This document shows, piece by piece, positions 1 through 64,000 of a stretch of DNA of 64,000 nt. Location of the stretch: positions 1 to 64,000 of the forward strand of contig NZ_FXUF01000003.1 in NCBI RefSeq assembly GCF_900182905.1, given 5' to 3'. Under the pieces are notes generated by a model, which ran no database searches, was not told the DNA's origin, and saw only the letters and a list, made by a program, of their open reading frames with translations. The DNA comes from Anoxynatronum buryatiense. Its GTDB lineage: Bacteria; Bacillota; Clostridia; Peptostreptococcales; Tindalliaceae. A program made the translations under genes and the position numbers. The stretch's first letter is position 1. Every line of letters begins with the position of its first letter.

Positions 1-148
1 AAAAAGAATAAAAATTTGACAAAAAAAGTAGCCGCAAGGCTTACTTTCAAAGGATCTTATGGATTCAACTTTTCGGTTTTGCTGTCAAACTCACGAGTGG
101 CTGTTTGCAGGTAAATTGAAGCGTATGTGCTTTTGTCGGGAAGCGAAA

Positions 149-248
149 GTGTATCGATACGATGCATAGGAATTATCACTATAATCTTTACACTCAAGCA
201 TTTATGGTGGTAAACTAAAGGTGACAGAATACGATACACGATCGATAC
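149..248 (+). promoter_or_regulatory. Promoter region with flanking GTATC-type palindromic elements
   Basis: A perfect -10 hexamer TATAAT lies at 180-185 with no recognisable -35 at the proper distance. Where the -35 should be there is GTGTATCGATAC (149-160), containing the 10-bp perfect palindrome GTATCGATAC. An inverted copy of the same half sites (GATACAC at 233-239, GATAC at 244-248) lies between the predicted transcript start and the ribosome site of the next gene. The layout resembles operators for a regulator of the transporter gene; the regulator is unknown. Apart from this I see nothing in bases 1-148. Confidence 0.4.
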
Positions 249-265
249 AATTGGAGGGGTTGGCA

Positions 266-781
266 ATGAACACGCAGACAAAAGATATCACCCTTACCGG
301 TTTACTGATAGCGTTGGTGGCCGCTGCAACCATGCTGATCACTATCCCGGTCCCCGCGACCGAAGGTTTTATTCATGCAGGAGATGGCGTTATTTTCTTT
401 GTAAGTGTCTATTTTGGCAGGCGAAAAGGAGCTTTGGCGGCAGGCATTGGCAGTGCCATGGCTGACTTGTTACTTGGATATACCATGTGGATTATTCCCA
501 CGTTATTGGTTAAATCGCTGATGGGGTACCTGGTGGGCGCCGTCGCAGAAAAAGGCACACGAAACCACTTGGGAATGGTTGATATGATTGGTGTATCCCT
601 GGGTGCAGTCTGGATGGCATGCGGTTATTTAGTCGCTGGCATATTCATAAAGGGCAGCCTGCAAGTTGCATTGACAGGCTTGCCATGGGACCTGGTGCAA
701 GGATTTGGCGGCGTGATCTTATTTGTCCCTGTCGCTCTGGCGATTAACAAAACCCGATTTTTTAATCAGCAACTTCATTAA
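266..781 (+). CDS. ECF transporter S component, substrate unknown
   Basis: This 171-residue hydrophobic protein resembles the substrate-binding S components of energy-coupling-factor vitamin transporters (riboflavin/HmpT-type family). About five or six membrane spans are visible, with an N-terminal LTGLLIALVAAATMLITIPVP segment split by a proline-rich turn, then a GDGVIFFVSVYFGRRKGALAAG stretch typical of the family in which the loop R-R-K-G-A precedes a small-residue helix. The ATG at 266 is chosen over the upstream GTG at 221 because GGAGGGG lies at 254-260. S components use shared EcfA/EcfT subunits encoded elsewhere. The vitamin carried cannot be read from the sequence; no riboswitch is recognisable upstream, only the palindromic elements listed separately. 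Confidence 0.8.
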   Translation: MNTQTKDITLTGLLIALVAAATMLITIPVPATEGFIHAGDGVIFFVSVYFGRRKGALAAGIGSAMADLLLGYTMWIIPTLLVKSLMGYLVGAVAEKGTRNHLGMVDMIGVSLGAVWMACGYLVAGIFIKGSLQVALTGLPWDLVQGFGGVILFVPVALAINKTRFFNQQLH

Positions 782-806
782 TCGGACAACTTGTTGAAAT
801 ATGATT

Positions 807-832
807 AGTGCCCGGCGATGCCGGGCACTTTT
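807..832 (+). terminator. Intrinsic terminator after ECF S component
   Basis: A 10-bp perfect stem AGTGCCCGGC/GCCGGGCACT with a GAT loop is followed by TTTT. It ends the transporter transcription unit. Confidence 0.85.
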
Positions 833-871
833 AGGCTGTGGTGTTACACTCACTATGGGACAGTTCAGTGA

Positions 872-900
872 TTGACATCGCCAAATGATTGGGATAAGAT
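872..900 (+). promoter_or_regulatory. Sigma-A promoter for prfC
   Basis: TTGACA at 872-877 and TAAGAT at 895-900 are separated by 17 bp, 89 bp before the prfC start and downstream of a terminator. Confidence 0.7.
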
Positions 901-988
901 TGTGAGAGTTCGTTCCAATTTAACCAAGGCAGACACGATTAAGGTGTAGGCGTGATCACAGATAGTTGAAACAGTAAAGGGGTCATTT

Positions 989-2599
989 ATGAAAACGGTT
1001 AATCAAGCATTCCAAGATGAAGTTCGACGACGTAGAACCTTCGCTATCATCTCCCACCCTGATGCAGGAAAAACAACTTTGACAGAAAAACTGCTTCTTT
1101 ATGGAGGTGCTATTCGTCTCGCCGGTTCGGTGAAATCACGCCGGGCCCAACGACATGCGGTATCTGACTGGATGGAAATTGAAAAACAACGGGGCATTTC
1201 GGTGACATCAAGTGTCCTCCAATTTGAATATATGGGACATATGGTGAATCTGCTGGATACACCCGGACATCAGGATTTCAGCGAAGATACTTACAGAACA
1301 CTTATGGCAGCAGATAATGCTGTAATGGTCATCGACTGTGCCAAAGGTGTTGAAGCGCAAACCAAGAAGCTATTCCAGGTATGCCGGTTGAGGGGTATAC
1401 CCATTTTCACATTCATTAACAAAATGGACCGTGCAGGAAAAGACCCTTTTGAATTGCTGGAAGAAATTGAGCAGGTGCTGGGTATTGAATCGTACCCCAT
1501 GAACTGGCCGGTGGGAACCGATGGCCAGTTCAAAGGGGTGTACAATCGTGTGAAAGCGCAAATGGAAATTTTTGAAGGTGGTCATCACGGACAATCGCAG
1601 GTTTCTGCCATCACCGGAGATATTGACAGTCCTGTGTTCCATGATTTACTCGGAGAAACACTTCACAAACAATTAATGGGCGAGATTGAACTGCTTGATG
1701 AAGCAGGTAATCAATTCGATCTGAAACGGGTGTTGAAGGGAGAATTAACACCGGTATTCTTTGGCAGTGCCATGACAAACTTTGGGGTGCAGACCTTTTT
1801 GGAATCTTTTCTTGAACTAACCTTACCCCCGGCACCGCGCTTCAGTCAGGGAGAAGAAGTGGATCCGGAAAGACCTGATTTTTCAGCCTTTATCTTTAAG
1901 ATTCAGGCGAATATGAACCCGGCACATCGTGATCGTATTGCTTTTTTACGTATTTGCTCGGGCAGATTTTCCAAAGGTATGACCGCGACACTTTCTCGAA
2001 ATAACAAAAAAATAAAACTGGCTCAACCACAGCAATTTTTTGCGCAAGACAGATCGTCGGTTGAAGAAGCTTACCCAGGCGATATCATTGGCATACACGA
2101 TCCGGGCATATTCCGCATAGGCGATACGCTGTTTGAAAATGATGTTCTCATTCAATATGATGATATTCCTGTATTTGCACCGGAACATTTTGCGAAAATT
2201 CACGCCAAAGATTCCATGAAGCGAAAACAGTTCATTAAAGGAATACAGCAGTTGTCTGAAGAAGGCGCGATTCAGGTTTTCAGACCAATTAACAGCGGGA
2301 TTGAAGAAATAATTGTGGGTGTCGTTGGAATATTGCAGTTTGAAGTGCTGGAGTATCGGCTTCTGAATGAGTATAATGTTGAAATACGCATGCAGCAGTT
2401 GCCTTATCGTCAAGTTAGGTGGATTGAATCGGAAGGATTTGATTCGGATGCCTTTAACTTGACAATGGATGCCATTATCGCACTTGATCAAGACGATCAT
2501 CCCGTGTTGATGTATCAAAATGAATGGTCTGAAGAACGAATTGTGGAACGCAATAAAGGTGTTGTTCTGCAACCCATCGCACGAAGAACTTACCGTTAG
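989..2599 (+). CDS. prfC: Peptide chain release factor 3
   Basis: RF3 is the translational GTPase that recycles RF1/RF2 from the ribosome after termination. The 536-residue length is normal. The G1 P-loop is at about residues 22-30 (SHPDAGKTT), switch II reads DTPGHQDFSED, and NKMDR gives base specificity. The family signature GSVKSRR...SDWMEIEKQRGISVTSS is present, which separates RF3 from EF-G and TypA. The ATG at 989 has AAAGGGGTC a few bases upstream. The gene stands alone between a terminator and a Usp-like gene and has its own promoter. Confidence 0.97.
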   Translation: MKTVNQAFQDEVRRRRTFAIISHPDAGKTTLTEKLLLYGGAIRLAGSVKSRRAQRHAVSDWMEIEKQRGISVTSSVLQFEYMGHMVNLLDTPGHQDFSEDTYRTLMAADNAVMVIDCAKGVEAQTKKLFQVCRLRGIPIFTFINKMDRAGKDPFELLEEIEQVLGIESYPMNWPVGTDGQFKGVYNRVKAQMEIFEGGHHGQSQVSAITGDIDSPVFHDLLGETLHKQLMGEIELLDEAGNQFDLKRVLKGELTPVFFGSAMTNFGVQTFLESFLELTLPPAPRFSQGEEVDPERPDFSAFIFKIQANMNPAHRDRIAFLRICSGRFSKGMTATLSRNNKKIKLAQPQQFFAQDRSSVEEAYPGDIIGIHDPGIFRIGDTLFENDVLIQYDDIPVFAPEHFAKIHAKDSMKRKQFIKGIQQLSEEGAIQVFRPINSGIEEIIVGVVGILQFEVLEYRLLNEYNVEIRMQQLPYRQVRWIESEGFDSDAFNLTMDAIIALDQDDHPVLMYQNEWSEERIVERNKGVVLQPIARRTYR

Positions 2600-2700
2600 T
2601 TCACTCAATTGATAAACTCATTGGTCTGCAAAGAATCCAGCACTGAAAAGATGCCTGATTCCCGATTTATTGCCTACTCATGCAAGCGGCAGTGATTTCA

Positions 2701-2709
2701 TGTTATAAT
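2701..2709 (+). promoter_or_regulatory. Extended -10 promoter
   Basis: TGTTATAAT is a perfect extended -10 element (TGnTATAAT) about 100 bp before the Usp-like gene. No -35 consensus is visible at 16-18 bp. Together with the following leader it explains the 210-bp gap after prfC. Confidence 0.55.
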
Positions 2710-2808
2710 GGAAACGACATCAGATAGGGCCGCACTCTTGCAGATAAGGTGTGGATGATCGATAAAACGATGATTCGTATGAATCATAAAGTCAAAAGGA
2801 TGATTCCC

Positions 2809-3195
2809 GTGAATAGCGAAAAAAATGTCATGGTATGTGTGACACAGCAAAAAACCTGTGAGCGTCTGATTCGAAAAGGTGCGGCAATCAGAGATGCTCA
2901 GGGAGGCAGGCTCCTGGTGGTGCATGTCACCCCAACTTCATTGAAAATTCTGGGGAATTACAGCCAACCGGAAGCGTTGGACTATCTTTACGAAATCTCT
3001 AAGTCGATGGATGCTGAAATGACAGTCATTCGTTCAACTGAAACAGTGAAAACACTGGTGGACTTCTGCCGTGACCATGAGGTTGTGACGGTGGTAATGG
3101 GAGAATCGCTTCGCCCATCCAGAGAAAATACCATTATTGACGAGTTAAGCCAAAAACTTGGTAAGCAAACAGCCATTAAAATAGTTCCGGTGTGA
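2809..3195 (+). CDS. Small universal-stress-protein-like protein
   Basis: This 128-residue protein looks like the Usp alpha/beta fold, closest in style to the Usp domain of KdpD sensors: an N-terminal strand NVMVCVTQQ, a short helix-rich section, LLVVHVTPTS as a second strand, and VVTVVMGESLRPSR near the end where Usp proteins carry the nucleotide-binding G-x-S/R segment. The ATP-binding G-2x-G-9x-G signature is incomplete, so nucleotide binding is uncertain. GTG at 2809 is preferred because AAAAGGATG precedes it at proper spacing; an upstream ATG at 2749 has no ribosome site. The next gene follows within 6 bp, so the two are probably co-transcribed. No specific stress role can be inferred. 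Confidence 0.65.
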   Translation: MNSEKNVMVCVTQQKTCERLIRKGAAIRDAQGGRLLVVHVTPTSLKILGNYSQPEALDYLYEISKSMDAEMTVIRSTETVKTLVDFCRDHEVVTVVMGESLRPSRENTIIDELSQKLGKQTAIKIVPV

Positions 3196-3200
3196 TAACC

Positions 3201-4166
3201 ATGAAAAATGAACTTCGTTATCGTAGCTATGCAGCCCATTTACGTGAACGTTATGGGAAAAAAGTGTATAAAATACCATTGAATCTGCCCGCCGGCTGTC
3301 CAAATCGTGATGGCAGCCTCGGGAGTGGCGGATGTGATTTCTGTGCCCCTGAAGGGGCGGGTTTTGAGCTGCTGCCCGAACGGTTATCCGTTGATGAACA
3401 GCTGAAAACGAATATGGACTATATCGGCAGCCGTTATGGTGTCGATACTTTTATTGCATATTTTCAGAATTACAGCAACACCTACCTTTCCATTGTCAGT
3501 TTTGAACAAGCCATTCGTGCCGCAGTTCATCCCAATGTGGTGGAAATGGCCATTTCAACACGGCCTGACTGTGTTGACGAACGCCATCTGACCTTATTAA
3601 AGGAAATACAACAAGAAACCGGTATACGCATAACATTTGAACTGGGTCTTCAGACAGCCAATTACAGAACCCTGTATCAGATCAACAGGGGCCATGGATT
3701 GGCTTCGTTTATTGACGCGGTTTTAAGAGTGCACCGCTATGAATTTGAAGTATGTGCCCACGTCATCCTAAATCTGCCTGGCGATGATAACCTTGATGCT
3801 GTCGAAACAGCCAGGATTTTATCGGCACTGAAAGTGGAACAGGTGAAAGTCCACGCTTTGTACCTGATGAAAAACACAAAAATGGGAGAAGCTTATGAAC
3901 AGGGAGCTTTTCAAATGATCTCACTGGAGGATTATCAGGAGCGGGCTATTTTGTTTTTAGAACATGTGGCCCCCGAGATGGTGGTACAGCGCCTGATTGG
4001 CAGAGCACCGGAAAAAAACAGTATTTTTGTGAACTGGGGAACCAGTTGGTGGAAAATAAGAGATGAGATTCATCAAAAAATGGAAAGAGAAAATCGGCGC
4101 CAGGGCACAAAATATCAGCGCTTTGAAGGATTCTCTGAAAATGTGACAAAGTCAGAAAAAATATAA
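3201..4166 (+). CDS. TIGR01212-type radical SAM protein (YhcC/YtqA-like)
   Basis: The 321-residue protein has the unusual cysteine spacing of the YhcC/YtqA radical SAM family: C33-x11-C45-x2-C48 within GCPNRDGSLGSGGCDFC, in place of the canonical CxxxCxxC. The conserved FQNYSNTYL and STRPDC segments that follow are also typical. Members bind a [4Fe-4S] cluster and SAM; some homologues have been linked to tRNA modification, but no function is shown by this sequence. ATG 3201 is chosen; an in-frame GTG at 3192 overlapping the preceding stop is the alternative and adds three residues. Translation is probably coupled to the Usp-like gene. Confidence 0.85.
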   Translation: MKNELRYRSYAAHLRERYGKKVYKIPLNLPAGCPNRDGSLGSGGCDFCAPEGAGFELLPERLSVDEQLKTNMDYIGSRYGVDTFIAYFQNYSNTYLSIVSFEQAIRAAVHPNVVEMAISTRPDCVDERHLTLLKEIQQETGIRITFELGLQTANYRTLYQINRGHGLASFIDAVLRVHRYEFEVCAHVILNLPGDDNLDAVETARILSALKVEQVKVHALYLMKNTKMGEAYEQGAFQMISLEDYQERAILFLEHVAPEMVVQRLIGRAPEKNSIFVNWGTSWWKIRDEIHQKMERENRRQGTKYQRFEGFSENVTKSEKI

Positions 4167-4312
4167 AATTATATAAAAGGCAGCAGGAGTTTGGCTGGAG
4201 GTGTCGAATATAATAAAATAGCAAGAGGTTTATCATCATGAAACCGTTTGCTATATCAGATTATGGGAATGTATGCAGTATAGAAGGATAACATATAATG
4301 GAGGGATGCCAC

Positions 4313-4735
4313 ATGATAAAGTTAATTGTCGGGAAAAAAGGCAGTGGTAAAACAAAAAAACTTGTGCACATGGCAAATGAATCTGTCAAAAGGGCCAAAG
4401 GACATGTTGTGTTTATTGACACAGATCACAGCAAAATGTTTCAAGTTGATTATCGCGCCCGGTTCATGCATCTCAGTGAATATCAACTGGCTGATGAAAT
4501 GGAGTTTTTTGGATTTTTATGTGGTGTGATAGCCTCCAATTACGATATTGAGCACGTGTATGTGGACGGCCTCATGAAGCTGAGTCGTGATGGCCTTGAA
4601 AGTCTGGAACCTTTTTTTAATCGATTAAATCAGATAGAAATGAAGTATAACATTTCTTTTGTGTTTGGAATCAGCTGGGACCAGCAGGATGTTCCTGATT
4701 ATTTTAAAAGCTTTCAGATTGAATATCTTACTTAA
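4313..4735 (+). CDS. Small P-loop protein of unknown function
   Basis: A 140-residue protein opening directly with a Walker A loop, IVGKKGSGKTKKL (about residues 4-16), followed by FIDTDHS and later HVYVDGLMKL, a plausible Walker B strand. Such short clostridial proteins are often mislabelled as twitching-motility PilT; nothing else of PilT (Asp box, His box) is present, so I do not use that name. ATG 4313 has GGAGGG at 4300-4305. The gene sits alone between the radical SAM gene and gap. It may act as a nucleotide-dependent accessory protein, but the partner is unknown. Confidence 0.65.
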   Translation: MIKLIVGKKGSGKTKKLVHMANESVKRAKGHVVFIDTDHSKMFQVDYRARFMHLSEYQLADEMEFFGFLCGVIASNYDIEHVYVDGLMKLSRDGLESLEPFFNRLNQIEMKYNISFVFGISWDQQDVPDYFKSFQIEYLT

Positions 4736-4872
4736 TGTATCTAATGAATTAGAAAGCTCGCACGGTGCACTGTGATAAGTTCTTGAGACCATTATCTTTC
4801 ACGGAAGGGTACGACGTTGACACCACAGAAAGATACACTTTTCGCGTCATTGGGACACGAAATGATTACGGG

Positions 4873-4889
4873 GGGATAAATTTTATCCC
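4873..4889 (+). promoter_or_regulatory. 17-bp perfect palindrome upstream of gap (operator candidate)
   Basis: GGGATAAA-T-TTTATCCC is a perfect inverted repeat with a one-base centre, 32 bp before the gap ATG and just ahead of its AAAGGAGGG ribosome site. It has no U-tract and sits in a non-coding leader, so an operator is more likely than a terminator. It does not match the CggR or Rex motifs I know. Confidence 0.45.
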
Positions 4890-4921
4890 TTGAAACAGGA
4901 TCATTTTAAAGGAGGGTTTTC

Positions 4922-5935
4922 ATGAAAGCGAGAGTAGGGATTAACGGTTTCGGGCGAATTGGCAAAGTTGCATTGAGAGTGTGGCTTGAAAATGAGCGTG
5001 ATATTGAAATTATCGCTATTAACAGCACCAGCGGCCCGGCGAAGCATGCTCACATATTGAAATACGACAGTATGTATGGCACTCTTCCCCAGGACGTATC
5101 AGCAACTGATGATGAACTTCACATTGGCGACAAAGTCATCAAGTTTACTGCTTATAAAGACCCCGCTGATATTCCATGGAAAGAAATGGGAGTCGATATT
5201 GTTCTTGAATGTTCTGGGAAGTTTAATACAGAAGAAAGTGCTATGAAACATGTTCAGGCGGGTGCCAAAAAAGTCATTCTTTCAGCACCTCCTAAAAGTG
5301 ATCATATCCCACAGGTGGTCATGGGCGTCAACGAAGAGATATATGATTCAGCCAAGCACCATGTTCTCTCCAATGCCTCCTGCACCACCAATTGCATGGC
5401 TCCCTTTGCCAAAGTTATCAACGATGAGTTCGGTATTGAAAACGGCTTGATGACAACTGTTCATGCCTATACCAACGATCAGCAGCTCCTTGACAAGCCT
5501 CACTCAGATCCGCGTCGAGCCCGCGCGGCTGCGCAGTCCATTATTCCCACCACAACCGGTGCGGCAAAAGCTGTCACGAAAGTAATCCCCGAACTGAAAG
5601 GCAAATTGAATGGTTTTGCAATGCGCGTACCAACACCTGTTGTGTCAGTGGTTGATTTGGTGATGCAACTGAAGAAAGATACAACAGTTGAAGAAGTGAA
5701 CCAAAAGCTGAAAGAAGCTTCAGAAGGCAAATTAAAAGGTATTATGGGTTTCAGTGAAGAACCGCTGGTTTCCATTGACTACAAAAAAGACAGCAGGTCC
5801 AGTATCATTGACGGTCTTTCAACCATGATGGTTGGTCCTCGTTTTTTAAAAGTGGTTGCCTGGTATGATAATGAATGGGGTTTTTCCGAACGTTTGGTTG
5901 ATTTCCTGGCGTATGTGGCTTCAAAGGGATATTAA
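4922..5935 (+). CDS. gap: Glyceraldehyde-3-phosphate dehydrogenase, type I
   Basis: GAPDH catalyses phosphorylating oxidation of glyceraldehyde 3-phosphate. The 337-residue length is standard. NGFGRIG at residues 8-14 starts the Rossmann fold, SNASCTTNC holds the catalytic Cys154, and the HAYTNDQ and NGFAMRVPTP segments hold substrate-binding residues. After the second strand the chain reads AINSTSGPAKHAH, so the aspartate that NAD-specific enzymes use for the adenosine ribose is replaced; this resembles GapB-type enzymes that accept NADP. The gene is not followed by pgk or tpi. AAAGGAGGG precedes ATG 4922, and a 17-bp palindrome lies in the leader. Confidence 0.97.
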   Translation: MKARVGINGFGRIGKVALRVWLENERDIEIIAINSTSGPAKHAHILKYDSMYGTLPQDVSATDDELHIGDKVIKFTAYKDPADIPWKEMGVDIVLECSGKFNTEESAMKHVQAGAKKVILSAPPKSDHIPQVVMGVNEEIYDSAKHHVLSNASCTTNCMAPFAKVINDEFGIENGLMTTVHAYTNDQQLLDKPHSDPRRARAAAQSIIPTTTGAAKAVTKVIPELKGKLNGFAMRVPTPVVSVVDLVMQLKKDTTVEEVNQKLKEASEGKLKGIMGFSEEPLVSIDYKKDSRSSIIDGLSTMMVGPRFLKVVAWYDNEWGFSERLVDFLAYVASKGY

Positions 5936-5983
5936 CTGACATTTATGTGCACCTAGAAAGTTTACCACTGGGTTGGACCCATT

Positions 5984-6015
5984 AAGACCGTTGTCACAGA
6001 TGATGACGGTCTTTT
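5984..6015 (+). terminator. Intrinsic terminator after gap
   Basis: AAGACCGTTGTC pairs with GATGACGGTCTT (12 bp with two G-T wobbles, six-base loop) and is followed by TT-GC-TGTTT. It separates gap from the relQ-like gene. Confidence 0.75.
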
Positions 6016-6118
6016 GCTGTTTGTGTACTTCAAGAGTGCTTATTTTTACTGGCATCAGTGGTTGAGGTTGTGTATAATGAAATGGGTTTGCATTGAAATT
6101 ATCAAGGGAGTGGAGAAG

Positions 6119-6949
6119 ATGGAGAATATTGAATGGAAAAAATTTCTCATCCCCTATGAACATGCTGTTGAAGAATTGAAGGTGAAATTTCGCAGCATCA
6201 GGAGTGAGCTTTTAATGGTGGGTGCCTACTCACCTATTGAATTTGTGGTGGGACGCGTCAAACGTGTGTCCAGCATACTTGAAAAAGCCAAACTTTTAAA
6301 CCTTGAATTGGATGAAATTGAAGAAGGTATTGAAGATATAGCAGGTATTCGCATTATGTGTCAGTTTGTGGAAGATATTTATACAGTGGTTGATTTCATA
6401 CGTGAACGAGAAGGAAAAGATATGGAAATTGTCAATATAAAAGACTATATTACCAACCAGAAAGACAGTGGCTATCGGAGTTATCATGTGGTGGTGAGAT
6501 ATCCAATTCAAACAGCTTTCGGGCACAAGAAGATCCTTGCAGAAATTCAAATTCGAACATTGGCAATGAATTTCTGGGCGACTATTGAACATTCCCTGAA
6601 TTATAAATATAAGCAGCAAATTCCAGAGCATGTGACTGATCGATTAAAAAAAGCGGCAGATGCTGCCATGGTGCTGGATCAGGAAATGTCGGAAATTCGC
6701 TATGAAATCAGAGAAGCGCAGAAATTATTTGAAACCAAATCAAATGTGGTGTCTGCTATTCTTGGACATATACAGCAACTGCGGGTAAGAGGGTTTCATC
6801 AGGAAGCCGAACAATATCATCAAGAGTTTGAAAATATATGGATATTAAGTGATTTGCAGGAGCTAAAAAAACTGGCCAGAAAACTGCGCGAGCAAGTTGA
6901 TGATTATGACACCTACGGAACCGATAAAAATCGATTTTCAACTGACTAA
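6119..6949 (+). CDS. RelQ-type small (p)ppGpp synthetase
   Basis: A 276-residue single-domain synthetase that would transfer pyrophosphate from ATP to GDP/GTP, making the stringent-response alarmone. The RelA/SpoT synthetase motifs are clear: RVKRVSSILEKA near residue 45, IEDIAGIRIMC, DSGYRSYHVVV, and EIQIRTLAMNFWATIEHSLNYKY. There is no HD hydrolase or TGS domain, which defines the small RelQ/YjbM class; the C-terminal helical tail is typical of the tetrameric RelQ type. ATG 6119 is chosen for the GGGAGTGGAGAAG ribosome site, although an open frame extends upstream to 6014 through the gap terminator. The phosphoesterase gene begins 13 bp downstream. Confidence 0.92.
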   Translation: MENIEWKKFLIPYEHAVEELKVKFRSIRSELLMVGAYSPIEFVVGRVKRVSSILEKAKLLNLELDEIEEGIEDIAGIRIMCQFVEDIYTVVDFIREREGKDMEIVNIKDYITNQKDSGYRSYHVVVRYPIQTAFGHKKILAEIQIRTLAMNFWATIEHSLNYKYKQQIPEHVTDRLKKAADAAMVLDQEMSEIRYEIREAQKLFETKSNVVSAILGHIQQLRVRGFHQEAEQYHQEFENIWILSDLQELKKLARKLREQVDDYDTYGTDKNRFSTD

Positions 6950-6962
6950 ACAGGAGGTCAAT

Positions 6963-8621
<1,659 letters not shown>

Positions 8622-8694
8622 TCGAAAACGTTGGAATTTTAAGGATTCAAGCGATTTGGGAAAAGGTTTTCCTGGTCTTTTTTTGTCCCGGGCT

Positions 8695-8722
8695 TTGTTT
8701 TTTAATGCAAATAGGGTAAAAT
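8695..8722 (+). promoter_or_regulatory. Probable promoter for pssA
   Basis: TTGTTT at 8695-8700 and TAAAAT at 8717-8722 with a 16-bp spacer, 127 bp before pssA, divergent from the fba promoter. Confidence 0.4.
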
Positions 8723-8849
8723 AGTAATAGCCATAGAGCTGGTCCATCTCTTAATCAACGTTTTAAGAACGACCTGAATCCATAGCAGGTAAGTAGTGCA
8801 GAGATGACGGAAAACAGGCCGATGGACATGATAGAAAGAGGTGTGAAGA

Positions 8850-9365
8850 ATGAGGGTAAAAGCGCAGCTTCCAAATATGCTCACATATTTGAACTTGACG
8901 CTTGGTTTGCTGGCAATCGTCTGTATTGTCAGTGAACAGTATGTAATTTCAGCATTATTGATTATCTTGGCAGCGCTGATGGATCGTCTTGATGGAAAAC
9001 TGGCCAGAAAACTGGATGTTGAAAGCGAGTTTGGAAAAGAATTGGATTCACTTTGTGATTTGATTTCATTCGGAGTGGCACCGGCCATTCTTATGTGGAG
9101 CTTTCACATGGCTGATATTGGCGTGCTTGGTTTCTTTGTGGTGGCCTTATTTGCCATAAGCGGTGCCTATCGATTGGCTTTTTTCAATATCACAGATTTC
9201 GACGGATTCTACATGGGAATTCCCATCACCCTCTGTGGGGGGATTGTAGCGTTAATGGCAATTTATTCGGCAAATTATGCCACCAATATCTATGTACTGG
9301 GATTCATCATGCTTTTGCTGTCTTATGCCATGGTCAGTAAAAGGATCCGCCTTAAGAAGAGGTAG
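8850..9365 (+). CDS. pssA: CDP-diacylglycerol--serine O-phosphatidyltransferase
   Basis: This integral membrane enzyme makes phosphatidylserine from CDP-diacylglycerol and serine. The CDP-alcohol phosphotransferase signature DG-x2-AR-x8-G-x3-D-x3-D is complete (DGKLAR...G...D...D, about residues 47-69). The 171-residue length and short N terminus match the Firmicute PssA subclass. Several membrane spans follow the motif. AAAGAGGTG precedes ATG 8850. No psd gene lies next to it in this window. Confidence 0.88.
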   Translation: MRVKAQLPNMLTYLNLTLGLLAIVCIVSEQYVISALLIILAALMDRLDGKLARKLDVESEFGKELDSLCDLISFGVAPAILMWSFHMADIGVLGFFVVALFAISGAYRLAFFNITDFDGFYMGIPITLCGGIVALMAIYSANYATNIYVLGFIMLLLSYAMVSKRIRLKKR

Positions 9366-9471
9366 CTCCTGGTTAAAGAGCTGCAGAAGGATTCTGCCCA
9401 ACATTTTTTACAATCACTGACAGAGTCCATCCAAAGAAGCATGCGAAGTGAAAACTGGAGGATGTGTGCAG

Positions 9472-10023
9472 ATGCGGTACGTAGCCGGCAGAAACCTGTT
9501 TAAGGAATATGCCGATATACGCGAGAGTCTTATTTTTCAGTATAAAAAAGGTGATTTAAGCAAAAAAGAGTATATCCGGGAGAGTTATGACCTGTTGCTT
9601 CGCTACGAAGCCAGTCCCTTTCAGAATGTGGATAGTTTTGATAAGGCTGTTTTTAACTACCACTACTACAACACAATGGCAAAGTATATCAAAATGAAAG
9701 CCGATGAGCTTCGACAAAAGGAGAAGCACCAAGACCTTTATCGGCAAATGATTCAACGAAAAGACAGGTACTATCATCAAAAGGACCGTACAAGCTGGTG
9801 TGCTGTCAAGCTCTTGGATTTTTCCGGAATTGAAGCCTATCACATTAAGGTAACTTCCCGATTTCTGAAAGAGAGCCTTCTTGAAATTATTTTTTTTGAT
9901 CATCCTGAAGTGGTTTTTCACTCCCGAGGCAAATGGTTGAAAGAGCAACTGGAGAAGGAAGGTCTATTTCTTGATGGAACCAGGCGTTCGGTCATTGAAC
10001 ATTACGTGAACGAACGATACTGA
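9472..10023 (+). CDS. Conserved clostridial protein of unknown function (possibly DUF6648)
   Basis: A 183-residue soluble protein rich in Tyr, Lys and Asp with no signal peptide, membrane span or known catalytic motif. The N-terminal half is predicted mostly helical (FKEYADIRESLIFQYKKGDL), and the C-terminal half contains ILEIIFFDHPEVVFHSRGKWL-like alternating strands and a helix. I believe it belongs to a domain family of unknown function seen in Clostridia, perhaps DUF6648, but this is from memory. ATG 9472 is preferred for GGAGG at 9457-9461; GTG 9448 is the alternative. Confidence 0.6.
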   Translation: MRYVAGRNLFKEYADIRESLIFQYKKGDLSKKEYIRESYDLLLRYEASPFQNVDSFDKAVFNYHYYNTMAKYIKMKADELRQKEKHQDLYRQMIQRKDRYYHQKDRTSWCAVKLLDFSGIEAYHIKVTSRFLKESLLEIIFFDHPEVVFHSRGKWLKEQLEKEGLFLDGTRRSVIEHYVNERY

Positions 10024-10069
10024 TTAGCGTCATCTTGACAAAACAATTCAATGGACAAGGAGGGATTAT

Positions 10070-10834
10070 ATGTATCAAATCCATACCGCTGACCATTATT
10101 TGTGGGAGAATCTGAACCTTGACGGAAAACTGGTGTTGGAGGGTGGCACCAGCTGGGGAAATACCACCCAACGAATCGCCGAAAAAGTGGAGGAACAAGG
10201 CTGGAAGACTCGTCTGGTTTCTGTGGATATTGACGATGATCATTTTGACCAGATCCAAGAGTTATTGCATGGGAAATTTGAAGAATTACAGCTGCGTCAA
10301 GCCGATCTGAGCCGTCTGGATTTTATGGAAAGCAATGTGATTGATGTGGTGATTTGTAACTATACCCTGTCATCCGTTAACCAGTTTCCATTGCGTGCAA
10401 CAAAAGCCCTCAGTGAATTTCACCGGGTATTGAAGCCTGGAGGGCAGCTGGTGATAATGGAAGAAATGCCGATATGGTCAGTGGAAAACAGGGATTACCC
10501 CTACTGGTCACAACGACTTCGCGTCATCAAAAGCATCAGCGTGCTGAAGGCCATGGCTCACTTTAACGAAATTCATCCCATCGATTTGGAGCAGACACTG
10601 GGGATCATTGGATTCAAACAGGTCAAATACCAGGAGTTCAAAGAAATCATTGATTCAGAAATGGCAACACGCTTTCTTGACAAACGAAAACAGACACTTC
10701 TAAAAGGTGTCAATGACATCGAAAATGAAAACCTCACCAAAGGTTTTGTTGAGATTACAGAGAAATTGGTGAAGGAGTTGGAACTGGCAAAAGAGTTTTC
10801 GGCACCTGCCTATATTCTAAAAGCCATTAAGTAA
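10070..10834 (+). CDS. Class I SAM-dependent methyltransferase
   Basis: A 254-residue protein with a class I methyltransferase core: motif I is the variant LVLEGGTSWGNTT near residue 22, an acidic VDIDDD end of strand 2, VICNYTLSSVN as motif IV, and HRVLKPGGQLVIMEEMP, the classic post-motif (L-K-P-G-G) of small-molecule or quinone methyltransferases. The C-terminal helical tail (about 90 residues) is not assigned. Substrate unknown. AAGGAGGG precedes ATG 10070. It ends at a hairpin before rlmD. Confidence 0.8.
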   Translation: MYQIHTADHYLWENLNLDGKLVLEGGTSWGNTTQRIAEKVEEQGWKTRLVSVDIDDDHFDQIQELLHGKFEELQLRQADLSRLDFMESNVIDVVICNYTLSSVNQFPLRATKALSEFHRVLKPGGQLVIMEEMPIWSVENRDYPYWSQRLRVIKSISVLKAMAHFNEIHPIDLEQTLGIIGFKQVKYQEFKEIIDSEMATRFLDKRKQTLLKGVNDIENENLTKGFVEITEKLVKELELAKEFSAPAYILKAIK

Positions 10835-10853
10835 TCAACCAACAGTGCAACAT

Positions 10854-10883
10854 GTGCCCGGAAGAAATCTTCCGGGTGCTTCT
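10854..10883 (+). terminator. Hairpin terminator after methyltransferase gene
   Basis: CCCGGAAGA/TCTTCCGGG is a 9-bp perfect stem with a two-base AA centre, extended by G-T wobbles, followed by only a weak TGCTTCTAT tract. It may be leaky. Confidence 0.55.
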
Positions 10884-10901
10884 ATGTAAAGGAGTGATTC
10901 A

Positions 10902-12266
10902 ATGGGACTAAAGGGAATGGAAGTTGAAATTGATATAAAAAAAATGATTTTCGGCGGCAAGGCGGTTGGTCAATATGAAGGTCAGCGAGTGGTCACCAGC
11001 TATGGCATTGTTGGTCAGCGGGTACGGGCAAAAATCAAGCGAGTGAGGCAAACACACCTTGAAGCCAATACCCTGCAGGTGATTGACAAATCACCAGTTG
11101 AAAAAGAGGAAGCTTGCCCCCACACAGGAACCTGCGGAGGATGCAGCCTGCAGGGAGTTCCGTACCAATGGCAGGTTGAAACGAAAAATGAACAAGTGAA
11201 GGCGCTTTTTTCTGAGCGAAAACTCATGCCGTCTGTCTGGCATAAACCAGTTAGTAGTCCTCGAATTGAGGGCTACAGGAATAAAATGGAGTTTTCTTTT
11301 GGAAACCAGGAACGGGGCGGGCAGTTGACATTAGGCATGCATCAGCGGGGCAGACGGTATGACGTAGTGGATACTGCGCATTGCAACTTAGTAGACGAAG
11401 ATTTTCGCCGTATTCGTACCGCCACAGCGACATTTTTTAGAGAGCGGCAGGTGCAACCGTATCACAAAATTTCACACGATGGCATATTAAGGCACCTTGT
11501 GGTTCGTAAAGCTGCATTCACTGGTGAAATAATGGTAAACCTGGTGACGGCCAATGCGCCAGAGCTTTCGGTAAATGAATGGAAAGAGAGTTTGTTGTCA
11601 CTTGAGTTGGCGGGAAATCTGGCGAGCATCTTGTGGACAGTGAATAATCAGGTGGCAGATACGGTTCAAAACGATTACATACAATGTCTTCATGGAAAAG
11701 AATCCATTCGAGAGAGTTTGCTGGGATTGAATTTTACCATCACACCCTTTTCATTTTTTCAAACCAACAGCTATGCGGCTGAGTGCCTTTACGAAATAGC
11801 GACTTCCTTTCTGTCGGAAACCGACCAAAATGTCTATGATCTTTACTGTGGCTTGGGAACCATTACCCAGCTGATGGCCCGTCGGGCCTCGAAAGTGACG
11901 GGTATTGAACTGGTGACAGAAGCAGTGGAACAGGCAAGAAAAGACGCGCAGCTCAATGGTTTTGAAAACTGCACTTTCATAGCTGGTGATGTGAAAGAAA
12001 CATTGAATCAACTGCCGGGAAGGCCAGACACACTCATTCTTGACCCGCCCCGGGCAGGGGTGCATCCCAAAGCCATGACAGATCTGCTGGCCATGAAACC
12101 TGAAAAAATGATCTATATCTCATGTAACCCCCGCTCGTTGGTGGATAACCTGGAGCAGGCAACAGCAACTGGCTGGCATATTGAATCTGCACAGTGTGTT
12201 GACCTTTTTCCCAATACGCCTCATGTCGAGTGCGTAGTACTGATGTCAAAAAAAGAAGCAAATTAA
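10902..12266 (+). CDS. rlmD: 23S rRNA (uracil-C5)-methyltransferase, RlmD/RumA type
   Basis: Methylates C5 of a uridine in 23S rRNA (U1939 or U747 by homology; which one cannot be decided). The 454-residue protein has an N-terminal TRAM-like domain, a [4Fe-4S] motif C-x5-C-x2-C (CPHTGTCGGC, about residues 71-80) plus a later HCNLVDE cysteine, and a C-terminal SAM domain with DLYCGLGTITQLMA, LDPPRAGVHP and the catalytic-cysteine segment YISCNPRSL. AAAGGAGTG precedes ATG 10902. The combination of cluster cysteines and TRAM separates it from TrmA. Confidence 0.92.
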   Translation: MGLKGMEVEIDIKKMIFGGKAVGQYEGQRVVTSYGIVGQRVRAKIKRVRQTHLEANTLQVIDKSPVEKEEACPHTGTCGGCSLQGVPYQWQVETKNEQVKALFSERKLMPSVWHKPVSSPRIEGYRNKMEFSFGNQERGGQLTLGMHQRGRRYDVVDTAHCNLVDEDFRRIRTATATFFRERQVQPYHKISHDGILRHLVVRKAAFTGEIMVNLVTANAPELSVNEWKESLLSLELAGNLASILWTVNNQVADTVQNDYIQCLHGKESIRESLLGLNFTITPFSFFQTNSYAAECLYEIATSFLSETDQNVYDLYCGLGTITQLMARRASKVTGIELVTEAVEQARKDAQLNGFENCTFIAGDVKETLNQLPGRPDTLILDPPRAGVHPKAMTDLLAMKPEKMIYISCNPRSLVDNLEQATATGWHIESAQCVDLFPNTPHVECVVLMSKKEAN

Positions 12267-12309
12267 ATAAATCAATAAGTGTCGTTTTTAAATAAAGAGG
12301 GGACGCAAC

Positions 12310-12338
12310 TTGACAAAAAGAAGCGGTGAGGTTATAAT
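12310..12338 (+). promoter_or_regulatory. Consensus sigma-A promoter for the RAYT-like gene
   Basis: TTGACA (12310-12315) and TATAAT (12333-12338) are both perfect and exactly 17 bp apart, 20 bp before the start codon, so the leader is very short. Confidence 0.85.
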
Positions 12339-12358
12339 GAGCTCAGGAAGGTGATCAC

Positions 12359-13114
12359 ATGGCCCGGCAGGCAAGAAGTGCAACTACCTATGGTATTTAT
12401 CATATTTTTCAGCAGGGGCATGGGAAGCGACCTCTTTTCTCCAATGAAGAAGATCGGATCATCTGGTTACAAATGGTTGCCCGTGCAAGGGAAAAGTTTC
12501 GGTTTAAGCTTTACGCCTACTGTGCGGCTGATCCTCAGGAATACCATTTGGTACTGAATCTGCAAGGTGGCGATATATCGAAAGTGATGAAAAGCATTAA
12601 TATTGCTTATGCAATGTACGCCAAGTGTGATGGGCAGCTCTTTAAAGATCGTTATAAAAGCACCCTTGTTGATAGCCGGAATCAGTTGCTGGATATTATG
12701 GGCCAGATTCATCGCCGATCACGGGCGCGCAAAACCACACCAGATCTTTTTAACAGTTTTTGTTGTTATCGGGGTTTGGTAAAAGACCCGTTGGTATCAT
12801 TGGATCTTGACGACTTTTCGGCACTGGAAGAAATCGTTCAAAGCAGCAAAGAAGACGGCAAACCTTGTAACAGGTGTATACAAACTGTCTCAGAGGCTGA
12901 GGCTCACCTGAAGACGATTCTGTCATTGAATCAAATAACAGCAGAAGAGATGTACCGGGACAAAACCTTCCGCAACCAGTTGATCCTCCGGTTTCGCCAG
13001 GAAACGACACTGAGTCAAAAGGAAATCGGTCAGATTTTTGGTGGATTATCTGAATCGGCTGTTAGCAAAATTATCTCTGGTAATGCTGGAGAGCATCGCT
13101 CAAAGGCAAACTGA
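12359..13114 (+). CDS. Degenerate IS200/RAYT-type (Y1 transposase family) protein with C-terminal helix-turn-helix
   Basis: The 251-residue protein aligns by eye to REP-associated tyrosine transposases: MARQARS...YGIYHIF at the start, FKLYAYCAADPQEYHLVLNL, DISKVMKSINIAYAMY, and GQLFKDRYKSTLVDS. The catalytic residues appear lost. The usual metal-binding H-x-H (MPNHxHLLL) reads QEYHLVL, with one histidine left, and the segment that normally holds the nucleophilic tyrosine (Y-I-H-x-N-P) reads QIHRRSRA. A C-terminal 100 residues contain LSQKEIGQIFGGLSESAVSKI, a helix-turn-helix like those of sigma or Xre factors. It is likely a domesticated DNA-binding protein rather than a mobile element. No terminal repeats flank it. 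Confidence 0.75.
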   Translation: MARQARSATTYGIYHIFQQGHGKRPLFSNEEDRIIWLQMVARAREKFRFKLYAYCAADPQEYHLVLNLQGGDISKVMKSINIAYAMYAKCDGQLFKDRYKSTLVDSRNQLLDIMGQIHRRSRARKTTPDLFNSFCCYRGLVKDPLVSLDLDDFSALEEIVQSSKEDGKPCNRCIQTVSEAEAHLKTILSLNQITAEEMYRDKTFRNQLILRFRQETTLSQKEIGQIFGGLSESAVSKIISGNAGEHRSKAN

Positions 13115-13236
13115 AAGGCACGCATACACTCGAAAGTTCAAAAGCACTTGATTGACCGACCGTCGGCAAGGCTTGGAACAGGTAATTTATAAGCAGAAAT
13201 TCAAGTACCGTCACCTGTAATGAAAGGAATGATACA

Positions 13237-14244
13237 ATGGAACTACATTTAAATATGGGTATTGACAGTTCGAAAGAAAAAGTGGGCGCGATCCCGGTTG
13301 ATGCCGATGTGGCCATCATTGGAGGTGGCCCTGCGGGTATCAGTGCCGCCATTTATGCAAAGCGCAAGGGATTGAGAACAGTGGTCATCACTGAAACCAC
13401 CGGAGGGCAGATAAACGACACAACAACTGTGGAAAATTATCCTGGATTTCCGATGATATCAGGTGAAATGCTGGCGAGAAAGTTTTATGATCAGGCACGC
13501 GAACTAAATATTCCCTTTATGAAAAGTGTCGGAGTGAAGCAAATCATATCCGGGGCAAATAATCTTAAAACACTTGTGTTGTCCGACGGAAACTCATATA
13601 ACGCTAAAGCGGTCATTATCGCCACCGGCAGTCGTCATCGGAAACTGGAAGTTCCGGGTGAAGAGACATTGGCTGGAAAAGGAGTGGCTTACTGTGCGAT
13701 CTGTGACGGTCCTTTGTTCAGAGATCGGAATGTGGTGGTTGTTGGAGGAGGCAACGCGGCGGTCGAAGCTGCCATTGATCTGTCAAAACTGGCAACTAAA
13801 GTGATAATGGTTCACCGCAGTCAGTTCCGGGCAGATCAGGTTTTGTTGGATCGCATGCAACGGATCAACAATATTCAGGTTCACCTGGAGACTCAAATTA
13901 CTGAAATACAGGGAATCGAAAAAGTTTCCGGTATAGCAGTTAGAAACTTGACCAACCGAAAAAGGGAGGTGATTCCTGCTGACGGTGTATTTGTGGAAGT
14001 TGGATATTTGGCGAATACAGAGTTCGTCAAGGGCTTGGTAGATTTGAATGAAAGAAACGAAATTATTGTAGACCATAAGATGCAAACCAGTCTTTCGGGA
14101 ATTTTTGCTGCAGGTGATGTGGCGGAAGGACCCTTCAAACAAATCGTGATTGCTGTTGGAGAAGGTGCCAAAGCGGCATTGGCTGCCAACGAATATTTAA
14201 ATACCCTAACCAATGAGGAGGAAACAAACCATGAAATTGCTTAA
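13237..14244 (+). CDS. Thioredoxin-disulfide reductase family flavoprotein
   Basis: A 335-residue FAD/NAD(P)H oxidoreductase of the TrxB/AhpF type. FAD-binding GGGPAGISAAIYAKRKG is near residue 31, the redox motif CAICDG near the middle, the pyridine-nucleotide GGGNAAVEAA next, and the FAD motif GIFAAGDVAEG near the end. It has about 20 extra N-terminal residues compared with E. coli TrxB. The second dinucleotide site ends VHRSQFRAD where NADPH-dependent TrxB usually has HRR-x3-R, so the cofactor could be NADPH or NADH. It overlaps the next gene by 14 bp, a two-fold thioredoxin protein, so it probably reduces that partner. Confidence 0.88.
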   Translation: MELHLNMGIDSSKEKVGAIPVDADVAIIGGGPAGISAAIYAKRKGLRTVVITETTGGQINDTTTVENYPGFPMISGEMLARKFYDQARELNIPFMKSVGVKQIISGANNLKTLVLSDGNSYNAKAVIIATGSRHRKLEVPGEETLAGKGVAYCAICDGPLFRDRNVVVVGGGNAAVEAAIDLSKLATKVIMVHRSQFRADQVLLDRMQRINNIQVHLETQITEIQGIEKVSGIAVRNLTNRKREVIPADGVFVEVGYLANTEFVKGLVDLNERNEIIVDHKMQTSLSGIFAAGDVAEGPFKQIVIAVGEGAKAALAANEYLNTLTNEEETNHEIA

Positions 14245-14884
14245 TGACGAAGTACAAGCTCAGCTAAAAACCGTGTTTGAAAACATGCAGAAAGATGTGA
14301 CCATTGCGCTGTTCATCAAAGAAGATCCCTGCGAGACATGCCAGGAAACAAGTGATTTTCTCAACGAGCTGGTTGCCACCAGCCCGCACCTTCACTTAAA
14401 AATGTATGATATTGAACGTGATCATGCCATTGCAGAGCAATATAATGTGAAAATGGTTCCATCCATCGTACTGCTTGACCAAGACCAACAGTATCAGCGC
14501 ATCAAGTTCAATGGAATTCCTGCCGGCCACGAAATTAATTCCTTTGTAAAGGGAATTTTGGAAGTAGCCGGCGCTGGGGCTCCGCTTTCGGGTGAAGTGA
14601 TGGACAGGCTGTCAGAGGTGAAGCATCCGGTGAACATTAAGGTTTTTGTTACTTTGGGGTGCCCCCACTGCTCGGGTGCTGTTGAAAAGGCCCATAAACT
14701 GGCTTTATCGAATGAATATATCGATGCGGAAATGATAGAAGCTCAGACATTCTATGATTTATCTGATCGGTTCAATGTATCCAGCGTGCCGAAAATTGTC
14801 ATCAATGATGACTTCGAGTTCGTGGGAAATCAGCCACTGGAGACATTTTTGGAAGAAATCGAAAAAATTCAGGCGGTTAACTAG
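14231..14884 (+). CDS. Two-domain thioredoxin-fold protein (PDO/AhpF N-domain-like)
   Basis: A 217-residue protein with two consecutive thioredoxin folds. The first contains DPCETCQ (CxxC near residue 34) and cis-Pro segment KMVPSIV; the second contains GCPHCSG (CxxC near residue 145) and cis-Pro segment SSVPKIV. AhpF N-terminal domains have this two-fold layout but keep only the second CxxC, whereas archaeal/thermophile protein disulfide oxidoreductases keep both. GAGGAGG sits inside the end of the upstream reductase gene, 14 bp of which overlap this start. The pair likely forms a split AhpF-like electron path; no ahpC lies in the window. Confidence 0.85.
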   Translation: MKLLNDEVQAQLKTVFENMQKDVTIALFIKEDPCETCQETSDFLNELVATSPHLHLKMYDIERDHAIAEQYNVKMVPSIVLLDQDQQYQRIKFNGIPAGHEINSFVKGILEVAGAGAPLSGEVMDRLSEVKHPVNIKVFVTLGCPHCSGAVEKAHKLALSNEYIDAEMIEAQTFYDLSDRFNVSSVPKIVINDDFEFVGNQPLETFLEEIEKIQAVN

Positions 14885-14930
14885 AACGGCCAGCTTACAA
14901 TCAAAACTGAGAGATGGTATTAAATGAAGA

Positions 14931-14977
14931 AAGAGTGCCAGAGGATAGTGACAGAATCCTATAGGCACTCTTTTTTG
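14931..14977 (+). terminator. Intrinsic terminator after the thioredoxin pair
   Basis: AAGAGTGCC pairs with GGCACTCTT, with an inner AGGAT/ATCCT helix, followed by TTTTTT overlapping the arm. A strong rho-independent terminator. Confidence 0.85.
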
Positions 14978-15111
14978 CGCCCATCATGAAAAAGGATGAC
15001 CTGACGAACATGATCATTTTGATTTGGTGCGGCTTTGAAGAATGTTCGATTGATTGCCTGTTTTTTGTGGTAAAATGGGTGGGTAAATCAATGAGTAGGG
15101 AGGCAGTGTGA

Positions 15112-16158
15112 ATGAAAAAACGACTACGAAATCATGCTGTGGAGATTGGAACACTGCCCACGGGGCCGGGAAATCGGATTACAGATGTTGCCGGAGTGCT
15201 GGTAGGACATGCTACCTGTGATGAATCGCCCCATCAAACAGGTGTCACGGTGGTGATTCCAGGGGCAAGAAATCCTTTTACAGAAAAATACACGGCTGCT
15301 GTTTACGTAATAAACGGATTTGGCAAAAGTCAGGGCCTGGTTCAAATCGAAGAACTGGGAGCCCTGGAAACGCCCATAGCTTTAACCAATACATTGAATG
15401 TGGGCCGGGTGCACGATGCCTTGGTGACATATATGCTGCAGCGTTGCGATCAAGAGGGGATTTCTCCCGTGTCTATTAACCCGGTGGTGTGTGAGTGCAA
15501 CGACAGCCGTCTGAATCGAATTCAAGACAGGGTCGTCAGCGAGGCGCATGTGCAAAAAGCTATTGAGACTGCTTCGATTGATTTTGATGAAGGTTCTGTG
15601 GGTGCCGGGCGTGGAACGACGGCTTTTGGTCTTAAAGGTGGCATGGGGTCGGCTTCCAGAGTGATTCGATTTGACGAAAAGCCATATACACTGGGGGTTC
15701 TGGTACAGAGCAATCATGGCTGTCGGGAAGATTTGATGATTAATGGACAGAAAATCCCCCTCTTGTCGTCGGAAAAGGCAACTGCGGAAGTGGACCAAGG
15801 CTCCATCATTATTATTGTGGCAACTGACCTGCCGGTTTCAGATCGACAGTTAAAGCGCATCATTAAACGGGTGGGGGTGGGGTTGGCGCGCACAGGTTCT
15901 TATCTGGGTCATGGCAGCGGCGAGATTGCCGTGGGCTTCTCTACGGCCAACCCTGTTCATCACCATTCATCGTCAGATTTCATGCAAGTCACCATGATCA
16001 ATGAAAATCAGATTGACCGTGTTTTTCGGGCGGTTGTGGAAGCAACTGAAGAAGCAGTTCTGAATTCGATGATTACGGCAACGCCTGTTGCGGCTGGAAA
16101 AGAAAAGCCCTTGTGCCTGTCGGAAGTGCTGGGTGAACTGAACTGGCCGGATAGCTGA
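15112..16158 (+). CDS. P1 family (DmpA/BapA, MEROPS S58) peptidase
   Basis: A 348-residue N-terminal-nucleophile hydrolase. The family hallmarks are ITDVAGVLVGH near the start, TGVTVVIPG, GSVGAGRGTTAFGLKGGMGSASR in the middle (split by the substrate pocket), and DQGSIIIIVATDLP in which Ser231 is the predicted autocatalytic cleavage and nucleophile residue. DmpA-type members release N-terminal D- or L-residues or beta-peptides; the physiological substrate here is unknown. GGGAGG lies before ATG 15112. LarB starts 32 bp downstream, so the genes may be co-transcribed, with no obvious functional link. Confidence 0.85.
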   Translation: MKKRLRNHAVEIGTLPTGPGNRITDVAGVLVGHATCDESPHQTGVTVVIPGARNPFTEKYTAAVYVINGFGKSQGLVQIEELGALETPIALTNTLNVGRVHDALVTYMLQRCDQEGISPVSINPVVCECNDSRLNRIQDRVVSEAHVQKAIETASIDFDEGSVGAGRGTTAFGLKGGMGSASRVIRFDEKPYTLGVLVQSNHGCREDLMINGQKIPLLSSEKATAEVDQGSIIIIVATDLPVSDRQLKRIIKRVGVGLARTGSYLGHGSGEIAVGFSTANPVHHHSSSDFMQVTMINENQIDRVFRAVVEATEEAVLNSMITATPVAAGKEKPLCLSEVLGELNWPDS

Positions 16159-16190
16159 ATAAATGACATCAGAGTTGAGGTGAGGGTGAA

Positions 16191-16958
16191 ATGAGAGAAG
16201 AAGATGTGAGAAAAATGCTTGAGGAAGTTCAGGCTGGAATCCTGACAGTTGATCAGGCTGCGGAACAGTTAAAAGAACTTCCTTTTTCAGATTTGGGTTT
16301 TGCAACAGTTGATCATCACCGGGAAATTCGCACTGGGTACCCGGAAGTTATTTATGGTGAAGGGAAAACAGCCGAGCAGGTGACGGGTATTGTCAAAAGC
16401 ATGCTGAAACGTGAGAGCAATGTACTGATCACAAGAACGAACAGGAATGTTCATGATTCAATCAGGTCGCTGGATGATCGGGCCCGGTTCAATCCGGTTG
16501 CCAAAACCATCGCATTGTGCCGGCGGAAAATAACTTTCAGTGATGGCTATGTTGCCATTGTGGCTGCCGGCACATCCGATTTACCTGTGGCAGAAGAAGC
16601 TTTTGAAACAGCTCGGATGATGGGAAGTCGGGTGGAAATGGTGATGGATGTCGGTGTAGCGGGAATTCACAGGCTTTTTGCCAAGATGGATGTGATCCGC
16701 AAGGCGAAGGTGGTTATTGTGGTCGCGGGTATGGAAGGTGCTCTTGCCAGTGTGGTGGGAGGACTTGTGGATAAACCTGTGATTGCGGTACCCACCAGTG
16801 TGGGTTACGGCACAGGGTTCGGCGGTGTTGCTGCACTGCTGACGATGTTGAACAGCTGTGCCAGCGGCGTAACAGTGGTGAATATTGATAATGGGTTTGG
16901 GGCTGCTTACAGTGCAAGTCTGATTAATCGGATCAGCAGTGAGAAGGCTCATGGTTAG
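16191..16958 (+). CDS. larB: Nickel-pincer cofactor biosynthesis protein LarB
   Basis: LarB carboxylates and hydrolyses nicotinic acid adenine dinucleotide, the first step to the nickel-pincer nucleotide of lactate racemase. The 255-residue protein has the PurE-like C-terminal half with VAAGTSDLPVAEEA, VMDVGVAGIHRL and VPTSVGYGTGFGG-type motifs. Its N terminus (LEEVQAGILTVDQAAEQLK) and the FATVDHHREIRTGYPEVIYGEGK segment (split by me into its parts) fit the family. The larE gene follows by 47 bp. The other usual partners, larC and larA, are not in the window. Confidence 0.92.
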   Translation: MREEDVRKMLEEVQAGILTVDQAAEQLKELPFSDLGFATVDHHREIRTGYPEVIYGEGKTAEQVTGIVKSMLKRESNVLITRTNRNVHDSIRSLDDRARFNPVAKTIALCRRKITFSDGYVAIVAAGTSDLPVAEEAFETARMMGSRVEMVMDVGVAGIHRLFAKMDVIRKAKVVIVVAGMEGALASVVGGLVDKPVIAVPTSVGYGTGFGGVAALLTMLNSCASGVTVVNIDNGFGAAYSASLINRISSEKAHG

Positions 16959-17005
16959 AACAGAATGGTGCTGCATGACGTCGGCATTGAGAGGAGCAGC
17001 AATAA

Positions 17006-17860
17006 ATGACGCAACAGGAAAAACTGATCCATTTGAAAAAACTGCTACAGGATATGGAACGGGTGGTAATTGCATTTTCGGGAGGGGTCGACAGCACCTT
17101 TTTGCTTAAAATTGCCTGGGATATACTTGGTGAAGGAGTTACAGCTGTCACAGCCACTTCATCCACATACCCGGAAAGGGAGCTGGAGGAGGCTGTTCAG
17201 TTTGCCCGACAGCTGGGATGCACACATGAAATTATTCCTTCGGAAGAGTTGGAAATAGAGGGATTTGCCCAAAACCCTGCCAATCGGTGCTATTATTGCA
17301 AGCATGAGTTGTTCTCAAAACTGGGGCAGGTGGCAGAACGAACAGGGGCAGCTTATGTATTGGACGGCTCAAATCTAGATGATTTGGGTGATTTCAGACC
17401 TGGAATGCATGCGGCTAAAGAATTGGGAGTGGTCAGTCCATTGAAAGAAGCGGCTCTGACAAAAGAAGATATTCGACAGTTGTCAAAACAGCTCGGCCTG
17501 CCAACGTGGAATAAGCCGGCATTCGCCTGCCTCTCTTCCCGGTTTCCTTATGGAGAAGTGATTACTGCTGAAAAGCTTAAAATGGTGGAGGAAGCGGAGC
17601 AATTTTTGCTTGATCTTGGATTTTGTCAACTGAGGGTCAGAATACATGAAAGCATGGCGCGGATCGAGGTGGCGCCTGAAGAGCGGGTACGATTTTTCGA
17701 TATGGTTTTGATGGATCAAGTGGATGATAAACTTAAAAAAATTGGCTTCAGCTATGTAACACTTGACTTGAAAGGCTATCGAACCGGGAGTATGAACGAA
17801 GTATTGGATGAATCTGTTCGAAGGATTTCCGCTGAGAAGGCAATTGACACAAAAAAGTGA
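17006..17860 (+). CDS. larE: ATP-dependent sacrificial sulfur transferase LarE
   Basis: LarE adenylates the pyridinium carboxylate made by LarB and supplies sulfur. The PP-loop ATP pyrophosphatase motif FSGGVDST is at about residues 24-31, RCYYCKHELF is the family's paired-cysteine segment, and ACLSSRFPYG contains the cysteine equivalent to the sacrificial one of Lactobacillus LarE. The 284-residue length is normal. Extra cysteines near CYYC could instead support a cluster-dependent, catalytic form; this cannot be settled by eye. The gene ends before a promoter for typA. Confidence 0.92.
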   Translation: MTQQEKLIHLKKLLQDMERVVIAFSGGVDSTFLLKIAWDILGEGVTAVTATSSTYPERELEEAVQFARQLGCTHEIIPSEELEIEGFAQNPANRCYYCKHELFSKLGQVAERTGAAYVLDGSNLDDLGDFRPGMHAAKELGVVSPLKEAALTKEDIRQLSKQLGLPTWNKPAFACLSSRFPYGEVITAEKLKMVEEAEQFLLDLGFCQLRVRIHESMARIEVAPEERVRFFDMVLMDQVDDKLKKIGFSYVTLDLKGYRTGSMNEVLDESVRRISAEKAIDTKK

Positions 17861-17923
17861 AGACTTAACCCAACAAACGAAGGAAAAAGTTTCGAAATAG
17901 TCTATGCGAATTCTACTGTTTTA

Positions 17924-17932
17924 TGATATAAT
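17924..17932 (+). promoter_or_regulatory. Extended -10 promoter for typA
   Basis: TGATATAAT is a perfect extended -10 (TGnTATAAT) 58 bp before the typA TTG start; no clear -35 is present. Confidence 0.6.
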
Positions 17933-17990
17933 TTAAAGTCTGTGAAAACTGTTATTGGAAAAGCGCTGATTTAGAAAGAAGGAATATTTT

Positions 17991-19814
17991 TTGCAAAGAC
18001 GAGATGCGTTACGAAATGTTGCTATTATTGCCCATGTTGACCATGGAAAAACCACGCTGGTAGACCAGCTGTTGAGACAAAGCGGTACTTTTAGAACCAA
18101 TGAAGTGGTTGACGAACGAGTTATGGACTCCAATGCCATCGAAAGAGAACGGGGCATTACAATTCTTTCCAAAAACACTGCCATCATATATCAAGATGTT
18201 AAAATTAACATCATTGATACCCCGGGACATGCCGATTTTGGCGGAGAAGTAGAACGGATCATGCAAATGGTTGATGGCGTATTGCTCTTGGTTGATGCAG
18301 CGGAAGGCCCGATGCCTCAGACCAGATTTGTGCTTCAAAAAGCTCTCAAGCAGGGCCTGAAGCCTGTGGTGGTTATCAATAAGGTGGACCGGCCTGAAGC
18401 GAGAGTTGAAGCGGTGATTGATGAAGTACTCGACCTCTTTATTGAGTTGGAGGCAGATGATCATCAGCTGGAGTTCCCGGTGGTGTATGCTTCTGCCAAA
18501 AACGGGTATGCTTCCCTTGATCCTGGGAATGCCGGTGAAAATATGGCGCCCCTGTTTGAAGCTATTTTAAGAGAAATTCCATGCCCGGTGGGTGACACTG
18601 AAGCAGGTTTTCAGCTGCTGATTTCCAATATTGACTATGACCGGTATATTGGCCGTATTGGCATTGGAAAAATTGCCCGTGGAACAGTCGAAAAAAACCA
18701 GCCTGCTGTGCTTGCAACAACCAATGGGAAAGAGCTGTCTGTAAAAGTCAGTAACCTTTCCACCTTTCAGGGGCTGAAACGAGTGGAAACAGAAACGGCG
18801 ATGGCAGGAGATATCATCGCGGTGTCTGGCATTGAAAACATTAACATTGGAGACACGCTTTGTGATGTGGACAAGGTGGAAGCACTGCCCTTCAACAAGA
18901 TTGATGAGCCAACCATTTCCATGAACTTTATGGTGAATGACAGTCCTTTTGCAGGGAAAGATGGCCAGTATATAACCAGCCGGCACCTGAAAGAACGCTT
19001 GGAGCGGGAAATGCTATCCAATGTGGCCATGCGCATGGAAGAATTGTCGACAGAATGCTTTAAAATTATGGGACGTGGCGAACTGCATATTTCCATATTA
19101 ATTGAAACAATGCGCAGAGAAGGCTATGAGTTTGCTGTTTCACGACCGGAAGTGATCATGAAAGAGACGTCTGAAGGCCGTATGGAACCGGTGGAAATCC
19201 TCTATGTTGAAGTTCCCGAGAGTCATATGAGCAGCGTGATTGAAAAAATTGGCCAGCGAAAAGGCGAAATGTTGAACATGAACCCCACTGGCACAGGAAC
19301 CATGAAACTGGAGTTTCGGATACCTGCTCGTGGACTGATTGGATACCGCTCTGAATTTTTAACAGACACCAAAGGATACGGGACGTTTCATCACTTGTTT
19401 GATGGCTACGAAGCCTATCGGGGTGAGATAAAAAATCGTTTAAGAGGCTCGCTGGTTGCTCATGAAACTGGTGCAGCTGTTGCATATGGCATTTTTGGAG
19501 CTCAGGAACGCGGAAAAATATTTGTTGAACCAGGCATGGAAGTTTATGAAGGCATGGTGGTGGGTGAAAGTTCTCGCCTGGAAGATATTGTGGTGAATGT
19601 CTGCCGTAAAAAGCAGATGACCAATGTGCGGGCATCAGGTTCTGATGATGCGTTGCGCTTGGTGCCGGCCACTATTTTTTCGCTTGAACAGTCACTGGAG
19701 TTCATCGGCGACGATGAACTGGTGGAAGTAACCCCCAAGCAAATTCGTTTGCGCAAAAAGATTCTTAATAAAGTGCAGCGAGAGCGTGGTCAGCGAAAAA
19801 CAAACGTATCATAA
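17991..19814 (+). CDS. typA: Ribosome-associated translational GTPase TypA/BipA
   Basis: A 607-residue EF-G-like GTPase that binds the ribosome and is needed for assembly and stress adaptation. Near the N terminus are [16 protein letters not shown] (G1), [14 protein letters not shown] (switch I), [14 protein letters not shown] (G3) and NKVDRPEAR (G4). The C-terminal TypA-specific domain includes [20 protein letters not shown], split across the ribosome-binding face. The start is TTG 17991 with AGAAGGAA upstream; no in-frame ATG is near, and the [14 protein letters not shown] sequence after it matches the family N terminus. Confidence 0.96.
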
Positions 19815-19821
19815 TGAAAAT

Positions 19822-19847
19822 GGAGCCTTTGCGGGCTCCTTTTTTTA
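19822..19847. terminator. Bidirectional terminator between typA and the M20 hydrolase gene
   Basis: GGAGCC/GGCTCC with a six-base loop, TTTTTTT on the plus side and ATTTTC on the minus side. The minus-strand gene's stop codon (19845-19847) lies inside its U-tract. Confidence 0.8.
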
Positions 19848-21056
19848 TTCCTCGGGAGGAAGTGTGGTAAAGTGCTGGACAAGTCTGGCGTAGATATCAA
19901 CGCCATTAACCAGATCATCAATGGCGATATGTTCTTCTTCGGTATGGGCCAGCGATAAATCTCCAGGACCAAAAACCACTGTGGGAATATTGGCATAGGT
20001 CTTTAGCAGGGCGGCATCTGACCATCCGATTCCCCGGGTGATGGTGGGTTCCCGATGAATGACATCCCGAATGGATTCTCTGACTGCACTGACAATGGGT
20101 TCATTGACTGAGGTAATGAGAGGTGGATGGTAAAGCTCCAGAAGACTTTCTGGCGTTACGCGTATCTCGGCTTTAAAAGTGTTGTCTTCAGCCTGTAATC
20201 GGTCGATGATTTCCTGATACTCAGCCATAACAGAATCTTTCGTTTCGCCGGGAATGTAGCGCCGGTCCAGGCGGATGATACACCGATCGGCAACGGTACT
20301 TTGTTCGGTTCCACCAGTGATGGTGCCAAAGTTCATGACAGATTCGCCGGTATACTCGTCATACTTTTCTTTCAGAATGGGATAAAGATCCTGCTTAACC
20401 CGCTGAATGAATGTCATGGCATGCTCAATGGCATTCACTCCCTTATCGGGACGCCCGCTGTGAGATGCTTTTCCGCGAATAATGACATCAAACCATTCCA
20501 GCCCGCGATGACCCACTGCATATTCGTAATCAGAGGGTTCGCCGACGACGGCAGCATCAGCCCGAATATCTGATTTAACAACGTATTCAGTGCCTTCGCT
20601 TTTTCCTTCTTCACCAATCACACCGGTAAAAATGACATCACCGCCAGGAACAAAGCCGCTTCGTCGCATCATAATCAGCGTCATCATGAAGCAGGCCAGG
20701 GCACCTTTCATATCCACCGCCCCGCGGCCAAAAATGCAACCATTTTTAATTTCGGCCGCATAAGGATCAACGGTCATGTTGTATGGCAACACGGTATCTG
20801 TGTGACCGTTAAACATCAGGGAGCGACCGGTTCCGTTTCCCATAACACGGGCAATCACATTGCTGCGCTCATCAATTACTGGATGAAGAACTGACTCAAT
20901 GTGGTGTTGCTGAAGAAAGTGGTGAATAAAATGAGCAATATCACGTTCCTGGCCAGGAGTATCTTTGTGGCTGGGAATGCGAATCAGTGATTGGGTTAAA
21001 TCCACCAGTTCTTCAGTGGTAAAATAGTCGCGAGGAAGAAAAAAAGGTTGCTCCAT
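19845..21056 (-). CDS. M20 family metallo-hydrolase (ArgE/DapE/YgeY-like)
   Basis: A 403-residue zinc peptidase/deacylase. The motifs are FNGHTDTVLP (first metal His and catalytic Asp), GRGAVDMKG (bridging Asp), GEEGKSEGTEYV (general base Glu-Glu), GEPSDYEYAVGHRG, and a C-terminal HTEEEHI metal His. The lid domain (SHSGRPDKGVNAIEHA) is typical of DapE/ArgE/YgeY members. YgeY-type selenium-linked hydrolases are close in style, but no selenium or carbamoyltransferase genes lie nearby, so substrate is open. ATG 21056 follows GGATGTG. It is convergent with typA. Confidence 0.85.
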   Translation of the reverse strand: MEQPFFLPRDYFTTEELVDLTQSLIRIPSHKDTPGQERDIAHFIHHFLQQHHIESVLHPVIDERSNVIARVMGNGTGRSLMFNGHTDTVLPYNMTVDPYAAEIKNGCIFGRGAVDMKGALACFMMTLIMMRRSGFVPGGDVIFTGVIGEEGKSEGTEYVVKSDIRADAAVVGEPSDYEYAVGHRGLEWFDVIIRGKASHSGRPDKGVNAIEHAMTFIQRVKQDLYPILKEKYDEYTGESVMNFGTITGGTEQSTVADRCIIRLDRRYIPGETKDSVMAEYQEIIDRLQAEDNTFKAEIRVTPESLLELYHPPLITSVNEPIVSAVRESIRDVIHREPTITRGIGWSDAALLKTYANIPTVVFGPGDLSLAHTEEEHIAIDDLVNGVDIYARLVQHFTTLPPEE

Positions 21057-21138
21057 TGGATTTCACATCCTATCTTGTAATCTATCAATAGACGGCGGAC
21101 AACTTGTATCATATCAGAAAAAGTCAGTGAGGAACAGG

Positions 21139-21167
21139 TTGACGGCATGAAATGATAAGCGTATGAT
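21139..21167 (+). promoter_or_regulatory. Sigma-A promoter for the 60-residue protein gene
   Basis: TTGACG (21139-21144), 17-bp spacer, TATGAT (21162-21167), 48 bp before the small ORF start. Confidence 0.65.
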
Positions 21168-21215
21168 GAAAGTAGGAGATAAGTAACTGGTGCGCTGTTG
21201 TGAAGGAGGGGTTTT

Positions 21216-21398
21216 ATGTCACTCTTCAAATCCGTTCACATCCCACGCAGACATCATTCGGACAAGGCAGAAAAGCCTGAAGAAAAGCGTTCGCGAAAAT
21301 CCTGGCTGATGAAATCGGGAGAGCTGGCGCCGCATTGGCGTCTTGGATGCCGTCACGGGTATGCCCGCTTTCGGTTTAAAGACGACGGGAATCATTGA
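21216..21398 (+). CDS. Small very basic protein, no known relatives
   Basis: A 60-residue ORF with an excellent ribosome site (AAGGAGGGG, about 7 bp before ATG 21216), its own promoter upstream and a strong terminator downstream, forming a complete one-gene unit. The sequence is rich in Lys, Arg and His (SVHIPRRHH, KRSRKSWLMK, RFRFKDD) with a few acidic residues and a single Cys in RLGCRHG. It has no membrane span or signal. It may bind nucleic acid, or the transcript may be a regulatory RNA that happens to be translated. I do not recognise it. Confidence 0.5.
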   Translation: MSLFKSVHIPRRHHSDKAEKPEEKRSRKSWLMKSGELAPHWRLGCRHGYARFRFKDDGNH

Positions 21399-21433
21399 GA
21401 AAAGCATACTACTGTAGAGAGAGTCAAATACTT

Positions 21434-21472
21434 CCGGCATGATCGCTTCATCGGCGAGTATGCCGGTTTTCT
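21434..21472 (+). terminator. Intrinsic terminator after the small basic ORF
   Basis: CCGGCAT/ATGCCGG outer stem with an inner TCGC/GCGA helix, followed by TTTTCTT. It separates the small gene from the repeat-protein gene. Confidence 0.75.
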
Positions 21473-21476
21473 TCGG

Positions 21477-21506
21477 TTGACGCATCTTCAGTACTGGCGT
21501 TATACT
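21477..21506 (+). promoter_or_regulatory. Promoter for the repeat-protein gene
   Basis: TTGACG (21477-21482) and TATACT (21501-21506) with an 18-bp spacer, right after the preceding terminator and 80 bp before ATG 21587. Confidence 0.55.
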
Positions 21507-21586
21507 TATGGTTGAAATACAATCGACAGGATGTTACTTAAATAAACTGATCTGCGACTCGTCCATCGATGGAAAGGAATGACAAC

Positions 21587-22975
21587 ATGGCACCTGCTAA
21601 GTTCTGGCACGACCTCTTTAATGCAAAAAATATTAACGGGCTAGTTTATCCTGCCTGCTTTGATCCTGATTTCATCGATTTTGCCGGGCGTCATCTGGGA
21701 AGAAAAAGCACAGAGACCTACCTTCCGGGAAGTGACTTTAGTCGTGTTAAATCGCTGCGCTGGAAACACTTGAAAGATGCAGACAATATTGGTGGATTGA
21801 TTTATCCAGAGACATTTGATGTGACGAATGCGGATTTTGGAAATAGAGATATATCGAAAAGTGATTTCAGCCGAGTGAACAGCCTTTGCTGGGAACACAT
21901 CAGCTCTTCAGCTGAAATATGGGGAATTGTTTATCCTGAGTTCTTTGAACCGAAGAAAGATGCCTGGGAAGGTCGCTACATTGCAGGCAGTGATTTTAGC
22001 CGTGTGAAGGGATTGCGATGGTGTCACCTGGAGCGTGTATGGGGACTCAGTGACCTCATATACCCTTCTGATTTTGACGCGGATAATGTGGTGTTTAATG
22101 ACAAGAATATCAGTGGCAGCGATTTTTCAAGGCTGGAAAAGCTTCGATGGCGTCAAATTAATCGGGCAGAATTTATTTTTGGTATGCGCTATCCGGGTTC
22201 ATTTGATATTGAAAACGCAGATTTTAATGACCAGCCTTTTGGTAAACCCAGGGATTTGACCGGAAGCGATTTCAGCCGGTGTCAGGCGCTTTCATGGGAG
22301 CAAATTCAGTATGCAGGTGATGTTTCCGGGATGATATACCCAGAACATTTTGATGCTGACAAGGCAAGCTTTACAGGGAGGGATATCAGCCGCAGTGATT
22401 TTTCCAGGGTGAAAAATCTGAACTGGATGCATATTGCCCATGCCGAAGATGCCAGCGGACTAATCTACCCGGATACATTTTGTCCTGCGAAAATGGAAGC
22501 CGCGGGAAAAAATTTCAGTGGTAATGATTTCAGTTGCGTTCGCGGACTAAGGTGGGAACATATCTGTCAGGCGCGGTACTTGGCGGGTGTGGTTTACCCT
22601 GAGGATTTTGACATTGACAACGCTGATTTTTCAGGCCTGGATCTCCGATTTTCTGATTTCAGCCGGGTTAAAAAGCTCAAGTGGGAGCACTTGCAAATGG
22701 CGGGCAAAGATCTGACTGGGATAAAGTATCCCTGGGGGTTTGATTTTGCAGAGGCTGATTTGGCCGGCCGGGAAATTGCCGGCAGTGATTTTAGCGGAGT
22801 TATCAACCTCTCCTGGGATCAGATGACGGAACAAAGTGGTTGGAAAAAATGGCTTGGGGTAAAAAAATCACTGAAGGCAATTGTGTTTCCGTCGAATATT
22901 GATGAAACTGCAAAATCCTTTGAAGGATACGATGTGAGCTTTGGTGATTTCAGCGCGATGGATAAACGACTGTAA
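21587..22975 (+). CDS. Tandem-repeat protein: ten units of about 43 residues with pentapeptide-like steps
   Basis: The 462-residue protein is almost wholly repeats. Each unit reads roughly LRWEHLxxAxxIxGLIYPExFDxxNADF then xGRDISGSDFSRVKx. Eight of the ten units have DFSRV or a close variant, all have a W or its equivalent in LxW, and nearly all have YP (or FP) 13-15 residues later. The NADFSGLDLRFSDFS part fits the A(D/N)LXX rhythm of pentapeptide repeats for three steps; the LRWEHL segment looks helical. Repeat 5 carries a 6-residue insertion and repeat 10 is longer and degenerate. No signal peptide or membrane span, so cytoplasmic. ATG 21587 is chosen over 21569 for AAAGGA at 21573-21578. 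Function unknown; a solenoid scaffold or DNA-mimic is conceivable. Confidence 0.8.
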   Translation: MAPAKFWHDLFNAKNINGLVYPACFDPDFIDFAGRHLGRKSTETYLPGSDFSRVKSLRWKHLKDADNIGGLIYPETFDVTNADFGNRDISKSDFSRVNSLCWEHISSSAEIWGIVYPEFFEPKKDAWEGRYIAGSDFSRVKGLRWCHLERVWGLSDLIYPSDFDADNVVFNDKNISGSDFSRLEKLRWRQINRAEFIFGMRYPGSFDIENADFNDQPFGKPRDLTGSDFSRCQALSWEQIQYAGDVSGMIYPEHFDADKASFTGRDISRSDFSRVKNLNWMHIAHAEDASGLIYPDTFCPAKMEAAGKNFSGNDFSCVRGLRWEHICQARYLAGVVYPEDFDIDNADFSGLDLRFSDFSRVKKLKWEHLQMAGKDLTGIKYPWGFDFAEADLAGREIAGSDFSGVINLSWDQMTEQSGWKKWLGVKKSLKAIVFPSNIDETAKSFEGYDVSFGDFSAMDKRL

Positions 22976-23032
22976 ATCTGATTGTCTTTTGATAAAGGAA
23001 GCGAGTGTTTCGATAAGTGAAGGAGGGATAAA

Positions 23033-23242
23033 ATGCCAGTATACGAATACCGATGTGAGGAATGTGGACACATCTTCGATCAATTACGTCGCATGGATGA
23101 AATGGATGAATCCATCAACTGTCCCCAATGTGGAAGCCAACATACGAAACGAAAGATGTCGGTTTTTGGCGTGGGATCATCCGGCGGCGAAAGCGAATGT
23201 CAGGTGACGGGTGGTTCGAAACCGCCTTCTTGCGGTGGCTGA
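23033..23242 (+). CDS. FmdB family zinc-ribbon protein
   Basis: A 69-residue protein starting MPVYEYRCEECGHIF with a second CxxC in INCPQCGS, the FmdB/CxxC-CxxC-SSSS putative regulatory family. The tail is Gly/Ser rich (GVGSSGGESE) and contains two more cysteines near the end. The fold binds one zinc; regulation of formamidase gave the name but is not implied. GGAGGG lies before ATG 23033, 57 bp after the repeat-protein stop, so the two may share a transcript. Confidence 0.85.
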   Translation: MPVYEYRCEECGHIFDQLRRMDEMDESINCPQCGSQHTKRKMSVFGVGSSGGESECQVTGGSKPPSCGG

Positions 23243-23247
23243 GGTTT

Positions 23248-23898
23248 TTAGGTTTCCTGTATGGAAACAGATGAAGATTCGGGACTGTTGCGGATAACAG
23301 TCAGGAAGTACTGAAGCATTTTTGCGGTGAGTCCCCATATCACATAATGCTGATAGTAATAGAAAACGACTCTGTAATGACCAGCTTTCCATTCATATTT
23401 ATCACCGTTTGGAATCCGATGATAAGGAAACAGGGGATCCATCTTCATGTCATATTCCAGTGAAAACTCTTCTGGCTCCTGGTTCAGAAGTGTTTCAAGG
23501 GGAATGGTGAAGATGGAATCCACCTCATCTTTTGAAAAGTCGATTTCTTCAAAAACAGTGTGTTGAACGACGCCGCAAAAAGGATAGATAGTGAAATGAA
23601 AAGGTGTTGTTAATGGGGGGAGTGAGCCGATGATTTTCAATTGGTGAGGCTGCAGATTGAGCTCTTCCATGGTTTCTCGACAAGCAGTCTGAGATGGTGT
23701 CTCGCCTTTCTCCATCTTGCCGCCGGGAAAACAAATTTCGCCAGGTTGGCTCTCCAGCTCGAAAGAACGGACCTCAAACAGAACGTGCGTTTCGCCGTTC
23801 ACTTCGATTAGCGGAATCATTACTGCAAACAGCTTGTTTTTTTCGTAACCTTCATGGGGGTAGCTGGCCAAAGCCTGTGAGATCAGACGGTAATCCAT
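23248..23898 (-). CDS. NUDIX hydrolase, CoA pyrophosphatase (NudL/YeaB-like)
   Basis: A 216-residue NUDIX protein. The Nudix box G-x5-E-x7-RE-x2-EE is complete in GGKMEKGETPSQTACRETMEE (read as two parts), and the preceding VRSFELESQPGEICFPGG resembles the CoA-specific UPF0035 motif LLTxRS...GEVxFPGG. It probably splits CoA or acyl-CoA to phosphopantetheine and 3',5'-ADP. ATG 23898 is taken because AGGAG lies 11 bp upstream; GTG 23910 overlaps that ribosome site. It is divergent from the adenosyltransferase gene. Confidence 0.85.
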   Translation of the reverse strand: MDYRLISQALASYPHEGYEKNKLFAVMIPLIEVNGETHVLFEVRSFELESQPGEICFPGGKMEKGETPSQTACRETMEELNLQPHQLKIIGSLPPLTTPFHFTIYPFCGVVQHTVFEEIDFSKDEVDSIFTIPLETLLNQEPEEFSLEYDMKMDPLFPYHRIPNGDKYEWKAGHYRVVFYYYQHYVIWGLTAKMLQYFLTVIRNSPESSSVSIQET

Positions 23899-24038
23899 GG
23901 TTCGATACACTCCTGTTCATGATGGGAAGAATCGCACGGATGCGTTGATATCATCATATCACGATCAAAATGAAATGCAAACGATGCTGCACGAGAAAAT
24001 AATATCAGCCCGCGTCAATACTGAAATGGAGGGATAAG

Positions 24039-24578
24039 ATGAAAATCTACACCAAAACGGGTGACAAAGGGGAAACCAGCTTATACGACGGAAAACGAGT
24101 CAAAAAAGACGAAATTCGAGTGGAAAGTTATGGAACGGTGGATGAACTGAACAGCTGCATGGGATTTGCCAGAAACTTTATTGAAGACGCTGAAGTGGTA
24201 CAAATCCTTTTTAGAATTCAGCGGGAGCTTTTTGATGTGGCAGGAGAACTGGCAACAACCGACAGAAACCTTTTCCCTGAAAAAATTGATGAAACCCATG
24301 TTCGGTTTCTTGAAGCCACCATTGACCAATATCTTGAAAAAATTGATAAAATGGATGCTTTCATTATTCCGGGCAGCAATACGGCTGCAGCCAGCCTGCA
24401 TGTTGCTAGAACTGTCTGTCGTCGGGCGGAAAGAAGAATCCTGAAATTGAGCAGGGAAGAAGATGTCAGCGAGTGGTTGCTAAAATATGTGAATCGATTG
24501 TCGGATACACTGTACGCCATGGCACGCTACCTGGAAACAGAGCTCCATTATGTGGTTTTTGACAAACAAGAGAAATGA
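24039..24578 (+). CDS. Cob(I)yrinic acid a,c-diamide adenosyltransferase, PduO type
   Basis: Transfers the adenosyl group of ATP to cob(I)alamin, producing coenzyme B12. The N-terminal ATP motif KIYTKTGDKGETSLYDGKRV (shown to Val20) and the VESYGTVDELNS segment are diagnostic of the PduO/MMAB trimeric class; RTVCRRAERR near residue 125 supplies the conserved arginines. The 179-residue length is usual. GGAGGG precedes ATG 24039. Hpt follows 32 bp later and a PduL gene 1 kb on, but no microcompartment or diol dehydratase genes occur. Confidence 0.93.
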   Translation: MKIYTKTGDKGETSLYDGKRVKKDEIRVESYGTVDELNSCMGFARNFIEDAEVVQILFRIQRELFDVAGELATTDRNLFPEKIDETHVRFLEATIDQYLEKIDKMDAFIIPGSNTAAASLHVARTVCRRAERRILKLSREEDVSEWLLKYVNRLSDTLYAMARYLETELHYVVFDKQEK

Positions 24579-24610
24579 TGACTTAATAATATGCTGACAG
24601 AGGTGATTTG

Positions 24611-25138
24611 ATGGATAAGCAATTGGACGGTGTCTTATTTACTAAAGAAGAAATTCATGAAAAAGTACGGGAGTTGGCCCAGAAGATTGAAACAGATTAT
24701 AAAGATGCAAATGAACTTGTACTGATTGGTGTTTTGAAAGGTGCCAATATTTTCCTGGGTGATTTGATGCGGGAAATCAAAAGACCGCTGAAAATTGATT
24801 TCATGGCAGTGAGCAGCTACGGGCATTCTACAGAGAGTTCTGGAGTCGTGAGAATACTAAAAGACCTGGATATGGAAATTGAAGACAAACATGTCATTAT
24901 TGTAGAGGATATTGTGGACACAGGCCTGACGCTGAAATATCTTACAGATAACCTTAAAAGAAGAAACGCGGCTTCTCTAAAAATATGTACATTACTGGAC
25001 AAACCAAGCAGGCGGAAATGTGATTTGACCGTAGACTATGTTGGGTATGAAATTCCGGATCGATTTATTGTAGGATATGGAATCGATTACGCAGAAAACT
25101 TCAGAAATCTCCCCTATATTGCAACTGTGGCAGATTAA
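24611..25138 (+). CDS. hpt: Hypoxanthine phosphoribosyltransferase
   Basis: Purine salvage enzyme that joins hypoxanthine or guanine to PRPP. The 175-residue protein has the PRPP-binding motif VIIVEDIVDTGLTL (near residue 96), the LVLIGVLKGANIFLGDL loop and the C-terminal FIVGYGIDYAENFRNLPYI typical of HGPRTs (split at Asp). ATG 24611 is used; a TTG directly before it is in frame. AGAGGTGA is the ribosome site. It is 32 bp after the adenosyltransferase gene and ends before a weak terminator. In many Firmicutes it lies next to tilS and ftsH, which are absent here. Confidence 0.95.
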   Translation: MDKQLDGVLFTKEEIHEKVRELAQKIETDYKDANELVLIGVLKGANIFLGDLMREIKRPLKIDFMAVSSYGHSTESSGVVRILKDLDMEIEDKHVIIVEDIVDTGLTLKYLTDNLKRRNAASLKICTLLDKPSRRKCDLTVDYVGYEIPDRFIVGYGIDYAENFRNLPYIATVAD

Positions 25139-25178
25139 ATTTAAGGAAAAATATGTTTAACCAATATACACTCTGTAT

Positions 25179-25238
25179 ACTCCTCTGGAAAGTTAATGGC
25201 ATTTGTGATGCTATTTGCTGACAAGAGGAGTTTATTTT
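25179..25238 (+). terminator. Possible terminator after hpt
   Basis: ACTCCTCT pairs with AGAGGAGT (8 bp) across a 37-base loop containing a small GGCAT/ATGCT helix, followed by TTATTTTTG. The long loop lowers confidence. The rest of the 420-bp gap before pduL (25239-25470) shows no gene. Confidence 0.4.
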
Positions 25239-25474
25239 TGATAATCTTTTACGAATTTCAAATACAGGAAGTGCGGTTTTCGCAGCTGGAGATATTTTTG
25301 TGACGTTTTCATCTAGCATTCAATAGAATAGTGCGATAACACTCAATGCAGGCTGTTAAAATGTTAAATAAATAACAATAAGCTCACTGAGATCCGATCA
25401 CGCTGAATCAAGGCTGAAAACTACAGTAGCAATAAGTGTGTCAATTTTGATAATTCCGAATCAAGCTTATCGGT

Positions 25475-25503
25475 TTGATTTCATGCACGCATTACTCTAT
25501 AAT
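25475..25503 (+). promoter_or_regulatory. Sigma-A promoter for pduL
   Basis: TTGATT (25475-25480), 17-bp spacer, perfect TATAAT (25498-25503), 57 bp before the pduL start. Confidence 0.7.
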
Positions 25504-25514
25504 ATAAGAAGAAC

Positions 25515-25532
25515 ATGTTAACGCTTTAACCA
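25515..25532 (+). promoter_or_regulatory. Rex-like operator just downstream of the pduL promoter
   Basis: ATGTTAACGCTTTAACCA matches 12 of the 14 defined positions of the clostridial Rex motif TTGTTAA-N4-TTAACAA. It begins about 12 bp after the -10 hexamer, so a bound repressor would block transcription start or elongation. Rex releases DNA when the NADH/NAD ratio is high. Confidence 0.55.
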
Positions 25533-25559
25533 ATGCAAGAAAATTAAGGAGGCTGTCAA

Positions 25560-26144
25560 ATGAGTCAAAATAGGATTCCGATCGCGTTATCGAACCGCCA
25601 TCTTCACATAAGCAGAGAGCACCTGAACAAGCTTTTTGGAGAAAACTATGAGTTGACCAAGCTGAAAGATTTGAAACAACCCGGACAGTACGCGGCTGAA
25701 GAAAAAGTTGACCTGATCGGACCAAAGGGTACCATCAAAGGAGTGCGCGTACTGGGGCCGGTACGCAATAAGACACAGGTGGAGATTTCATTTGCAGATA
25801 GCTTTGTGTTGGGCGTGAAACCACCGGTTCGAGATTCGGGTGATTTAAAGGATAGCGCAGGTGTGACCATTGTTGGTCCTCAGGGAGAAGTAGTCCTGGA
25901 TGAGGGGGTCATTGCCGCCGCTCGTCATATTCACATGACGCCAGATGAAGCGATGGTTTGGGGCTTGAAAGACAAAGATGTTGTCAATGTTCGTACTGGA
26001 GGCCAGCGCAGCGTTGTTTTTGAAAATGTGTTGGTGCGGGTGAATGCTGAATATGCGCTTGAAATGCACGTTGACCTTGATGAAGGAAATGGCGCAGGTG
26101 TTAAGAACAACGATGAAGTAGAACTGATTTTAGAACAACAATAA
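25560..26144 (+). CDS. pduL: Phosphate propanoyltransferase / phosphotransacylase, PduL type
   Basis: Interconverts acyl-CoA and acyl phosphate, and replaces Pta in many anaerobes. The 194-residue protein has two PduL beta-barrel domains with the metal-binding motifs SNRHLHIS (residues 11-18) and ARHIHMTPDEA (near 120), plus LEMHVDLDEGN near the end giving the third zinc-ligand histidine. It lacks the N-terminal encapsulation extension of microcompartment PduL, so it is most likely the cytosolic enzyme of acetate or propionate metabolism. AAGGAGG precedes ATG 25560. A Rex-like operator lies in its leader. Confidence 0.93.
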   Translation: MSQNRIPIALSNRHLHISREHLNKLFGENYELTKLKDLKQPGQYAAEEKVDLIGPKGTIKGVRVLGPVRNKTQVEISFADSFVLGVKPPVRDSGDLKDSAGVTIVGPQGEVVLDEGVIAAARHIHMTPDEAMVWGLKDKDVVNVRTGGQRSVVFENVLVRVNAEYALEMHVDLDEGNGAGVKNNDEVELILEQQ

Positions 26145-26167
26145 AATAACTTAACAGAATTGCTGGG

Positions 26168-26200
26168 AAAGCAATCTATCTTGAGGTGGATTGCTTTTTC
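26168..26200 (+). terminator. Intrinsic terminator after pduL
   Basis: AAAGCAATC/GATTGCTTT stem extended by wobble pairs to about 13 bp around a TTGA tetraloop, followed by TTC. pduL is therefore monocistronic. Confidence 0.8.
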
Positions 26201-26303
26201 TGTTGGCAAACTTGAGAAGCTGAATGAAAGCGGTGTTATCATGGAAACTGTGGTAGAATTATGATGAAACCTGATACTTAATCATACGAGGAGTGACAAT
26301 ACA

Positions 26304-27110
26304 ATGGACAGGATTGCGTTTACCATTTTTGGAATAGAAGTTGCCTGGTACGGGATGTTGATTGCGACGGGGATGTTGCTTGGTGTTTTACTGGCGGTGA
26401 GAAGAACAAAGGCAATCGGTGTACAGGAAGATATCATGTATGATATTGCCCTTTGGGCGATACCGGCAGGTGTCATTGGTGCGAGAATCTATTACGTTAT
26501 CTTTAACTGGGCATATTATTCTCAGGATTTGATACGGGTTCTACAGTTTCGTCAAGGCGGCTTGGCTATTCATGGCGGGATCATTGCAGGGTTTGTGACG
26601 GGATACTTTCTTTGTCTTAAGCATGGGGTAAGCTTTCTGGCCATGGCTGATGTTGCTGCTCCCAGCATGATTTTAGGTCAGGCAATTGGCCGCTGGGGCA
26701 ATTATTTTAACCAGGAAGCGTATGGCAGACCGACAGAACTGCCCTGGGCAATCATCATTGATGGTGTGGGAGTGCATCCCACTTTTCTATATGAATCAAT
26801 CTGGAATTTTTTGGTGATGGGCTGGCTGCTTTTCTACACAGATAAAAAGAAAGTGGATGGCGAGGTATTTTTGCATTATCTGATTTTATATTCTGTCGGA
26901 CGATTCTTTATTGAAGGTTTGCGCACAGATAGCCTGATGATTGGTCCCCTGCGCACAGCACAGGTTGTTTCGCTGCTTATGATCGTTGTCGGTCTTGTGG
27001 GAGTCAAGTGGCTCCGACACCAAAAGAAAAACAAACACGGTAACTCGGAGAGTTTGAACGAAAACATGATGAGTGTCAATGACGAACATCAGCAACACAA
27101 AGACAAATAA
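26304..27110 (+). CDS. lgt: Prolipoprotein diacylglyceryl transferase
   Basis: Membrane enzyme that transfers diacylglycerol from phosphatidylglycerol to the lipobox cysteine of prolipoproteins. The 268-residue protein has about seven membrane spans; the signature GRWGNYFNQEAYG (about residues 131-143) contains the essential arginine and asparagine, and HPTFLYES and the YSVGRFFIEGLRTDSL segment follow. AGGAGTG precedes ATG 26304. It is alone here, flanked by terminators; its pathway partner lspA lies at 55.6 kb. Confidence 0.95.
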   Translation: MDRIAFTIFGIEVAWYGMLIATGMLLGVLLAVRRTKAIGVQEDIMYDIALWAIPAGVIGARIYYVIFNWAYYSQDLIRVLQFRQGGLAIHGGIIAGFVTGYFLCLKHGVSFLAMADVAAPSMILGQAIGRWGNYFNQEAYGRPTELPWAIIIDGVGVHPTFLYESIWNFLVMGWLLFYTDKKKVDGEVFLHYLILYSVGRFFIEGLRTDSLMIGPLRTAQVVSLLMIVVGLVGVKWLRHQKKNKHGNSESLNENMMSVNDEHQQHKDK

Positions 27111-27185
27111 TGCTGAAAGAGTCGACAACTTGAATACCGGGTATAGGAATATATGATTGTGGATCGCGTATCAAAACGTTTTGTG

Positions 27186-27210
27186 CCGCTCTTTTGTGAG
27201 CGGTTTTTTT
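27186..27210 (+). terminator. Intrinsic terminator after lgt
   Basis: CCGCTC/GAGCGG stem with TTTTGT loop followed by seven T. The remaining 27211-27387 before the dcw cluster holds no gene. Confidence 0.85.
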
Positions 27211-27387
27211 ATTGCCATATAACAGCAAGTATTCACGCGGGAAACCATTGAAAACATGATATATTCTGGTTGAAATGGAAGAAATAAGAATATGTGTTCG
27301 TAGGAAAATGTTCCCGATGCGTTGAAAAAACGAACATTACCATGAAAAAATATGATTTTTGACTTAAAAAAAGTTGAATATTATCAA

Positions 27388-27414
27388 AAAGTGGTATAAA
27401 GTGGTATAAAGTGG
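27388..27414 (+). promoter_or_regulatory. MraZ operator: three AAAGTGG direct repeats
   Basis: AAAGTGG occurs at 27388-27394, 27398-27404 and 27408-27414, exactly 10 bp apart with TAT between the copies, 38 bp before mraZ. This matches the AAAGTG(T/G)-N3 repeat array reported as the MraZ site in Mycoplasma. A weak -35/-10 pair (TTGACT at 27359-27364, TATCAA at 27382-27387, 17-bp spacer) lies immediately upstream, so MraZ would bind at the promoter's downstream edge. Confidence 0.65.
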
Positions 27415-27451
27415 AGAAGATGACCATAGAAGATAGGGATGGGTGGCGCGC

Positions 27452-27883
27452 ATGTTCATTGGTGAGTATTCTCATACAATTGATACAAAGGGCAGGCTAA
27501 GTATGCCGGCGCGTTTCCGTGAAATTTTGGGAGAATCATTTATTGCAACCAAAGGACTGGATCAGTCTTTGTTTGTGTATCCAATGGAAGAATGGCGAAT
27601 TCTGGAGGATAAACTGAAACAACTGCCATTGACCAATCAAAATGCGCGCGCTTTTGTCAGGTTTTTTTTCTCAGGAGCAACTGAATGTGAGCTTGATCCT
27701 CAGGGACGAATTCGAATTCCCGCCAACCTCAGAGAACATGCCGAGCTGGAGAAAGAAATAGTGATTATTGGTGCAGGAACACGCGTTGAAATTTGGAGTC
27801 AGCATGTATGGTCAAATTATATTGATGATGAGAATCTTAGTTATGATGAGATCGCAGGTAAAATGCAAGAATTGGGCATATAA
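27452..27883 (+). CDS. mraZ: Transcriptional regulator MraZ
   Basis: A 143-residue ring-forming AbrB-fold protein that regulates the dcw cluster. The two family repeats are visible as [14 protein letters not shown] near residue 12 and [14 protein letters not shown] near 82. The family N terminus MFIGEY fixes the start at ATG 27452; an in-frame GTG at 27443 adds three residues. The ribosome site is poor (GGGATGGG), which may keep the level of this regulator low. It is the first gene of the cluster and sits behind its own probable binding site. Confidence 0.96.
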
Positions 27884-27907
27884 AACGAGACTGAGGAGCT
27901 GACCCGG

Positions 27908-28849
27908 ATGGAAACACAACATGTGTCTGTGATGCTTCAAGAATGCCTGGAATCCTTGGCCATTAAGCCAACTGGTGTCTATGTGGATGGCACATTGGGA
28001 GGAGCCGGACATTCAGGTGAAATAGGTCGGCGGTTATCTGCTTCTGGCAGACTGATAGGCATTGATCGCGATGAAGTGGCGATACAGCGTGCTCAAACGC
28101 ATTTGAATAATATGAATCTTCAATGCGGAGTGACAATCGTGCGGGATCACTTTTCGAATTTACGGAACATTTTGCATAATCTGCAAATAGAACATATTGA
28201 AGGGCTTTTGCTAGATCTGGGTGTATCTTCATTCCAGTTGGATGAAGCCGAACGAGGGTTTAGTTATATGCAGGACGGACCTTTGGACATGCGAATGGAT
28301 CAGCGAGAGACGTTGACAGCTAAAGAAATTGTTAACACCTATTCTGAAGAAGAGTTGGCATGGTTGATTCGTGAATACGGAGAAGAGAAATGGGCAAAAC
28401 GAATTGCAGCCTTCATTGTGAAGGCAAGGCAATTGGAGCCTGTCGAATCCAGCAGTCGACTGGTGGAAATTATCAAGCAGGCAATTCCTGCCAAAGCAAG
28501 AAAAGAAGGTCCGCACCCAGCGAAAAGAACTTTTCAGGCAATACGCATGGAAGTGAATCAAGAATTGCAACAAGTTGACAGAACGCTTGAAATTGCTGCG
28601 AAGTCACTGAGTCCTGGTGGTCGAATTGCGGTTATTTCATTCCACTCTCTGGAAGATCGCCTGGTCAAAAATACATTTAAGCGTTTAAGCGTAACTTGTG
28701 TGTGCCCGCCGGAATTTCCAGAATGCCGATGTCAGCATGTGCCACTTTTAAAGCTTGTGACACGAAAACCCTTGTTGCCATCATCTGAGGAAGTGGAGCA
28801 TAATCCCAGGTCAAGAAGTGCCAAATTGAGAGTGGCAGAACGAATATAA
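27908..28849 (+). CDS. rsmH: 16S rRNA (cytosine(1402)-N4)-methyltransferase
   Basis: RsmH/MraW methylates N4 of C1402 in the ribosomal P site. The 313-residue protein has [13 protein letters not shown] at the N terminus, SAM motif [11 protein letters not shown] near residue 31, [18 protein letters not shown], and [14 protein letters not shown], all standard. A cysteine cluster ([12 protein letters not shown]) near residue 265 is also commonly seen in Firmicute members. GAGGAG precedes ATG 27908, 24 bp after mraZ. Confidence 0.97.
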
Positions 28850-28904
28850 CCGATTGGTTTTAGCGGGTTGATGTTATTGACTGTAGCAAAGGAGGTGTCA
28901 CCTA

Positions 28905-29405
28905 ATGTATGCTGCGGAAAGAATCAGGGAAATGGATTACGATGATTATAGGCAGATGCCCAAGCGTCAGCAGACGGCATCCAAAAAGGCAAAGCCTCAA
29001 AAAAGCTATATGCCTGAGACCTGTGCACTTTTACTATGCATCGTGGCTTTTCTTGGGCTGAATCTGTTTCTAATCAATCGTTTTGCAGAAATCACTGCCA
29101 CAAAGCATCAGGTGACACAGTTGGAAAAGAGCTTGGAACAATTGCAAAACCAACGGGAACAGCTCATGGTTGAAATTGAGCAATCGTCTAAACTGGAATG
29201 GATTGAACAAGAAGCGGTGAACCGGCTGGGTATGCGGTATCCTGACAAAAGCCAGTTGATTTATATCAGTGTTGACCCGGCCAGTGTGGCCTTGTTAGCG
29301 GGAGAAATACAGGAGGACCCGCTGGCGGAAAACGAAGATGGTGGTCTGCTGCCTTATTCCATTGAAAAGATTTTTCATAAATTTGCCGGCATACTTCGGA
29401 TCTAA
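28905..29405 (+). CDS. ftsL: Cell division protein FtsL
   Basis: A 166-residue bitopic membrane protein: basic cytoplasmic N terminus (about 40 residues, KRQQTASKKAKPQK), one membrane span (CALLLCIVAFLGLNLFLI), then an extracellular leucine-zipper-like coiled coil (HQVTQLEKSLEQLQNQREQL) and the conserved LGMRYPDKSQ. It would join FtsB/DivIC and FtsQ at the divisome. AAAGGAGGTG precedes ATG 28905. Identification rests on topology and its position between rsmH and the PBP gene. The coiled coil is followed by an unusually long tail of about 60 residues. Confidence 0.87.
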   Translation: MYAAERIREMDYDDYRQMPKRQQTASKKAKPQKSYMPETCALLLCIVAFLGLNLFLINRFAEITATKHQVTQLEKSLEQLQNQREQLMVEIEQSSKLEWIEQEAVNRLGMRYPDKSQLIYISVDPASVALLAGEIQEDPLAENEDGGLLPYSIEKIFHKFAGILRI

Positions 29406-29438
29406 AAATGGTATACTGAATCTGAAGGGGTGGTTTGA

Positions 29439-31607
29439 TTGAACCGCAGAATGGAAAGCAGCCGTAAACGGTTACTTTTTTTACATATGCTGGTTTCGTT
29501 ATTACTGTTTGTGCTGGTCTTGCGATTGGGTTGGCTTCAGATTGTGGAGGGAGAAAAATATCAGTCCATAGCAAATCGACAGCAGACAAGCGATATAGTG
29601 GTTCCCTCCAAGAGGGGTACTATTTATGACCGGAATGGTAAAGAGTTGGCGATTACAACCGTCAAAAATAGAATATGGGCAAATCCTTATTTGATTGATG
29701 AACCGGTTGAAACTGCCAGCCAACTCTCGGAAATCTTGCACATGGATGAAGAAGACCTGCTGGAACGTCTGACCAGAGAAAATACAACGCTGGTGAGTCT
29801 GGCCAGAAGAGTTGATGACAGTGTGGTTCAGCAAATGCGCGATTTGGGAGTGCGTGGAATTTGGTTTGTGGATGATAATGAACGGATGTATCCATATGGA
29901 AATTTCGCGTCGTTTGTGCTTGGACACACCAATGTTGACGGGCAGGGGATCGCGGGAATTGAACAAAGATATGAGAAAGAGCTGGCAGGTATTGCAGGTC
30001 GGTCGATTGTCAATATCGACGGAGCAAGACGGCAGCTCCCTTTTCATGTGGAAAAACACTTTCCGCCGGTGAATGGGGCCGATCTGGTGCTGACCATTGA
30101 TGAAGTCATTCAGCACTATACCGAAAGAGCTGTCAATCAAGCATGGCAAGAACATAATGCAGAACGGGTCATTGCCATTGTGATGGAAGTTAAGACTGGG
30201 GAAATTCTGTCTTTGGGCATCAAGCCAGACTACGATCCAAATCAGCCCCGTGTTCATCTTCAAGAAGCCGAACAGGAGCAGCTTGTATCGATGACTCAGG
30301 AAGAACAGATGGAGCGCTGGTTTGAAATGTGGCGAAATCCGGCGTTTCAGGAAGTCTATGAGCCGGGTTCTGTTTTCAAAGTTGTTACTGCTGCAGCGGC
30401 CCTTGAGGAAAATCTGGCGACTCCGTCGACCAAGTTCTATTCTACAGGAACAATTGATGTTGCAGGAACAACTATTCGTTCTTGGCGGTGGTATAATCCT
30501 TTCGGTGAGCAGACGTTTAAGGAAGCTGTTCAAAATTCCGACAACCCGGTTTTTGTTCAGCTGGCCCAGCAAATGGGAAAAGAATCACTTTACAGACATT
30601 TGTTCGAAGCTGGAATCACTCGGCCGACAGGCGTTGATTATCCTGGTGAAGTTAGTTCATTCATGTATTCATTGCCACAAGTTGGCCCAGTGGAACTTGC
30701 GACAATATCTTTCGGACAGGGAATATCGATCACGCCGATCCAAATGATGGTTTCAGCAGTGGCAACCATCAATGATGGAAATGTGATGCGACCACGCTTG
30801 GTGCGTGAACTGCGTAACGAAAAAGGCGAATTAATTGAGCGATTTGAACCAGAAGTAATCCGACAGGCATTTTCTGCAGAAACATCCAAACAAATGAGGG
30901 ATATCCTCGAATCAGTCGTGGCTGAAGGATCCGGCAATCGTGCCGCTGTTCAAGGTTACCGAATAGGTGGCAAGACGGGGACAGCTCAAAAGGTCATGCC
31001 GGGCGGATATCAAAAGGGCAAATACATTGCATCGTTTTTTGGTTTCTTTCCAGCAGATGACCCCGAACTGGCATTGCTGGTGATCATTGATGAACCTCGG
31101 GGTGCCGCCTACTATGGTGGTGAAATTGCAGCTCCTGTGGCCGGCGAAATTTTTCGTGAAGTGATTCGCTATAAAGAGTATAAACCGGCATATCAAGAGA
31201 CTGAAATGGACGCTCCTCCGGTGGTGGAAGTGATTGTTCCTGAAGTGCGGGACATGACGGTGGCAGAAGGTGAACGTCTTCTGAGGGAAAATTTACTGGT
31301 GATGCAGGTCGAGACTCAATCTTCACTTGGTGATCAGGCGATTATTGCTGATTTGTTTCCAAAGCCTGGCACGACTGTACCCGCGTATTCAAATGTGATA
31401 TTATATACGGGTTATGATTCCGGAACATCATCACTTGTGATGGTACCTGACTTAAGTGGGAAGACGATACGTGAAGTTAATACCATTCTAAGTGCAAGAG
31501 ACTTAAAACTTAAAATTACCGGCAGTGGATTAGCTAAAGAACAGGTTCCGGAGGCAGGTACACTTTTAGAACCGGGTTCGCTGGTAAATGTTCACTTTGC
31601 ACCATAA
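29439..31607 (+). CDS. PASTA-domain class B penicillin-binding protein (FtsI/SpoVD type)
   Basis: Transpeptidase that cross-links septal (or spore cortex) peptidoglycan. The 722-residue chain has an N-terminal anchor (LLFLHMLVSLLLFVLVL), a dimerisation domain (RGTIYDRNG, GIAGIEQRYE), the active-site serine Ser311 in EPGSVFK, the SDN triad motif and GGKTGTAQK. Two C-terminal PASTA domains follow (about residues 595-660 and 665-722). SpoVD usually carries one PASTA. As the only PBP in the cluster it may serve as FtsI, SpoVD or both. TTG 29439 is used because GAAGGGGTGG is 7 bp upstream; ATG 29451 is farther. Confidence 0.93.
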   Translation: MNRRMESSRKRLLFLHMLVSLLLFVLVLRLGWLQIVEGEKYQSIANRQQTSDIVVPSKRGTIYDRNGKELAITTVKNRIWANPYLIDEPVETASQLSEILHMDEEDLLERLTRENTTLVSLARRVDDSVVQQMRDLGVRGIWFVDDNERMYPYGNFASFVLGHTNVDGQGIAGIEQRYEKELAGIAGRSIVNIDGARRQLPFHVEKHFPPVNGADLVLTIDEVIQHYTERAVNQAWQEHNAERVIAIVMEVKTGEILSLGIKPDYDPNQPRVHLQEAEQEQLVSMTQEEQMERWFEMWRNPAFQEVYEPGSVFKVVTAAAALEENLATPSTKFYSTGTIDVAGTTIRSWRWYNPFGEQTFKEAVQNSDNPVFVQLAQQMGKESLYRHLFEAGITRPTGVDYPGEVSSFMYSLPQVGPVELATISFGQGISITPIQMMVSAVATINDGNVMRPRLVRELRNEKGELIERFEPEVIRQAFSAETSKQMRDILESVVAEGSGNRAAVQGYRIGGKTGTAQKVMPGGYQKGKYIASFFGFFPADDPELALLVIIDEPRGAAYYGGEIAAPVAGEIFREVIRYKEYKPAYQETEMDAPPVVEVIVPEVRDMTVAEGERLLRENLLVMQVETQSSLGDQAIIADLFPKPGTTVPAYSNVILYTGYDSGTSSLVMVPDLSGKTIREVNTILSARDLKLKITGSGLAKEQVPEAGTLLEPGSLVNVHFAP

Positions 31608-31653
31608 GCTGTGCGCTGGGAAAGACAGAACTCGAACCATAAGGAGATCACTC

Positions 31654-33129
31654 ATGAAACTTGAAGAAATAGTTCAAAATCAGACTTTCAAGCTGCTACA
31701 GGGAACACTGTCATGTGAGATAGGGTCAATTGTGTATGATTCACGCCAGGCCAGACCTGGAAGCCTTTTTGTATGTATCAAGGGGTTTCAAACTGATGGC
31801 CATTTGTATGTTCATCAGGCTGTCGAGCTGGGAGCTGTTGCTGTTTTGCTGGAAGAGGAACTGGCATTGCCTGGTCATCTGACGGTTGTTCAGTCACCAG
31901 ATACAAGAAAGGCTTTGTCGGCATCGGCTTCGATCTTTAATGGGATGCCATCTCAGCACCTTGACTTAGTGGGAGTAACTGGTACCAACGGCAAAACAAC
32001 AGTGACCTATTTAGTGAAAGAGATTTTAAATCATGCGGGAAAAAAAACCGGCTTAATTGGCACCATCACCAACTGGATTGGAGATCGTCAAATTCAAACC
32101 ATTCGCACCACACCTGAGTCCGTCGATTTCCAACGATTACTCAAGCAAATGGTTGATGAACAGGTGACAGCCTGTGTCATGGAGGTTTCTTCTCATTCTC
32201 TTGCGTTGGAGAGGGTCAATCATACTGAGTTTCACACAGGTGTTTTTACCAATCTTACAGAAGACCATCTTGACTTCCATGCTTCGATGGAAGCCTATTA
32301 CCAGGAGAAGAAGCGTTTATTCACAATGACTAAGCATAACAATCTGCTCAATATAGATGATGAATATGGGCGACGAATGGCAGAAGAACTGCGTTCGGAG
32401 GGCTATCCGATTATTACTTATGGGATGAGTGATGACAGCGATCTTCAGGCTATGGATTCGATCTTGGCACTGAACTGTGTTTCCTTTTATGCAAAAGGGC
32501 TTGAAATAGATCGGAAAGTGACGCTGCCTATTCCGGGAAAATTTAGTGTGTATAATGCGTTGGCGGCTATTGGAGCAGCCAGGTCGCTGGGTATCGATCC
32601 CGATACAATCTGTGAAGCCCTGAAGGTGGTAAACGGGGTTCCCGGAAGGTTGGAGCAAATCTCTGAATATACCGATTTTGGTGTCGTGGTGGATTACGCA
32701 CACACACCCGATGCCCTGGAAAATGTTCTTAAAACCATCAGACAATTTACTGAGAATCGAATTATTACTGTGTTCGGATGCGGTGGCGATCGGGACAAAA
32801 ATAAACGACCACTAATGGGGAAAATTTCTGGAGAGCTAAGTGATATAAGCATTTTAACATCTGATAACCCCCGTTCAGAAGATCCAATGGAGATCTTAAG
32901 CATGATCGAAATGGGAATTCGGGAAACGAAGGGAACGTACCAATTAATTGAAAATCGGAAAGACGCCATTAAAGAAGCGCTTTTACTTGCCAAAAGAGGC
33001 GATGTGGTATTGATTGCTGGAAAAGGTCACGAAACCACGCAAACCATTGGTCATGTGACGACCCATTTTGATGATCGGGAAGTGGCCAGATTGTTAGCAA
33101 GGGAGGCTGGCATCCATGAAGGCTGTTAG
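31654..33129 (+). CDS. murE: UDP-MurNAc-L-Ala-D-Glu:meso-diaminopimelate ligase
   Basis: Adds the third residue of the peptidoglycan stem. The 491-residue ligase has ATP motif GVTGTNGKTTV near residue 110, the central H-T/EFHTGVFTNLTEDHLDFH segment with catalytic residues, and TSDNPRSEDP near 410. The DNPR motif selects meso-diaminopimelate rather than lysine, which agrees with dapF at 58.9 kb. ATG 31654 with AAGGAG upstream is preferred to the extended frame from 31588, which would overlap the PBP gene. It overlaps murF by 14 bp. Confidence 0.97.
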   Translation: MKLEEIVQNQTFKLLQGTLSCEIGSIVYDSRQARPGSLFVCIKGFQTDGHLYVHQAVELGAVAVLLEEELALPGHLTVVQSPDTRKALSASASIFNGMPSQHLDLVGVTGTNGKTTVTYLVKEILNHAGKKTGLIGTITNWIGDRQIQTIRTTPESVDFQRLLKQMVDEQVTACVMEVSSHSLALERVNHTEFHTGVFTNLTEDHLDFHASMEAYYQEKKRLFTMTKHNNLLNIDDEYGRRMAEELRSEGYPIITYGMSDDSDLQAMDSILALNCVSFYAKGLEIDRKVTLPIPGKFSVYNALAAIGAARSLGIDPDTICEALKVVNGVPGRLEQISEYTDFGVVVDYAHTPDALENVLKTIRQFTENRIITVFGCGGDRDKNKRPLMGKISGELSDISILTSDNPRSEDPMEILSMIEMGIRETKGTYQLIENRKDAIKEALLLAKRGDVVLIAGKGHETTQTIGHVTTHFDDREVARLLAREAGIHEGC

Positions 33130-34516
33130 CCTGTTGCAAATTAGCCAATGGACATCGGGCGTTATCAAGAAATCAGGTCAGCAGAAAGAAATCAGCCATG
33201 TGACCATTGATTCAAGGCAGGTAAAGAAGGGCAGTCTTTTTGTTCCACTTAAAGGAGAAAGAGTTGATGGACATGCATTTTTAACACAGGCGGCTGAAAA
33301 CGGTGCGGCAGTGGCGTTTGTCGAAACGGGATATACCTGCCCTGCATCAACCGGGTTGTCGATGGCAGTCATTGAAGTGGACAACACCCTGCTGGCGCTG
33401 CAACAATTAGCTGCTGCTTACAGAGATCAATTTCAGCTTCCTGTAATTGGAATTACAGGAAGCAATGGAAAGACAACAACGAAAGATTTAATTGCATCCG
33501 TGCTTTCTGTAAAATATTGCGTGCACAAAAACAAGGGAAACTATAATAATCACATCGGTTTACCTTTGACACTGCTGGAACTTGAGCCGGCTCACCAATG
33601 CGCTGTACTGGAAATGGGAATGTCTGGAATGGGTGAAATCAGTGTGCTCAGTCGCTTAGCAAAGCCATCGCACGCATTGGTCACCAATGTGGGATGGGCT
33701 CATGTGCAAAACTTGGGAAATCGCGAGAATATTGCCGAGGCAAAAATGGAAATCCTTGAAGGCCTTCAGTCTGATGGAGTGCTCATCATCAATGGAGATG
33801 ATGAGTATTTACTTCAACAGATTGAACGAAAGGTGCTGAATAATTCTGTTATTCGTGTTGGATTTTCTCCGGGACTGGAAATGCAGGTGCTGGGAGTGGA
33901 AGATTTGGCTGGAGAAGGGTTTGCTTTTCGAACTAACAGGACTGGCGGTAATATCTTCCGTGTCATGCATCCGGGAATGCATCATGTTATCGGGGGTCTT
34001 TTCGCCGTTCTTATAGGTCAACTTTTCCACATGACGCCAGAAGAAATTCAGGAAGGCTTGAATAGTTTTGAACCATCTGGCATGCGCATGGAAATTATCC
34101 GTACCAATCAATGTGAGTTGATTAATGATGCGTATAATGCAAATCCCGATTCAGTTAAAGCGGCATTGAAAGTATTGAAAAGCAGGACTGGTAACCGACG
34201 CGTTGCAGTGCTTGGCAACATGTTTGAACTGGGTGAAGAGACAGAGAGACTACATCGGGAATTGGCGCATGAGCTGATGGATGCTGCAGTCGATGTACTC
34301 ATAACTGTGGGTGAGATGGCTAGGTGGATTGCGTTGGAAGCGGCCACGCTGGAGATGAATTCAAAAGAGTTGATTATTTTTGAAACTGCGACACCAGAAG
34401 AAGCTGCTTTGATTTTATCCAGAGAGACTCGGGAGAAAGATGTAATCCTTGTTAAAGGGTCACGGGCCATGGCCATGGAGAAAATTGTGGTGCAATTGAT
34501 GGAAGGGGACATGTAA
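33116..34516 (+). CDS. murF: UDP-MurNAc-tripeptide:D-Ala-D-Ala ligase
   Basis: Adds D-Ala-D-Ala to the UDP-MurNAc-tripeptide. The 466-residue Mur ligase has the N-terminal substrate domain with VTIDSRQVKKGSLFVPLKGER (split at Phe), GITGSNGKTTTKD near residue 110, EMGMSGMGEISVL, NDAYNANPDS near 340 and AVLGNMFELG near 370. ATG 33116 lies inside the last codons of murE with AGGGAGG there, so translation is coupled. Confidence 0.97.
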   Translation: MKAVSLLQISQWTSGVIKKSGQQKEISHVTIDSRQVKKGSLFVPLKGERVDGHAFLTQAAENGAAVAFVETGYTCPASTGLSMAVIEVDNTLLALQQLAAAYRDQFQLPVIGITGSNGKTTTKDLIASVLSVKYCVHKNKGNYNNHIGLPLTLLELEPAHQCAVLEMGMSGMGEISVLSRLAKPSHALVTNVGWAHVQNLGNRENIAEAKMEILEGLQSDGVLIINGDDEYLLQQIERKVLNNSVIRVGFSPGLEMQVLGVEDLAGEGFAFRTNRTGGNIFRVMHPGMHHVIGGLFAVLIGQLFHMTPEEIQEGLNSFEPSGMRMEIIRTNQCELINDAYNANPDSVKAALKVLKSRTGNRRVAVLGNMFELGEETERLHRELAHELMDAAVDVLITVGEMARWIALEAATLEMNSKELIIFETATPEEAALILSRETREKDVILVKGSRAMAMEKIVVQLMEGDM

Positions 34517-34517
34517 G

Positions 34518-35480
34518 GTGTTGCTGCAACGCTCGCTGGTATTGGCAATTCTTTTGGGTTTTCTTTTTGCTGCTGCACTGGGGCCGGTTTTGATACCAGT
34601 TTTAAAGAAAATTAAGGCAGGGCAGAGCATCCGACAGGATGGCCCACAGAGCCATCTGGCAAAACAGGGAACACCGACAATGGGTGGACTAATGTTTATT
34701 CTCGCCTCGGTAACGGCCACATTAATGATGACACAATTGGAAGAAACTCTGTTGTTAGCATTGATGGGTTTTCTCATTTTTGGAGCGATCGGGTTTGTTG
34801 ATGACTATCTCAAAGTCGTGTTGAAACGCCCCATGGGCTTAAGGGCCTATCAAAAAATGATCATGCAATTAACTGCTGCTGGCGGGTTACTGCTGTTTGC
34901 TGAAAATAGAGGCTTGGTGCCTTCTCATTTATACATTCCATTTCTGCGGGATGAACTGACGCTTGGTTGGGTGATGATACCATTTCTTATATGGGTGATA
35001 GTGGGGACTGTCAATAGCGTTAATTTAACAGATGGTCTGGATGGTTTAGCTGCAGGCACAATGGTAATTGTCAGTGGGTTTTTCAGCCTTGTGTGCTGGC
35101 ATCTTTCTTTTACTGAGTTGGCATGGTTTGCTGGTACGCTTTCAGGAGCGTGTCTGGGATTTTTGATTTTTAATATTTACCCCGCGCGGGTTTTTATGGG
35201 CGACACTGGCTCTCTGGCTCTTGGAGGCGCACTGTCAGTCATTGCCCTCATGACTAATCTAACCCTGCTTTTGCCTGTGGTAGGTGGAATCTTTTTTGCC
35301 GAAACACTCTCGGTTATTTTGCAGGTAGCAAGCTTTAAGCTGACAGGAAATCGACTTTTTAAAATGAGTCCACTACATCATCATTTTGAGTTGTCGGGCT
35401 GGTCTGAAAGTCGCGTTGTGACAACTTTCTGGGGCGTCACGATCGTTTTGTGTCTAGTGGGCATTCTCGGTATTCCCTGA
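34518..35480 (+). CDS. mraY: Phospho-N-acetylmuramoyl-pentapeptide-transferase
   Basis: Membrane enzyme making lipid I from UDP-MurNAc-pentapeptide and undecaprenyl phosphate. The 320-residue protein has ten likely spans, with QGTPTMGGLMF, the aspartate motif FVDDYLK, NLTDGLDGLA, FMGDTGSLALGG and the C-terminal HHHFELSGWSE, all catalytic or Mg-binding landmarks. The start is GTG 34518, one base after the murF stop, with GGAAGGGG upstream. Confidence 0.97.
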   Translation: MLLQRSLVLAILLGFLFAAALGPVLIPVLKKIKAGQSIRQDGPQSHLAKQGTPTMGGLMFILASVTATLMMTQLEETLLLALMGFLIFGAIGFVDDYLKVVLKRPMGLRAYQKMIMQLTAAGGLLLFAENRGLVPSHLYIPFLRDELTLGWVMIPFLIWVIVGTVNSVNLTDGLDGLAAGTMVIVSGFFSLVCWHLSFTELAWFAGTLSGACLGFLIFNIYPARVFMGDTGSLALGGALSVIALMTNLTLLLPVVGGIFFAETLSVILQVASFKLTGNRLFKMSPLHHHFELSGWSESRVVTTFWGVTIVLCLVGILGIP

Positions 35481-35540
35481 ACAGCGAGAGACGCAAGTAA
35501 GCAGTGGTTGGTGTAATTAGCATAATAGGGAGGGTTTGAC

Positions 35541-36905
35541 ATGCATCTGAATGGACTTAAAGTACTGGTAGTAGGGATTGGCATAACAGGTGTCCCGCTG
35601 ATTCAATTTTTGCATACCCAAGGCGCGCGGGTTTTTCTTAATGACATGAGAGATGCAAGTTCGTTGGCGGATACGTTGCAACCTCTGGAAAATATGATTG
35701 AGAAAGTCATTCTGGGTGGACATCCTCAGGATCTGTCACTTTATCAAGACCCTGAACTGATTATCCTATCACCAGGCGTCCCGGTGGACCTTCCCTTTTT
35801 AAGAGCATTCAAAAAACTGAACATTCCCATTATAGGGGAAATTGAACTGGCTTATCAGCACATGAGGGCTCCTGTGATAGCCATCACAGGAACCAATGGC
35901 AAAACAACAACAACAGCTCTTACAGGAGACATGTTCCGTCTGGCCGGGAAAGAGACTGAAGTTGTGGGCAACATTGGTATTCCTGGTATTTCGCGAGTTG
36001 ACACACTCGACGAAAATGGCTATTATGTGATGGAAGTCAGCAGTTTTCAGCTGGAAACCATTCAACAGTTCAAGCCAAAAGCTGCTGCGTTATTGAATAT
36101 TACACCGGATCACCTCAATCGCCACGGCTCGATGGATGCTTATGCAGCGCTGAAATATCGCATTTTTGAAAATCAGACAAAAGATGATGTGGCTGTTATC
36201 AATGCAGATGATGCAGCCTCCATGGCTTATAATAGCGGGTTGCGCTCGATTCCTCTCTATTTTAGCAGACAAAAGAGACTATCCAGCGGCATCTTTGTTG
36301 ACAAAGATGAAATTGTTTTCCGTTGGAACGACACTGAGAAGAAAATCATTGCAGTTGATATGATCCAGATTCCCGGGACTCATAACCTTGAAAATGCGCT
36401 GGCTGCATCTGGTTTAGCTTTGGCCTGTGGTTTGCCTCCAGAAGCCGTTGCTGAGGCGCTGGTCAAGTTTCCGGGGGTAGAGCATCGCATTGAATTTGTT
36501 GCAGAAAAAAATGGGGTAATATACATTAATGATTCGAAGGCAACTAATCCTGATGCAGCGATTAAAGCAGTGGAAGCCGTCGCAGCTCCTTTGATTTTGC
36601 TTGCAGGCGGAATGGATAAGAAGAGTGACTTTACCAGTCTGCTTAACGCATTCCGTGGGAAAGTAAAGTATTTATTGGTATATGGTGAAACAGCACCTCT
36701 TTTGATGGAAGCATCAAACCGTTTGAACTTTTACGAGGTGAAACAGGTCAAAAACTTGGATGAAGCTGTAAGGGTAGCAGCAGCATTGGCTGAGTCTGGG
36801 GATTCGGTACTCTTGTCTCCAGCCTGTGCCAGTTGGGATATGTATGCAAACTTTGAAGAACGAGGGGCTCACTTTAAAGCACTGGTTGGCGAACTGGACG
36901 GCTAA
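35541..36905 (+). CDS. murD: UDP-N-acetylmuramoyl-L-alanine:D-glutamate ligase
   Basis: Adds D-glutamate to UDP-MurNAc-L-Ala. The 454-residue ligase shows VVGIGITGVPLIQFL at the N-terminal UDP-binding fold, AITGTNGKTTTT near residue 113, EVSSFQLE, NITPDHLNRHGS, and the C-terminal SPACASWDMYANFEERG (active-site region). GGGAGGG precedes ATG 35541. Confidence 0.97.
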   Translation: MHLNGLKVLVVGIGITGVPLIQFLHTQGARVFLNDMRDASSLADTLQPLENMIEKVILGGHPQDLSLYQDPELIILSPGVPVDLPFLRAFKKLNIPIIGEIELAYQHMRAPVIAITGTNGKTTTTALTGDMFRLAGKETEVVGNIGIPGISRVDTLDENGYYVMEVSSFQLETIQQFKPKAAALLNITPDHLNRHGSMDAYAALKYRIFENQTKDDVAVINADDAASMAYNSGLRSIPLYFSRQKRLSSGIFVDKDEIVFRWNDTEKKIIAVDMIQIPGTHNLENALAASGLALACGLPPEAVAEALVKFPGVEHRIEFVAEKNGVIYINDSKATNPDAAIKAVEAVAAPLILLAGGMDKKSDFTSLLNAFRGKVKYLLVYGETAPLLMEASNRLNFYEVKQVKNLDEAVRVAAALAESGDSVLLSPACASWDMYANFEERGAHFKALVGELDG

Positions 36906-36971
36906 ACGCGTTTATTGAGACTGACGATCTGCAGGTTTTAAGCTGGCTTGCAGAGACATTGGAGTGGTACC

Positions 36972-38096
36972 ATGGACAAGGAAAACAGGCAACGGATGGA
37001 TTTGACCCTCTTACTGACAGCAATTCTATTGGTGGCAATTGGCATTATCATGGTTTTTAGTGCCAGTTATTCTTATGCGATGTCAAATATGGGAGACGGA
37101 TTGTTTTTTTTGATACGCGTATTGCAGTGGGCGGCTATTGGATTAGTGCTGATGATTGTATTCAGTCAGATCAATTATCAGTTGTGGAAAAAACTGGCTA
37201 ACCTATTGCTGCTGGCTTCATTGGTGTTGTTGGTACTGGTGTTAACGCCTGTTGGAACAGAGATCAATTTTGCCCAACGGTGGATCCATATTGCCGGTCT
37301 TTCATTGATGCCGACTGAAGTGGCGAAATTCAGTTTGATTATTTTTATGGCGGCCAGTCTTGAACGTAAGAAGAACCAGATGCAGACATTTGACCAAGGA
37401 GTCATTCCCTATTTGCTGCTGAGTGGCGCTGTTTTTTTTCTGGTATATAAACAGCCGGATTTCAGCACTGGGTTGGTACTGGTTTTTTTGATGATCATCA
37501 TGATGTTTATTGGTGGAATACGCATTAGTCATTTTGCATTTCTTTCATTGGCAGGACTGGGTGCAGTGGGGAGCTTTCTGGCATATGTCTTTTTGTCCGG
37601 GCAAGGTTACAAAACGCGCCGTCTGGTAGCCTATCTTGATCCTTGGGCAGATCCGTCCGATGCAGGCCTTCAAACAATCCAATCACTTCTGGCAATAGGT
37701 TCGGGCGGGCTTTCAGGCAAAGGCATTGGGAGAAGCATTCAGAAGCACCTGCATTTGCCGGAGCCTCATAATGATTTTATTTTTTCGATTATTGCCGAAG
37801 AACTGGGATTTATAGGCAGTGCTTTTGTGATTGTGCTTTTTGCGTTGTTCATTTGGCGTTGCACGCGGATTGCCATGAATGCACCAGATGTTTTTGGATG
37901 CCTTATTGCCTCGGGTGTTGCCACTTTGGTAGGAATACAGGTCATTATTAACATTGGTGTGGCGACATCATTGCTGCCTGTAACAGGAATTCCACTTCCC
38001 TTTATCAGTTTTGGAGGAAATGCACTTGTTGTGTTGATGGCATTAACAGGCATACTTTTAAACATATCCAAGAGATCAGTTGGTGCAGGAGGTTAA
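36972..38096 (+). CDS. ftsW: SEDS lipid II polymerase FtsW/SpoVE
   Basis: Peptidoglycan glycosyltransferase of the divisome. The 374-residue integral membrane protein has ten predicted spans. Family signatures are VFSASYSYA in the first span, QRWIHIAGLSLMPTE, and the C-terminal half containing LPEPHNDFIFSIIAEELGF and TGIPLPFISFGGNA (each a SEDS hallmark). ATG 36972 is chosen for GGAGTGG upstream; an extended frame from TTG 36948 is less likely. In spore formers the gene at this place is spoVE; the sequence alone does not decide. Confidence 0.93.
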   Translation: MDKENRQRMDLTLLLTAILLVAIGIIMVFSASYSYAMSNMGDGLFFLIRVLQWAAIGLVLMIVFSQINYQLWKKLANLLLLASLVLLVLVLTPVGTEINFAQRWIHIAGLSLMPTEVAKFSLIIFMAASLERKKNQMQTFDQGVIPYLLLSGAVFFLVYKQPDFSTGLVLVFLMIIMMFIGGIRISHFAFLSLAGLGAVGSFLAYVFLSGQGYKTRRLVAYLDPWADPSDAGLQTIQSLLAIGSGGLSGKGIGRSIQKHLHLPEPHNDFIFSIIAEELGFIGSAFVIVLFALFIWRCTRIAMNAPDVFGCLIASGVATLVGIQVIINIGVATSLLPVTGIPLPFISFGGNALVVLMALTGILLNISKRSVGAGG

Positions 38097-38098
38097 AC

Positions 38099-39172
38099 AT
38101 GCGTTATTTAATAAGCGGAGGTGGCACAGGAGGGCACATATATCCAGCCATTGCCATTGCTGATCGAATAATGGAAGCTGAACCGGATGCTTCAATTTTA
38201 TTCGTCGGAACACAAAAAGGACTTGAGGTGGAACTGGTAACGGCTGCTGGTTATGATATTAAACCTATCACCGTTTCATACCTTAAGCGAAAACTTTCAT
38301 TTCATAATGTCAAAAGTTTGGGCATGCTTTTGAAAGGTTTGACTGAGGCGGGTAAAATAATCCGACAATTCAAACCCGACTGGGTGATCGGGACAGGTGG
38401 ATACGTTTCAGGTCCTGTCGTCTACCTCGCCGCACAAAAAGGAATTAAGACCTTAATTCATGAACAGAATGCTTTTCCAGGGCTGACCAACCGTATTCTC
38501 TCAAGGCATGTTGATGTTGTGGCTCTCAGCTTCGAAGAAGCAGCATGCCATTTTAAAAAAAAAGATCGGCTGGTGGTGACGGGAAACCCGATTCGCAAAG
38601 AATACTATCAGCTGACGGTAGATGAGGCCCGAAAGAGTTTTCCAGAGTATGATGAGAAAAAAATGGTGTTGATCGCCGGCGGAAGTGGCGGCTCATCAAG
38701 TATTAATGCAGCTGTTCATGAAATGATTCAACACTCTGATGAGCTACCATTTAAACTATTATGGGCTACTGGAAAGAATCATTACGCACAGATGAAAAAC
38801 ATCATTGATGAGCAATCGTTTAAGGAATCCGGACACCAAATAGTCCCTTATATTCATCGAATGCCATATGCCCTGAAAGCTTGTGATCTTGTTGTGTGCA
38901 GTGCTGGGGCAATTACCATAGCTGAAATACAGGCTTCGGAAAAATACGCAATTCTGATACCAAAAGCGTATACAGCAGATAATCATCAGGAAAAAAATGC
39001 GCGCATGATGGAATCCTGCGGATATGCCACGGTCATTCGTGAAGAGGAGCTGAGTGGTGCGCTTTTGTATCAGCAGATACTGAATGGTCTGTTGGAAGAT
39101 CATCAGGTGGTGGAACTTACAAAAGTCAGACCTGCCGTCGATCGCATCTGGGCACAATTACGGCAGGATTAA
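38099..39172 (+). CDS. murG: UDP-GlcNAc:lipid I N-acetylglucosaminyltransferase
   Basis: GT28 peripheral membrane enzyme converting lipid I to lipid II. The 357-residue protein opens with SGGGTGGHIYPAIAIAD, then GTGGYVSGPVVYLA, HEQNAFPGLTNR, the nucleotide-binding AGGSGGSSSIN and the C-terminal CSAGAITIAEIQASEK region with donor-contact glutamate. It starts 2 bp after ftsW with GGAGG in the end of that gene. Confidence 0.96.
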   Translation: MRYLISGGGTGGHIYPAIAIADRIMEAEPDASILFVGTQKGLEVELVTAAGYDIKPITVSYLKRKLSFHNVKSLGMLLKGLTEAGKIIRQFKPDWVIGTGGYVSGPVVYLAAQKGIKTLIHEQNAFPGLTNRILSRHVDVVALSFEEAACHFKKKDRLVVTGNPIRKEYYQLTVDEARKSFPEYDEKKMVLIAGGSGGSSSINAAVHEMIQHSDELPFKLLWATGKNHYAQMKNIIDEQSFKESGHQIVPYIHRMPYALKACDLVVCSAGAITIAEIQASEKYAILIPKAYTADNHQEKNARMMESCGYATVIREEELSGALLYQQILNGLLEDHQVVELTKVRPAVDRIWAQLRQD

Positions 39173-39215
39173 CCGGTTTAACCGGAATTGTTTCGAGAAG
39201 AGAGAAGTGGTACTG

Positions 39216-40007
39216 TTGACCCAAAAAAAATACCGGAAAAAGAAAAAGGGAAACCCTTGGATACGTATGATTTTGACACTGGTTGTGATAGGGTTGATGG
39301 GAGGAACTGGCTATTATTTCGTTTTCAACTCACCGCTGTTCACGGTGAAGACCATTCAAATTGAAGGATTAAGCCGGCTTGATCAGGATGCGGTGGCAGC
39401 ATTATCTGAAATCACGCTGGGAGATCAGTTTTATGGTGCAAGTCTGAAACAAGCAGCAGAAAAAATTGAGAGTCATCCATATATTCGCAATGCAATCCTG
39501 ACCAGGAAAGGTTTCAGTACCATAAATATAGTTGTTCGAGAACGGGAAGAATATGCTATAATACCATATATGGGTTCCTATATTTACCTTGACCAGGAGC
39601 GCGTGGTTCTGAATGTGACCGATGGAATTCTTGACAGTAATCTCTGCCTGGTGACAGGCATTAAGTTCATCAGCTTTCAAACCGGAGATACGGCTCTGGT
39701 GCAGAATGAAGAATCCCTCGAGACTGCTTATCAGATTCTGGGTGCTGCACGGGAAGCTGAAATTCTTGACATGATCTCAGAAATTAATATTGATGAGACT
39801 GGTCAGGTAAAAGTTGTGACATTTAATGGAATTGAAGCTTTGTTCGGTTATATGGATAATCCGGCGTATTCTGTACTGGCGCTGAAAGAAGCTTTGATTA
39901 CACTGCATACCAGAAACATGAACAGTGTCATCATTGATATGCGCTATGAAGGTCACATCACCGTGCAGGACAGAGCCCGTCAGGAGGATGAGGATGACAA
40001 GCCGTAA
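39216..40007 (+). CDS. ftsQ: Cell division protein FtsQ/DivIB
   Basis: Bitopic divisome protein linking FtsL/FtsB. The 263-residue chain has a very basic cytoplasmic tail (KKYRKKKKGNPW), one membrane span (MILTLVVIGLMGGTGYYF), a POTRA domain beginning LFTVKTIQIEGLSRLDQDAV (Val last) and the FtsQ beta domain. The start is uncertain: TTG 39216 is picked for AGAAGTGG 7 bp upstream; GTG 39207 is possible. It lies 43 bp after murG; its last 14 bp overlap the first DUF881 gene. Confidence 0.88.
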   Translation: MTQKKYRKKKKGNPWIRMILTLVVIGLMGGTGYYFVFNSPLFTVKTIQIEGLSRLDQDAVAALSEITLGDQFYGASLKQAAEKIESHPYIRNAILTRKGFSTINIVVREREEYAIIPYMGSYIYLDQERVVLNVTDGILDSNLCLVTGIKFISFQTGDTALVQNEESLETAYQILGAAREAEILDMISEINIDETGQVKVVTFNGIEALFGYMDNPAYSVLALKEALITLHTRNMNSVIIDMRYEGHITVQDRARQEDEDDKP

Positions 40008-40728
40008 AGGTAAAATAGCCATTGCAGTTATCTGCGGTGTGCTTGGATTAATAATTGCTATGCAGATAAAATCAGTTCGCGAAGTGTCAGAAGGTGGGTT
40101 TTTGTCAACCCAGAAGGCACAGACGCTGGCCGCTGAACTAAGACAGCTGCGATTGGAGAAGGAGCAGTTGTATGAAGAACTGACTGACCTGGAAAACCGG
40201 CTTCGTGAATACGAACTTTCTGAAGCAGATGAGAATCTCATGATCAAGAATCTAAAAAACGATCTCGAGCGTTATCAACTGCTTGCGGGGTATCTCCCTG
40301 GTACTGGACCGGGGGTTGTCATTAGCCTTGAAGATCCGCCAAGGGCCTTCAACCAATCTGAAAGCGAAAGTTTAATTGTATATAATTATGAAATTTTACT
40401 GGAACTTATCAACACATTGAATGCGGCAGGTGCAGAAGCAATCTCAATTAATGAACAGCGCTATGTCGCAACGACAGAAATCCATTTTTCATCAAACGCA
40501 CTTCATATCAATGACACGCCAGTGTCGCCTCCCTTTGAAATTAAGGCTGTGGGTAATCCGGAGACATTGGAAGCAGCACTAAATATGCGATATGGGATTG
40601 TCTGGCAGATGCGTCAGTACTATAATCTTCAGGTGACTGTTCGAAAAGAAAACGAATTGCAGGTTCCCAGGTATCAGCGAGTATTTCAGTTTGAGTATGC
40701 TGCACCAATGGAACCAGTTCAACAATGA
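39994..40728 (+). CDS. DUF881 family membrane protein (first copy)
   Basis: A 244-residue bitopic protein of the DUF881 (YlxW/YlxX) family, common in Firmicute dcw clusters. After a short basic start comes one span (IAIAVICGVLGLIIAMQI), a 60-residue coiled coil (LAAELRQLRLEKEQLYEEL), and the conserved extracellular domain with LPGTGPGVVISLEDPP, LLELINTLNAAGAEAISIN and F-E-I-K-A-V-G-N-P. ATG 39994 follows GGAGG within the end of ftsQ. Function unknown, probably septum- or envelope-related. Confidence 0.88.
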   Translation: MTSRKGKIAIAVICGVLGLIIAMQIKSVREVSEGGFLSTQKAQTLAAELRQLRLEKEQLYEELTDLENRLREYELSEADENLMIKNLKNDLERYQLLAGYLPGTGPGVVISLEDPPRAFNQSESESLIVYNYEILLELINTLNAAGAEAISINEQRYVATTEIHFSSNALHINDTPVSPPFEIKAVGNPETLEAALNMRYGIVWQMRQYYNLQVTVRKENELQVPRYQRVFQFEYAAPMEPVQQ

Positions 40729-40738
40729 GGCGATTAAT

Positions 40739-41461
40739 GTGAAAAAAAATGCCCAAAAGTGGTTTCTGATTGCAGCTTTTATGCTGGTTGGTTTTTTAAT
40801 CACACTTCAGTTTAAGAGTGTTGGATCAGATTACAGCTTTATCACCATTAAAACCATGAGCGATTTGCAAAATGCCGTTAAACGTGAGCAGGATGAGATA
40901 AATCAAATGATTTCGCTTATTGAAGCTCAGGAGGAGAAACTGCGAAACTATGAAGCGGCCATTGCATCAGACGGCAGCATTCAGGAAATACTGGTTCAAG
41001 ACATCGAAAACATGAAAATACACAGTGGATTTTATGACTTGGAAGGCCCCGGGGTTATGGTGCTTTTGAGTGACAGTGACCGCGACTTGTACGAAGGAGA
41101 GGATCCCAACAATGTTATTGTACATGATGCTGATGTGCTGAGAATCATCAACGATCTGAAAATTGCAGGGGCAGAAGCACTCTCCATCAATGGACAACGG
41201 GTGTTGAGCACATCAGAAATTCAATGTGCCGGGGCGACAATTACCATAAATCAATTTACGTATGCACAACCTTTTGTGATCAAAGCCATTGGAAACTCTG
41301 ATTTGCTCAATGCAGCGATTAAAGCACCCAACACATATGCCTGGGAACTAAAAGAAGTTTTTGGCTTGAGGGTTGAGTCTCATGTTAGTGAGCGAGTGCG
41401 TATTCCGCGTTATCATGGCCAGCGTCAGCTACAATACGTTTCAGTTAAGGAAGGTGAATGA
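40739..41461 (+). CDS. DUF881 family membrane protein (second copy)
   Basis: A 240-residue paralogue of the preceding gene with the same layout: KWFLIAAFMLVGFLITLQF span, coiled coil (AVKREQDEINQMISLIEAQEE, cut at Glu), and DLEGPGVMVLLSDSD, RIINDLKIAGAEALSING and FVIKAIGNSDLL. The paralogues differ considerably outside these motifs, so the duplication is old. GTG 40739 is chosen (GAGGCG upstream), 11 bp after the first copy. Paired YlxW/YlxX-like genes before sbp and ftsZ are a known arrangement. Confidence 0.85.
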   Translation: MKKNAQKWFLIAAFMLVGFLITLQFKSVGSDYSFITIKTMSDLQNAVKREQDEINQMISLIEAQEEKLRNYEAAIASDGSIQEILVQDIENMKIHSGFYDLEGPGVMVLLSDSDRDLYEGEDPNNVIVHDADVLRIINDLKIAGAEALSINGQRVLSTSEIQCAGATITINQFTYAQPFVIKAIGNSDLLNAAIKAPNTYAWELKEVFGLRVESHVSERVRIPRYHGQRQLQYVSVKEGE

Positions 41462-41466
41462 TTTAG

Positions 41467-41808
41467 ATGATTTATGCCTTTGTTGGACTACTTTTGGGAA
41501 TACTGCTTGGCGTTATCTTGCCAGTAACCTATCCTGCTGCATTTACTCTTTACATATCTGTGGCAATTTTAGCCTCCCTCGACTCGGTTTTCGGCGGCTT
41601 GAGAGCGAGCCTGGAAAATAAATTCAACACTGAAATCTTTGTGACCGGATTTTTTAGCAACGCAATTCTGGCTGCATTTCTGGCGTATATCGGCGATCGA
41701 TTGGGGGTCCCCCTTTATTATGCTGCCATTTTTGCCTTTGGGAGTCGCTTGTTCCAGAATTTTGCGATTATCAGGCGCCACCTCATCAATCGCTTACATA
41801 CCCATTAG
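41467..41808 (+). CDS. sbp: Small basic membrane protein Sbp (DUF1290)
   Basis: A 113-residue protein with three or four membrane spans (FVGLLLGILLGVILPVTYP at the start) and the family motif SLDSVFGGLRASLENKFN near the middle, matching the DUF1290/Sbp family found before ftsA/ftsZ in Gram-positive bacteria. Role unknown. AAGGAAGGTG precedes ATG 41467, 6 bp after the second DUF881 gene. The 168-bp space before ftsZ contains no ftsA. Confidence 0.88.
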   Translation: MIYAFVGLLLGILLGVILPVTYPAAFTLYISVAILASLDSVFGGLRASLENKFNTEIFVTGFFSNAILAAFLAYIGDRLGVPLYYAAIFAFGSRLFQNFAIIRRHLINRLHTH

Positions 41809-41976
41809 TGATTAGGATATATGTTGCTCTATGAAAAATAGGGTGGTTGATGTGACAATTTACCCAAAATAAAAAAAACAAAGGAATCAGAAGATTTATG
41901 TGGAATAAATAACCATGTAAACATGAGATAAACAGGTTTTGTTCAAGATAAATTCGAAGATCGAGGAGGGGACTTC

Positions 41977-43080
41977 GTGTTAGAATTTGACATGGATATG
42001 GAGAATGTAGCGCAGATTAAAGTAATAGGTGTTGGTGGCGGAGGAAACAATGCAGTCAACCGAATGATTGAAACCGGAATGAAAGGTGTCGAATTTATTG
42101 CTGTCAACACTGACAAGCAAGCTCTCATGAATTCCCGTGCTGAACAGAAATTGCAGATTGGTGAAAAGCTAACAAAAGGTTTAGGTGCGGGAGCTAACCC
42201 TGAAATAGGCAAAAAGGCAGCCGAAGAAAGCAGAGACGACCTGTGTAAATTGCTTCAGGGCGCTGATATGGTATTTGTGACTTCTGGCATGGGCGGCGGC
42301 ACGGGTACCGGAGCAGCGCCGGTTGTTGCCGAAATTGCCAGGGAAATGGGCATTCTCACTGTTGGTGTTGTGACAAAACCCTTCTCTTTTGAAGGAAAAA
42401 GAAGATGGCGTCATGCGGACCAAGGAATTAACCAATTGAGAGATTGCGTTGATACACTTGTTACCATACCCAACGACCGTCTTTTAGAAGTTGTTGAGAA
42501 AAAAACTTCGATTATTGAAGCATTTCGTCTGGCCGACGATATACTGCGTCAGGGGGTTCAGGGGATCTCTGACCTGATCGACGACGCAGGTCTTGTGAAT
42601 TGTGATTTTGCCGATGTGAAAACAATCATGTTTGATCAAGGGTTGGCACATATGGGTATCGGACGGTCAGCCGGAGAGCATCGCGCGCAGGAGGCAGCAA
42701 AACAAGCCATCAACAGTCCGTTACTGGAAACTTCCATCAATGGTGCGCGGGGCGTGTTGATAAATATTACCGGCAGTTCGAATCTGAGCCTCTTCGAGGT
42801 GCATGAGGCAGCTCAAATGATTCAGGAAGAAGCAGATGAAGATGCCAATATTATTTTCGGAGCGGTGATCAACGAAGAGTTGAAAGACGAGATTCAGATC
42901 ACAGTAATTGCAACCGGTTTTGATGGTCAACCACAACGTGTTTCTCAGAAGAAACAGTCTGAGTCAAAAGTCGCCAAAGCTCCCGAAGATAAACAGAAGG
43001 ATCTTCTGGATGAACTAGCTGAAGAACCCACAAAATCTGATGAGTTGGATATTCCGGTTTTTCTTAGACGCAAAAAATAA
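41977..43080 (+). CDS. ftsZ: Cell division GTPase FtsZ
   Basis: Tubulin-like GTPase forming the Z ring. The 367-residue protein has [13 protein letters not shown] at the start, the GTP-binding [14 protein letters not shown] near residue 107, NDRLLEVV, and the T7 loop [12 protein letters not shown] charged linker of about 45 residues leads to the C-terminal partner-binding peptide [10 protein letters not shown]. The start is GTG 41977 with GAGGAGGGG upstream; ATG 41992 is possible. No ftsA gene precedes it. Confidence 0.98.
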
Positions 43081-43095
43081 TGTCGGCATTTAATG

Positions 43096-43137
43096 AAAGA
43101 AAAGACGTGAGAGCAGGGGGCAGGTCTTTTCTTTTTG
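43096..43137 (+). terminator. Intrinsic terminator after ftsZ
   Basis: AAAGAAAAGAC pairs with GTCTTTTCTTT (11 bp) around a 17-base loop, followed by TTG. It closes the dcw cluster. Confidence 0.7.
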
Positions 43138-43175
43138 ATTCATAGGAGATTAGTGGAAGAAAGCGGGTGAAACGG

Positions 43176-43649
43176 ATGAATTGCCCATTTTGTGGCCAGT
43201 TCGACTCAAAAGTGATTGATTCCCGTCCAACGGATGAAGGGCAGGCGATCCGAAGAAGAAGAGAGTGTAATGCCTGTCAAAAAAGATTCACCACATATGA
43301 AAAAGTGGAAGAAATTCCGTTGATTGTCATCAAAAAATCAGGCAACCGTGAACCTTTCAACCGGAACAAAATTCTGAATGGTATGATTCGAGCCTGTGAA
43401 AAAAGACCTGTTCCATTAAAAGAAATAGAGACTTTAGTCAACCAAATCGAAAAGCATTTGCAAAACGAAATGGAAAAAGAAGTGGCGACGGATCAGATTG
43501 GCGAGATGGTTATGGATGCCCTTAAAAAGCTGGATGAAGTGGCTTATGTTCGATTTGCATCTGTTTATCGGGAATTTAAAGATCTGAACACCTTCATGGA
43601 TGAACTGACAAAAATACTGCACGAAAAAAAAAGACCTGCCAATCGATGA
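43176..43649 (+). CDS. nrdR: Transcriptional repressor NrdR
   Basis: ATP/dATP-sensing repressor of ribonucleotide reductase genes. The 157-residue protein has a zinc ribbon CPFC...CNAC near the N terminus, the DNA-binding [16 protein letters not shown] segment, then an ATP-cone (about residues 46-136). ATG 43176 gives the family start MNCPFC; an in-frame GTG at 43167 adds three residues. In many spore-forming Clostridia spoIIGA, sigE and sigG lie between ftsZ and nrdR, but here the gap is 95 bp. Confidence 0.96.
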
Positions 43650-43663
43650 TTGTTTGAGGCGTT

Positions 43664-45034
43664 ATGGAGTGTGTAAAATTGAAAGATATGCGGACGGATA
43701 ATATCATCTCCCGGGTGGTGCCTGAGAGTATTGCTTCTGAGTTGGGCGTCAGGGCAGGCGACTGTTTGATAGCCATTAATGGATGCCCGGTGGAAGATGT
43801 GATAGATTATCGATTTTTGACAGCAGACGAAAATATTGAACTGACACTGCAAAGAGCGGATGGCAGTGAATGGGTACTTGAAATTGTCAAAGACTATGAT
43901 GATGAACTGGGAATTGAATTTGAAAATCCTGTGATGGCAGAAACCCGCCAATGCCGTAATAAGTGCCTTTTTTGCTTTATTGATCAGATGCCTCCGGGGA
44001 TGCGCTCAGCGCTATATGTGAAAGATGATGATTCCAGACTTTCTTTTTTGCAAGGTAACTACATTACCCTTACAAATATGAAACCAGATGAAATCGACAA
44101 AATCATACGTTACCGGATCAGTCCGCTAAACATATCCGTTCACACAACAAACCCAGAGCTAAGGGTTCAAATGCTCAACAATCGATCTGCCGGCAATCTG
44201 ATGACAATACTCAAACGGTTTCATGAAAAACACATCTACATGAATCTTCAAATCGTCTTATGTCCCGGATTTAATGACAGTTCTGAACTGGATCGAACCT
44301 TAACAGACATGGAACCTCTGGCAGATAGTATCATTAGCATTGCAGTTGTTCCGGTAGGTATTACCAAATATCAGAAAAATGCAGCGCTAAAACCTGTTAC
44401 AGGTTCAAAAGCGAGGCAAGTGCTGAAGCAAATACATCAGTGGCAGAATCGATGGGAGAACAAGTTGGGCAGAAAGCTGGTATATCCTGCGGATGAATTT
44501 TATCTTAAAGCAGAAGAACCATGGCCGGATGCCTCAGCATATGAGGCTTTTTATCAGCTTGAAAACGGTGTCGGAATGCTGGCGTCTTTTGAGTTGGACG
44601 CAACAGCTTTTCTGCAGAAAATGCCATTAATTCGCAAAAGACACCCATTTCATATGACCATTGCGACAGGAGAAGCTGCAGCACCTTTTATGATGTTGCT
44701 GGCTGAAAAGCTTATGCAAAAGGTTGAAGGTCTTGTTGTGAAAGTGATACCTGTGGTGAATACCTTTTTTGGTCCGTCAATCACCGTCAGTGGATTGGTT
44801 ACAGGACAAGACTTGGTTACGTGCCTAAAAGGTGAGTTTTTGGGTGATTTCGTGATGATTCCAGAAAACATGCTGAAACATGGAGAACTGGTTTTTTTAG
44901 ATGACCTGACTGTTTCTGATGTTTCTCAACAGCTTGGCATCAAAGTGCTTTCATGCCAGGTGGATGGAAGCCAGTGGATAAAAACAATGTTGCGTCAATC
45001 GACAAGGAATACAAAGAGCAGGAGTGAATTATAA
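43664..45034 (+). CDS. DUF512 / PDZ-radical SAM-like protein
   Basis: A 456-residue protein typical of anaerobes: an N-terminal PDZ-like segment (ISRVVPESIASELGVRAGD), the cluster motif RQCRNKCLFCFIDQMP (C-x3-C-x2-C, about residues 96-103), a radical SAM-like barrel with LTNMKPDEIDKIIRYRISPLN (part), and the DUF512 domain. Family members are often called FeS-containing oxidoreductases; no substrate is known. Start uncertain: ATG 43664 (GAGGCG upstream) or TTG 43679 (GGAGTG upstream). der begins 2 bp after the stop, as in many Clostridia. Confidence 0.88.
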   Translation: MECVKLKDMRTDNIISRVVPESIASELGVRAGDCLIAINGCPVEDVIDYRFLTADENIELTLQRADGSEWVLEIVKDYDDELGIEFENPVMAETRQCRNKCLFCFIDQMPPGMRSALYVKDDDSRLSFLQGNYITLTNMKPDEIDKIIRYRISPLNISVHTTNPELRVQMLNNRSAGNLMTILKRFHEKHIYMNLQIVLCPGFNDSSELDRTLTDMEPLADSIISIAVVPVGITKYQKNAALKPVTGSKARQVLKQIHQWQNRWENKLGRKLVYPADEFYLKAEEPWPDASAYEAFYQLENGVGMLASFELDATAFLQKMPLIRKRHPFHMTIATGEAAAPFMMLLAEKLMQKVEGLVVKVIPVVNTFFGPSITVSGLVTGQDLVTCLKGEFLGDFVMIPENMLKHGELVFLDDLTVSDVSQQLGIKVLSCQVDGSQWIKTMLRQSTRNTKSRSEL

Positions 45035-45035
45035 G

Positions 45036-46364
45036 ATGTCAAAATCAATTGTGGCCGTCATTGGAAGGCCAAATGTTGGGAAATCGACTTTTTTTAACCG
45101 GTTGGCAGGCCGCCGCATTTCCATTGTTGAAGACACCCCAGGAGTAACCCGCGACAGGATATATGCTGAGGTGGAATGGTTGAATCATACATTTTCATTG
45201 ATTGATACAGGTGGCCTTGAACCTTCCTCAAGTGAGATCATTCCTTCACAAATGCGAAAGCAGGCACAGTTGGCCATGGAAATGGCCCATGTAATACTTT
45301 TTATGGTGGATGGAAGAGCAGGCATTACTGCTCAGGACCAGGAAATTGCTGAACTGTTGCGTAAAAATAATCGCCCTGTGATTTTAGTTGTAAACAAAGT
45401 GGATTCACACCAGCATTCTGAGTATTATTATGATTTTTATGAACTGGGTCTGGGAGATCCTATTGAAATCTCGGCTGAGATGGCTTACGGTATAGGGGAC
45501 CTGCTGGATTTGGTAATCAGTCATTTTCCTGAATCAACTCATAGCCATGAAGATCAAGATCAAATTAAAGTATCTGTGATTGGAAAGCCAAATGTAGGCA
45601 AATCTTCACTTATTAATAAATTTCTTGGTGAAGAACGTGTTATTGTCAGTGATATAGCGGGGACGACCCGAGACGCCATTGACACGCCGTTTTCCATGGA
45701 TGGGCAGGAGTATCTTTTGATAGATACAGCGGGCTTGCGTAAGAAAAGCCGCATTAATGATGATGTTGAACATTACAGTGTCCTTCGAGCGATTGCTGCT
45801 ATTGAACGTTCGGATGTATGCGTGTTGATGATTGATGGCCGTGAAGGAGTGACAGAACAAGATAAGAAAGTGGCCGGCCTCAGCCATGAAAACGGTAAAG
45901 CGATGGTCATACTTGTTAACAAATGGGATTTGGTGGAAAAAGACAATAAAACAGTGAATCAGATGACGAAAGATATCAGGCGCGAACTCGGATTTTGTCA
46001 ATATGCGCCGATTTTATTCGTATCTGTCTTGACAGGACAGCGGATAGATCGCATCATCCCAGCAGTTCAACATGTTTCCAATCAACATGCCATGCGCATA
46101 CAAACAGGTGTTTTAAACGAAGTAATAGCAGAATCAACTCTTATGAAACAGCCTCCTTCAGATAAAGGTAAACGCCTGAAAATATTCTATGGCACACAGG
46201 TTTCTGTGAAACCGCCGACGTTTATTCTCTTCATTAACGACAAGGAATTAATGCATTTTTCTTATCAGCGATATCTCGAAAATCGGATTCGGGAAAACTT
46301 CGGATTTGAAGGTACACCCGTACGCTTTATGTTGCGAGAAAAATCGGGAGGAACCGGGGCATGA
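45036..46364 (+). CDS. der: Ribosome assembly GTPase Der (EngA)
   Basis: Double GTPase needed for 50S assembly. The 442-residue protein has two G domains: GRPNVGKST with DTPGVTRDR and NKVD in the first, GKPNVGKSS with AGTTRDAIDTPF, DTAGL and NKWDLVEKD in the second, then a KH-like domain. ATG 45036 is used; the AGGAG ribosome site is at 45020-45024 in the end of the DUF512 gene and rules out GTG 45024. It overlaps plsY by 4 bp. Confidence 0.98.
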   Translation: MSKSIVAVIGRPNVGKSTFFNRLAGRRISIVEDTPGVTRDRIYAEVEWLNHTFSLIDTGGLEPSSSEIIPSQMRKQAQLAMEMAHVILFMVDGRAGITAQDQEIAELLRKNNRPVILVVNKVDSHQHSEYYYDFYELGLGDPIEISAEMAYGIGDLLDLVISHFPESTHSHEDQDQIKVSVIGKPNVGKSSLINKFLGEERVIVSDIAGTTRDAIDTPFSMDGQEYLLIDTAGLRKKSRINDDVEHYSVLRAIAAIERSDVCVLMIDGREGVTEQDKKVAGLSHENGKAMVILVNKWDLVEKDNKTVNQMTKDIRRELGFCQYAPILFVSVLTGQRIDRIIPAVQHVSNQHAMRIQTGVLNEVIAESTLMKQPPSDKGKRLKIFYGTQVSVKPPTFILFINDKELMHFSYQRYLENRIRENFGFEGTPVRFMLREKSGGTGA

Positions 46365-46951
46365 AAATTGCAGTTTTATTGATGGCAGCTTATTTTCTCG
46401 GGAATTTTTCGCCAGCTTTTTTTCTGGGAAAATTAACCGCCAATATTGATATTCGCGAACATGGCAGTGGAAACGCCGGCACAACAAATGTGATGCGCGT
46501 TCTGGGTGTGAAGCTGGCCATATTGGTTCTTATCTGTGATCTCCTGAAGGGTGTCCTGGCTGTTTGGATGGGCCGGTATTTTTCAGGTGAAACCATGGCA
46601 GGGGTATGTGGTCTGTTGGCGGTTATTGGACACAATTGGCCAGTGCTTCTGCGGTTTAAAGGCGGCAAAGGTGTGGCAACAACGATGGGAGTGGGTTTTA
46701 TGATCCACCCACAGCTGGCCTGGATTTGCCTGGTTGTGGCCATTGTTATCATTATAATTACCCGCTATGTCTCATTAGCCTCTATGTCAGGTGTGTTATT
46801 ATGGACAGTGCTTCTTTGGAAAACCAATGGTGAATCTGCACATATTTGGCTGGGCATCGCTTTATCGCTGCTGGTTTTTTACCGTCATCGGAGCAACATC
46901 AAACGCATTTTCAATGGAACTGAAAACCGGTTTGATGTCAAAAAAAGTTGA
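46361..46951 (+). CDS. plsY: Glycerol-3-phosphate acyltransferase PlsY
   Basis: Membrane enzyme transferring acyl from acyl phosphate to sn-glycerol 3-phosphate, the first committed step of phospholipid synthesis. The 196-residue protein has five spans and the three motifs: REHGSGNAGTTNVMR (motif 1), GHNWPVLLRFKGGKGVATTMG (motif 2, cut), and a weaker motif 3 near FYRHRSNIKR. It shares ATGA with der, and gpsA, whose product supplies its substrate, follows by 15 bp. Confidence 0.96.
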   Translation: MKIAVLLMAAYFLGNFSPAFFLGKLTANIDIREHGSGNAGTTNVMRVLGVKLAILVLICDLLKGVLAVWMGRYFSGETMAGVCGLLAVIGHNWPVLLRFKGGKGVATTMGVGFMIHPQLAWICLVVAIVIIIITRYVSLASMSGVLLWTVLLWKTNGESAHIWLGIALSLLVFYRHRSNIKRIFNGTENRFDVKKS

Positions 46952-46966
46952 ACAGGAGTTAATGAA

Positions 46967-48007
46967 ATGGAACCAAAAACCATTACAGTTTTGGGAGCGG
47001 GTAGTTGGGGAACTGCTCTTGGAACAGTGTTGCACTCCAATGGACATCGTACCCGTTTGTGGATGCGCAGTGAACAACAAGCACAAGAAATGATAGAGCA
47101 GCGAACGAACCAGCGGTATCTTCCAGATGTTCAGCTGGCCCGGGAAATAGAGATGATGACTGACCCGGAACGCGCTCTTTGGAAAACAGATGCAGTTGTG
47201 TTGGCAATCCCGACTCAGCAGGTTCGTGTTGCACTGCAAACGGTGAATCCGTATCTATCACCGACCATGCTGATCATCAATGTGGCGAAAGGAATTGAAA
47301 AGAAAAGCTACTGCCGCATCTCGCAAATTGTGGAGGAAGAAGTGAAAGGAGCCTCTTTTGCGGTGCTTTCAGGGCCGTCACACGCAGAAGAAGTGGCTAG
47401 GTGTATGCCTACAACACTTGTGGCAGCAGCTCGGAGCAAGCAAATTGCCGAATACACGCAGGATTTATTCATGAATCCATATTTGCGTGTTTACACCAAT
47501 CCGGATGTGGTAGGGGTTGAACTGGCGGGAGCATTGAAAAATGTCATCGCTTTTGGGGCTGGCATAGCCGATGGGATCGGCTATGGTGATAACTCGCGAG
47601 CAGCTCTGATTACAAGAGGGATAGCAGAAATCGCACGACTTGGGAAGCAGATGGGTGCCTCGCTGAACACTTTTGCCGGCTTGGCTGGTATCGGTGATTT
47701 GATTGTAACTTGTACCAGTATGCATAGCCGTAATCGGAGAGCGGGTATTCTGATTGGTCAGGGGAATAGTCTTGAAGAAACATTGGCGGCCATCGGCATG
47801 GTAGTGGAAGGTGTGTTTACAGCCGATGCAGCCTACGAGCTGGCGCTTCATCACCATGTGGAAATGCCAATTACCACAGCGATTCATAATTTACTTCATT
47901 GCCATCAACCAGTGGAGCAGGTGGTGCGTGAGCTCATGACACGTCAACGCAAGCATGAAATGGAAGAAGTGGCAGCCGGGCATATGATAGAGTGGTTAGA
48001 GAAGTAA
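46967..48007 (+). CDS. gpsA: Glycerol-3-phosphate dehydrogenase (NAD(P)+)
   Basis: Reduces dihydroxyacetone phosphate to sn-glycerol 3-phosphate for lipid synthesis. The 346-residue protein has GAGSWGTALG near residue 10, AKGIEKKSYCRIS, LSGPSHAEEVAR, the catalytic-lysine segment VELAGALKNVIAFGAG, and NSRAALITRG. GGAG before ATG 46967. It ends the der-plsY-gpsA operon. Confidence 0.97.
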   Translation: MEPKTITVLGAGSWGTALGTVLHSNGHRTRLWMRSEQQAQEMIEQRTNQRYLPDVQLAREIEMMTDPERALWKTDAVVLAIPTQQVRVALQTVNPYLSPTMLIINVAKGIEKKSYCRISQIVEEEVKGASFAVLSGPSHAEEVARCMPTTLVAAARSKQIAEYTQDLFMNPYLRVYTNPDVVGVELAGALKNVIAFGAGIADGIGYGDNSRAALITRGIAEIARLGKQMGASLNTFAGLAGIGDLIVTCTSMHSRNRRAGILIGQGNSLEETLAAIGMVVEGVFTADAAYELALHHHVEMPITTAIHNLLHCHQPVEQVVRELMTRQRKHEMEEVAAGHMIEWLEK

Positions 48008-48058
48008 TATGGAAGCGTGTCAGATAATTCGGTTATCACCGGAAGATGAAAATAATAC

Positions 48059-48087
48059 TTGCATGTTCCAATGGTTTCCTTTATAAT
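48059..48087 (+). promoter_or_regulatory. Sigma-A promoter for tRNA-Pro
   Basis: TTGCAT (48059-48064), 17-bp spacer, perfect TATAAT (48082-48087), 30 bp before the mature tRNA. Confidence 0.75.
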
Positions 48088-48117
48088 ATCTTTGTGTCCA
48101 AAAACACCTTTTTTCAA

Positions 48118-48194
48118 CTGGCTGTGGCGCAGTTTGGTAGCGCGCTAGAATGGGGTTCTAGAGGTCGCAGGTTCAATTCCTGTCAGCCAGACCA
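48118..48194 (+). tRNA. tRNA-Pro (anticodon GGG)
   Basis: The cloverleaf is complete: acceptor CTGGCTG/CAGCCAG, D-arm GCGC...GCGC, anticodon stem CTAGA/TCTAG with loop ATGGGGT (anticodon GGG, G37 as usual for proline), T-arm GCAGG-TTCAATT-CCTGT, discriminator A and encoded CCA. It reads CCC and CCU codons. It has its own promoter and terminator. Confidence 0.95.
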
Positions 48195-48197
48195 GTC

Positions 48198-48229
48198 AGG
48201 CCTGTATTCTTCGGAATACAGGCCTTTTA
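48198..48229 (+). terminator. Intrinsic terminator after tRNA-Pro
   Basis: AGGCCTGTATTC/GAATACAGGCCT, a 12-bp perfect stem with a TTCG tetraloop, then TTTAG. Confidence 0.9.
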
Positions 48230-48364
48230 GTTGCGGTGATACTGTCCAGGAGACACAAAGCAACAGAATAACGTTTTTCGTAAAAAAAACTTTTCGAAGA
48301 GCACGGTTTCTGATAAAATGGAATGAAATCAACGAAATAGCATGTAGAATTCAGGGGGTGCGAT

Positions 48365-49645
48365 GTGGAGAAAAGAAGGTTTGGAGCAGGATGGGTAGTA
48401 ACGTTTGCTGGTTTAGGGGTTAATTTAATGCTGGGTGTTCTATACGCTTGGGGTGTCATTTCTGCCGCTCTGATCGATCAATTGGGATGGAGCGCCACAA
48501 TGACACAAATTCCCTACATGGTGGCTTGTGCTGTGTTTGCATTATCAATGGTACCTGGGGGCAGGCTTCAGGACAGGCTTGGACCACGGCCAATCATTAT
48601 GGGAGCAGCAGTTTTGGCAGGTATTGGATTCCTGATGTCAGGTCTCTATCTGACGATCATTGGACTGACACTTTTTTTTGGAGTTGTTTTTGGAATGGGT
48701 ATGGGGATGGGATATGCTGCCCCAACGCCAGCGGCTGTGAAGTGGTTCAGCCCTCAAAAAAGGGGTTTGATATCAGGGATCGTGGTAAGTGGATTTGGTC
48801 TGGCGCCACTTTACATTGCGCCAGTCACTAATTATTTATTAACCACCTACGGCTTACAGCGTACATTTTTTATTCTGGGTGGCGTATTTTTTACTTTGAT
48901 CATGATTTTAGCCCAGTTTATTAAAAATCCGCCCGTAGGATATGTGCCGGCAGGCGTTGACCCTGAAGCTGCCTCAAGAAAACAGCTATTGACGCATCAG
49001 GCACCTGAAAAGGTGGATTATGAATGGAATGAGGTTTTAAAAACCAAGCAATTTTACAAACTCTGGACGATGTTTTGTTTTGGAACATTTGCAGGACTTC
49101 TAATCATAGGGCAGCTTTCTAAAATTGGCCTTGAACAGGCTGGTATGGCAAATGCCTACATGCTTGTTGGGATATATGCCATCTTCAATTGTGCCGGCCG
49201 TGTTGGGTGCGGTGTGATTTCTGATAAATTTGGCCGCATGCGCACCTTGTTTGCAATGTTTGTGCTTCAGGTAGCTGTTTATGTGTTCTTTCCCAGCTTA
49301 AACAGTCCACTGTTGCTGATTGCAGGTGTTTCAGTTGTCGGATTCACATTTGGAGGCATGCTCACCCTCTTCCCGGCAACAACAGTAGATTATTTCGGAG
49401 TGAAAAACTTTGGTATTAACTATGGCATGGTTATTACTGCCTGGGGAATTGGCGGCGTATTTGGACCACTATTGGGAGGTATCGTCAGAGACTTGACCGG
49501 TACCTACGCATTGAGCTATGTAGTATCTGGGGTTTTAAGCGCCGCTGGTGCTGTGATGACTCTGTTTACCAAGGCACCGGCTGCTCAGGGTGTTGATCAG
49601 GTTGTCTCATCCTTATCATCAGATCCTGAGCCGAAAACCGACTAA
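48365..49645 (+). CDS. MFS transporter of the oxalate:formate antiporter (OFA) family
   Basis: A 426-residue protein with twelve predicted spans. The first span reads GWVVTFAGLGVNLMLGVLYAWGV, followed by LGWSATMTQIPYM and GGRLQDRLGPRP, the OFA family pattern. The middle has the MGMGMGYAAPTPAAVKWF segment and KRGLISGIVVSGFGLA. OFA members include oxalate/formate exchangers and others for monocarboxylates; the pocket residues do not tell which. The start is GTG 48365 with GGGGGTG upstream. It is monocistronic, between terminators. Confidence 0.88.
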   Translation: MEKRRFGAGWVVTFAGLGVNLMLGVLYAWGVISAALIDQLGWSATMTQIPYMVACAVFALSMVPGGRLQDRLGPRPIIMGAAVLAGIGFLMSGLYLTIIGLTLFFGVVFGMGMGMGYAAPTPAAVKWFSPQKRGLISGIVVSGFGLAPLYIAPVTNYLLTTYGLQRTFFILGGVFFTLIMILAQFIKNPPVGYVPAGVDPEAASRKQLLTHQAPEKVDYEWNEVLKTKQFYKLWTMFCFGTFAGLLIIGQLSKIGLEQAGMANAYMLVGIYAIFNCAGRVGCGVISDKFGRMRTLFAMFVLQVAVYVFFPSLNSPLLLIAGVSVVGFTFGGMLTLFPATTVDYFGVKNFGINYGMVITAWGIGGVFGPLLGGIVRDLTGTYALSYVVSGVLSAAGAVMTLFTKAPAAQGVDQVVSSLSSDPEPKTD

Positions 49646-49683
49646 TATATGGCATAAAATAATCTACCATGATCCACTCATCA

Positions 49684-49711
49684 GGAGCTTCTGGCATTTG
49701 CCAGAAGCTCC
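49684..49711 (+). terminator. Hairpin terminator after MFS gene
   Basis: GGAGCTTCTGG/CCAGAAGCTCC, 11 bp perfect, CATTTG loop, followed by ATATACTTT only. The weak U-tract makes it a less efficient terminator or RNA-processing site. Confidence 0.6.
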
Positions 49712-49776
49712 ATATACTTTCTGTGATTTATCACATTCATTTTTGAGAAACTTGTATGCTTTCATACCAGACAAAC

Positions 49777-49805
49777 TTGACGAAGGATATCATTCGCGTG
49801 ACAAT
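49777..49805 (+). promoter_or_regulatory. Possible sigma-A promoter
   Basis: TTGACG (49777-49782), 17-bp spacer, GACAAT (49800-49805), 64 bp before the next gene. Confidence 0.45.
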
Positions 49806-49868
49806 GAATGAAGAATAAGGAATGGGCAAGCCTGGGACAAGTCCAGATGATAATAAGGAAGTGAACAG

Positions 49869-50723
49869 ATGGAGAAGCTTAGGCAGATGGGTAGGAGAAA
49901 GTGGCACGTTATATTGCTGTTAATGGTTTTGATGGTTAGCACAGCTCCGTGGTATTATTTGCTTCGAAGTGTGGTGGTCATGTGGCCTTACAGTTTACAT
50001 CATCAGAAAATGAGTTTGATCAATAAAAACGAGTATTATTTGGATATTCCTACAAACCAAATTCAAAAGGATGATCGTTGGCATCCACTGGTGTTGGTTT
50101 TCCATGATGAAGTCGGATTTGAAAGATGGAAGGGAGAACCATGGGCACTGACGGTGTTGTATCGCTTTGGGGGCTTTTCACCGTGGCAACACAACTCATC
50201 TTATTATGACCATACATCCCCGCGGTTCTCCAGTTTTTATGGTGCTTATCTGGTTCAACATAAAGAAACCCCAGAGCTTGCTTTTGGATTTGACAAAGCT
50301 GGCAATATTGACCCTGATCAATGGACAAGTGTTACCGAATATGATCAGCGATTTCTTGTGATGCCATCGATGGGACTGAATCCGAAAGATGTGACATTCG
50401 ATATCGAAATTGAAAAGATTGAAAGTGATGTAACGTATGTTGGTCGGAAAGGGTGGACGCAAATTGATGCGTCGATCATTACCAACAGCCCGCAACATGT
50501 TTATCAAAAGCACCAGAGAGGTTATCTGCAATATGGAAATCCTCTGCCTCCACAAGAAGGGCATGCCGATTTTGAGATAATCCGGCTTTATGGGCGATTC
50601 TACGCTATTTTTGAAAACGAATATGAACTAAGTCTGGGACTCTATCTATTGGCACCTGATCGGGAAACATTGGAGCAAATTGACCAGGAAGAGTTGTCAC
50701 GTATGATTCTTCCGGAATGGTAA
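49869..50723 (+). CDS. Membrane-anchored protein of unknown function
   Basis: A 284-residue protein with a basic N terminus and a single span (WHVILLLMVLMVSTAPWYYL), the rest predicted extracytoplasmic, rich in aromatic residues and alternating strands (LVLVFHDEVGF, LTVLYRFGGFSP, SYYDHTSPRFSSFYGAYLV). No lipobox or catalytic motif is visible. There are no cysteines in the outer part. I do not recognise the family. ATG 49869 has AAGGAAGTG upstream. It stands alone between the MFS gene and the convergent acylphosphatase gene. Confidence 0.65.
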   Translation: MEKLRQMGRRKWHVILLLMVLMVSTAPWYYLLRSVVVMWPYSLHHQKMSLINKNEYYLDIPTNQIQKDDRWHPLVLVFHDEVGFERWKGEPWALTVLYRFGGFSPWQHNSSYYDHTSPRFSSFYGAYLVQHKETPELAFGFDKAGNIDPDQWTSVTEYDQRFLVMPSMGLNPKDVTFDIEIEKIESDVTYVGRKGWTQIDASIITNSPQHVYQKHQRGYLQYGNPLPPQEGHADFEIIRLYGRFYAIFENEYELSLGLYLLAPDRETLEQIDQEELSRMILPEW

Positions 50724-50746
50724 CCGAGAGAACAATTTGGCAGGTA

Positions 50747-51025
50747 CTAACAAGTTGAGCGAACAACAAATCCTTTCAGAGAAGCATCGACGGTGGCTGT
50801 TTCAAATAAGACATGTGCAACTAATGCCGATGGCGGTCCCTGATGACACCAGGCTGCAATTGCGTCAACGGCAGATGATTCGCCCTGAAAGAATGCCTCA
50901 ACAGAACCATTCAACCGATTGCGCACCCAACCGCTGATTCCAAGAGATAAAGCTTTGTTTTTGGCATGAAACCGAAAGGCAACTCCCTGGACATCACCAG
51001 TAATGATCACGTGGATTGCTTTCAT
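50747..51025 (-). CDS. acyP: Acylphosphatase
   Basis: A 92-residue enzyme hydrolysing acyl phosphates. VIITGDVQGVAFRFHAKNKA holds the phosphate loop G-x-VQGV-x-FR with the catalytic arginine, and GWVRNRLNGSVEAFFQG holds the catalytic asparagine. AAGGTG precedes the start at 51025. It may remove acetyl or carbamoyl phosphate side products. Its 3' end faces the preceding gene with only 23 bp between them. Confidence 0.93.
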   Translation of the reverse strand: MKAIHVIITGDVQGVAFRFHAKNKALSLGISGWVRNRLNGSVEAFFQGESSAVDAIAAWCHQGPPSALVAHVLFETATVDASLKGFVVRSTC

Positions 51026-51340
51026 TAAAGCACCTTCTTTTTCCGAAATTTATTAAGGTGAGTTTAATCAGATGATCCGCCCACTAGTGCATCAATACCC
51101 AACAAATGAATAAATACCCGGCAAGTGTGATTTTTCTTCAGAATGCCACATTTACTGGGCTCGGTATCATCAACCCAGACGGATCAGATGAAGGATCAAT
51201 AGTTATGAAATGAGTTCAATTTCATAAAAGAGCACTGGATGGATAGAGATAAAATACCAACGCAGGCGGTTTTGTTCCAAGGGAGTTATGTGATAAAATA
51301 GAGATGTTGTATTAGTCTGAAGATAAGCAGGTGGAGGACC
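51026..51340. other. 315-bp intergenic region, divergent
   Basis: No gene is evident here. It holds the acyP leader on the minus side and, near 51272-51299, a weak TTGTTC / TAAAAT pair with 16-bp spacing that could drive the HlyD-like gene. A GAAATGA-GTTCAA-TTTCAT inverted repeat near 51208-51226 has no U-tract. Confidence 0.4.
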
Positions 51341-52621
51341 ATGAAACGGTCTTGGAGTTGGAAACATACAGGCGGCCTGGTGATTGCCTTGCCTGTATGT
51401 GTCATTATATTTTTATATCTGTTTTACAAAATGAGCCCTTTGATCAGTCAACTCAAAATTGATGTTGTTTTGGCGGAGTACGGTATACTGGAAGAAGTGG
51501 TTTCGGCTGAGGGCGTAGCCGTACGTCAGGAAACTGTTTATCCGGTGACAGCCGACCATGGACTGCGATGGGTGATTGCTGAAGGACAGAAGGTGGCACG
51601 TCAGCAGAAACTTGCCGAGATTTTAATTTCTGATCAGGATCATGCCTTGTTATTGCAAAATCAACTGATTGATATGAGACTAAAGACCTTGCAGTCTGGG
51701 GGAGATTCGTCTGTATATTCTCAGGAAGCAGTGCGGGAGATTGATCAGCAGATGAATTTTTTGATGTCTGATATACGTCTTAATCTGAAGAATGGTCAGT
51801 ATGAACTGGCATTTCAAAATCAGCAAATGATGGAAGAGTTGGCAGATCAACATCAATTAATTGCAGTACATCGTCAGTTGCCTGAAATGACGCTGGAAGA
51901 GTTGGAAGCAGAAAAGGAAAAAATCGAGCAGCGATTGAAGCATACCAGTCATGAAATCAAAGCGGAGAGTCCGGGGATTTTTGCCATCGGCGATGACGGG
52001 TGGGGGGAGAAGCTGAGGCTTCCGTCAGATGATGAAGGGGCTACAACGCTGGTTGATAGCTTTTTTCACTTGATCAAAGAACCTGCTGTTGTAGAAGTCG
52101 GTTATTACAGGATTATTCACGACCAGCGCTGGCAGCTCTTGCTGGGGGTCAATGAGGAACTGGCAAAGCAGTATGAAACTGGAATCAGGCTGCTGATACG
52201 CGACCCGATAACTCAGAAAGAAGTCAGAGGAACTCTGCGGGAAATTTTGACAAGCACCAGTCAGCTGGAGGTCATACTGGTCATTGACATGCAGGATGGG
52301 ATTGGCACATGGCATCAAAACAGAGTGGTGCCTTTAGAATTGATCCATCAGCGACATGAGGGATTAAAACTACCGGTATCAGCTATAATGAGTGATGACA
52401 GCGGAAAAAGTGTTTATCGGATAGACGTCAACGGCTATGCAGTTAAAACGCCTGTCAAAGAACTGGGACGGGATGATCAGACCGTGGTGGTGGGTGAAGG
52501 TGCTGTGACGGTGCCGGCCTCTGATCCTGAAGGGCAAGAGGTTCGAATCACTACTATTCGTCAGTATGATGAGATTATTGCTAATCCGGCGAGCGTGGCG
52601 GAGGGGCAAAAGGTGAGATAG
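51341..52621 (+). CDS. HlyD-like membrane-anchored protein
   Basis: A 426-residue protein with one N-terminal span (LVIALPVCVIIFLYLFY), a biotinyl-lipoyl-like half (VVSAEGVAVRQETVYPVTAD, cut), a long coiled-coil middle (about residues 100-205, EEKEKIEQRLKH-type heptads), and a C-terminal beta region with TVVVGEGAVTV. This is the membrane-fusion/HlyD architecture, without any export ATPase or permease beside it. In Clostridia a gene of this type often precedes yggS-sepF, suggesting a link to the envelope. AGGTGGAGG precedes ATG 51341. Confidence 0.75.
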   Translation: MKRSWSWKHTGGLVIALPVCVIIFLYLFYKMSPLISQLKIDVVLAEYGILEEVVSAEGVAVRQETVYPVTADHGLRWVIAEGQKVARQQKLAEILISDQDHALLLQNQLIDMRLKTLQSGGDSSVYSQEAVREIDQQMNFLMSDIRLNLKNGQYELAFQNQQMMEELADQHQLIAVHRQLPEMTLEELEAEKEKIEQRLKHTSHEIKAESPGIFAIGDDGWGEKLRLPSDDEGATTLVDSFFHLIKEPAVVEVGYYRIIHDQRWQLLLGVNEELAKQYETGIRLLIRDPITQKEVRGTLREILTSTSQLEVILVIDMQDGIGTWHQNRVVPLELIHQRHEGLKLPVSAIMSDDSGKSVYRIDVNGYAVKTPVKELGRDDQTVVVGEGAVTVPASDPEGQEVRITTIRQYDEIIANPASVAEGQKVR

Positions 52622-52685
52622 CCTGATACGGTGAATGGTGAAGTGGCAAAGTAGTAGCATCCTTGATGATGAGATGGAGTGAATG

Positions 52686-53381
52686 ATGATGAACATAGGT
52701 GAAAACTTGCGTATGATTGAAGAACGTGTACAGGAATCATTGATTAAATCAGACTCGCCAAAAAGGCAGATTGATATCATAGCTGTGACAAAAACAATTG
52801 CTGTGGATCAGATTCAACAGGCAGTCAACCTGGGTGTCAGAAATGTGGGAGAAAATAAAGTTCAGGAAATGGTGGAAAAATATCATCAGATAGATGGCCT
52901 GGTTAATTGGCATATGATTGGACATTTACAGCGAAATAAGGTAAAATATATAGTTGATAAAGTTTCATTAATTCATTCTGTTGACTCACTTCCGCTGATG
53001 GAGGAAATTAGCTTGCGGGCACTGAAAGTCGGGCGGCAGATTGACTGTCTGATCCAAGTCAATGTTTCAGGAGAAGTCAGTAAGTTTGGAATCGAACCGA
53101 TTGAACTGGAAGATTTGATCAAAAGGTCAGAACAGTTATCCGGGATAAGGGTGAAGGGTCTGATGACCATGGCACCCTATGACGATAACCCGGAAAAAGC
53201 AAGACCATATTTTAAGCGGTTGAGCGAGCTTTTTCAGCTAACAAAAGAAAAGAGGCTCAGTTCCGTTGAAATGGAAGTGCTTTCCATGGGAATGTCCAAT
53301 GATTTTGAAGTAGCCGTACAAGAGGGGGCCACAATGGTTCGCATCGGCAGTGCTCTTTTTGGCAGTCGCAATTATGCATAG
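52686..53381 (+). CDS. Pyridoxal-phosphate homeostasis protein (YggS/YlmE/PROSC)
   Basis: A 231-residue alanine-racemase-fold protein that binds PLP and maintains B6 and amino-acid balance. The PLP lysine lies in DIIAVTKTI near residue 35; NVGENKVQEM, WHMIGHLQRNKVKYI, and LSMGMSNDFEVAVQEG with GSALFG-type phosphate-binding glycines follow. Three consecutive ATG codons start it (52683, 52686, 52689); 52686 best suits GGAGTGA. It sits ahead of sepF as in B. subtilis. Confidence 0.94.
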   Translation: MMNIGENLRMIEERVQESLIKSDSPKRQIDIIAVTKTIAVDQIQQAVNLGVRNVGENKVQEMVEKYHQIDGLVNWHMIGHLQRNKVKYIVDKVSLIHSVDSLPLMEEISLRALKVGRQIDCLIQVNVSGEVSKFGIEPIELEDLIKRSEQLSGIRVKGLMTMAPYDDNPEKARPYFKRLSELFQLTKEKRLSSVEMEVLSMGMSNDFEVAVQEGATMVRIGSALFGSRNYA

Positions 53382-53393
53382 GGAGGAATGTTC

Positions 53394-53855
53394 ATGGCTG
53401 AAAAATTTGTTGATAAAGTAAAACATTTCATGGGATTGGATGTTTTTGAGGATGAAGAGGAAGAGTTATACCCAGAACCCCTTTATGATCAGCCCATGTT
53501 TGACCAGGACGATAGAGTCAGTCAGTCAGGTTCCCGAAAAAACAAGGTGGTTAACATTCACACAACGACACAGATGAAGGTCGTGATTTTTGAACCGAAT
53601 GCCTATGATGAGGTTCAGAACATTGTTGACAACCTGAAAAATCGAAAACCTGTGATTGTCAACCTTGAAACGCTAGAGGCAGATGTTGCCAGAAAGATTT
53701 TCGAATTTTTGAACGGCGCCATTTATGCTTTGGATGGCAGCATTCAAAAAGTGTCTTCCGACATCTTCATATTGGCTCCCAACAATGTTGAAATTGCCGG
53801 CAACATTAAGGAAGAATTGCGGAACAAAGGTGTATTTCCCTGGCAGAATCGATAA
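53394..53855 (+). CDS. sepF: Cell division protein SepF
   Basis: A 153-residue FtsZ-bundling membrane anchor. An amphipathic N-terminal helix (AEKFVDKVKHFMGLD) is followed by an acidic linker and the SepF core with VVIFEPNAYDEVQNIVDNLKN (cut at Asn) and IYALDGSIQKVSSDIFILAP. SepF can tether FtsZ in place of FtsA, which matters because no ftsA is found here. ATG 53394 is 7 bp after GGGAGG; ATG 53388 is too close. Confidence 0.95.
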   Translation: MAEKFVDKVKHFMGLDVFEDEEEELYPEPLYDQPMFDQDDRVSQSGSRKNKVVNIHTTTQMKVVIFEPNAYDEVQNIVDNLKNRKPVIVNLETLEADVARKIFEFLNGAIYALDGSIQKVSSDIFILAPNNVEIAGNIKEELRNKGVFPWQNR

Positions 53856-53871
53856 AGGAGTGTGAAGATGC

Positions 53872-54147
53872 TTGTTTGAAACGACAAATGTGGCGATGGC
53901 AGTTCATTATTTTGCACGCCTTCTTAACTTTTTTATTTTGGTTCGTGTCATTTTTTCATGGCTCCGCATTAACCCCTACAGCATGATGGGGCAACTCATT
54001 TATGGCGTTACGGAGCCAATTCTCGGTCCAATCAGAACGATGATACATCAGGTATTCCGATATCAGGGAATGATAGACTTTTCTCCAATCGTTGGCATCA
54101 TTTTCATTAATGCTATTGCAAATTTTGCAATTAGTCTATTACGGTGA
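53872..54147 (+). CDS. YggT family membrane protein
   Basis: A 91-residue protein with two spans (LLNFFILVRVIFSWL and FSPIVGIIFINAIANFAISL) around SWLRINPYS and TEPILGPIR, the YggT/YlmG signature. It is linked to membrane or division functions in the sepF block. The start is odd: AAAGGAG lies 7 bp before an out-of-frame ATG (53868) that opens ATG-CTT-GTT-TGA, so the in-frame TTG 53872 is the most likely start; ATG 53896 is the next possibility. Confidence 0.88.
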   Translation: MFETTNVAMAVHYFARLLNFFILVRVIFSWLRINPYSMMGQLIYGVTEPILGPIRTMIHQVFRYQGMIDFSPIVGIIFINAIANFAISLLR

Positions 54148-54154
54148 TTATCGG

Positions 54155-54940
54155 ATGGGTATTGAAGCAGCTTTAAGCCGTGTTTCTCAGTCCGAAACCA
54201 GACAACGGTGGGAGATGTTGATTAATCAGGCGAGGCAAGTGACCGACAGACATATTACCAAAATTTCTTTTTTTTTAACTCCGGGAGAATGGTTGCTTAC
54301 TGAATCCTTACTGGTACATATCGGGGGACTTAAGTGGCTGCTGGATGGTGGTTTTGACAATGCTGAACGACGGCGTTTGGTGATGGTCCCTGATTATTTG
54401 GAACCCTCGGATCTCCAACCGGTTGTGTCTTTCATTGAAATATCACGTTCTCACAAATCAAGCTCTCTCACACATCGGGATTATCTGGGAGCATTGCTAT
54501 CCATGGGAATTCAACGGGATGTTGTTGGCGACATTGTCATTTTGGAAGAAAATGCATGGGTTGCACTGGTGCCGGAAATGGCCGATTATGTAATGTGGAA
54601 TCTGGAGAATGTGGGACGTGTAAAAGTTAAAAACAGACTGGTTGATACGATTCCTCTCAAGCCGGCAACAGCCGACATGCACCTTGTGGATGGGACTGTG
54701 GCTTCATTGAGACTGGATGCGGTGTTGTCGTTGGCGCTGAAAACTTCAAGGAGTAAAGCCCAGGTATTGGTTGCCGGGCAAAAAGTGAGTGTTAACTGGC
54801 AGGCAGCTACGAAACAAAATATTGAGCTGCATGAGGGAGATGTTCTTTCGGTGAAAGGATATGGAAGGATTCAGTTGCTTAAAATTGGTTCTCTCAGCCG
54901 TTCGCAGCGCTGGCATGTTCAGATTGGTATAATGAAGTAG
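54155..54940 (+). CDS. S4-domain RNA-binding protein YlmH
   Basis: A 261-residue protein with an N-terminal RRM-like YlmH domain and a C-terminal S4 domain (about residues 184-245, LRLDAVLSLALKTSRSKAQVLV, cut). YlmH proteins bind 50S ribosomes and take part in rescue of stalled peptidyl-tRNA complexes; an RqcH gene lies 2 kb downstream. ATG 54155 is 7 bp after the yggT stop; the ribosome site is weak (ACGGTGAT), so coupling is probable. Confidence 0.9.
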   Translation: MGIEAALSRVSQSETRQRWEMLINQARQVTDRHITKISFFLTPGEWLLTESLLVHIGGLKWLLDGGFDNAERRRLVMVPDYLEPSDLQPVVSFIEISRSHKSSSLTHRDYLGALLSMGIQRDVVGDIVILEENAWVALVPEMADYVMWNLENVGRVKVKNRLVDTIPLKPATADMHLVDGTVASLRLDAVLSLALKTSRSKAQVLVAGQKVSVNWQAATKQNIELHEGDVLSVKGYGRIQLLKIGSLSRSQRWHVQIGIMK

Positions 54941-54958
54941 TTGACTGGAGGGGACAGA

Positions 54959-55519
54959 ATGATAACACCACTGGATATTCAGAACAAAGAGTTTAAAAAG
55001 AGTGTTCGAGGCTATAATGAGTCGGAAGTAGATGCTTTCTTGGATCAGGTAATGGCCGATTACGAACAGCTTTTCAAAGAAAACATGGAATTGAAAGAGC
55101 AATTGGAGCGGGATTCCAAGCAGGTTGAAAAATACAAGCAAATGGAAGAAACGCTGAAAGAAACGTTGGTGGTGGCCCAGTCTTCGGCAGAAGAGTTGAG
55201 AAGTAATGCGTTGAAAAAGGCAGACTTGCTGGTTGAAGAAGCAGAGATGCGAGCGAAGGAAATAGTAGCAAGTGCGCGGCGTGAGTTGGAACGGATTCAC
55301 GCTCATCAGGATGAAGTGCTTCAGCAGATTCAGATATTCAAAACCAGGTTTAAGACATTGCTTCAGGCGCAACTTGAAACAATTGTCAGTGATACCGACG
55401 AAATTGCGAATGACCTAAAAAAATACACTCATCGCAATCATACAGTTACCAGACCTGAAGACCATATATTAGAGCGATTCAATACCGACCCCGCTGCCAA
55501 TCGGTCTGAAGAAGAATAA
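54959..55519 (+). CDS. divIVA: Cell-pole/division protein DivIVA
   Basis: A 186-residue coiled-coil protein. The N-terminal lipid-binding domain has ITPLDIQNKEFKKSVRGYN (part) and ESEVDAFLDQV, then a long coiled coil and C-terminal disordered tail. It marks negatively curved membrane at poles and septa. TGGAGGGG precedes ATG 54959, 18 bp after ylmH. It closes the sepF block before a terminator. Confidence 0.95.
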   Translation: MITPLDIQNKEFKKSVRGYNESEVDAFLDQVMADYEQLFKENMELKEQLERDSKQVEKYKQMEETLKETLVVAQSSAEELRSNALKKADLLVEEAEMRAKEIVASARRELERIHAHQDEVLQQIQIFKTRFKTLLQAQLETIVSDTDEIANDLKKYTHRNHTVTRPEDHILERFNTDPAANRSEEE

Positions 55520-55536
55520 TATTATTCGGCAAATGC

Positions 55537-55567
55537 GCCTGTCTTGATACAGTTGACAGGCTTTTTT
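55537..55567 (+). terminator. Intrinsic terminator after divIVA
   Basis: GCCTGTC/GACAGGC with an 11-base loop and TTTTTT. lspA starts 20 bp later, so some readthrough is likely. Confidence 0.8.
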
Positions 55568-55586
55568 ATGCGGAAGGAGTAAAAAA

Positions 55587-56042
55587 ATGAAATGGTGGGT
55601 TATCGTTGTCACGGTAGTTCTTGATCAAGTGAGCAAATGGCTCGTGGTGGCATACCTGAAAGATATTGGCACATTTCCGGTAATTGAAGGGGTTTTTCAT
55701 CTTCACTATTTGGAAAACCGGGGAGCAGCCTTTGGATTACTTCAGAATCAACGATTGTTTTTTATTATCACCACGGTACTGATTGTTGGTGGAATTCTTT
55801 GGTACTTAATTTTCAATCCCCAGGTGAATCGGTTGTTGACATTGTCGTTAAGCCTGGTGGTTGGTGGTGCCATCGGCAATTTTATTGATAGAATGATGTT
55901 TGGGTATGTGGTGGATTTTTTTGACTTTCAGTTCTGGCCGGTCTTTAATATTGCAGATTCGGCTATTGTCATCGGCCAGGCTTTACTGATTTACTATATT
56001 TTCAAAGGACAGCCAGAGCAGCAGGCAGGTGAGGCTTCATGA
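55587..56042 (+). CDS. lspA: Lipoprotein signal peptidase II
   Basis: Aspartyl membrane protease that removes prolipoprotein signal peptides. The 151-residue protein has four spans; catalytic aspartates are in IGNFIDRM and FNIADSAIVIG, with the family N terminus VLDQVSKWL. AAGGAG precedes ATG 55587. Its last 4 bp overlap the next start. Confidence 0.97.
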   Translation: MKWWVIVVTVVLDQVSKWLVVAYLKDIGTFPVIEGVFHLHYLENRGAAFGLLQNQRLFFIITTVLIVGGILWYLIFNPQVNRLLTLSLSLVVGGAIGNFIDRMMFGYVVDFFDFQFWPVFNIADSAIVIGQALLIYYIFKGQPEQQAGEAS

Positions 56043-56965
56043 CGCAGATAACGCTGGTGGTAGATGAAGAACTGGATGGACTCAGATTGGATCAATACCT
56101 GGCAGAATCTGTTGAAAACAAAAGTCGAAGCTATCTGCAAAAATTAATTCAGGACAAACGAGTTTCCTTGAATGGAAAATACTGTAAAAACAGGCATTTG
56201 GTTAAAATGGGTGATGTTGTTGAAGTATCGTTGCCGGAGCCGCGACTTTTATCTGGAAAAGCGGAAGCCATCCCACTGGAGATTATATATGAAGATGAAG
56301 ATTTACTGGTCGTCAATAAGCCACAAAACATGGTGGTTCACCCGGCGGCCGGCAATGAAACAGGGACACTGGTCAATGCCCTGATGTATCATTGTAAAGG
56401 ACAACTGTCGACGATCAACGGCGTGATACGCCCGGGAATTGTCCACAGAATTGATAAAGATACATCGGGTCTGCTGGTGGTGGCAAGGAATGATGTGGCT
56501 CATCAGGGACTGGCTGCACAATTAGCTGATCACACCATGATTAGATGTTATGAGGCAGTAGCATTGGGAACCATCAGAGAAGAAAAGATTACCGTGAATG
56601 CACCCATCGGTCGGCACCCGAACCAGAGGCTTAAAATGGCTGTTCTGCATGAGGGAAGGCCGGCAGTGACACATATTACCGTCAAGGAGCGTTTCCGGGA
56701 TCACACCTATATTACAGCGCGTCTTGAGACTGGCAGAACCCACCAGATACGAGTGCATATGGCTTACTTAAACCATCCATTGCTTGGAGATGAACGTTAT
56801 GGCGGGACTCAAAAGAAGTTCAATTTAATTGGACAGGTGTTGCACGCCAAAAGTCTTGGCTTCAGGCACCCTGTTACGGGCGAGGAAATGATATTTGAAT
56901 CAAAGCTGCCAGATTCTTTTCAAAAAGTACTGATAACGCTTCGGGCACAAATGGGGAAAGAATAA
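56039..56965 (+). CDS. RluD-family pseudouridine synthase
   Basis: A 308-residue rRNA pseudouridine synthase with an N-terminal S4 domain (LDQYLAESVENKSRSYLQKLI, cut), and catalytic HRIDKDTSGLLVVAR near residue 135 with the conserved aspartate, plus GRTHQIRVHM. Firmicute members at this place modify 23S helix-69-like uridines; the precise site is inferred only. It overlaps lspA by ATGA. Its stop codon lies at the left edge of the shared terminator. Confidence 0.93.
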   Translation: MTQITLVVDEELDGLRLDQYLAESVENKSRSYLQKLIQDKRVSLNGKYCKNRHLVKMGDVVEVSLPEPRLLSGKAEAIPLEIIYEDEDLLVVNKPQNMVVHPAAGNETGTLVNALMYHCKGQLSTINGVIRPGIVHRIDKDTSGLLVVARNDVAHQGLAAQLADHTMIRCYEAVALGTIREEKITVNAPIGRHPNQRLKMAVLHEGRPAVTHITVKERFRDHTYITARLETGRTHQIRVHMAYLNHPLLGDERYGGTQKKFNLIGQVLHAKSLGFRHPVTGEEMIFESKLPDSFQKVLITLRAQMGKE

Positions 56966-56994
56966 AAAACAGCCACATCAGCGGCTGTTTTTTA
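56966..56994. terminator. Bidirectional terminator between the pseudouridine synthase and rqcH genes
   Basis: AAAACAGCC/GGCTGTTTT with an 8-base loop; T-tracts on both strands. The last codons of the minus-strand gene form one arm of the hairpin. Confidence 0.85.
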
Positions 56995-58765
56995 AATTAT
57001 TCTCAAGCAAATTGTTGATACCGGACTCACTGGGGGTAACATAGATTGTCTGATGCTGTTCATAGATCACCATTCCAGGCTGAGCACCACGCTGTTTTTT
57101 AACATGCCGGCACCAGGTATAATCGACAGGCAGCTTCCCGCTTTGCCGGCCCTTGCTGTAATAAGCGGCCAGCAGAGCTGCCTCTCGAATTTCGTCATCT
57201 GAGGGTTGCTGTTGCTCCAATATGAGTACCACATGCGAACCGGGAAGGTCTTTCACATGGAACCAAAGATCATTTTTCTTTCCGATTCGAAAAGTGACCA
57301 TTTCATTTTGGAGATTGTTCTTGCCTACCAGAATGGTGTGACCTTGACTGGATGTATACTTTAGGGGTTGACTTTCCGCCGGTGGTTTGGGCTTCTTGCC
57401 CCGGGATAAGCGTTTCTTCAAGTAACCCGCATCAACCAGCTCCTGGCGAATCACCTCTAAATCAGCCAATGAGTCCGCCTGGTCGAGAGAATGAAATAAT
57501 TGATCCAGGTACTGAATTTCCTGTTGGGTTTTTTCGCGTTGTCGTTTGATTTCCACCAAAGCTGTTTTGGCTTTGTGATAGCGCTTATAGAGTCGTTGAG
57601 CATTTTGAGCCGGAGTTTTTCGGGAATCCAGCTGAATATCTATTGTAGGTTGGGCGTCGTCATAGTAATTGACTGTCTGATAGGTGGACTGACCGGCCTC
57701 AATTTCATGCAAACCGGCCATCAACAAATCAGCCTTGATTTTATCTTGAGTGGCCTTCAGTGCATTCGTCTCATCCTGATGCAGGTTTTGCAGTTTGTGG
57801 GTGTGGCGATTTCGTTTAAGAGTAAGCATCTTGCGCAAATCTGAAGAACGTTGTGTTAAACGTTCCTGATGATCTTTGAGTCCATAAAAGCGCTCTAGCA
57901 GTTGGCTGGTACTGTCTGCGGGGATCGAATCAAGAGCATTCAAATGCTGGATGGGAATAACAGAAAAATCGATCATTCGACCAGTGACAGTATCCTGATA
58001 CAATGCAGGGGAGAAATCGGCCTGAGAAATAAGATGGGTCACTTCTAAGAACACATTCTTAAAAGATTTCTTTTCTGCGTGACTCAGTTCAGACCAGTGT
58101 TGACTGTGATCAATGCCTGACCGAACAAGTATTTCAGAAGCCATTAGCGGGGACAACCCATTAAAGGTGTTTATAAGGGTGCTTTTTAATGGCTGGTTGT
58201 CAGAATGCGAAAAACAGTCGTTCAGATCAATTGCATCGCTCAATGTCAGTGGATTTATTTTACTCATGGGTGGCATCTCATAAGCTAATCCTGGAAGAAC
58301 TTGACGTTTGCGACTGATGTGAAGCGGGACTCTTTTGATGGCATCCAGAATCAGGCCGGAATGTGTATCCACCAGAATGATATTGCTATGTTTTCCCATC
58401 ATTTCGATAATTAATTTCTTGTGGGTGATCTGATTAAGCTCGTCGAGCCCCTGCACGTGAAAAATCAGCATCCGTTCAAAGTCAGGCTGCTCAATATGGA
58501 TGATTCGACCACCCGAAAGGTGCTTTCGAAGCAGCATGCAAAAAACCGGCGGCTGAGCAGGATTAGATCGTGCAAGGGTGGTGAAATGAGCACGTGGATA
58601 CTGATTGTGCGCCGAAATAAGCAGCCGACGTTGTTCACCACGATTGCGGAGAGTTAATACCAATTCATCAGATTCCGGTTGGTATATTTTATCAATACGG
58701 CTGTCAAGGGCATACTGTTCAAGTTCATGGCGGAGAGCTGCCACAACACTTCCATCTAAAGGCAT
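56978..58765 (-). CDS. rqcH: Ribosome quality-control factor RqcH (Rqc2/NFACT, FbpA-like)
   Basis: Binds obstructed 50S-peptidyl-tRNA and recruits tRNA-Ala to add alanine tails. The 595-residue protein has an NFACT-N domain (PPVFCMLLRKHLSGG, KLIIEMMGKHSNIILVD), a central helix-hairpin-helix and a coiled coil (about 290-440), and an NFACT-R domain with KKNDLWFHVKDLPGSHVVL and VDYTWCRHVKK. The N-domain pair usually written DR reads E-R here, which many clostridial members seem to share. ATG 58765 is 8 bp after AGGAG; GTG 58774 overlaps it. Confidence 0.93.
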   Translation of the reverse strand: MPLDGSVVAALRHELEQYALDSRIDKIYQPESDELVLTLRNRGEQRRLLISAHNQYPRAHFTTLARSNPAQPPVFCMLLRKHLSGGRIIHIEQPDFERMLIFHVQGLDELNQITHKKLIIEMMGKHSNIILVDTHSGLILDAIKRVPLHISRKRQVLPGLAYEMPPMSKINPLTLSDAIDLNDCFSHSDNQPLKSTLINTFNGLSPLMASEILVRSGIDHSQHWSELSHAEKKSFKNVFLEVTHLISQADFSPALYQDTVTGRMIDFSVIPIQHLNALDSIPADSTSQLLERFYGLKDHQERLTQRSSDLRKMLTLKRNRHTHKLQNLHQDETNALKATQDKIKADLLMAGLHEIEAGQSTYQTVNYYDDAQPTIDIQLDSRKTPAQNAQRLYKRYHKAKTALVEIKRQREKTQQEIQYLDQLFHSLDQADSLADLEVIRQELVDAGYLKKRLSRGKKPKPPAESQPLKYTSSQGHTILVGKNNLQNEMVTFRIGKKNDLWFHVKDLPGSHVVLILEQQQPSDDEIREAALLAAYYSKGRQSGKLPVDYTWCRHVKKQRGAQPGMVIYEQHQTIYVTPSESGINNLLENNLKNSR

Positions 58766-58897
58766 AATAATCACTCCTGTCTATTCATGAGATATCATAC
58801 TTGATTCAGAGATGATATTCAAGGGGTATCGACAGGCGAGTTATTTCTAAATATGGAATTTAAGGAAAGTGCCATCGAAATAAAAGGGAGAATTTGT

Positions 58898-58903
58898 TAT
58901 AAT
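58898..58903 (+). promoter_or_regulatory. Possible -10 element for dapF operon
   Basis: A perfect TATAAT 28 bp before the dapF start; a weak TCGAAA lies 17 bp upstream. Confidence 0.4.
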
Positions 58904-58930
58904 GGAAGGAATAAAAAAGGAGGCAATCCT

Positions 58931-59749
58931 GTGAAAATCCCGTTTGTTAAAATGCAGGGCATTGGAAATGATTTTATACTGGTGAAAGAAATGGAACTTC
59001 CGGCAGGCATCGAAATTGCCAGCCTTGTTAAGAATGCTTGTCATCGGCGTTTTGGCATTGGTGCTGACGGGCTGATGGTCGCCGCCGCATCCAGCGTTGC
59101 AGATGCACGCATGGATTACTACAACAGTGACGGATCGCGAGGAGAAATGTGCGGCAATGGCATTCGTTGTTTTGCGCGTTACATTGATGCAAAGGCATCT
59201 TCTGACAAAAGAGAAATGCGCATTGAAACCCTTGCAGGTGTGATCGCATTAAACATTCGAGCGGTCGACATCAATACCAGCGAAGTGTCTGTTGACATGG
59301 GTAAACCCGTGATACATACATTACATGCAACACTTGAAGCGGGTGGTCAATCATTTGAATATGCTTATGTCACCATGGGAGTGCCTCATGTTGTCATTTT
59401 CACTGATAGCCCTGTACCTGATCTGGTGGATCAAGTTGGGCCGATGATCGAGAAGCATGCACTTTTTCCTGATGGAACAAATGTGAACTTCTGCTACATT
59501 GAAAACTCCCGCCAGGCCCGGGTGATGACCTGGGAACGGGGCGCAGGGCATACACTTGCCTGTGGAACAGGAATAACCAGTGTTTGTGCGGTGGCTCATC
59601 AACTAGGCCTTGTAAAAGATGAGGTTCAAGTAAACGCAGAAGGTGGTCAGCTTCATCTGGCTATTTACCCAGACCAGCGACTGGTAATGACCGGACCGGC
59701 AACTGATATTTGTCATGGGGAGTATTTGCACAGAAATGACAGCATTTAA
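58931..59749 (+). CDS. dapF: Diaminopimelate epimerase
   Basis: Interconverts LL- and meso-diaminopimelate for wall and lysine synthesis. The 272-residue enzyme has both catalytic cysteines, in GEMCGNGIRC and LACGTGITS, plus MQGIGNDFILV at the N terminus. The start is GTG 58931, 7 bp after AAAAGGAGG. The product feeds MurE, encoded at 31.7 kb. Confidence 0.96.
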   Translation: MKIPFVKMQGIGNDFILVKEMELPAGIEIASLVKNACHRRFGIGADGLMVAAASSVADARMDYYNSDGSRGEMCGNGIRCFARYIDAKASSDKREMRIETLAGVIALNIRAVDINTSEVSVDMGKPVIHTLHATLEAGGQSFEYAYVTMGVPHVVIFTDSPVPDLVDQVGPMIEKHALFPDGTNVNFCYIENSRQARVMTWERGAGHTLACGTGITSVCAVAHQLGLVKDEVQVNAEGGQLHLAIYPDQRLVMTGPATDICHGEYLHRNDSI

Positions 59750-59773
59750 TCCAAAGAGAGGACGTGTTAACCA

Positions 59774-60652
59774 GTGAACAGCATGACAGGATTTGGAAGA
59801 GCTGAAGTGACTGTGCAGCACACCGGATTCACAATTGAAATCAAATCAGTGAATCACCGGTATCTTGATATGGGGATTAAAATACCCCGAAAGCTGGGAT
59901 TTCTTGAAGAAAAGATTCGCCAGTGCCTTAAGGCGCACATTCGAAGAGGTCGTGTTGACCTGTATGTCAACCAGCGATCGAGTGAGGAGTCAGACAAACG
60001 AGTCCTGATTGACGAAAATCTTTGCCGCGAATATCAACAATCCATGGTACGTCTGAGTGATTCCCTCGCAATTAGAAATGATCTGACAGTCGCTCAACTT
60101 GTAAGATTGCCGGAAGTGATTACCGTTGAACAACAGGAGTTGGATGAAACGTTGTTGTGGAACTGCCTTGAAAAAGGTGTGCTGACTGCTCTGGGACAGC
60201 TAATGCAAATGCGAAAAACTGAAGGAACAACGATGAAAGCGGTTTTATCGGAAAGACTTGATTTACTAAAAGAAATGATTGATCAGATTCAGCTGATTAG
60301 TCCCGAAGTGTCTGAAAGCTACCGGGAACGTCTGATGAGACGAATACAGGAGATAACGGATCGCGAGATTGAAATCGACGAAAATCGACTGATGATGGAA
60401 ATTGCCATGATGGCAGAAAAAAGCAGTATTGATGAAGAAGTTGTCCGGTTCAACAGCCATTTGAGTCAGTTTCTGCATACCATGGAGCAAGAAGATGCTG
60501 TTGGCCGAAAGTTGGATTTTTTAATGCAGGAATTGAATCGCGAGATTAACACGATCGGATCAAAAGCAGGCGATTTAAAAGTAAATGGGCTGGTTGTCGA
60601 AATAAAGAGTGAACTGGAGAAAATTCGGGAACAGGTTCAGAATATCGAATAA
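59774..60652 (+). CDS. YicC/YloC family endoribonuclease
   Basis: A 292-residue protein with the YicC N-terminal motif SMTGFGRAE, IKSVNHRYLD, and the C-terminal DUF1732 segment (RKLDFLMQELNREINTIGSK, 20 residues) ending in LVVEIKSELEKIREQVQNIE. YicC proteins are RNA endonucleases that aid decay of some small RNAs. GTG 59774 is the start (AGAGAGGA upstream). Confidence 0.93.
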   Translation: MNSMTGFGRAEVTVQHTGFTIEIKSVNHRYLDMGIKIPRKLGFLEEKIRQCLKAHIRRGRVDLYVNQRSSEESDKRVLIDENLCREYQQSMVRLSDSLAIRNDLTVAQLVRLPEVITVEQQELDETLLWNCLEKGVLTALGQLMQMRKTEGTTMKAVLSERLDLLKEMIDQIQLISPEVSESYRERLMRRIQEITDREIEIDENRLMMEIAMMAEKSSIDEEVVRFNSHLSQFLHTMEQEDAVGRKLDFLMQELNREINTIGSKAGDLKVNGLVVEIKSELEKIREQVQNIE

Positions 60653-60664
60653 AGGAGAATCATC

Positions 60665-60970
60665 ATGACACATCGCCTGATCAATATTGGATTTGGCAAT
60701 ATTGTTTCTGTTAATCGAATTGTAGCCATCGTTAGTCCTGAATCAGCTCCGATTAAACGAATGATACAGGAGGCACGGGAACAGGGTTCGTTGATAGATG
60801 CTACTTATGGTCGCCGTACCAGGGCAGTCATAGTCACTGACAGTGATCATATTATCCTTTCGGCTGTTCAGCCCGAAACGGTGGCTCATCGGCTGCATAC
60901 CCGAAACGACTCAAAAGAAGAAAAAGATGACGGTAAAGAGTATAAGGGTTATGATGCAGATGAGGAATAG
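60665..60970 (+). CDS. remA: Extracellular matrix regulator RemA family protein (DUF370)
   Basis: A 101-residue DNA-binding protein. [26 protein letters not shown] and the [15 protein letters not shown] core match RemA; an acidic tail of about 20 residues ([17 protein letters not shown]) is extra. In Bacillus RemA activates matrix and osmoprotection genes. AAAGGAG precedes ATG 60665. The yicC-remA-gmk order is conserved. Confidence 0.9.
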
Positions 60971-61000
60971 ACGAATCAGGAAAAAGATGGAGGAGCAGCG

Positions 61001-61609
61001 ATGACACAAGAGGGAATTCTGATTGTTATTTCCGGACCTTCTGGAACCGGCAAAAGCACCATTGTGAAAGAATTTATCAGACGAAATCCAAGCGTACAAC
61101 TTTCAGTTTCTGCAACGACGCGAAAAGCAAGGCCCGGTGAAGTGGAGGGCATTAATTATTTCTTTCATTCCGAGGATGAGTTCCAGAAAAAATTGCATCA
61201 AGATGCTTTCTTAGAGCACGCAGTTGTCTATGGAAATTATTATGGAACCCCCAGAGAATTCGTCAGAGAGCAGCTGGAGAGAGGCAAAGATGTATTGCTG
61301 GAAATTGATACGGCAGGTGCCATGCAGGTGCGAAAAAAGTTTTCTCAGGGAGTGTTTCTCTTTATTTTACCACCATCAATGGAAGAACTGCATCGAAGGA
61401 TTAATCACCGTGGAACCGAAACGCCGGAAGAACTGGAGCGGCGGATGAACAGTGCATTGGAGGAGATTCTTCATCTTGGGAACTACGATTATGCTGTCAT
61501 GAATGACCATGTCAGCGATGCTGTTCAACTTATTGAAAGCATTTTAAAGGCTGAAAAGGCCAGCGTTGTCCGCAGCAGGCATTATTGGCTTAAAACTTTC
61601 TCTTCCTGA
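61001..61609 (+). CDS. gmk: Guanylate kinase
   Basis: Phosphorylates GMP and dGMP. The 202-residue protein has the P-loop SGPSGTGKST near residue 11, the GMP-binding SVSATTRKARPGEVEGINYFF (part) and RRMNSALEE lid-type segment. GGAGGAG precedes ATG 61001. coaBC begins 40 bp after the stop, leaving no room for the omega-subunit gene usually found here. Confidence 0.97.
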   Translation: MTQEGILIVISGPSGTGKSTIVKEFIRRNPSVQLSVSATTRKARPGEVEGINYFFHSEDEFQKKLHQDAFLEHAVVYGNYYGTPREFVREQLERGKDVLLEIDTAGAMQVRKKFSQGVFLFILPPSMEELHRRINHRGTETPEELERRMNSALEEILHLGNYDYAVMNDHVSDAVQLIESILKAEKASVVRSRHYWLKTFSS

Positions 61610-61649
61610 AAAATGATAGACATCGTTTATGTGAAAGAGGTGGGATTCA

Positions 61650-62849
61650 ATGCTGAAAGGAAAACAGATAGTTGTTGGTGTTAGTGGCGGGATAGCTGCC
61701 TATAAATCATGTGAGCTGGTTAGTCGACTGGTCAAGCAGGGAGCACAAGTGGATGTGGTCATGACAGAGGCTGCCACATCATTTGTTCACCCACAAACAT
61801 TTCAGGCATTGAGCAGAAATGTGGTGGTTACAAGTTTGTTTCAGTCCATTAAACACTGGGAAATCGAACATATTTCATTATCACAAAAGGCAGATCTTAT
61901 TGTGATTGCTCCGGCAACTGCCAACATCATCGGAAAGATTGCTGGGGGTATTGCGGATGATTTTCTTACGACAGCAGTGATGGCATCGACTGCACCTGTT
62001 GTTTTTGCACCTGCCATGAATACAAAAATGTATGAAAATCCCATTTTTCAAAAAAACATGAAGACATTACAGCAAGTGGGCTATCAATTCATTGATCCCT
62101 GCGAAGGCCTTCTGGCTTGTGGTGACACGGGAACAGGTAAAATGGCAGAACCAAGTCAGATTGAAGGGTATATTCTTGATCACTTCCGTCGCAACCAAAC
62201 CCTTAAAGATGTGAATGTGCTTATCACAGCAGGACCAACCATGGAGCCGATTGATCCTGTTCGCTACATTTCAAATCACTCATCAGGGAAAATGGGCTTT
62301 GCATTGGCAAAAGCAGCATTGCTCTGCGGAGCCAAAGTGACTCTGGTGGCTGGGCCTGTCCATTTGGAACCACCTGCAGGCTGCACTTATCATTCTGTGA
62401 AAACAACCAAAGAGATGCATGAGATAGTTTTACAACTGTTCGATCAGCAACAGGTCGTCATCAAGGCAGCAGCAGTTGCAGATTATAGGCCTGCAGAGAT
62501 GGCGATGCAGAAAATAAAAAAGAATCAGACTGATTTGACCATTCAAATGGTGAAGAATCCTGATATTTTGCTGGAACTTGGGAAAAAGAAAACACATCAG
62601 ATTCTGGTAGGATTTGCGGCAGAAACAGAACAGGTGGCTGCATATGCTGCTGATAAAATGAAAAGAAAGCGATTGGATCTGATGGTTGCCAATGATGTCA
62701 GTCGTGAAGGGGCTGGGTTTCAGCACGATACAAACGAGGTGATTTTAATGAAGCCGTCAGGTGAAATGAAAGAAATCCCGCTTGCGTCGAAAGAGATCAT
62801 TGCCCAGGAAATTATCTCGGAAATTGTCACCATTTTGAATAGAAAGTAG
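61650..62849 (+). CDS. coaBC: Phosphopantothenoylcysteine decarboxylase/synthetase
   Basis: Bifunctional coenzyme A enzyme. The 399-residue protein has the CoaC flavoprotein domain (GVSGGIAAYKSCELV; catalytic His in HISLS; PAMNTKMYENP; the active-site cysteine in GLLACGDTGTGK) followed by CoaB (ITAGPTMEPIDPVRYISNHS part, KMGFALAKA, KIKKNQ). AAAGAGGTGGG precedes ATG 61650. It belongs to the dapF-priA run. Confidence 0.97.
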   Translation: MLKGKQIVVGVSGGIAAYKSCELVSRLVKQGAQVDVVMTEAATSFVHPQTFQALSRNVVVTSLFQSIKHWEIEHISLSQKADLIVIAPATANIIGKIAGGIADDFLTTAVMASTAPVVFAPAMNTKMYENPIFQKNMKTLQQVGYQFIDPCEGLLACGDTGTGKMAEPSQIEGYILDHFRRNQTLKDVNVLITAGPTMEPIDPVRYISNHSSGKMGFALAKAALLCGAKVTLVAGPVHLEPPAGCTYHSVKTTKEMHEIVLQLFDQQQVVIKAAAVADYRPAEMAMQKIKKNQTDLTIQMVKNPDILLELGKKKTHQILVGFAAETEQVAAYAADKMKRKRLDLMVANDVSREGAGFQHDTNEVILMKPSGEMKEIPLASKEIIAQEIISEIVTILNRK

Positions 62850-62875
62850 GAACCGTCTGCTTAGGGGGCATTCAC

Positions 62876-64000
62876 TTGAAGAAAGAAATACTGATTGCCC
62901 AGGTTATTCTGGACCATTATCATGCTAAACTTGATCATCTGTTTGATTATCTTATCCCAGAACATATGCAAACGCTGATTCAACCAGGCATGCAGGTAAC
63001 GGTGCCCTTCGGTAGAAACAATCGCCTCACAGAAGCTTTTGTCATGTCGATCAAATGCCGGCAGAAAATGGATCAACCATTAAAAGAACTGGCGCACATT
63101 TCGGAAGAAGCATACGTGATGACCGCCGCACAGATAGAAATGGTTCGGTGGATGAAAAAATCATATTTATGCCGTTACATTGAAGGGATTCGATGCTTTG
63201 TTCCGAATCATCGTACGGGAAAAAAGAAAGTCATTTGGGTACACTGTCAGCTTGAGAGCGAAGAACTGGCAGAGCAACAAATAAAGATGAAGCGGGCTCC
63301 GATGCAGCAAAAAGTTCTTGAAGCATTACAGGAAATCAGACATGCGCCATTAGCATCACTGCTAAAAATGACAGGGGCACCCAACAGTGCAGTGAAGGCA
63401 TTGGCTGCGAAGGGCTTTATAACGATTTCCGAAGAAATAACCCGGCGCAACCCTTTTAAGGATTCGGTGACAACCCCATATCCTGAACCCAGACTAACTC
63501 ATTTTCAGGAAAGGGCAATGATGCTGATCAGAGGACACTGGGAAAAAAAACCGGAAATACCAGTATTGCTGCATGGTATCACTGGCAGCGGAAAAACGGA
63601 AATATATCTACAACTTATTAAAAGAACATTGGCACAACAACAAGACAGTATTTTGCTTGTTCCTGAAATTGCATTAACACCCCAAATGGTTCAGCGATTT
63701 CGCGGCCGTTTTGGGGACCAGGTTGCGGTACTGCACAGTCATTTATCAGAAGGAGAAAAACTGGATGAATGGGGGCGGATTCGCAGGGGAGAGGCAAGAA
63801 TTGTGATAGGACCACGGTCGGCTATTTTTGCACCGTGCCAAAACCTGGGGATCATTATTATTGACGAAGAACACGAACATACCTATAAATCGGAGCAGGC
63901 ACCCCGCTATCATGCCACCGAAATTGCCAGACAACGATGTCGTCTTGAAAAGGCGCAGCTGCTTTTGGGATCAGCAACCCCCTCCTTGGAGTCTTACCAT
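62876..64000 (+). CDS. priA: Primosomal protein N' (PriA helicase), partial at 3' end
   Basis: Replication-restart helicase; only the first 375 residues are in the window and the frame is open to base 64000. The 3'-DNA-binding domain occupies about the first 105 residues (QVILDHYHAKLDHLFDYLIP, then VTVPFGR), followed by a winged helix, the helicase N lobe with Walker A GITGSGKTEIY near residue 237, LVPEIALTPQM, GPRSAIFAP and Walker B DEEHEHTYKSEQAPRYH. The start is TTG 62876 with AGGGGG upstream. The zinc-binding and C-terminal helicase domains lie past the edge. Confidence 0.95.
   Translation, partial: MKKEILIAQVILDHYHAKLDHLFDYLIPEHMQTLIQPGMQVTVPFGRNNRLTEAFVMSIKCRQKMDQPLKELAHISEEAYVMTAAQIEMVRWMKKSYLCRYIEGIRCFVPNHRTGKKKVIWVHCQLESEELAEQQIKMKRAPMQQKVLEALQEIRHAPLASLLKMTGAPNSAVKALAAKGFITISEEITRRNPFKDSVTTPYPEPRLTHFQERAMMLIRGHWEKKPEIPVLLHGITGSGKTEIYLQLIKRTLAQQQDSILLVPEIALTPQMVQRFRGRFGDQVAVLHSHLSEGEKLDEWGRIRRGEARIVIGPRSAIFAPCQNLGIIIIDEEHEHTYKSEQAPRYHATEIARQRCRLEKAQLLLGSATPSLESYH

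Follow-up and report, generated by a model that had tools for sequence, protein, structure and literature searches.

The 18-base palindrome ATGTTAACGCTTTAACCA in the leader of pduL from the anaerobe Anoxynatronum buryatiense is, at a probability of roughly 0.73, an operator at which Rex, a sensor of NADH, would bind the DNA and repress the gene. The box lies in the window, a stretch of 64,000 nucleotides from one contig, and the features around it are collected in Table 1. The pduL product scored 275.1 bits with the NCBIfam model NF011652, for which the cut-off is 209, and is the single match of its kind in its own genome. The two promoter hexamers are separated by a spacer of 17 bases and together score 10 of 12 in the promoter scan. 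ATGTTAACGCTTTAACCA begins 11 bases past the -10 hexamer and ends upstream of the ribosome-binding site, as the preliminary description had placed it. Given that it follows the -10 hexamer so closely, the box occupies the place of a repressor.

Table 1. Features of the pduL locus and related elements. Positions are those of the window unless a contig is named.
Feature	Position	Strand	Basis
-35 hexamer TTGATT, pduL promoter	25475-25480	+	promoter scan; same in 6/6 family leaders
-10 hexamer TATAAT, pduL promoter	25498-25503	+	promoter scan; same in 6/6 family leaders
Predicted Rex-type operator ATGTTAACGCTTTAACCA	25515-25532	+	consensus match; Rex-like box in 6/6 family leaders
Ribosome-binding site AAGGAGG	25546-25552	+	read from sequence
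pduL, phosphate propanoyltransferase (PduL-type phosphotransacylase), 194 aa, ATG at 25560	25560-26144	+	NF011652
Hypoxanthine phosphoribosyltransferase, neighbour of pduL	24608-25138
lgt, neighbour of pduL on the other side	26304-27110
Possible second, weaker Rex-like site ATGTTAAATAAATAACAA	25361-25378	+	consensus match
Glycine reductase GrdA gene (L206)	C4:184628-185068
pduL leaders outside the family with TGTATACA: L022, L024, L030, L033, L039, L041, L042, L045, L053, L055, L057, L058, L069, L106, L109, L114, L121, L126

Two forms of the Rex operator were used for matching, TTGTGAANNNNTTCACAA and TTGTTAANNNNTTAACAA, the latter being the Clostridiaceae Rex motif that serves as seed in PMC9600882. 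The agreement with the clostridial motif at 12 of 14 positions claimed beforehand was reproduced with TTGTTAANNNNTTAACAA, against which two mismatches were counted, at position 1 (A for T) and position 17 (C for A). A match as good to TTGTKAANNNNTTMACAA arose in ∼1.2% of dinucleotide shuffles of the pduL leader; the figure was 0.1% with a matrix built from 11 other sites of the same genome, which had themselves been selected through this consensus and through their redox annotation. Across this genome (4.16 Mb, 47 contigs), 38 places carried the pattern with at most two mismatches, compared with 21 for the reversed pattern. About half of these places could therefore be noise, and a lone site proves little. 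Thus, the pduL box was accepted because it is conserved in relatives and not on the strength of a single-genome match. The weaker site ATGTTAAATAAATAACAA precedes the -35 hexamer of pduL by ∼96 bases; it has no counterpart in the scanned pduL leader of the congener, and is perhaps a chance match.

A search of 60 genomes, that of A. buryatiense included, returned 44 with a PduL match. Six of these belong to the family, namely A. buryatiense itself, its congener G002 and four members of a second genus (G003 to G006); a further family genome (G001), 75% complete, gave no PduL match. The promoter TTGATT-17-TATAAT was identical in all six pduL leaders, and each also carried a Rex-like box 3 to 25 bases after the -10 hexamer. 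Compared with TTGTKAAN4TTMACAA, the congener box TTGTTAAACCATTAACTA agrees at 13 of 14 positions, GTGTGAATAGTTTATCAA (shared by G003 and G004) at 12, ATGTGAAACATTTATCAA in G005 at 12 and CTGTTAAAAATTTATCCA in G006 at 11. The boxes of the second genus are degenerate, with a TTATCAA or TTATCCA arm. The leaders of G003 and G004 contain an additional TATAAT, which precedes the box by 15 bases. In G006, extra sequence between the box and the ribosome site places the box 113 bases before the start codon, yet it is still four bases from the -10 hexamer. Over the family as a whole the arms are kept, and spacers, flanks and distances vary.

Shuffle probabilities for the four distinct relatives were 0.0018, 0.012, 0.0055 and 0.037, the last for G006. 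With the A. buryatiense site left out and G003 dropped as a near copy of G004, these were combined by the method of Fisher to 5.9e-6 with the merged literature consensus. The corresponding values were 1.2e-7 and 5.7e-8 with matrices of 11 and 19 sites, respectively, which comprise other intergenic sites of the A. buryatiense genome found with the consensus. Given that the family leaders share ancestry, the combined values do not count independent events. Beyond the family, 90 distinct pduL leaders were scanned, namely those with at least 170 bases upstream of a start codon found where it had been assigned, repeats removed. Boxes matching at 12 or more of 14 positions numbered 2, compared with 1.05 expected from shuffles and none for the reversed pattern; at 11 or more the count was 13, with 9.03 expected and 10 reversed. 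The comparison with relatives proposed in the preliminary description was thus positive in all six family genomes with pduL and negative outside them, and the lack of Rex-box enrichment among outside leaders marks the pduL operator as a family trait.

A rex gene is present in the genome, a point on which the preliminary description had asked for confirmation. A single match to PF06971 was obtained, and the corresponding protein of 212 residues scored 336.7 bits with the equivalog model NF003990 (cut-off 233). The six further family genomes that were searched each have a Rex of 84–87% identity, and a second, distant Rex (36%) is present in G005. Evidence for autoregulation was not obtained, in that no box of at least 12 of 14 precedes rex in A. 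buryatiense, where the best has 10; when seven family genomes were scanned, G001 gave the highest score (12 of 14), the rest having 10 or 11. Near rex in G003 to G005 there is a site of the GTGTGAAATGATTAACAA type, which falls inside coding sequence and was set aside.

Of the 38 places in the A. buryatiense genome, 37 were examined (one on contig C24 was left out), and 21 of these are intergenic by a simple longest-ORF script. Six sites are found 32–94 bases upstream of FMN_bind genes, whereas a crude Poisson calculation based on an assumed intergenic size predicts ∼0.1; FMN_bind gave 23 matches in this genome, counted as 19 genes, plus one more. The loci concerned are L006, L134, L137, L140, L142 and L148, and three of the genes are joined to FAD_binding_2. 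Such an arrangement suggests a redox regulon of flavin reductases. Several of the FMN/FAD reductases associated with Rex-like sites show, by eye, lipoprotein-like leaders. A FAD_binding_2 protein and a cytochrome c552 have sites 98 and 247 bases upstream, respectively, and further sites stand before a Nitrate_red_del (TorD-like) gene and a [FeFe]-hydrogenase-like gene. Others have no obvious redox tie, and stand before LacI-type regulators, an aminotransferase, a fumarase/aspartase-like lyase, the ATPase gene1 and an unmatched lipoprotein-like protein.

A wider pattern, DTGTKAANNNNTTMWCMA, shaped partly on the pduL boxes, gave 44 strand hits in the six family genomes compared with 9 for the control; in G002 there was no genome-wide excess (2 strand hits, 3 for the control). 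The hits represent 39 distinct places, and 12 of 34 examined together fall inside ORFs. In the relatives, such sites precede an iron-containing alcohol dehydrogenase, a radical-SAM protein that is HydE-like by reading, and, in three genomes, a molybdopterin/NuoG-type protein for which the family scan was made in one. FMN_bind proteins are again represented (one match is marginal, and another site falls within a short opposite ORF), as is a Nitrate_red_del protein. Sites were also observed before sodium:alanine symporter, CBS, CorC_HlyC and Cache proteins. The genes L169, L178, L197 and L198 were named by their likeness to family-scanned neighbours. Among the classical targets of Rex are genes for alcohol dehydrogenase and hydrogenase. 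Rex sites of HydG and a hydrogenase have been tested in Caldicellulosiruptor bescii (PMC6391272).

Many of these site-bearing genes serve anaerobic respiration, which would be typical of FNR-like control too. The half-sites of the CRP/FNR family, TGTKA-N6-TMACA, overlap those of Rex, and the A. buryatiense genome has nine HTH_Crp_2 matches, eight of them over cut-off. Nevertheless, it is unlikely that a regulator of this family binds the box and controls pduL. A7 and T12, which are seen in Rex boxes but are not required by TGTKA-N6-TMACA, are present in all five distinct pduL boxes, an argument biased toward Rex because it was the Rex consensus that located these boxes. A looser CRP-like pattern occurred at 19 places compared with 13 for its control, a smaller excess than that of the partly pduL-shaped Rex form given above. 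In addition, CRP/FNR proteins usually activate from upstream, whereas a box downstream of the promoter suits a repressor. Taken together, the pattern counts and the A7/T12 pair favour Rex over CRP/FNR, although not decisively.

The modest genome-wide excess over the reversed pattern, together with the absence of conservation beyond the family, would also suit a chance match in an AT-rich leader that was kept by common descent and has no function. Such an origin is improbable, given that the arms were kept while the spacer, the flanks and the distance to the -10 hexamer changed, with G006 accommodating extra sequence before its start codon, and given combined probabilities of 6e-6 to 6e-8, albeit from relatives that are not independent. 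A cre site for CcpA, whose carbon control of pta is known in bacilli, has very little probability at this position. The A. buryatiense box does contain a central CG and agrees at 9 of 11 positions with the cre consensus TGWAANCGNTNWCA, and G005 gives the same score in a different register. None of the five relatives has this CG in its box, however (spacers ACCA, TAGT, ACAT and AAAT), while the outer arms are kept, and the cre reading was rejected. An RNA hairpin acting in the pduL leader in place of a DNA operator is scarcely credible, since, for all that the box is an inverted repeat within the presumed transcript, five leader pieces fold near their shuffles (z of 0.49, -1.05, 0.18, -0.21 and 0.78) and the arms of the second genus no longer pair fully by eye.

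The significance of a Rex operator at this gene depends on what PduL does in the cell. No protein of the A. buryatiense genome exceeded the cut-off of the Pta model TIGR00651 (311.2 bits), and three PTA_PTB proteins scored 49–61 bits with it. All three score best with a phosphate butyryltransferase model, and one of them passes the threshold of that model. Two score above the cut-off of NF006045 (bifunctional enoyl-CoA hydratase/phosphate acetyltransferase), so that some acetyl activity is possible and they may share the work of PduL. Given that no Pta is found over cut-off, PduL is probably, although not certainly, the principal enzyme linking acetyl-CoA with acetyl phosphate. The ackA gene lies on the same contig, ∼55 kb from pduL, and has no Rex-like site among the places with at most two mismatches. 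Acetyl phosphate is also the product of the glycine reductase route, and the GrdA gene of this genome contains one in-frame TGA, which probably encodes selenocysteine.

The proposed mechanism can be described as follows. A Rex dimer, either free or bound to NAD+, would occupy the box immediately after the -10 hexamer, where transcription presumably starts (near position 25510), and would block initiation or escape of RNA polymerase. A rise in NADH/NAD+ would cause Rex to take up NADH and release the DNA, and pduL would then be transcribed; we infer the direction of this response, as well as its benefit. With PduL as the probable main enzyme, such a switch would tie the step between acetyl-CoA and acetyl phosphate to the redox state. 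At high NADH, more PduL might convert acetyl phosphate to acetyl-CoA for reductive pathways that consume NADH; conversely, PduL might clear the acetyl-CoA made by oxidations.

The pduL promoter extends further than the putative Rex operator. In a set of 93 distinct leaders from outside the family, in which leaders with a misplaced start codon were kept, TTGA[TC][TA]-16..18-TATAAT occurs in 38. The exact form TTGATT-17-TATAAT was also observed in 8 of 24 other pduL leaders from the genome search. Within the same set of 93, the palindrome TGTATACA is present in 18 leaders at no more than 160 bases from the start codon, compared with 0.19 expected from shuffles (Table 1). It often takes the form TGTATA-N3-TATACA or TTGTATACAA and often lies near the -10 hexamer. 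This palindrome is absent from the pduL leaders of the five family relatives, and none was seen by eye in that of A. buryatiense. It is probably the operator of another regulator, perhaps a GntR-like one. A wider scheme can be put forward tentatively, at somewhat less than even odds. The pduL promoter would be preserved almost unchanged across many genomes, both within the order and outside it, and its operator would have been swapped, so that it serves Rex in this family but, in other families, a regulator that recognises the TGTATACA palindromes. Rex of this family would then be a common switch for PduL and the FMN/FAD reductases, joining acetyl-phosphate flux to respiratory electron disposal.

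Operators of this kind are already known, and the candidate resembles clostridial Rex operators in being an 18-base palindrome with 12 of 14 matching positions, situated between promoter and start codon in a genome that contains rex. It differs from them in its target, pduL, and in the degenerate right arm of the second genus. Control by Rex of Pta and AckA has been predicted for Caldicellulosiruptor in an analysis of 14 genomes, in which most core Rex sites overlap or follow promoters (PMC8579813); Pta is listed as Csac_2041/Athe_1494 in PMC3561251. The resemblance to the present case is that Rex sites stand before the acetate-forming step, at or downstream of the promoter. The targets in Caldicellulosiruptor are named as Pta and AckA, whereas the target here is pduL, which stands apart from ackA. 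Given this precedent, the novelty resides in the gene pduL and not in the idea of Rex-controlled acetate formation. Stand-alone PduL is likewise found in Moorella humiferrea, where pta was not found and PduL was proposed to supply transacetylase activity (PMC5920165); in that organism pduL is near an acetate kinase gene, and the passage concerned makes no mention of Rex.

The view of the preliminary description that PduL would be a less documented Rex target agrees with the open literature, in which no paper was found on Rex control of pduL or on Rex together with phosphate propanoyltransferase. Higher pduL expression is described for a Streptococcus nox mutant, in a passage that makes no Rex-pduL link (PMC4780693), and “Rex” in the relevant text of PMC4784909 is part of an instrument name. 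As a Rex target, pduL thus appears to be new or at least seldom described.

If the Rex reading is correct, the NADH/NAD+ ratio would directly set the amount of PduL in bacteria that rely on this enzyme in place of Pta, and in this family the Rex regulon would extend to flavin-based reductases that are probably located outside the cytoplasm. In addition, a promoter that is conserved while its operators can be exchanged would provide a compact case for the study of regulator change at a core metabolic gene.
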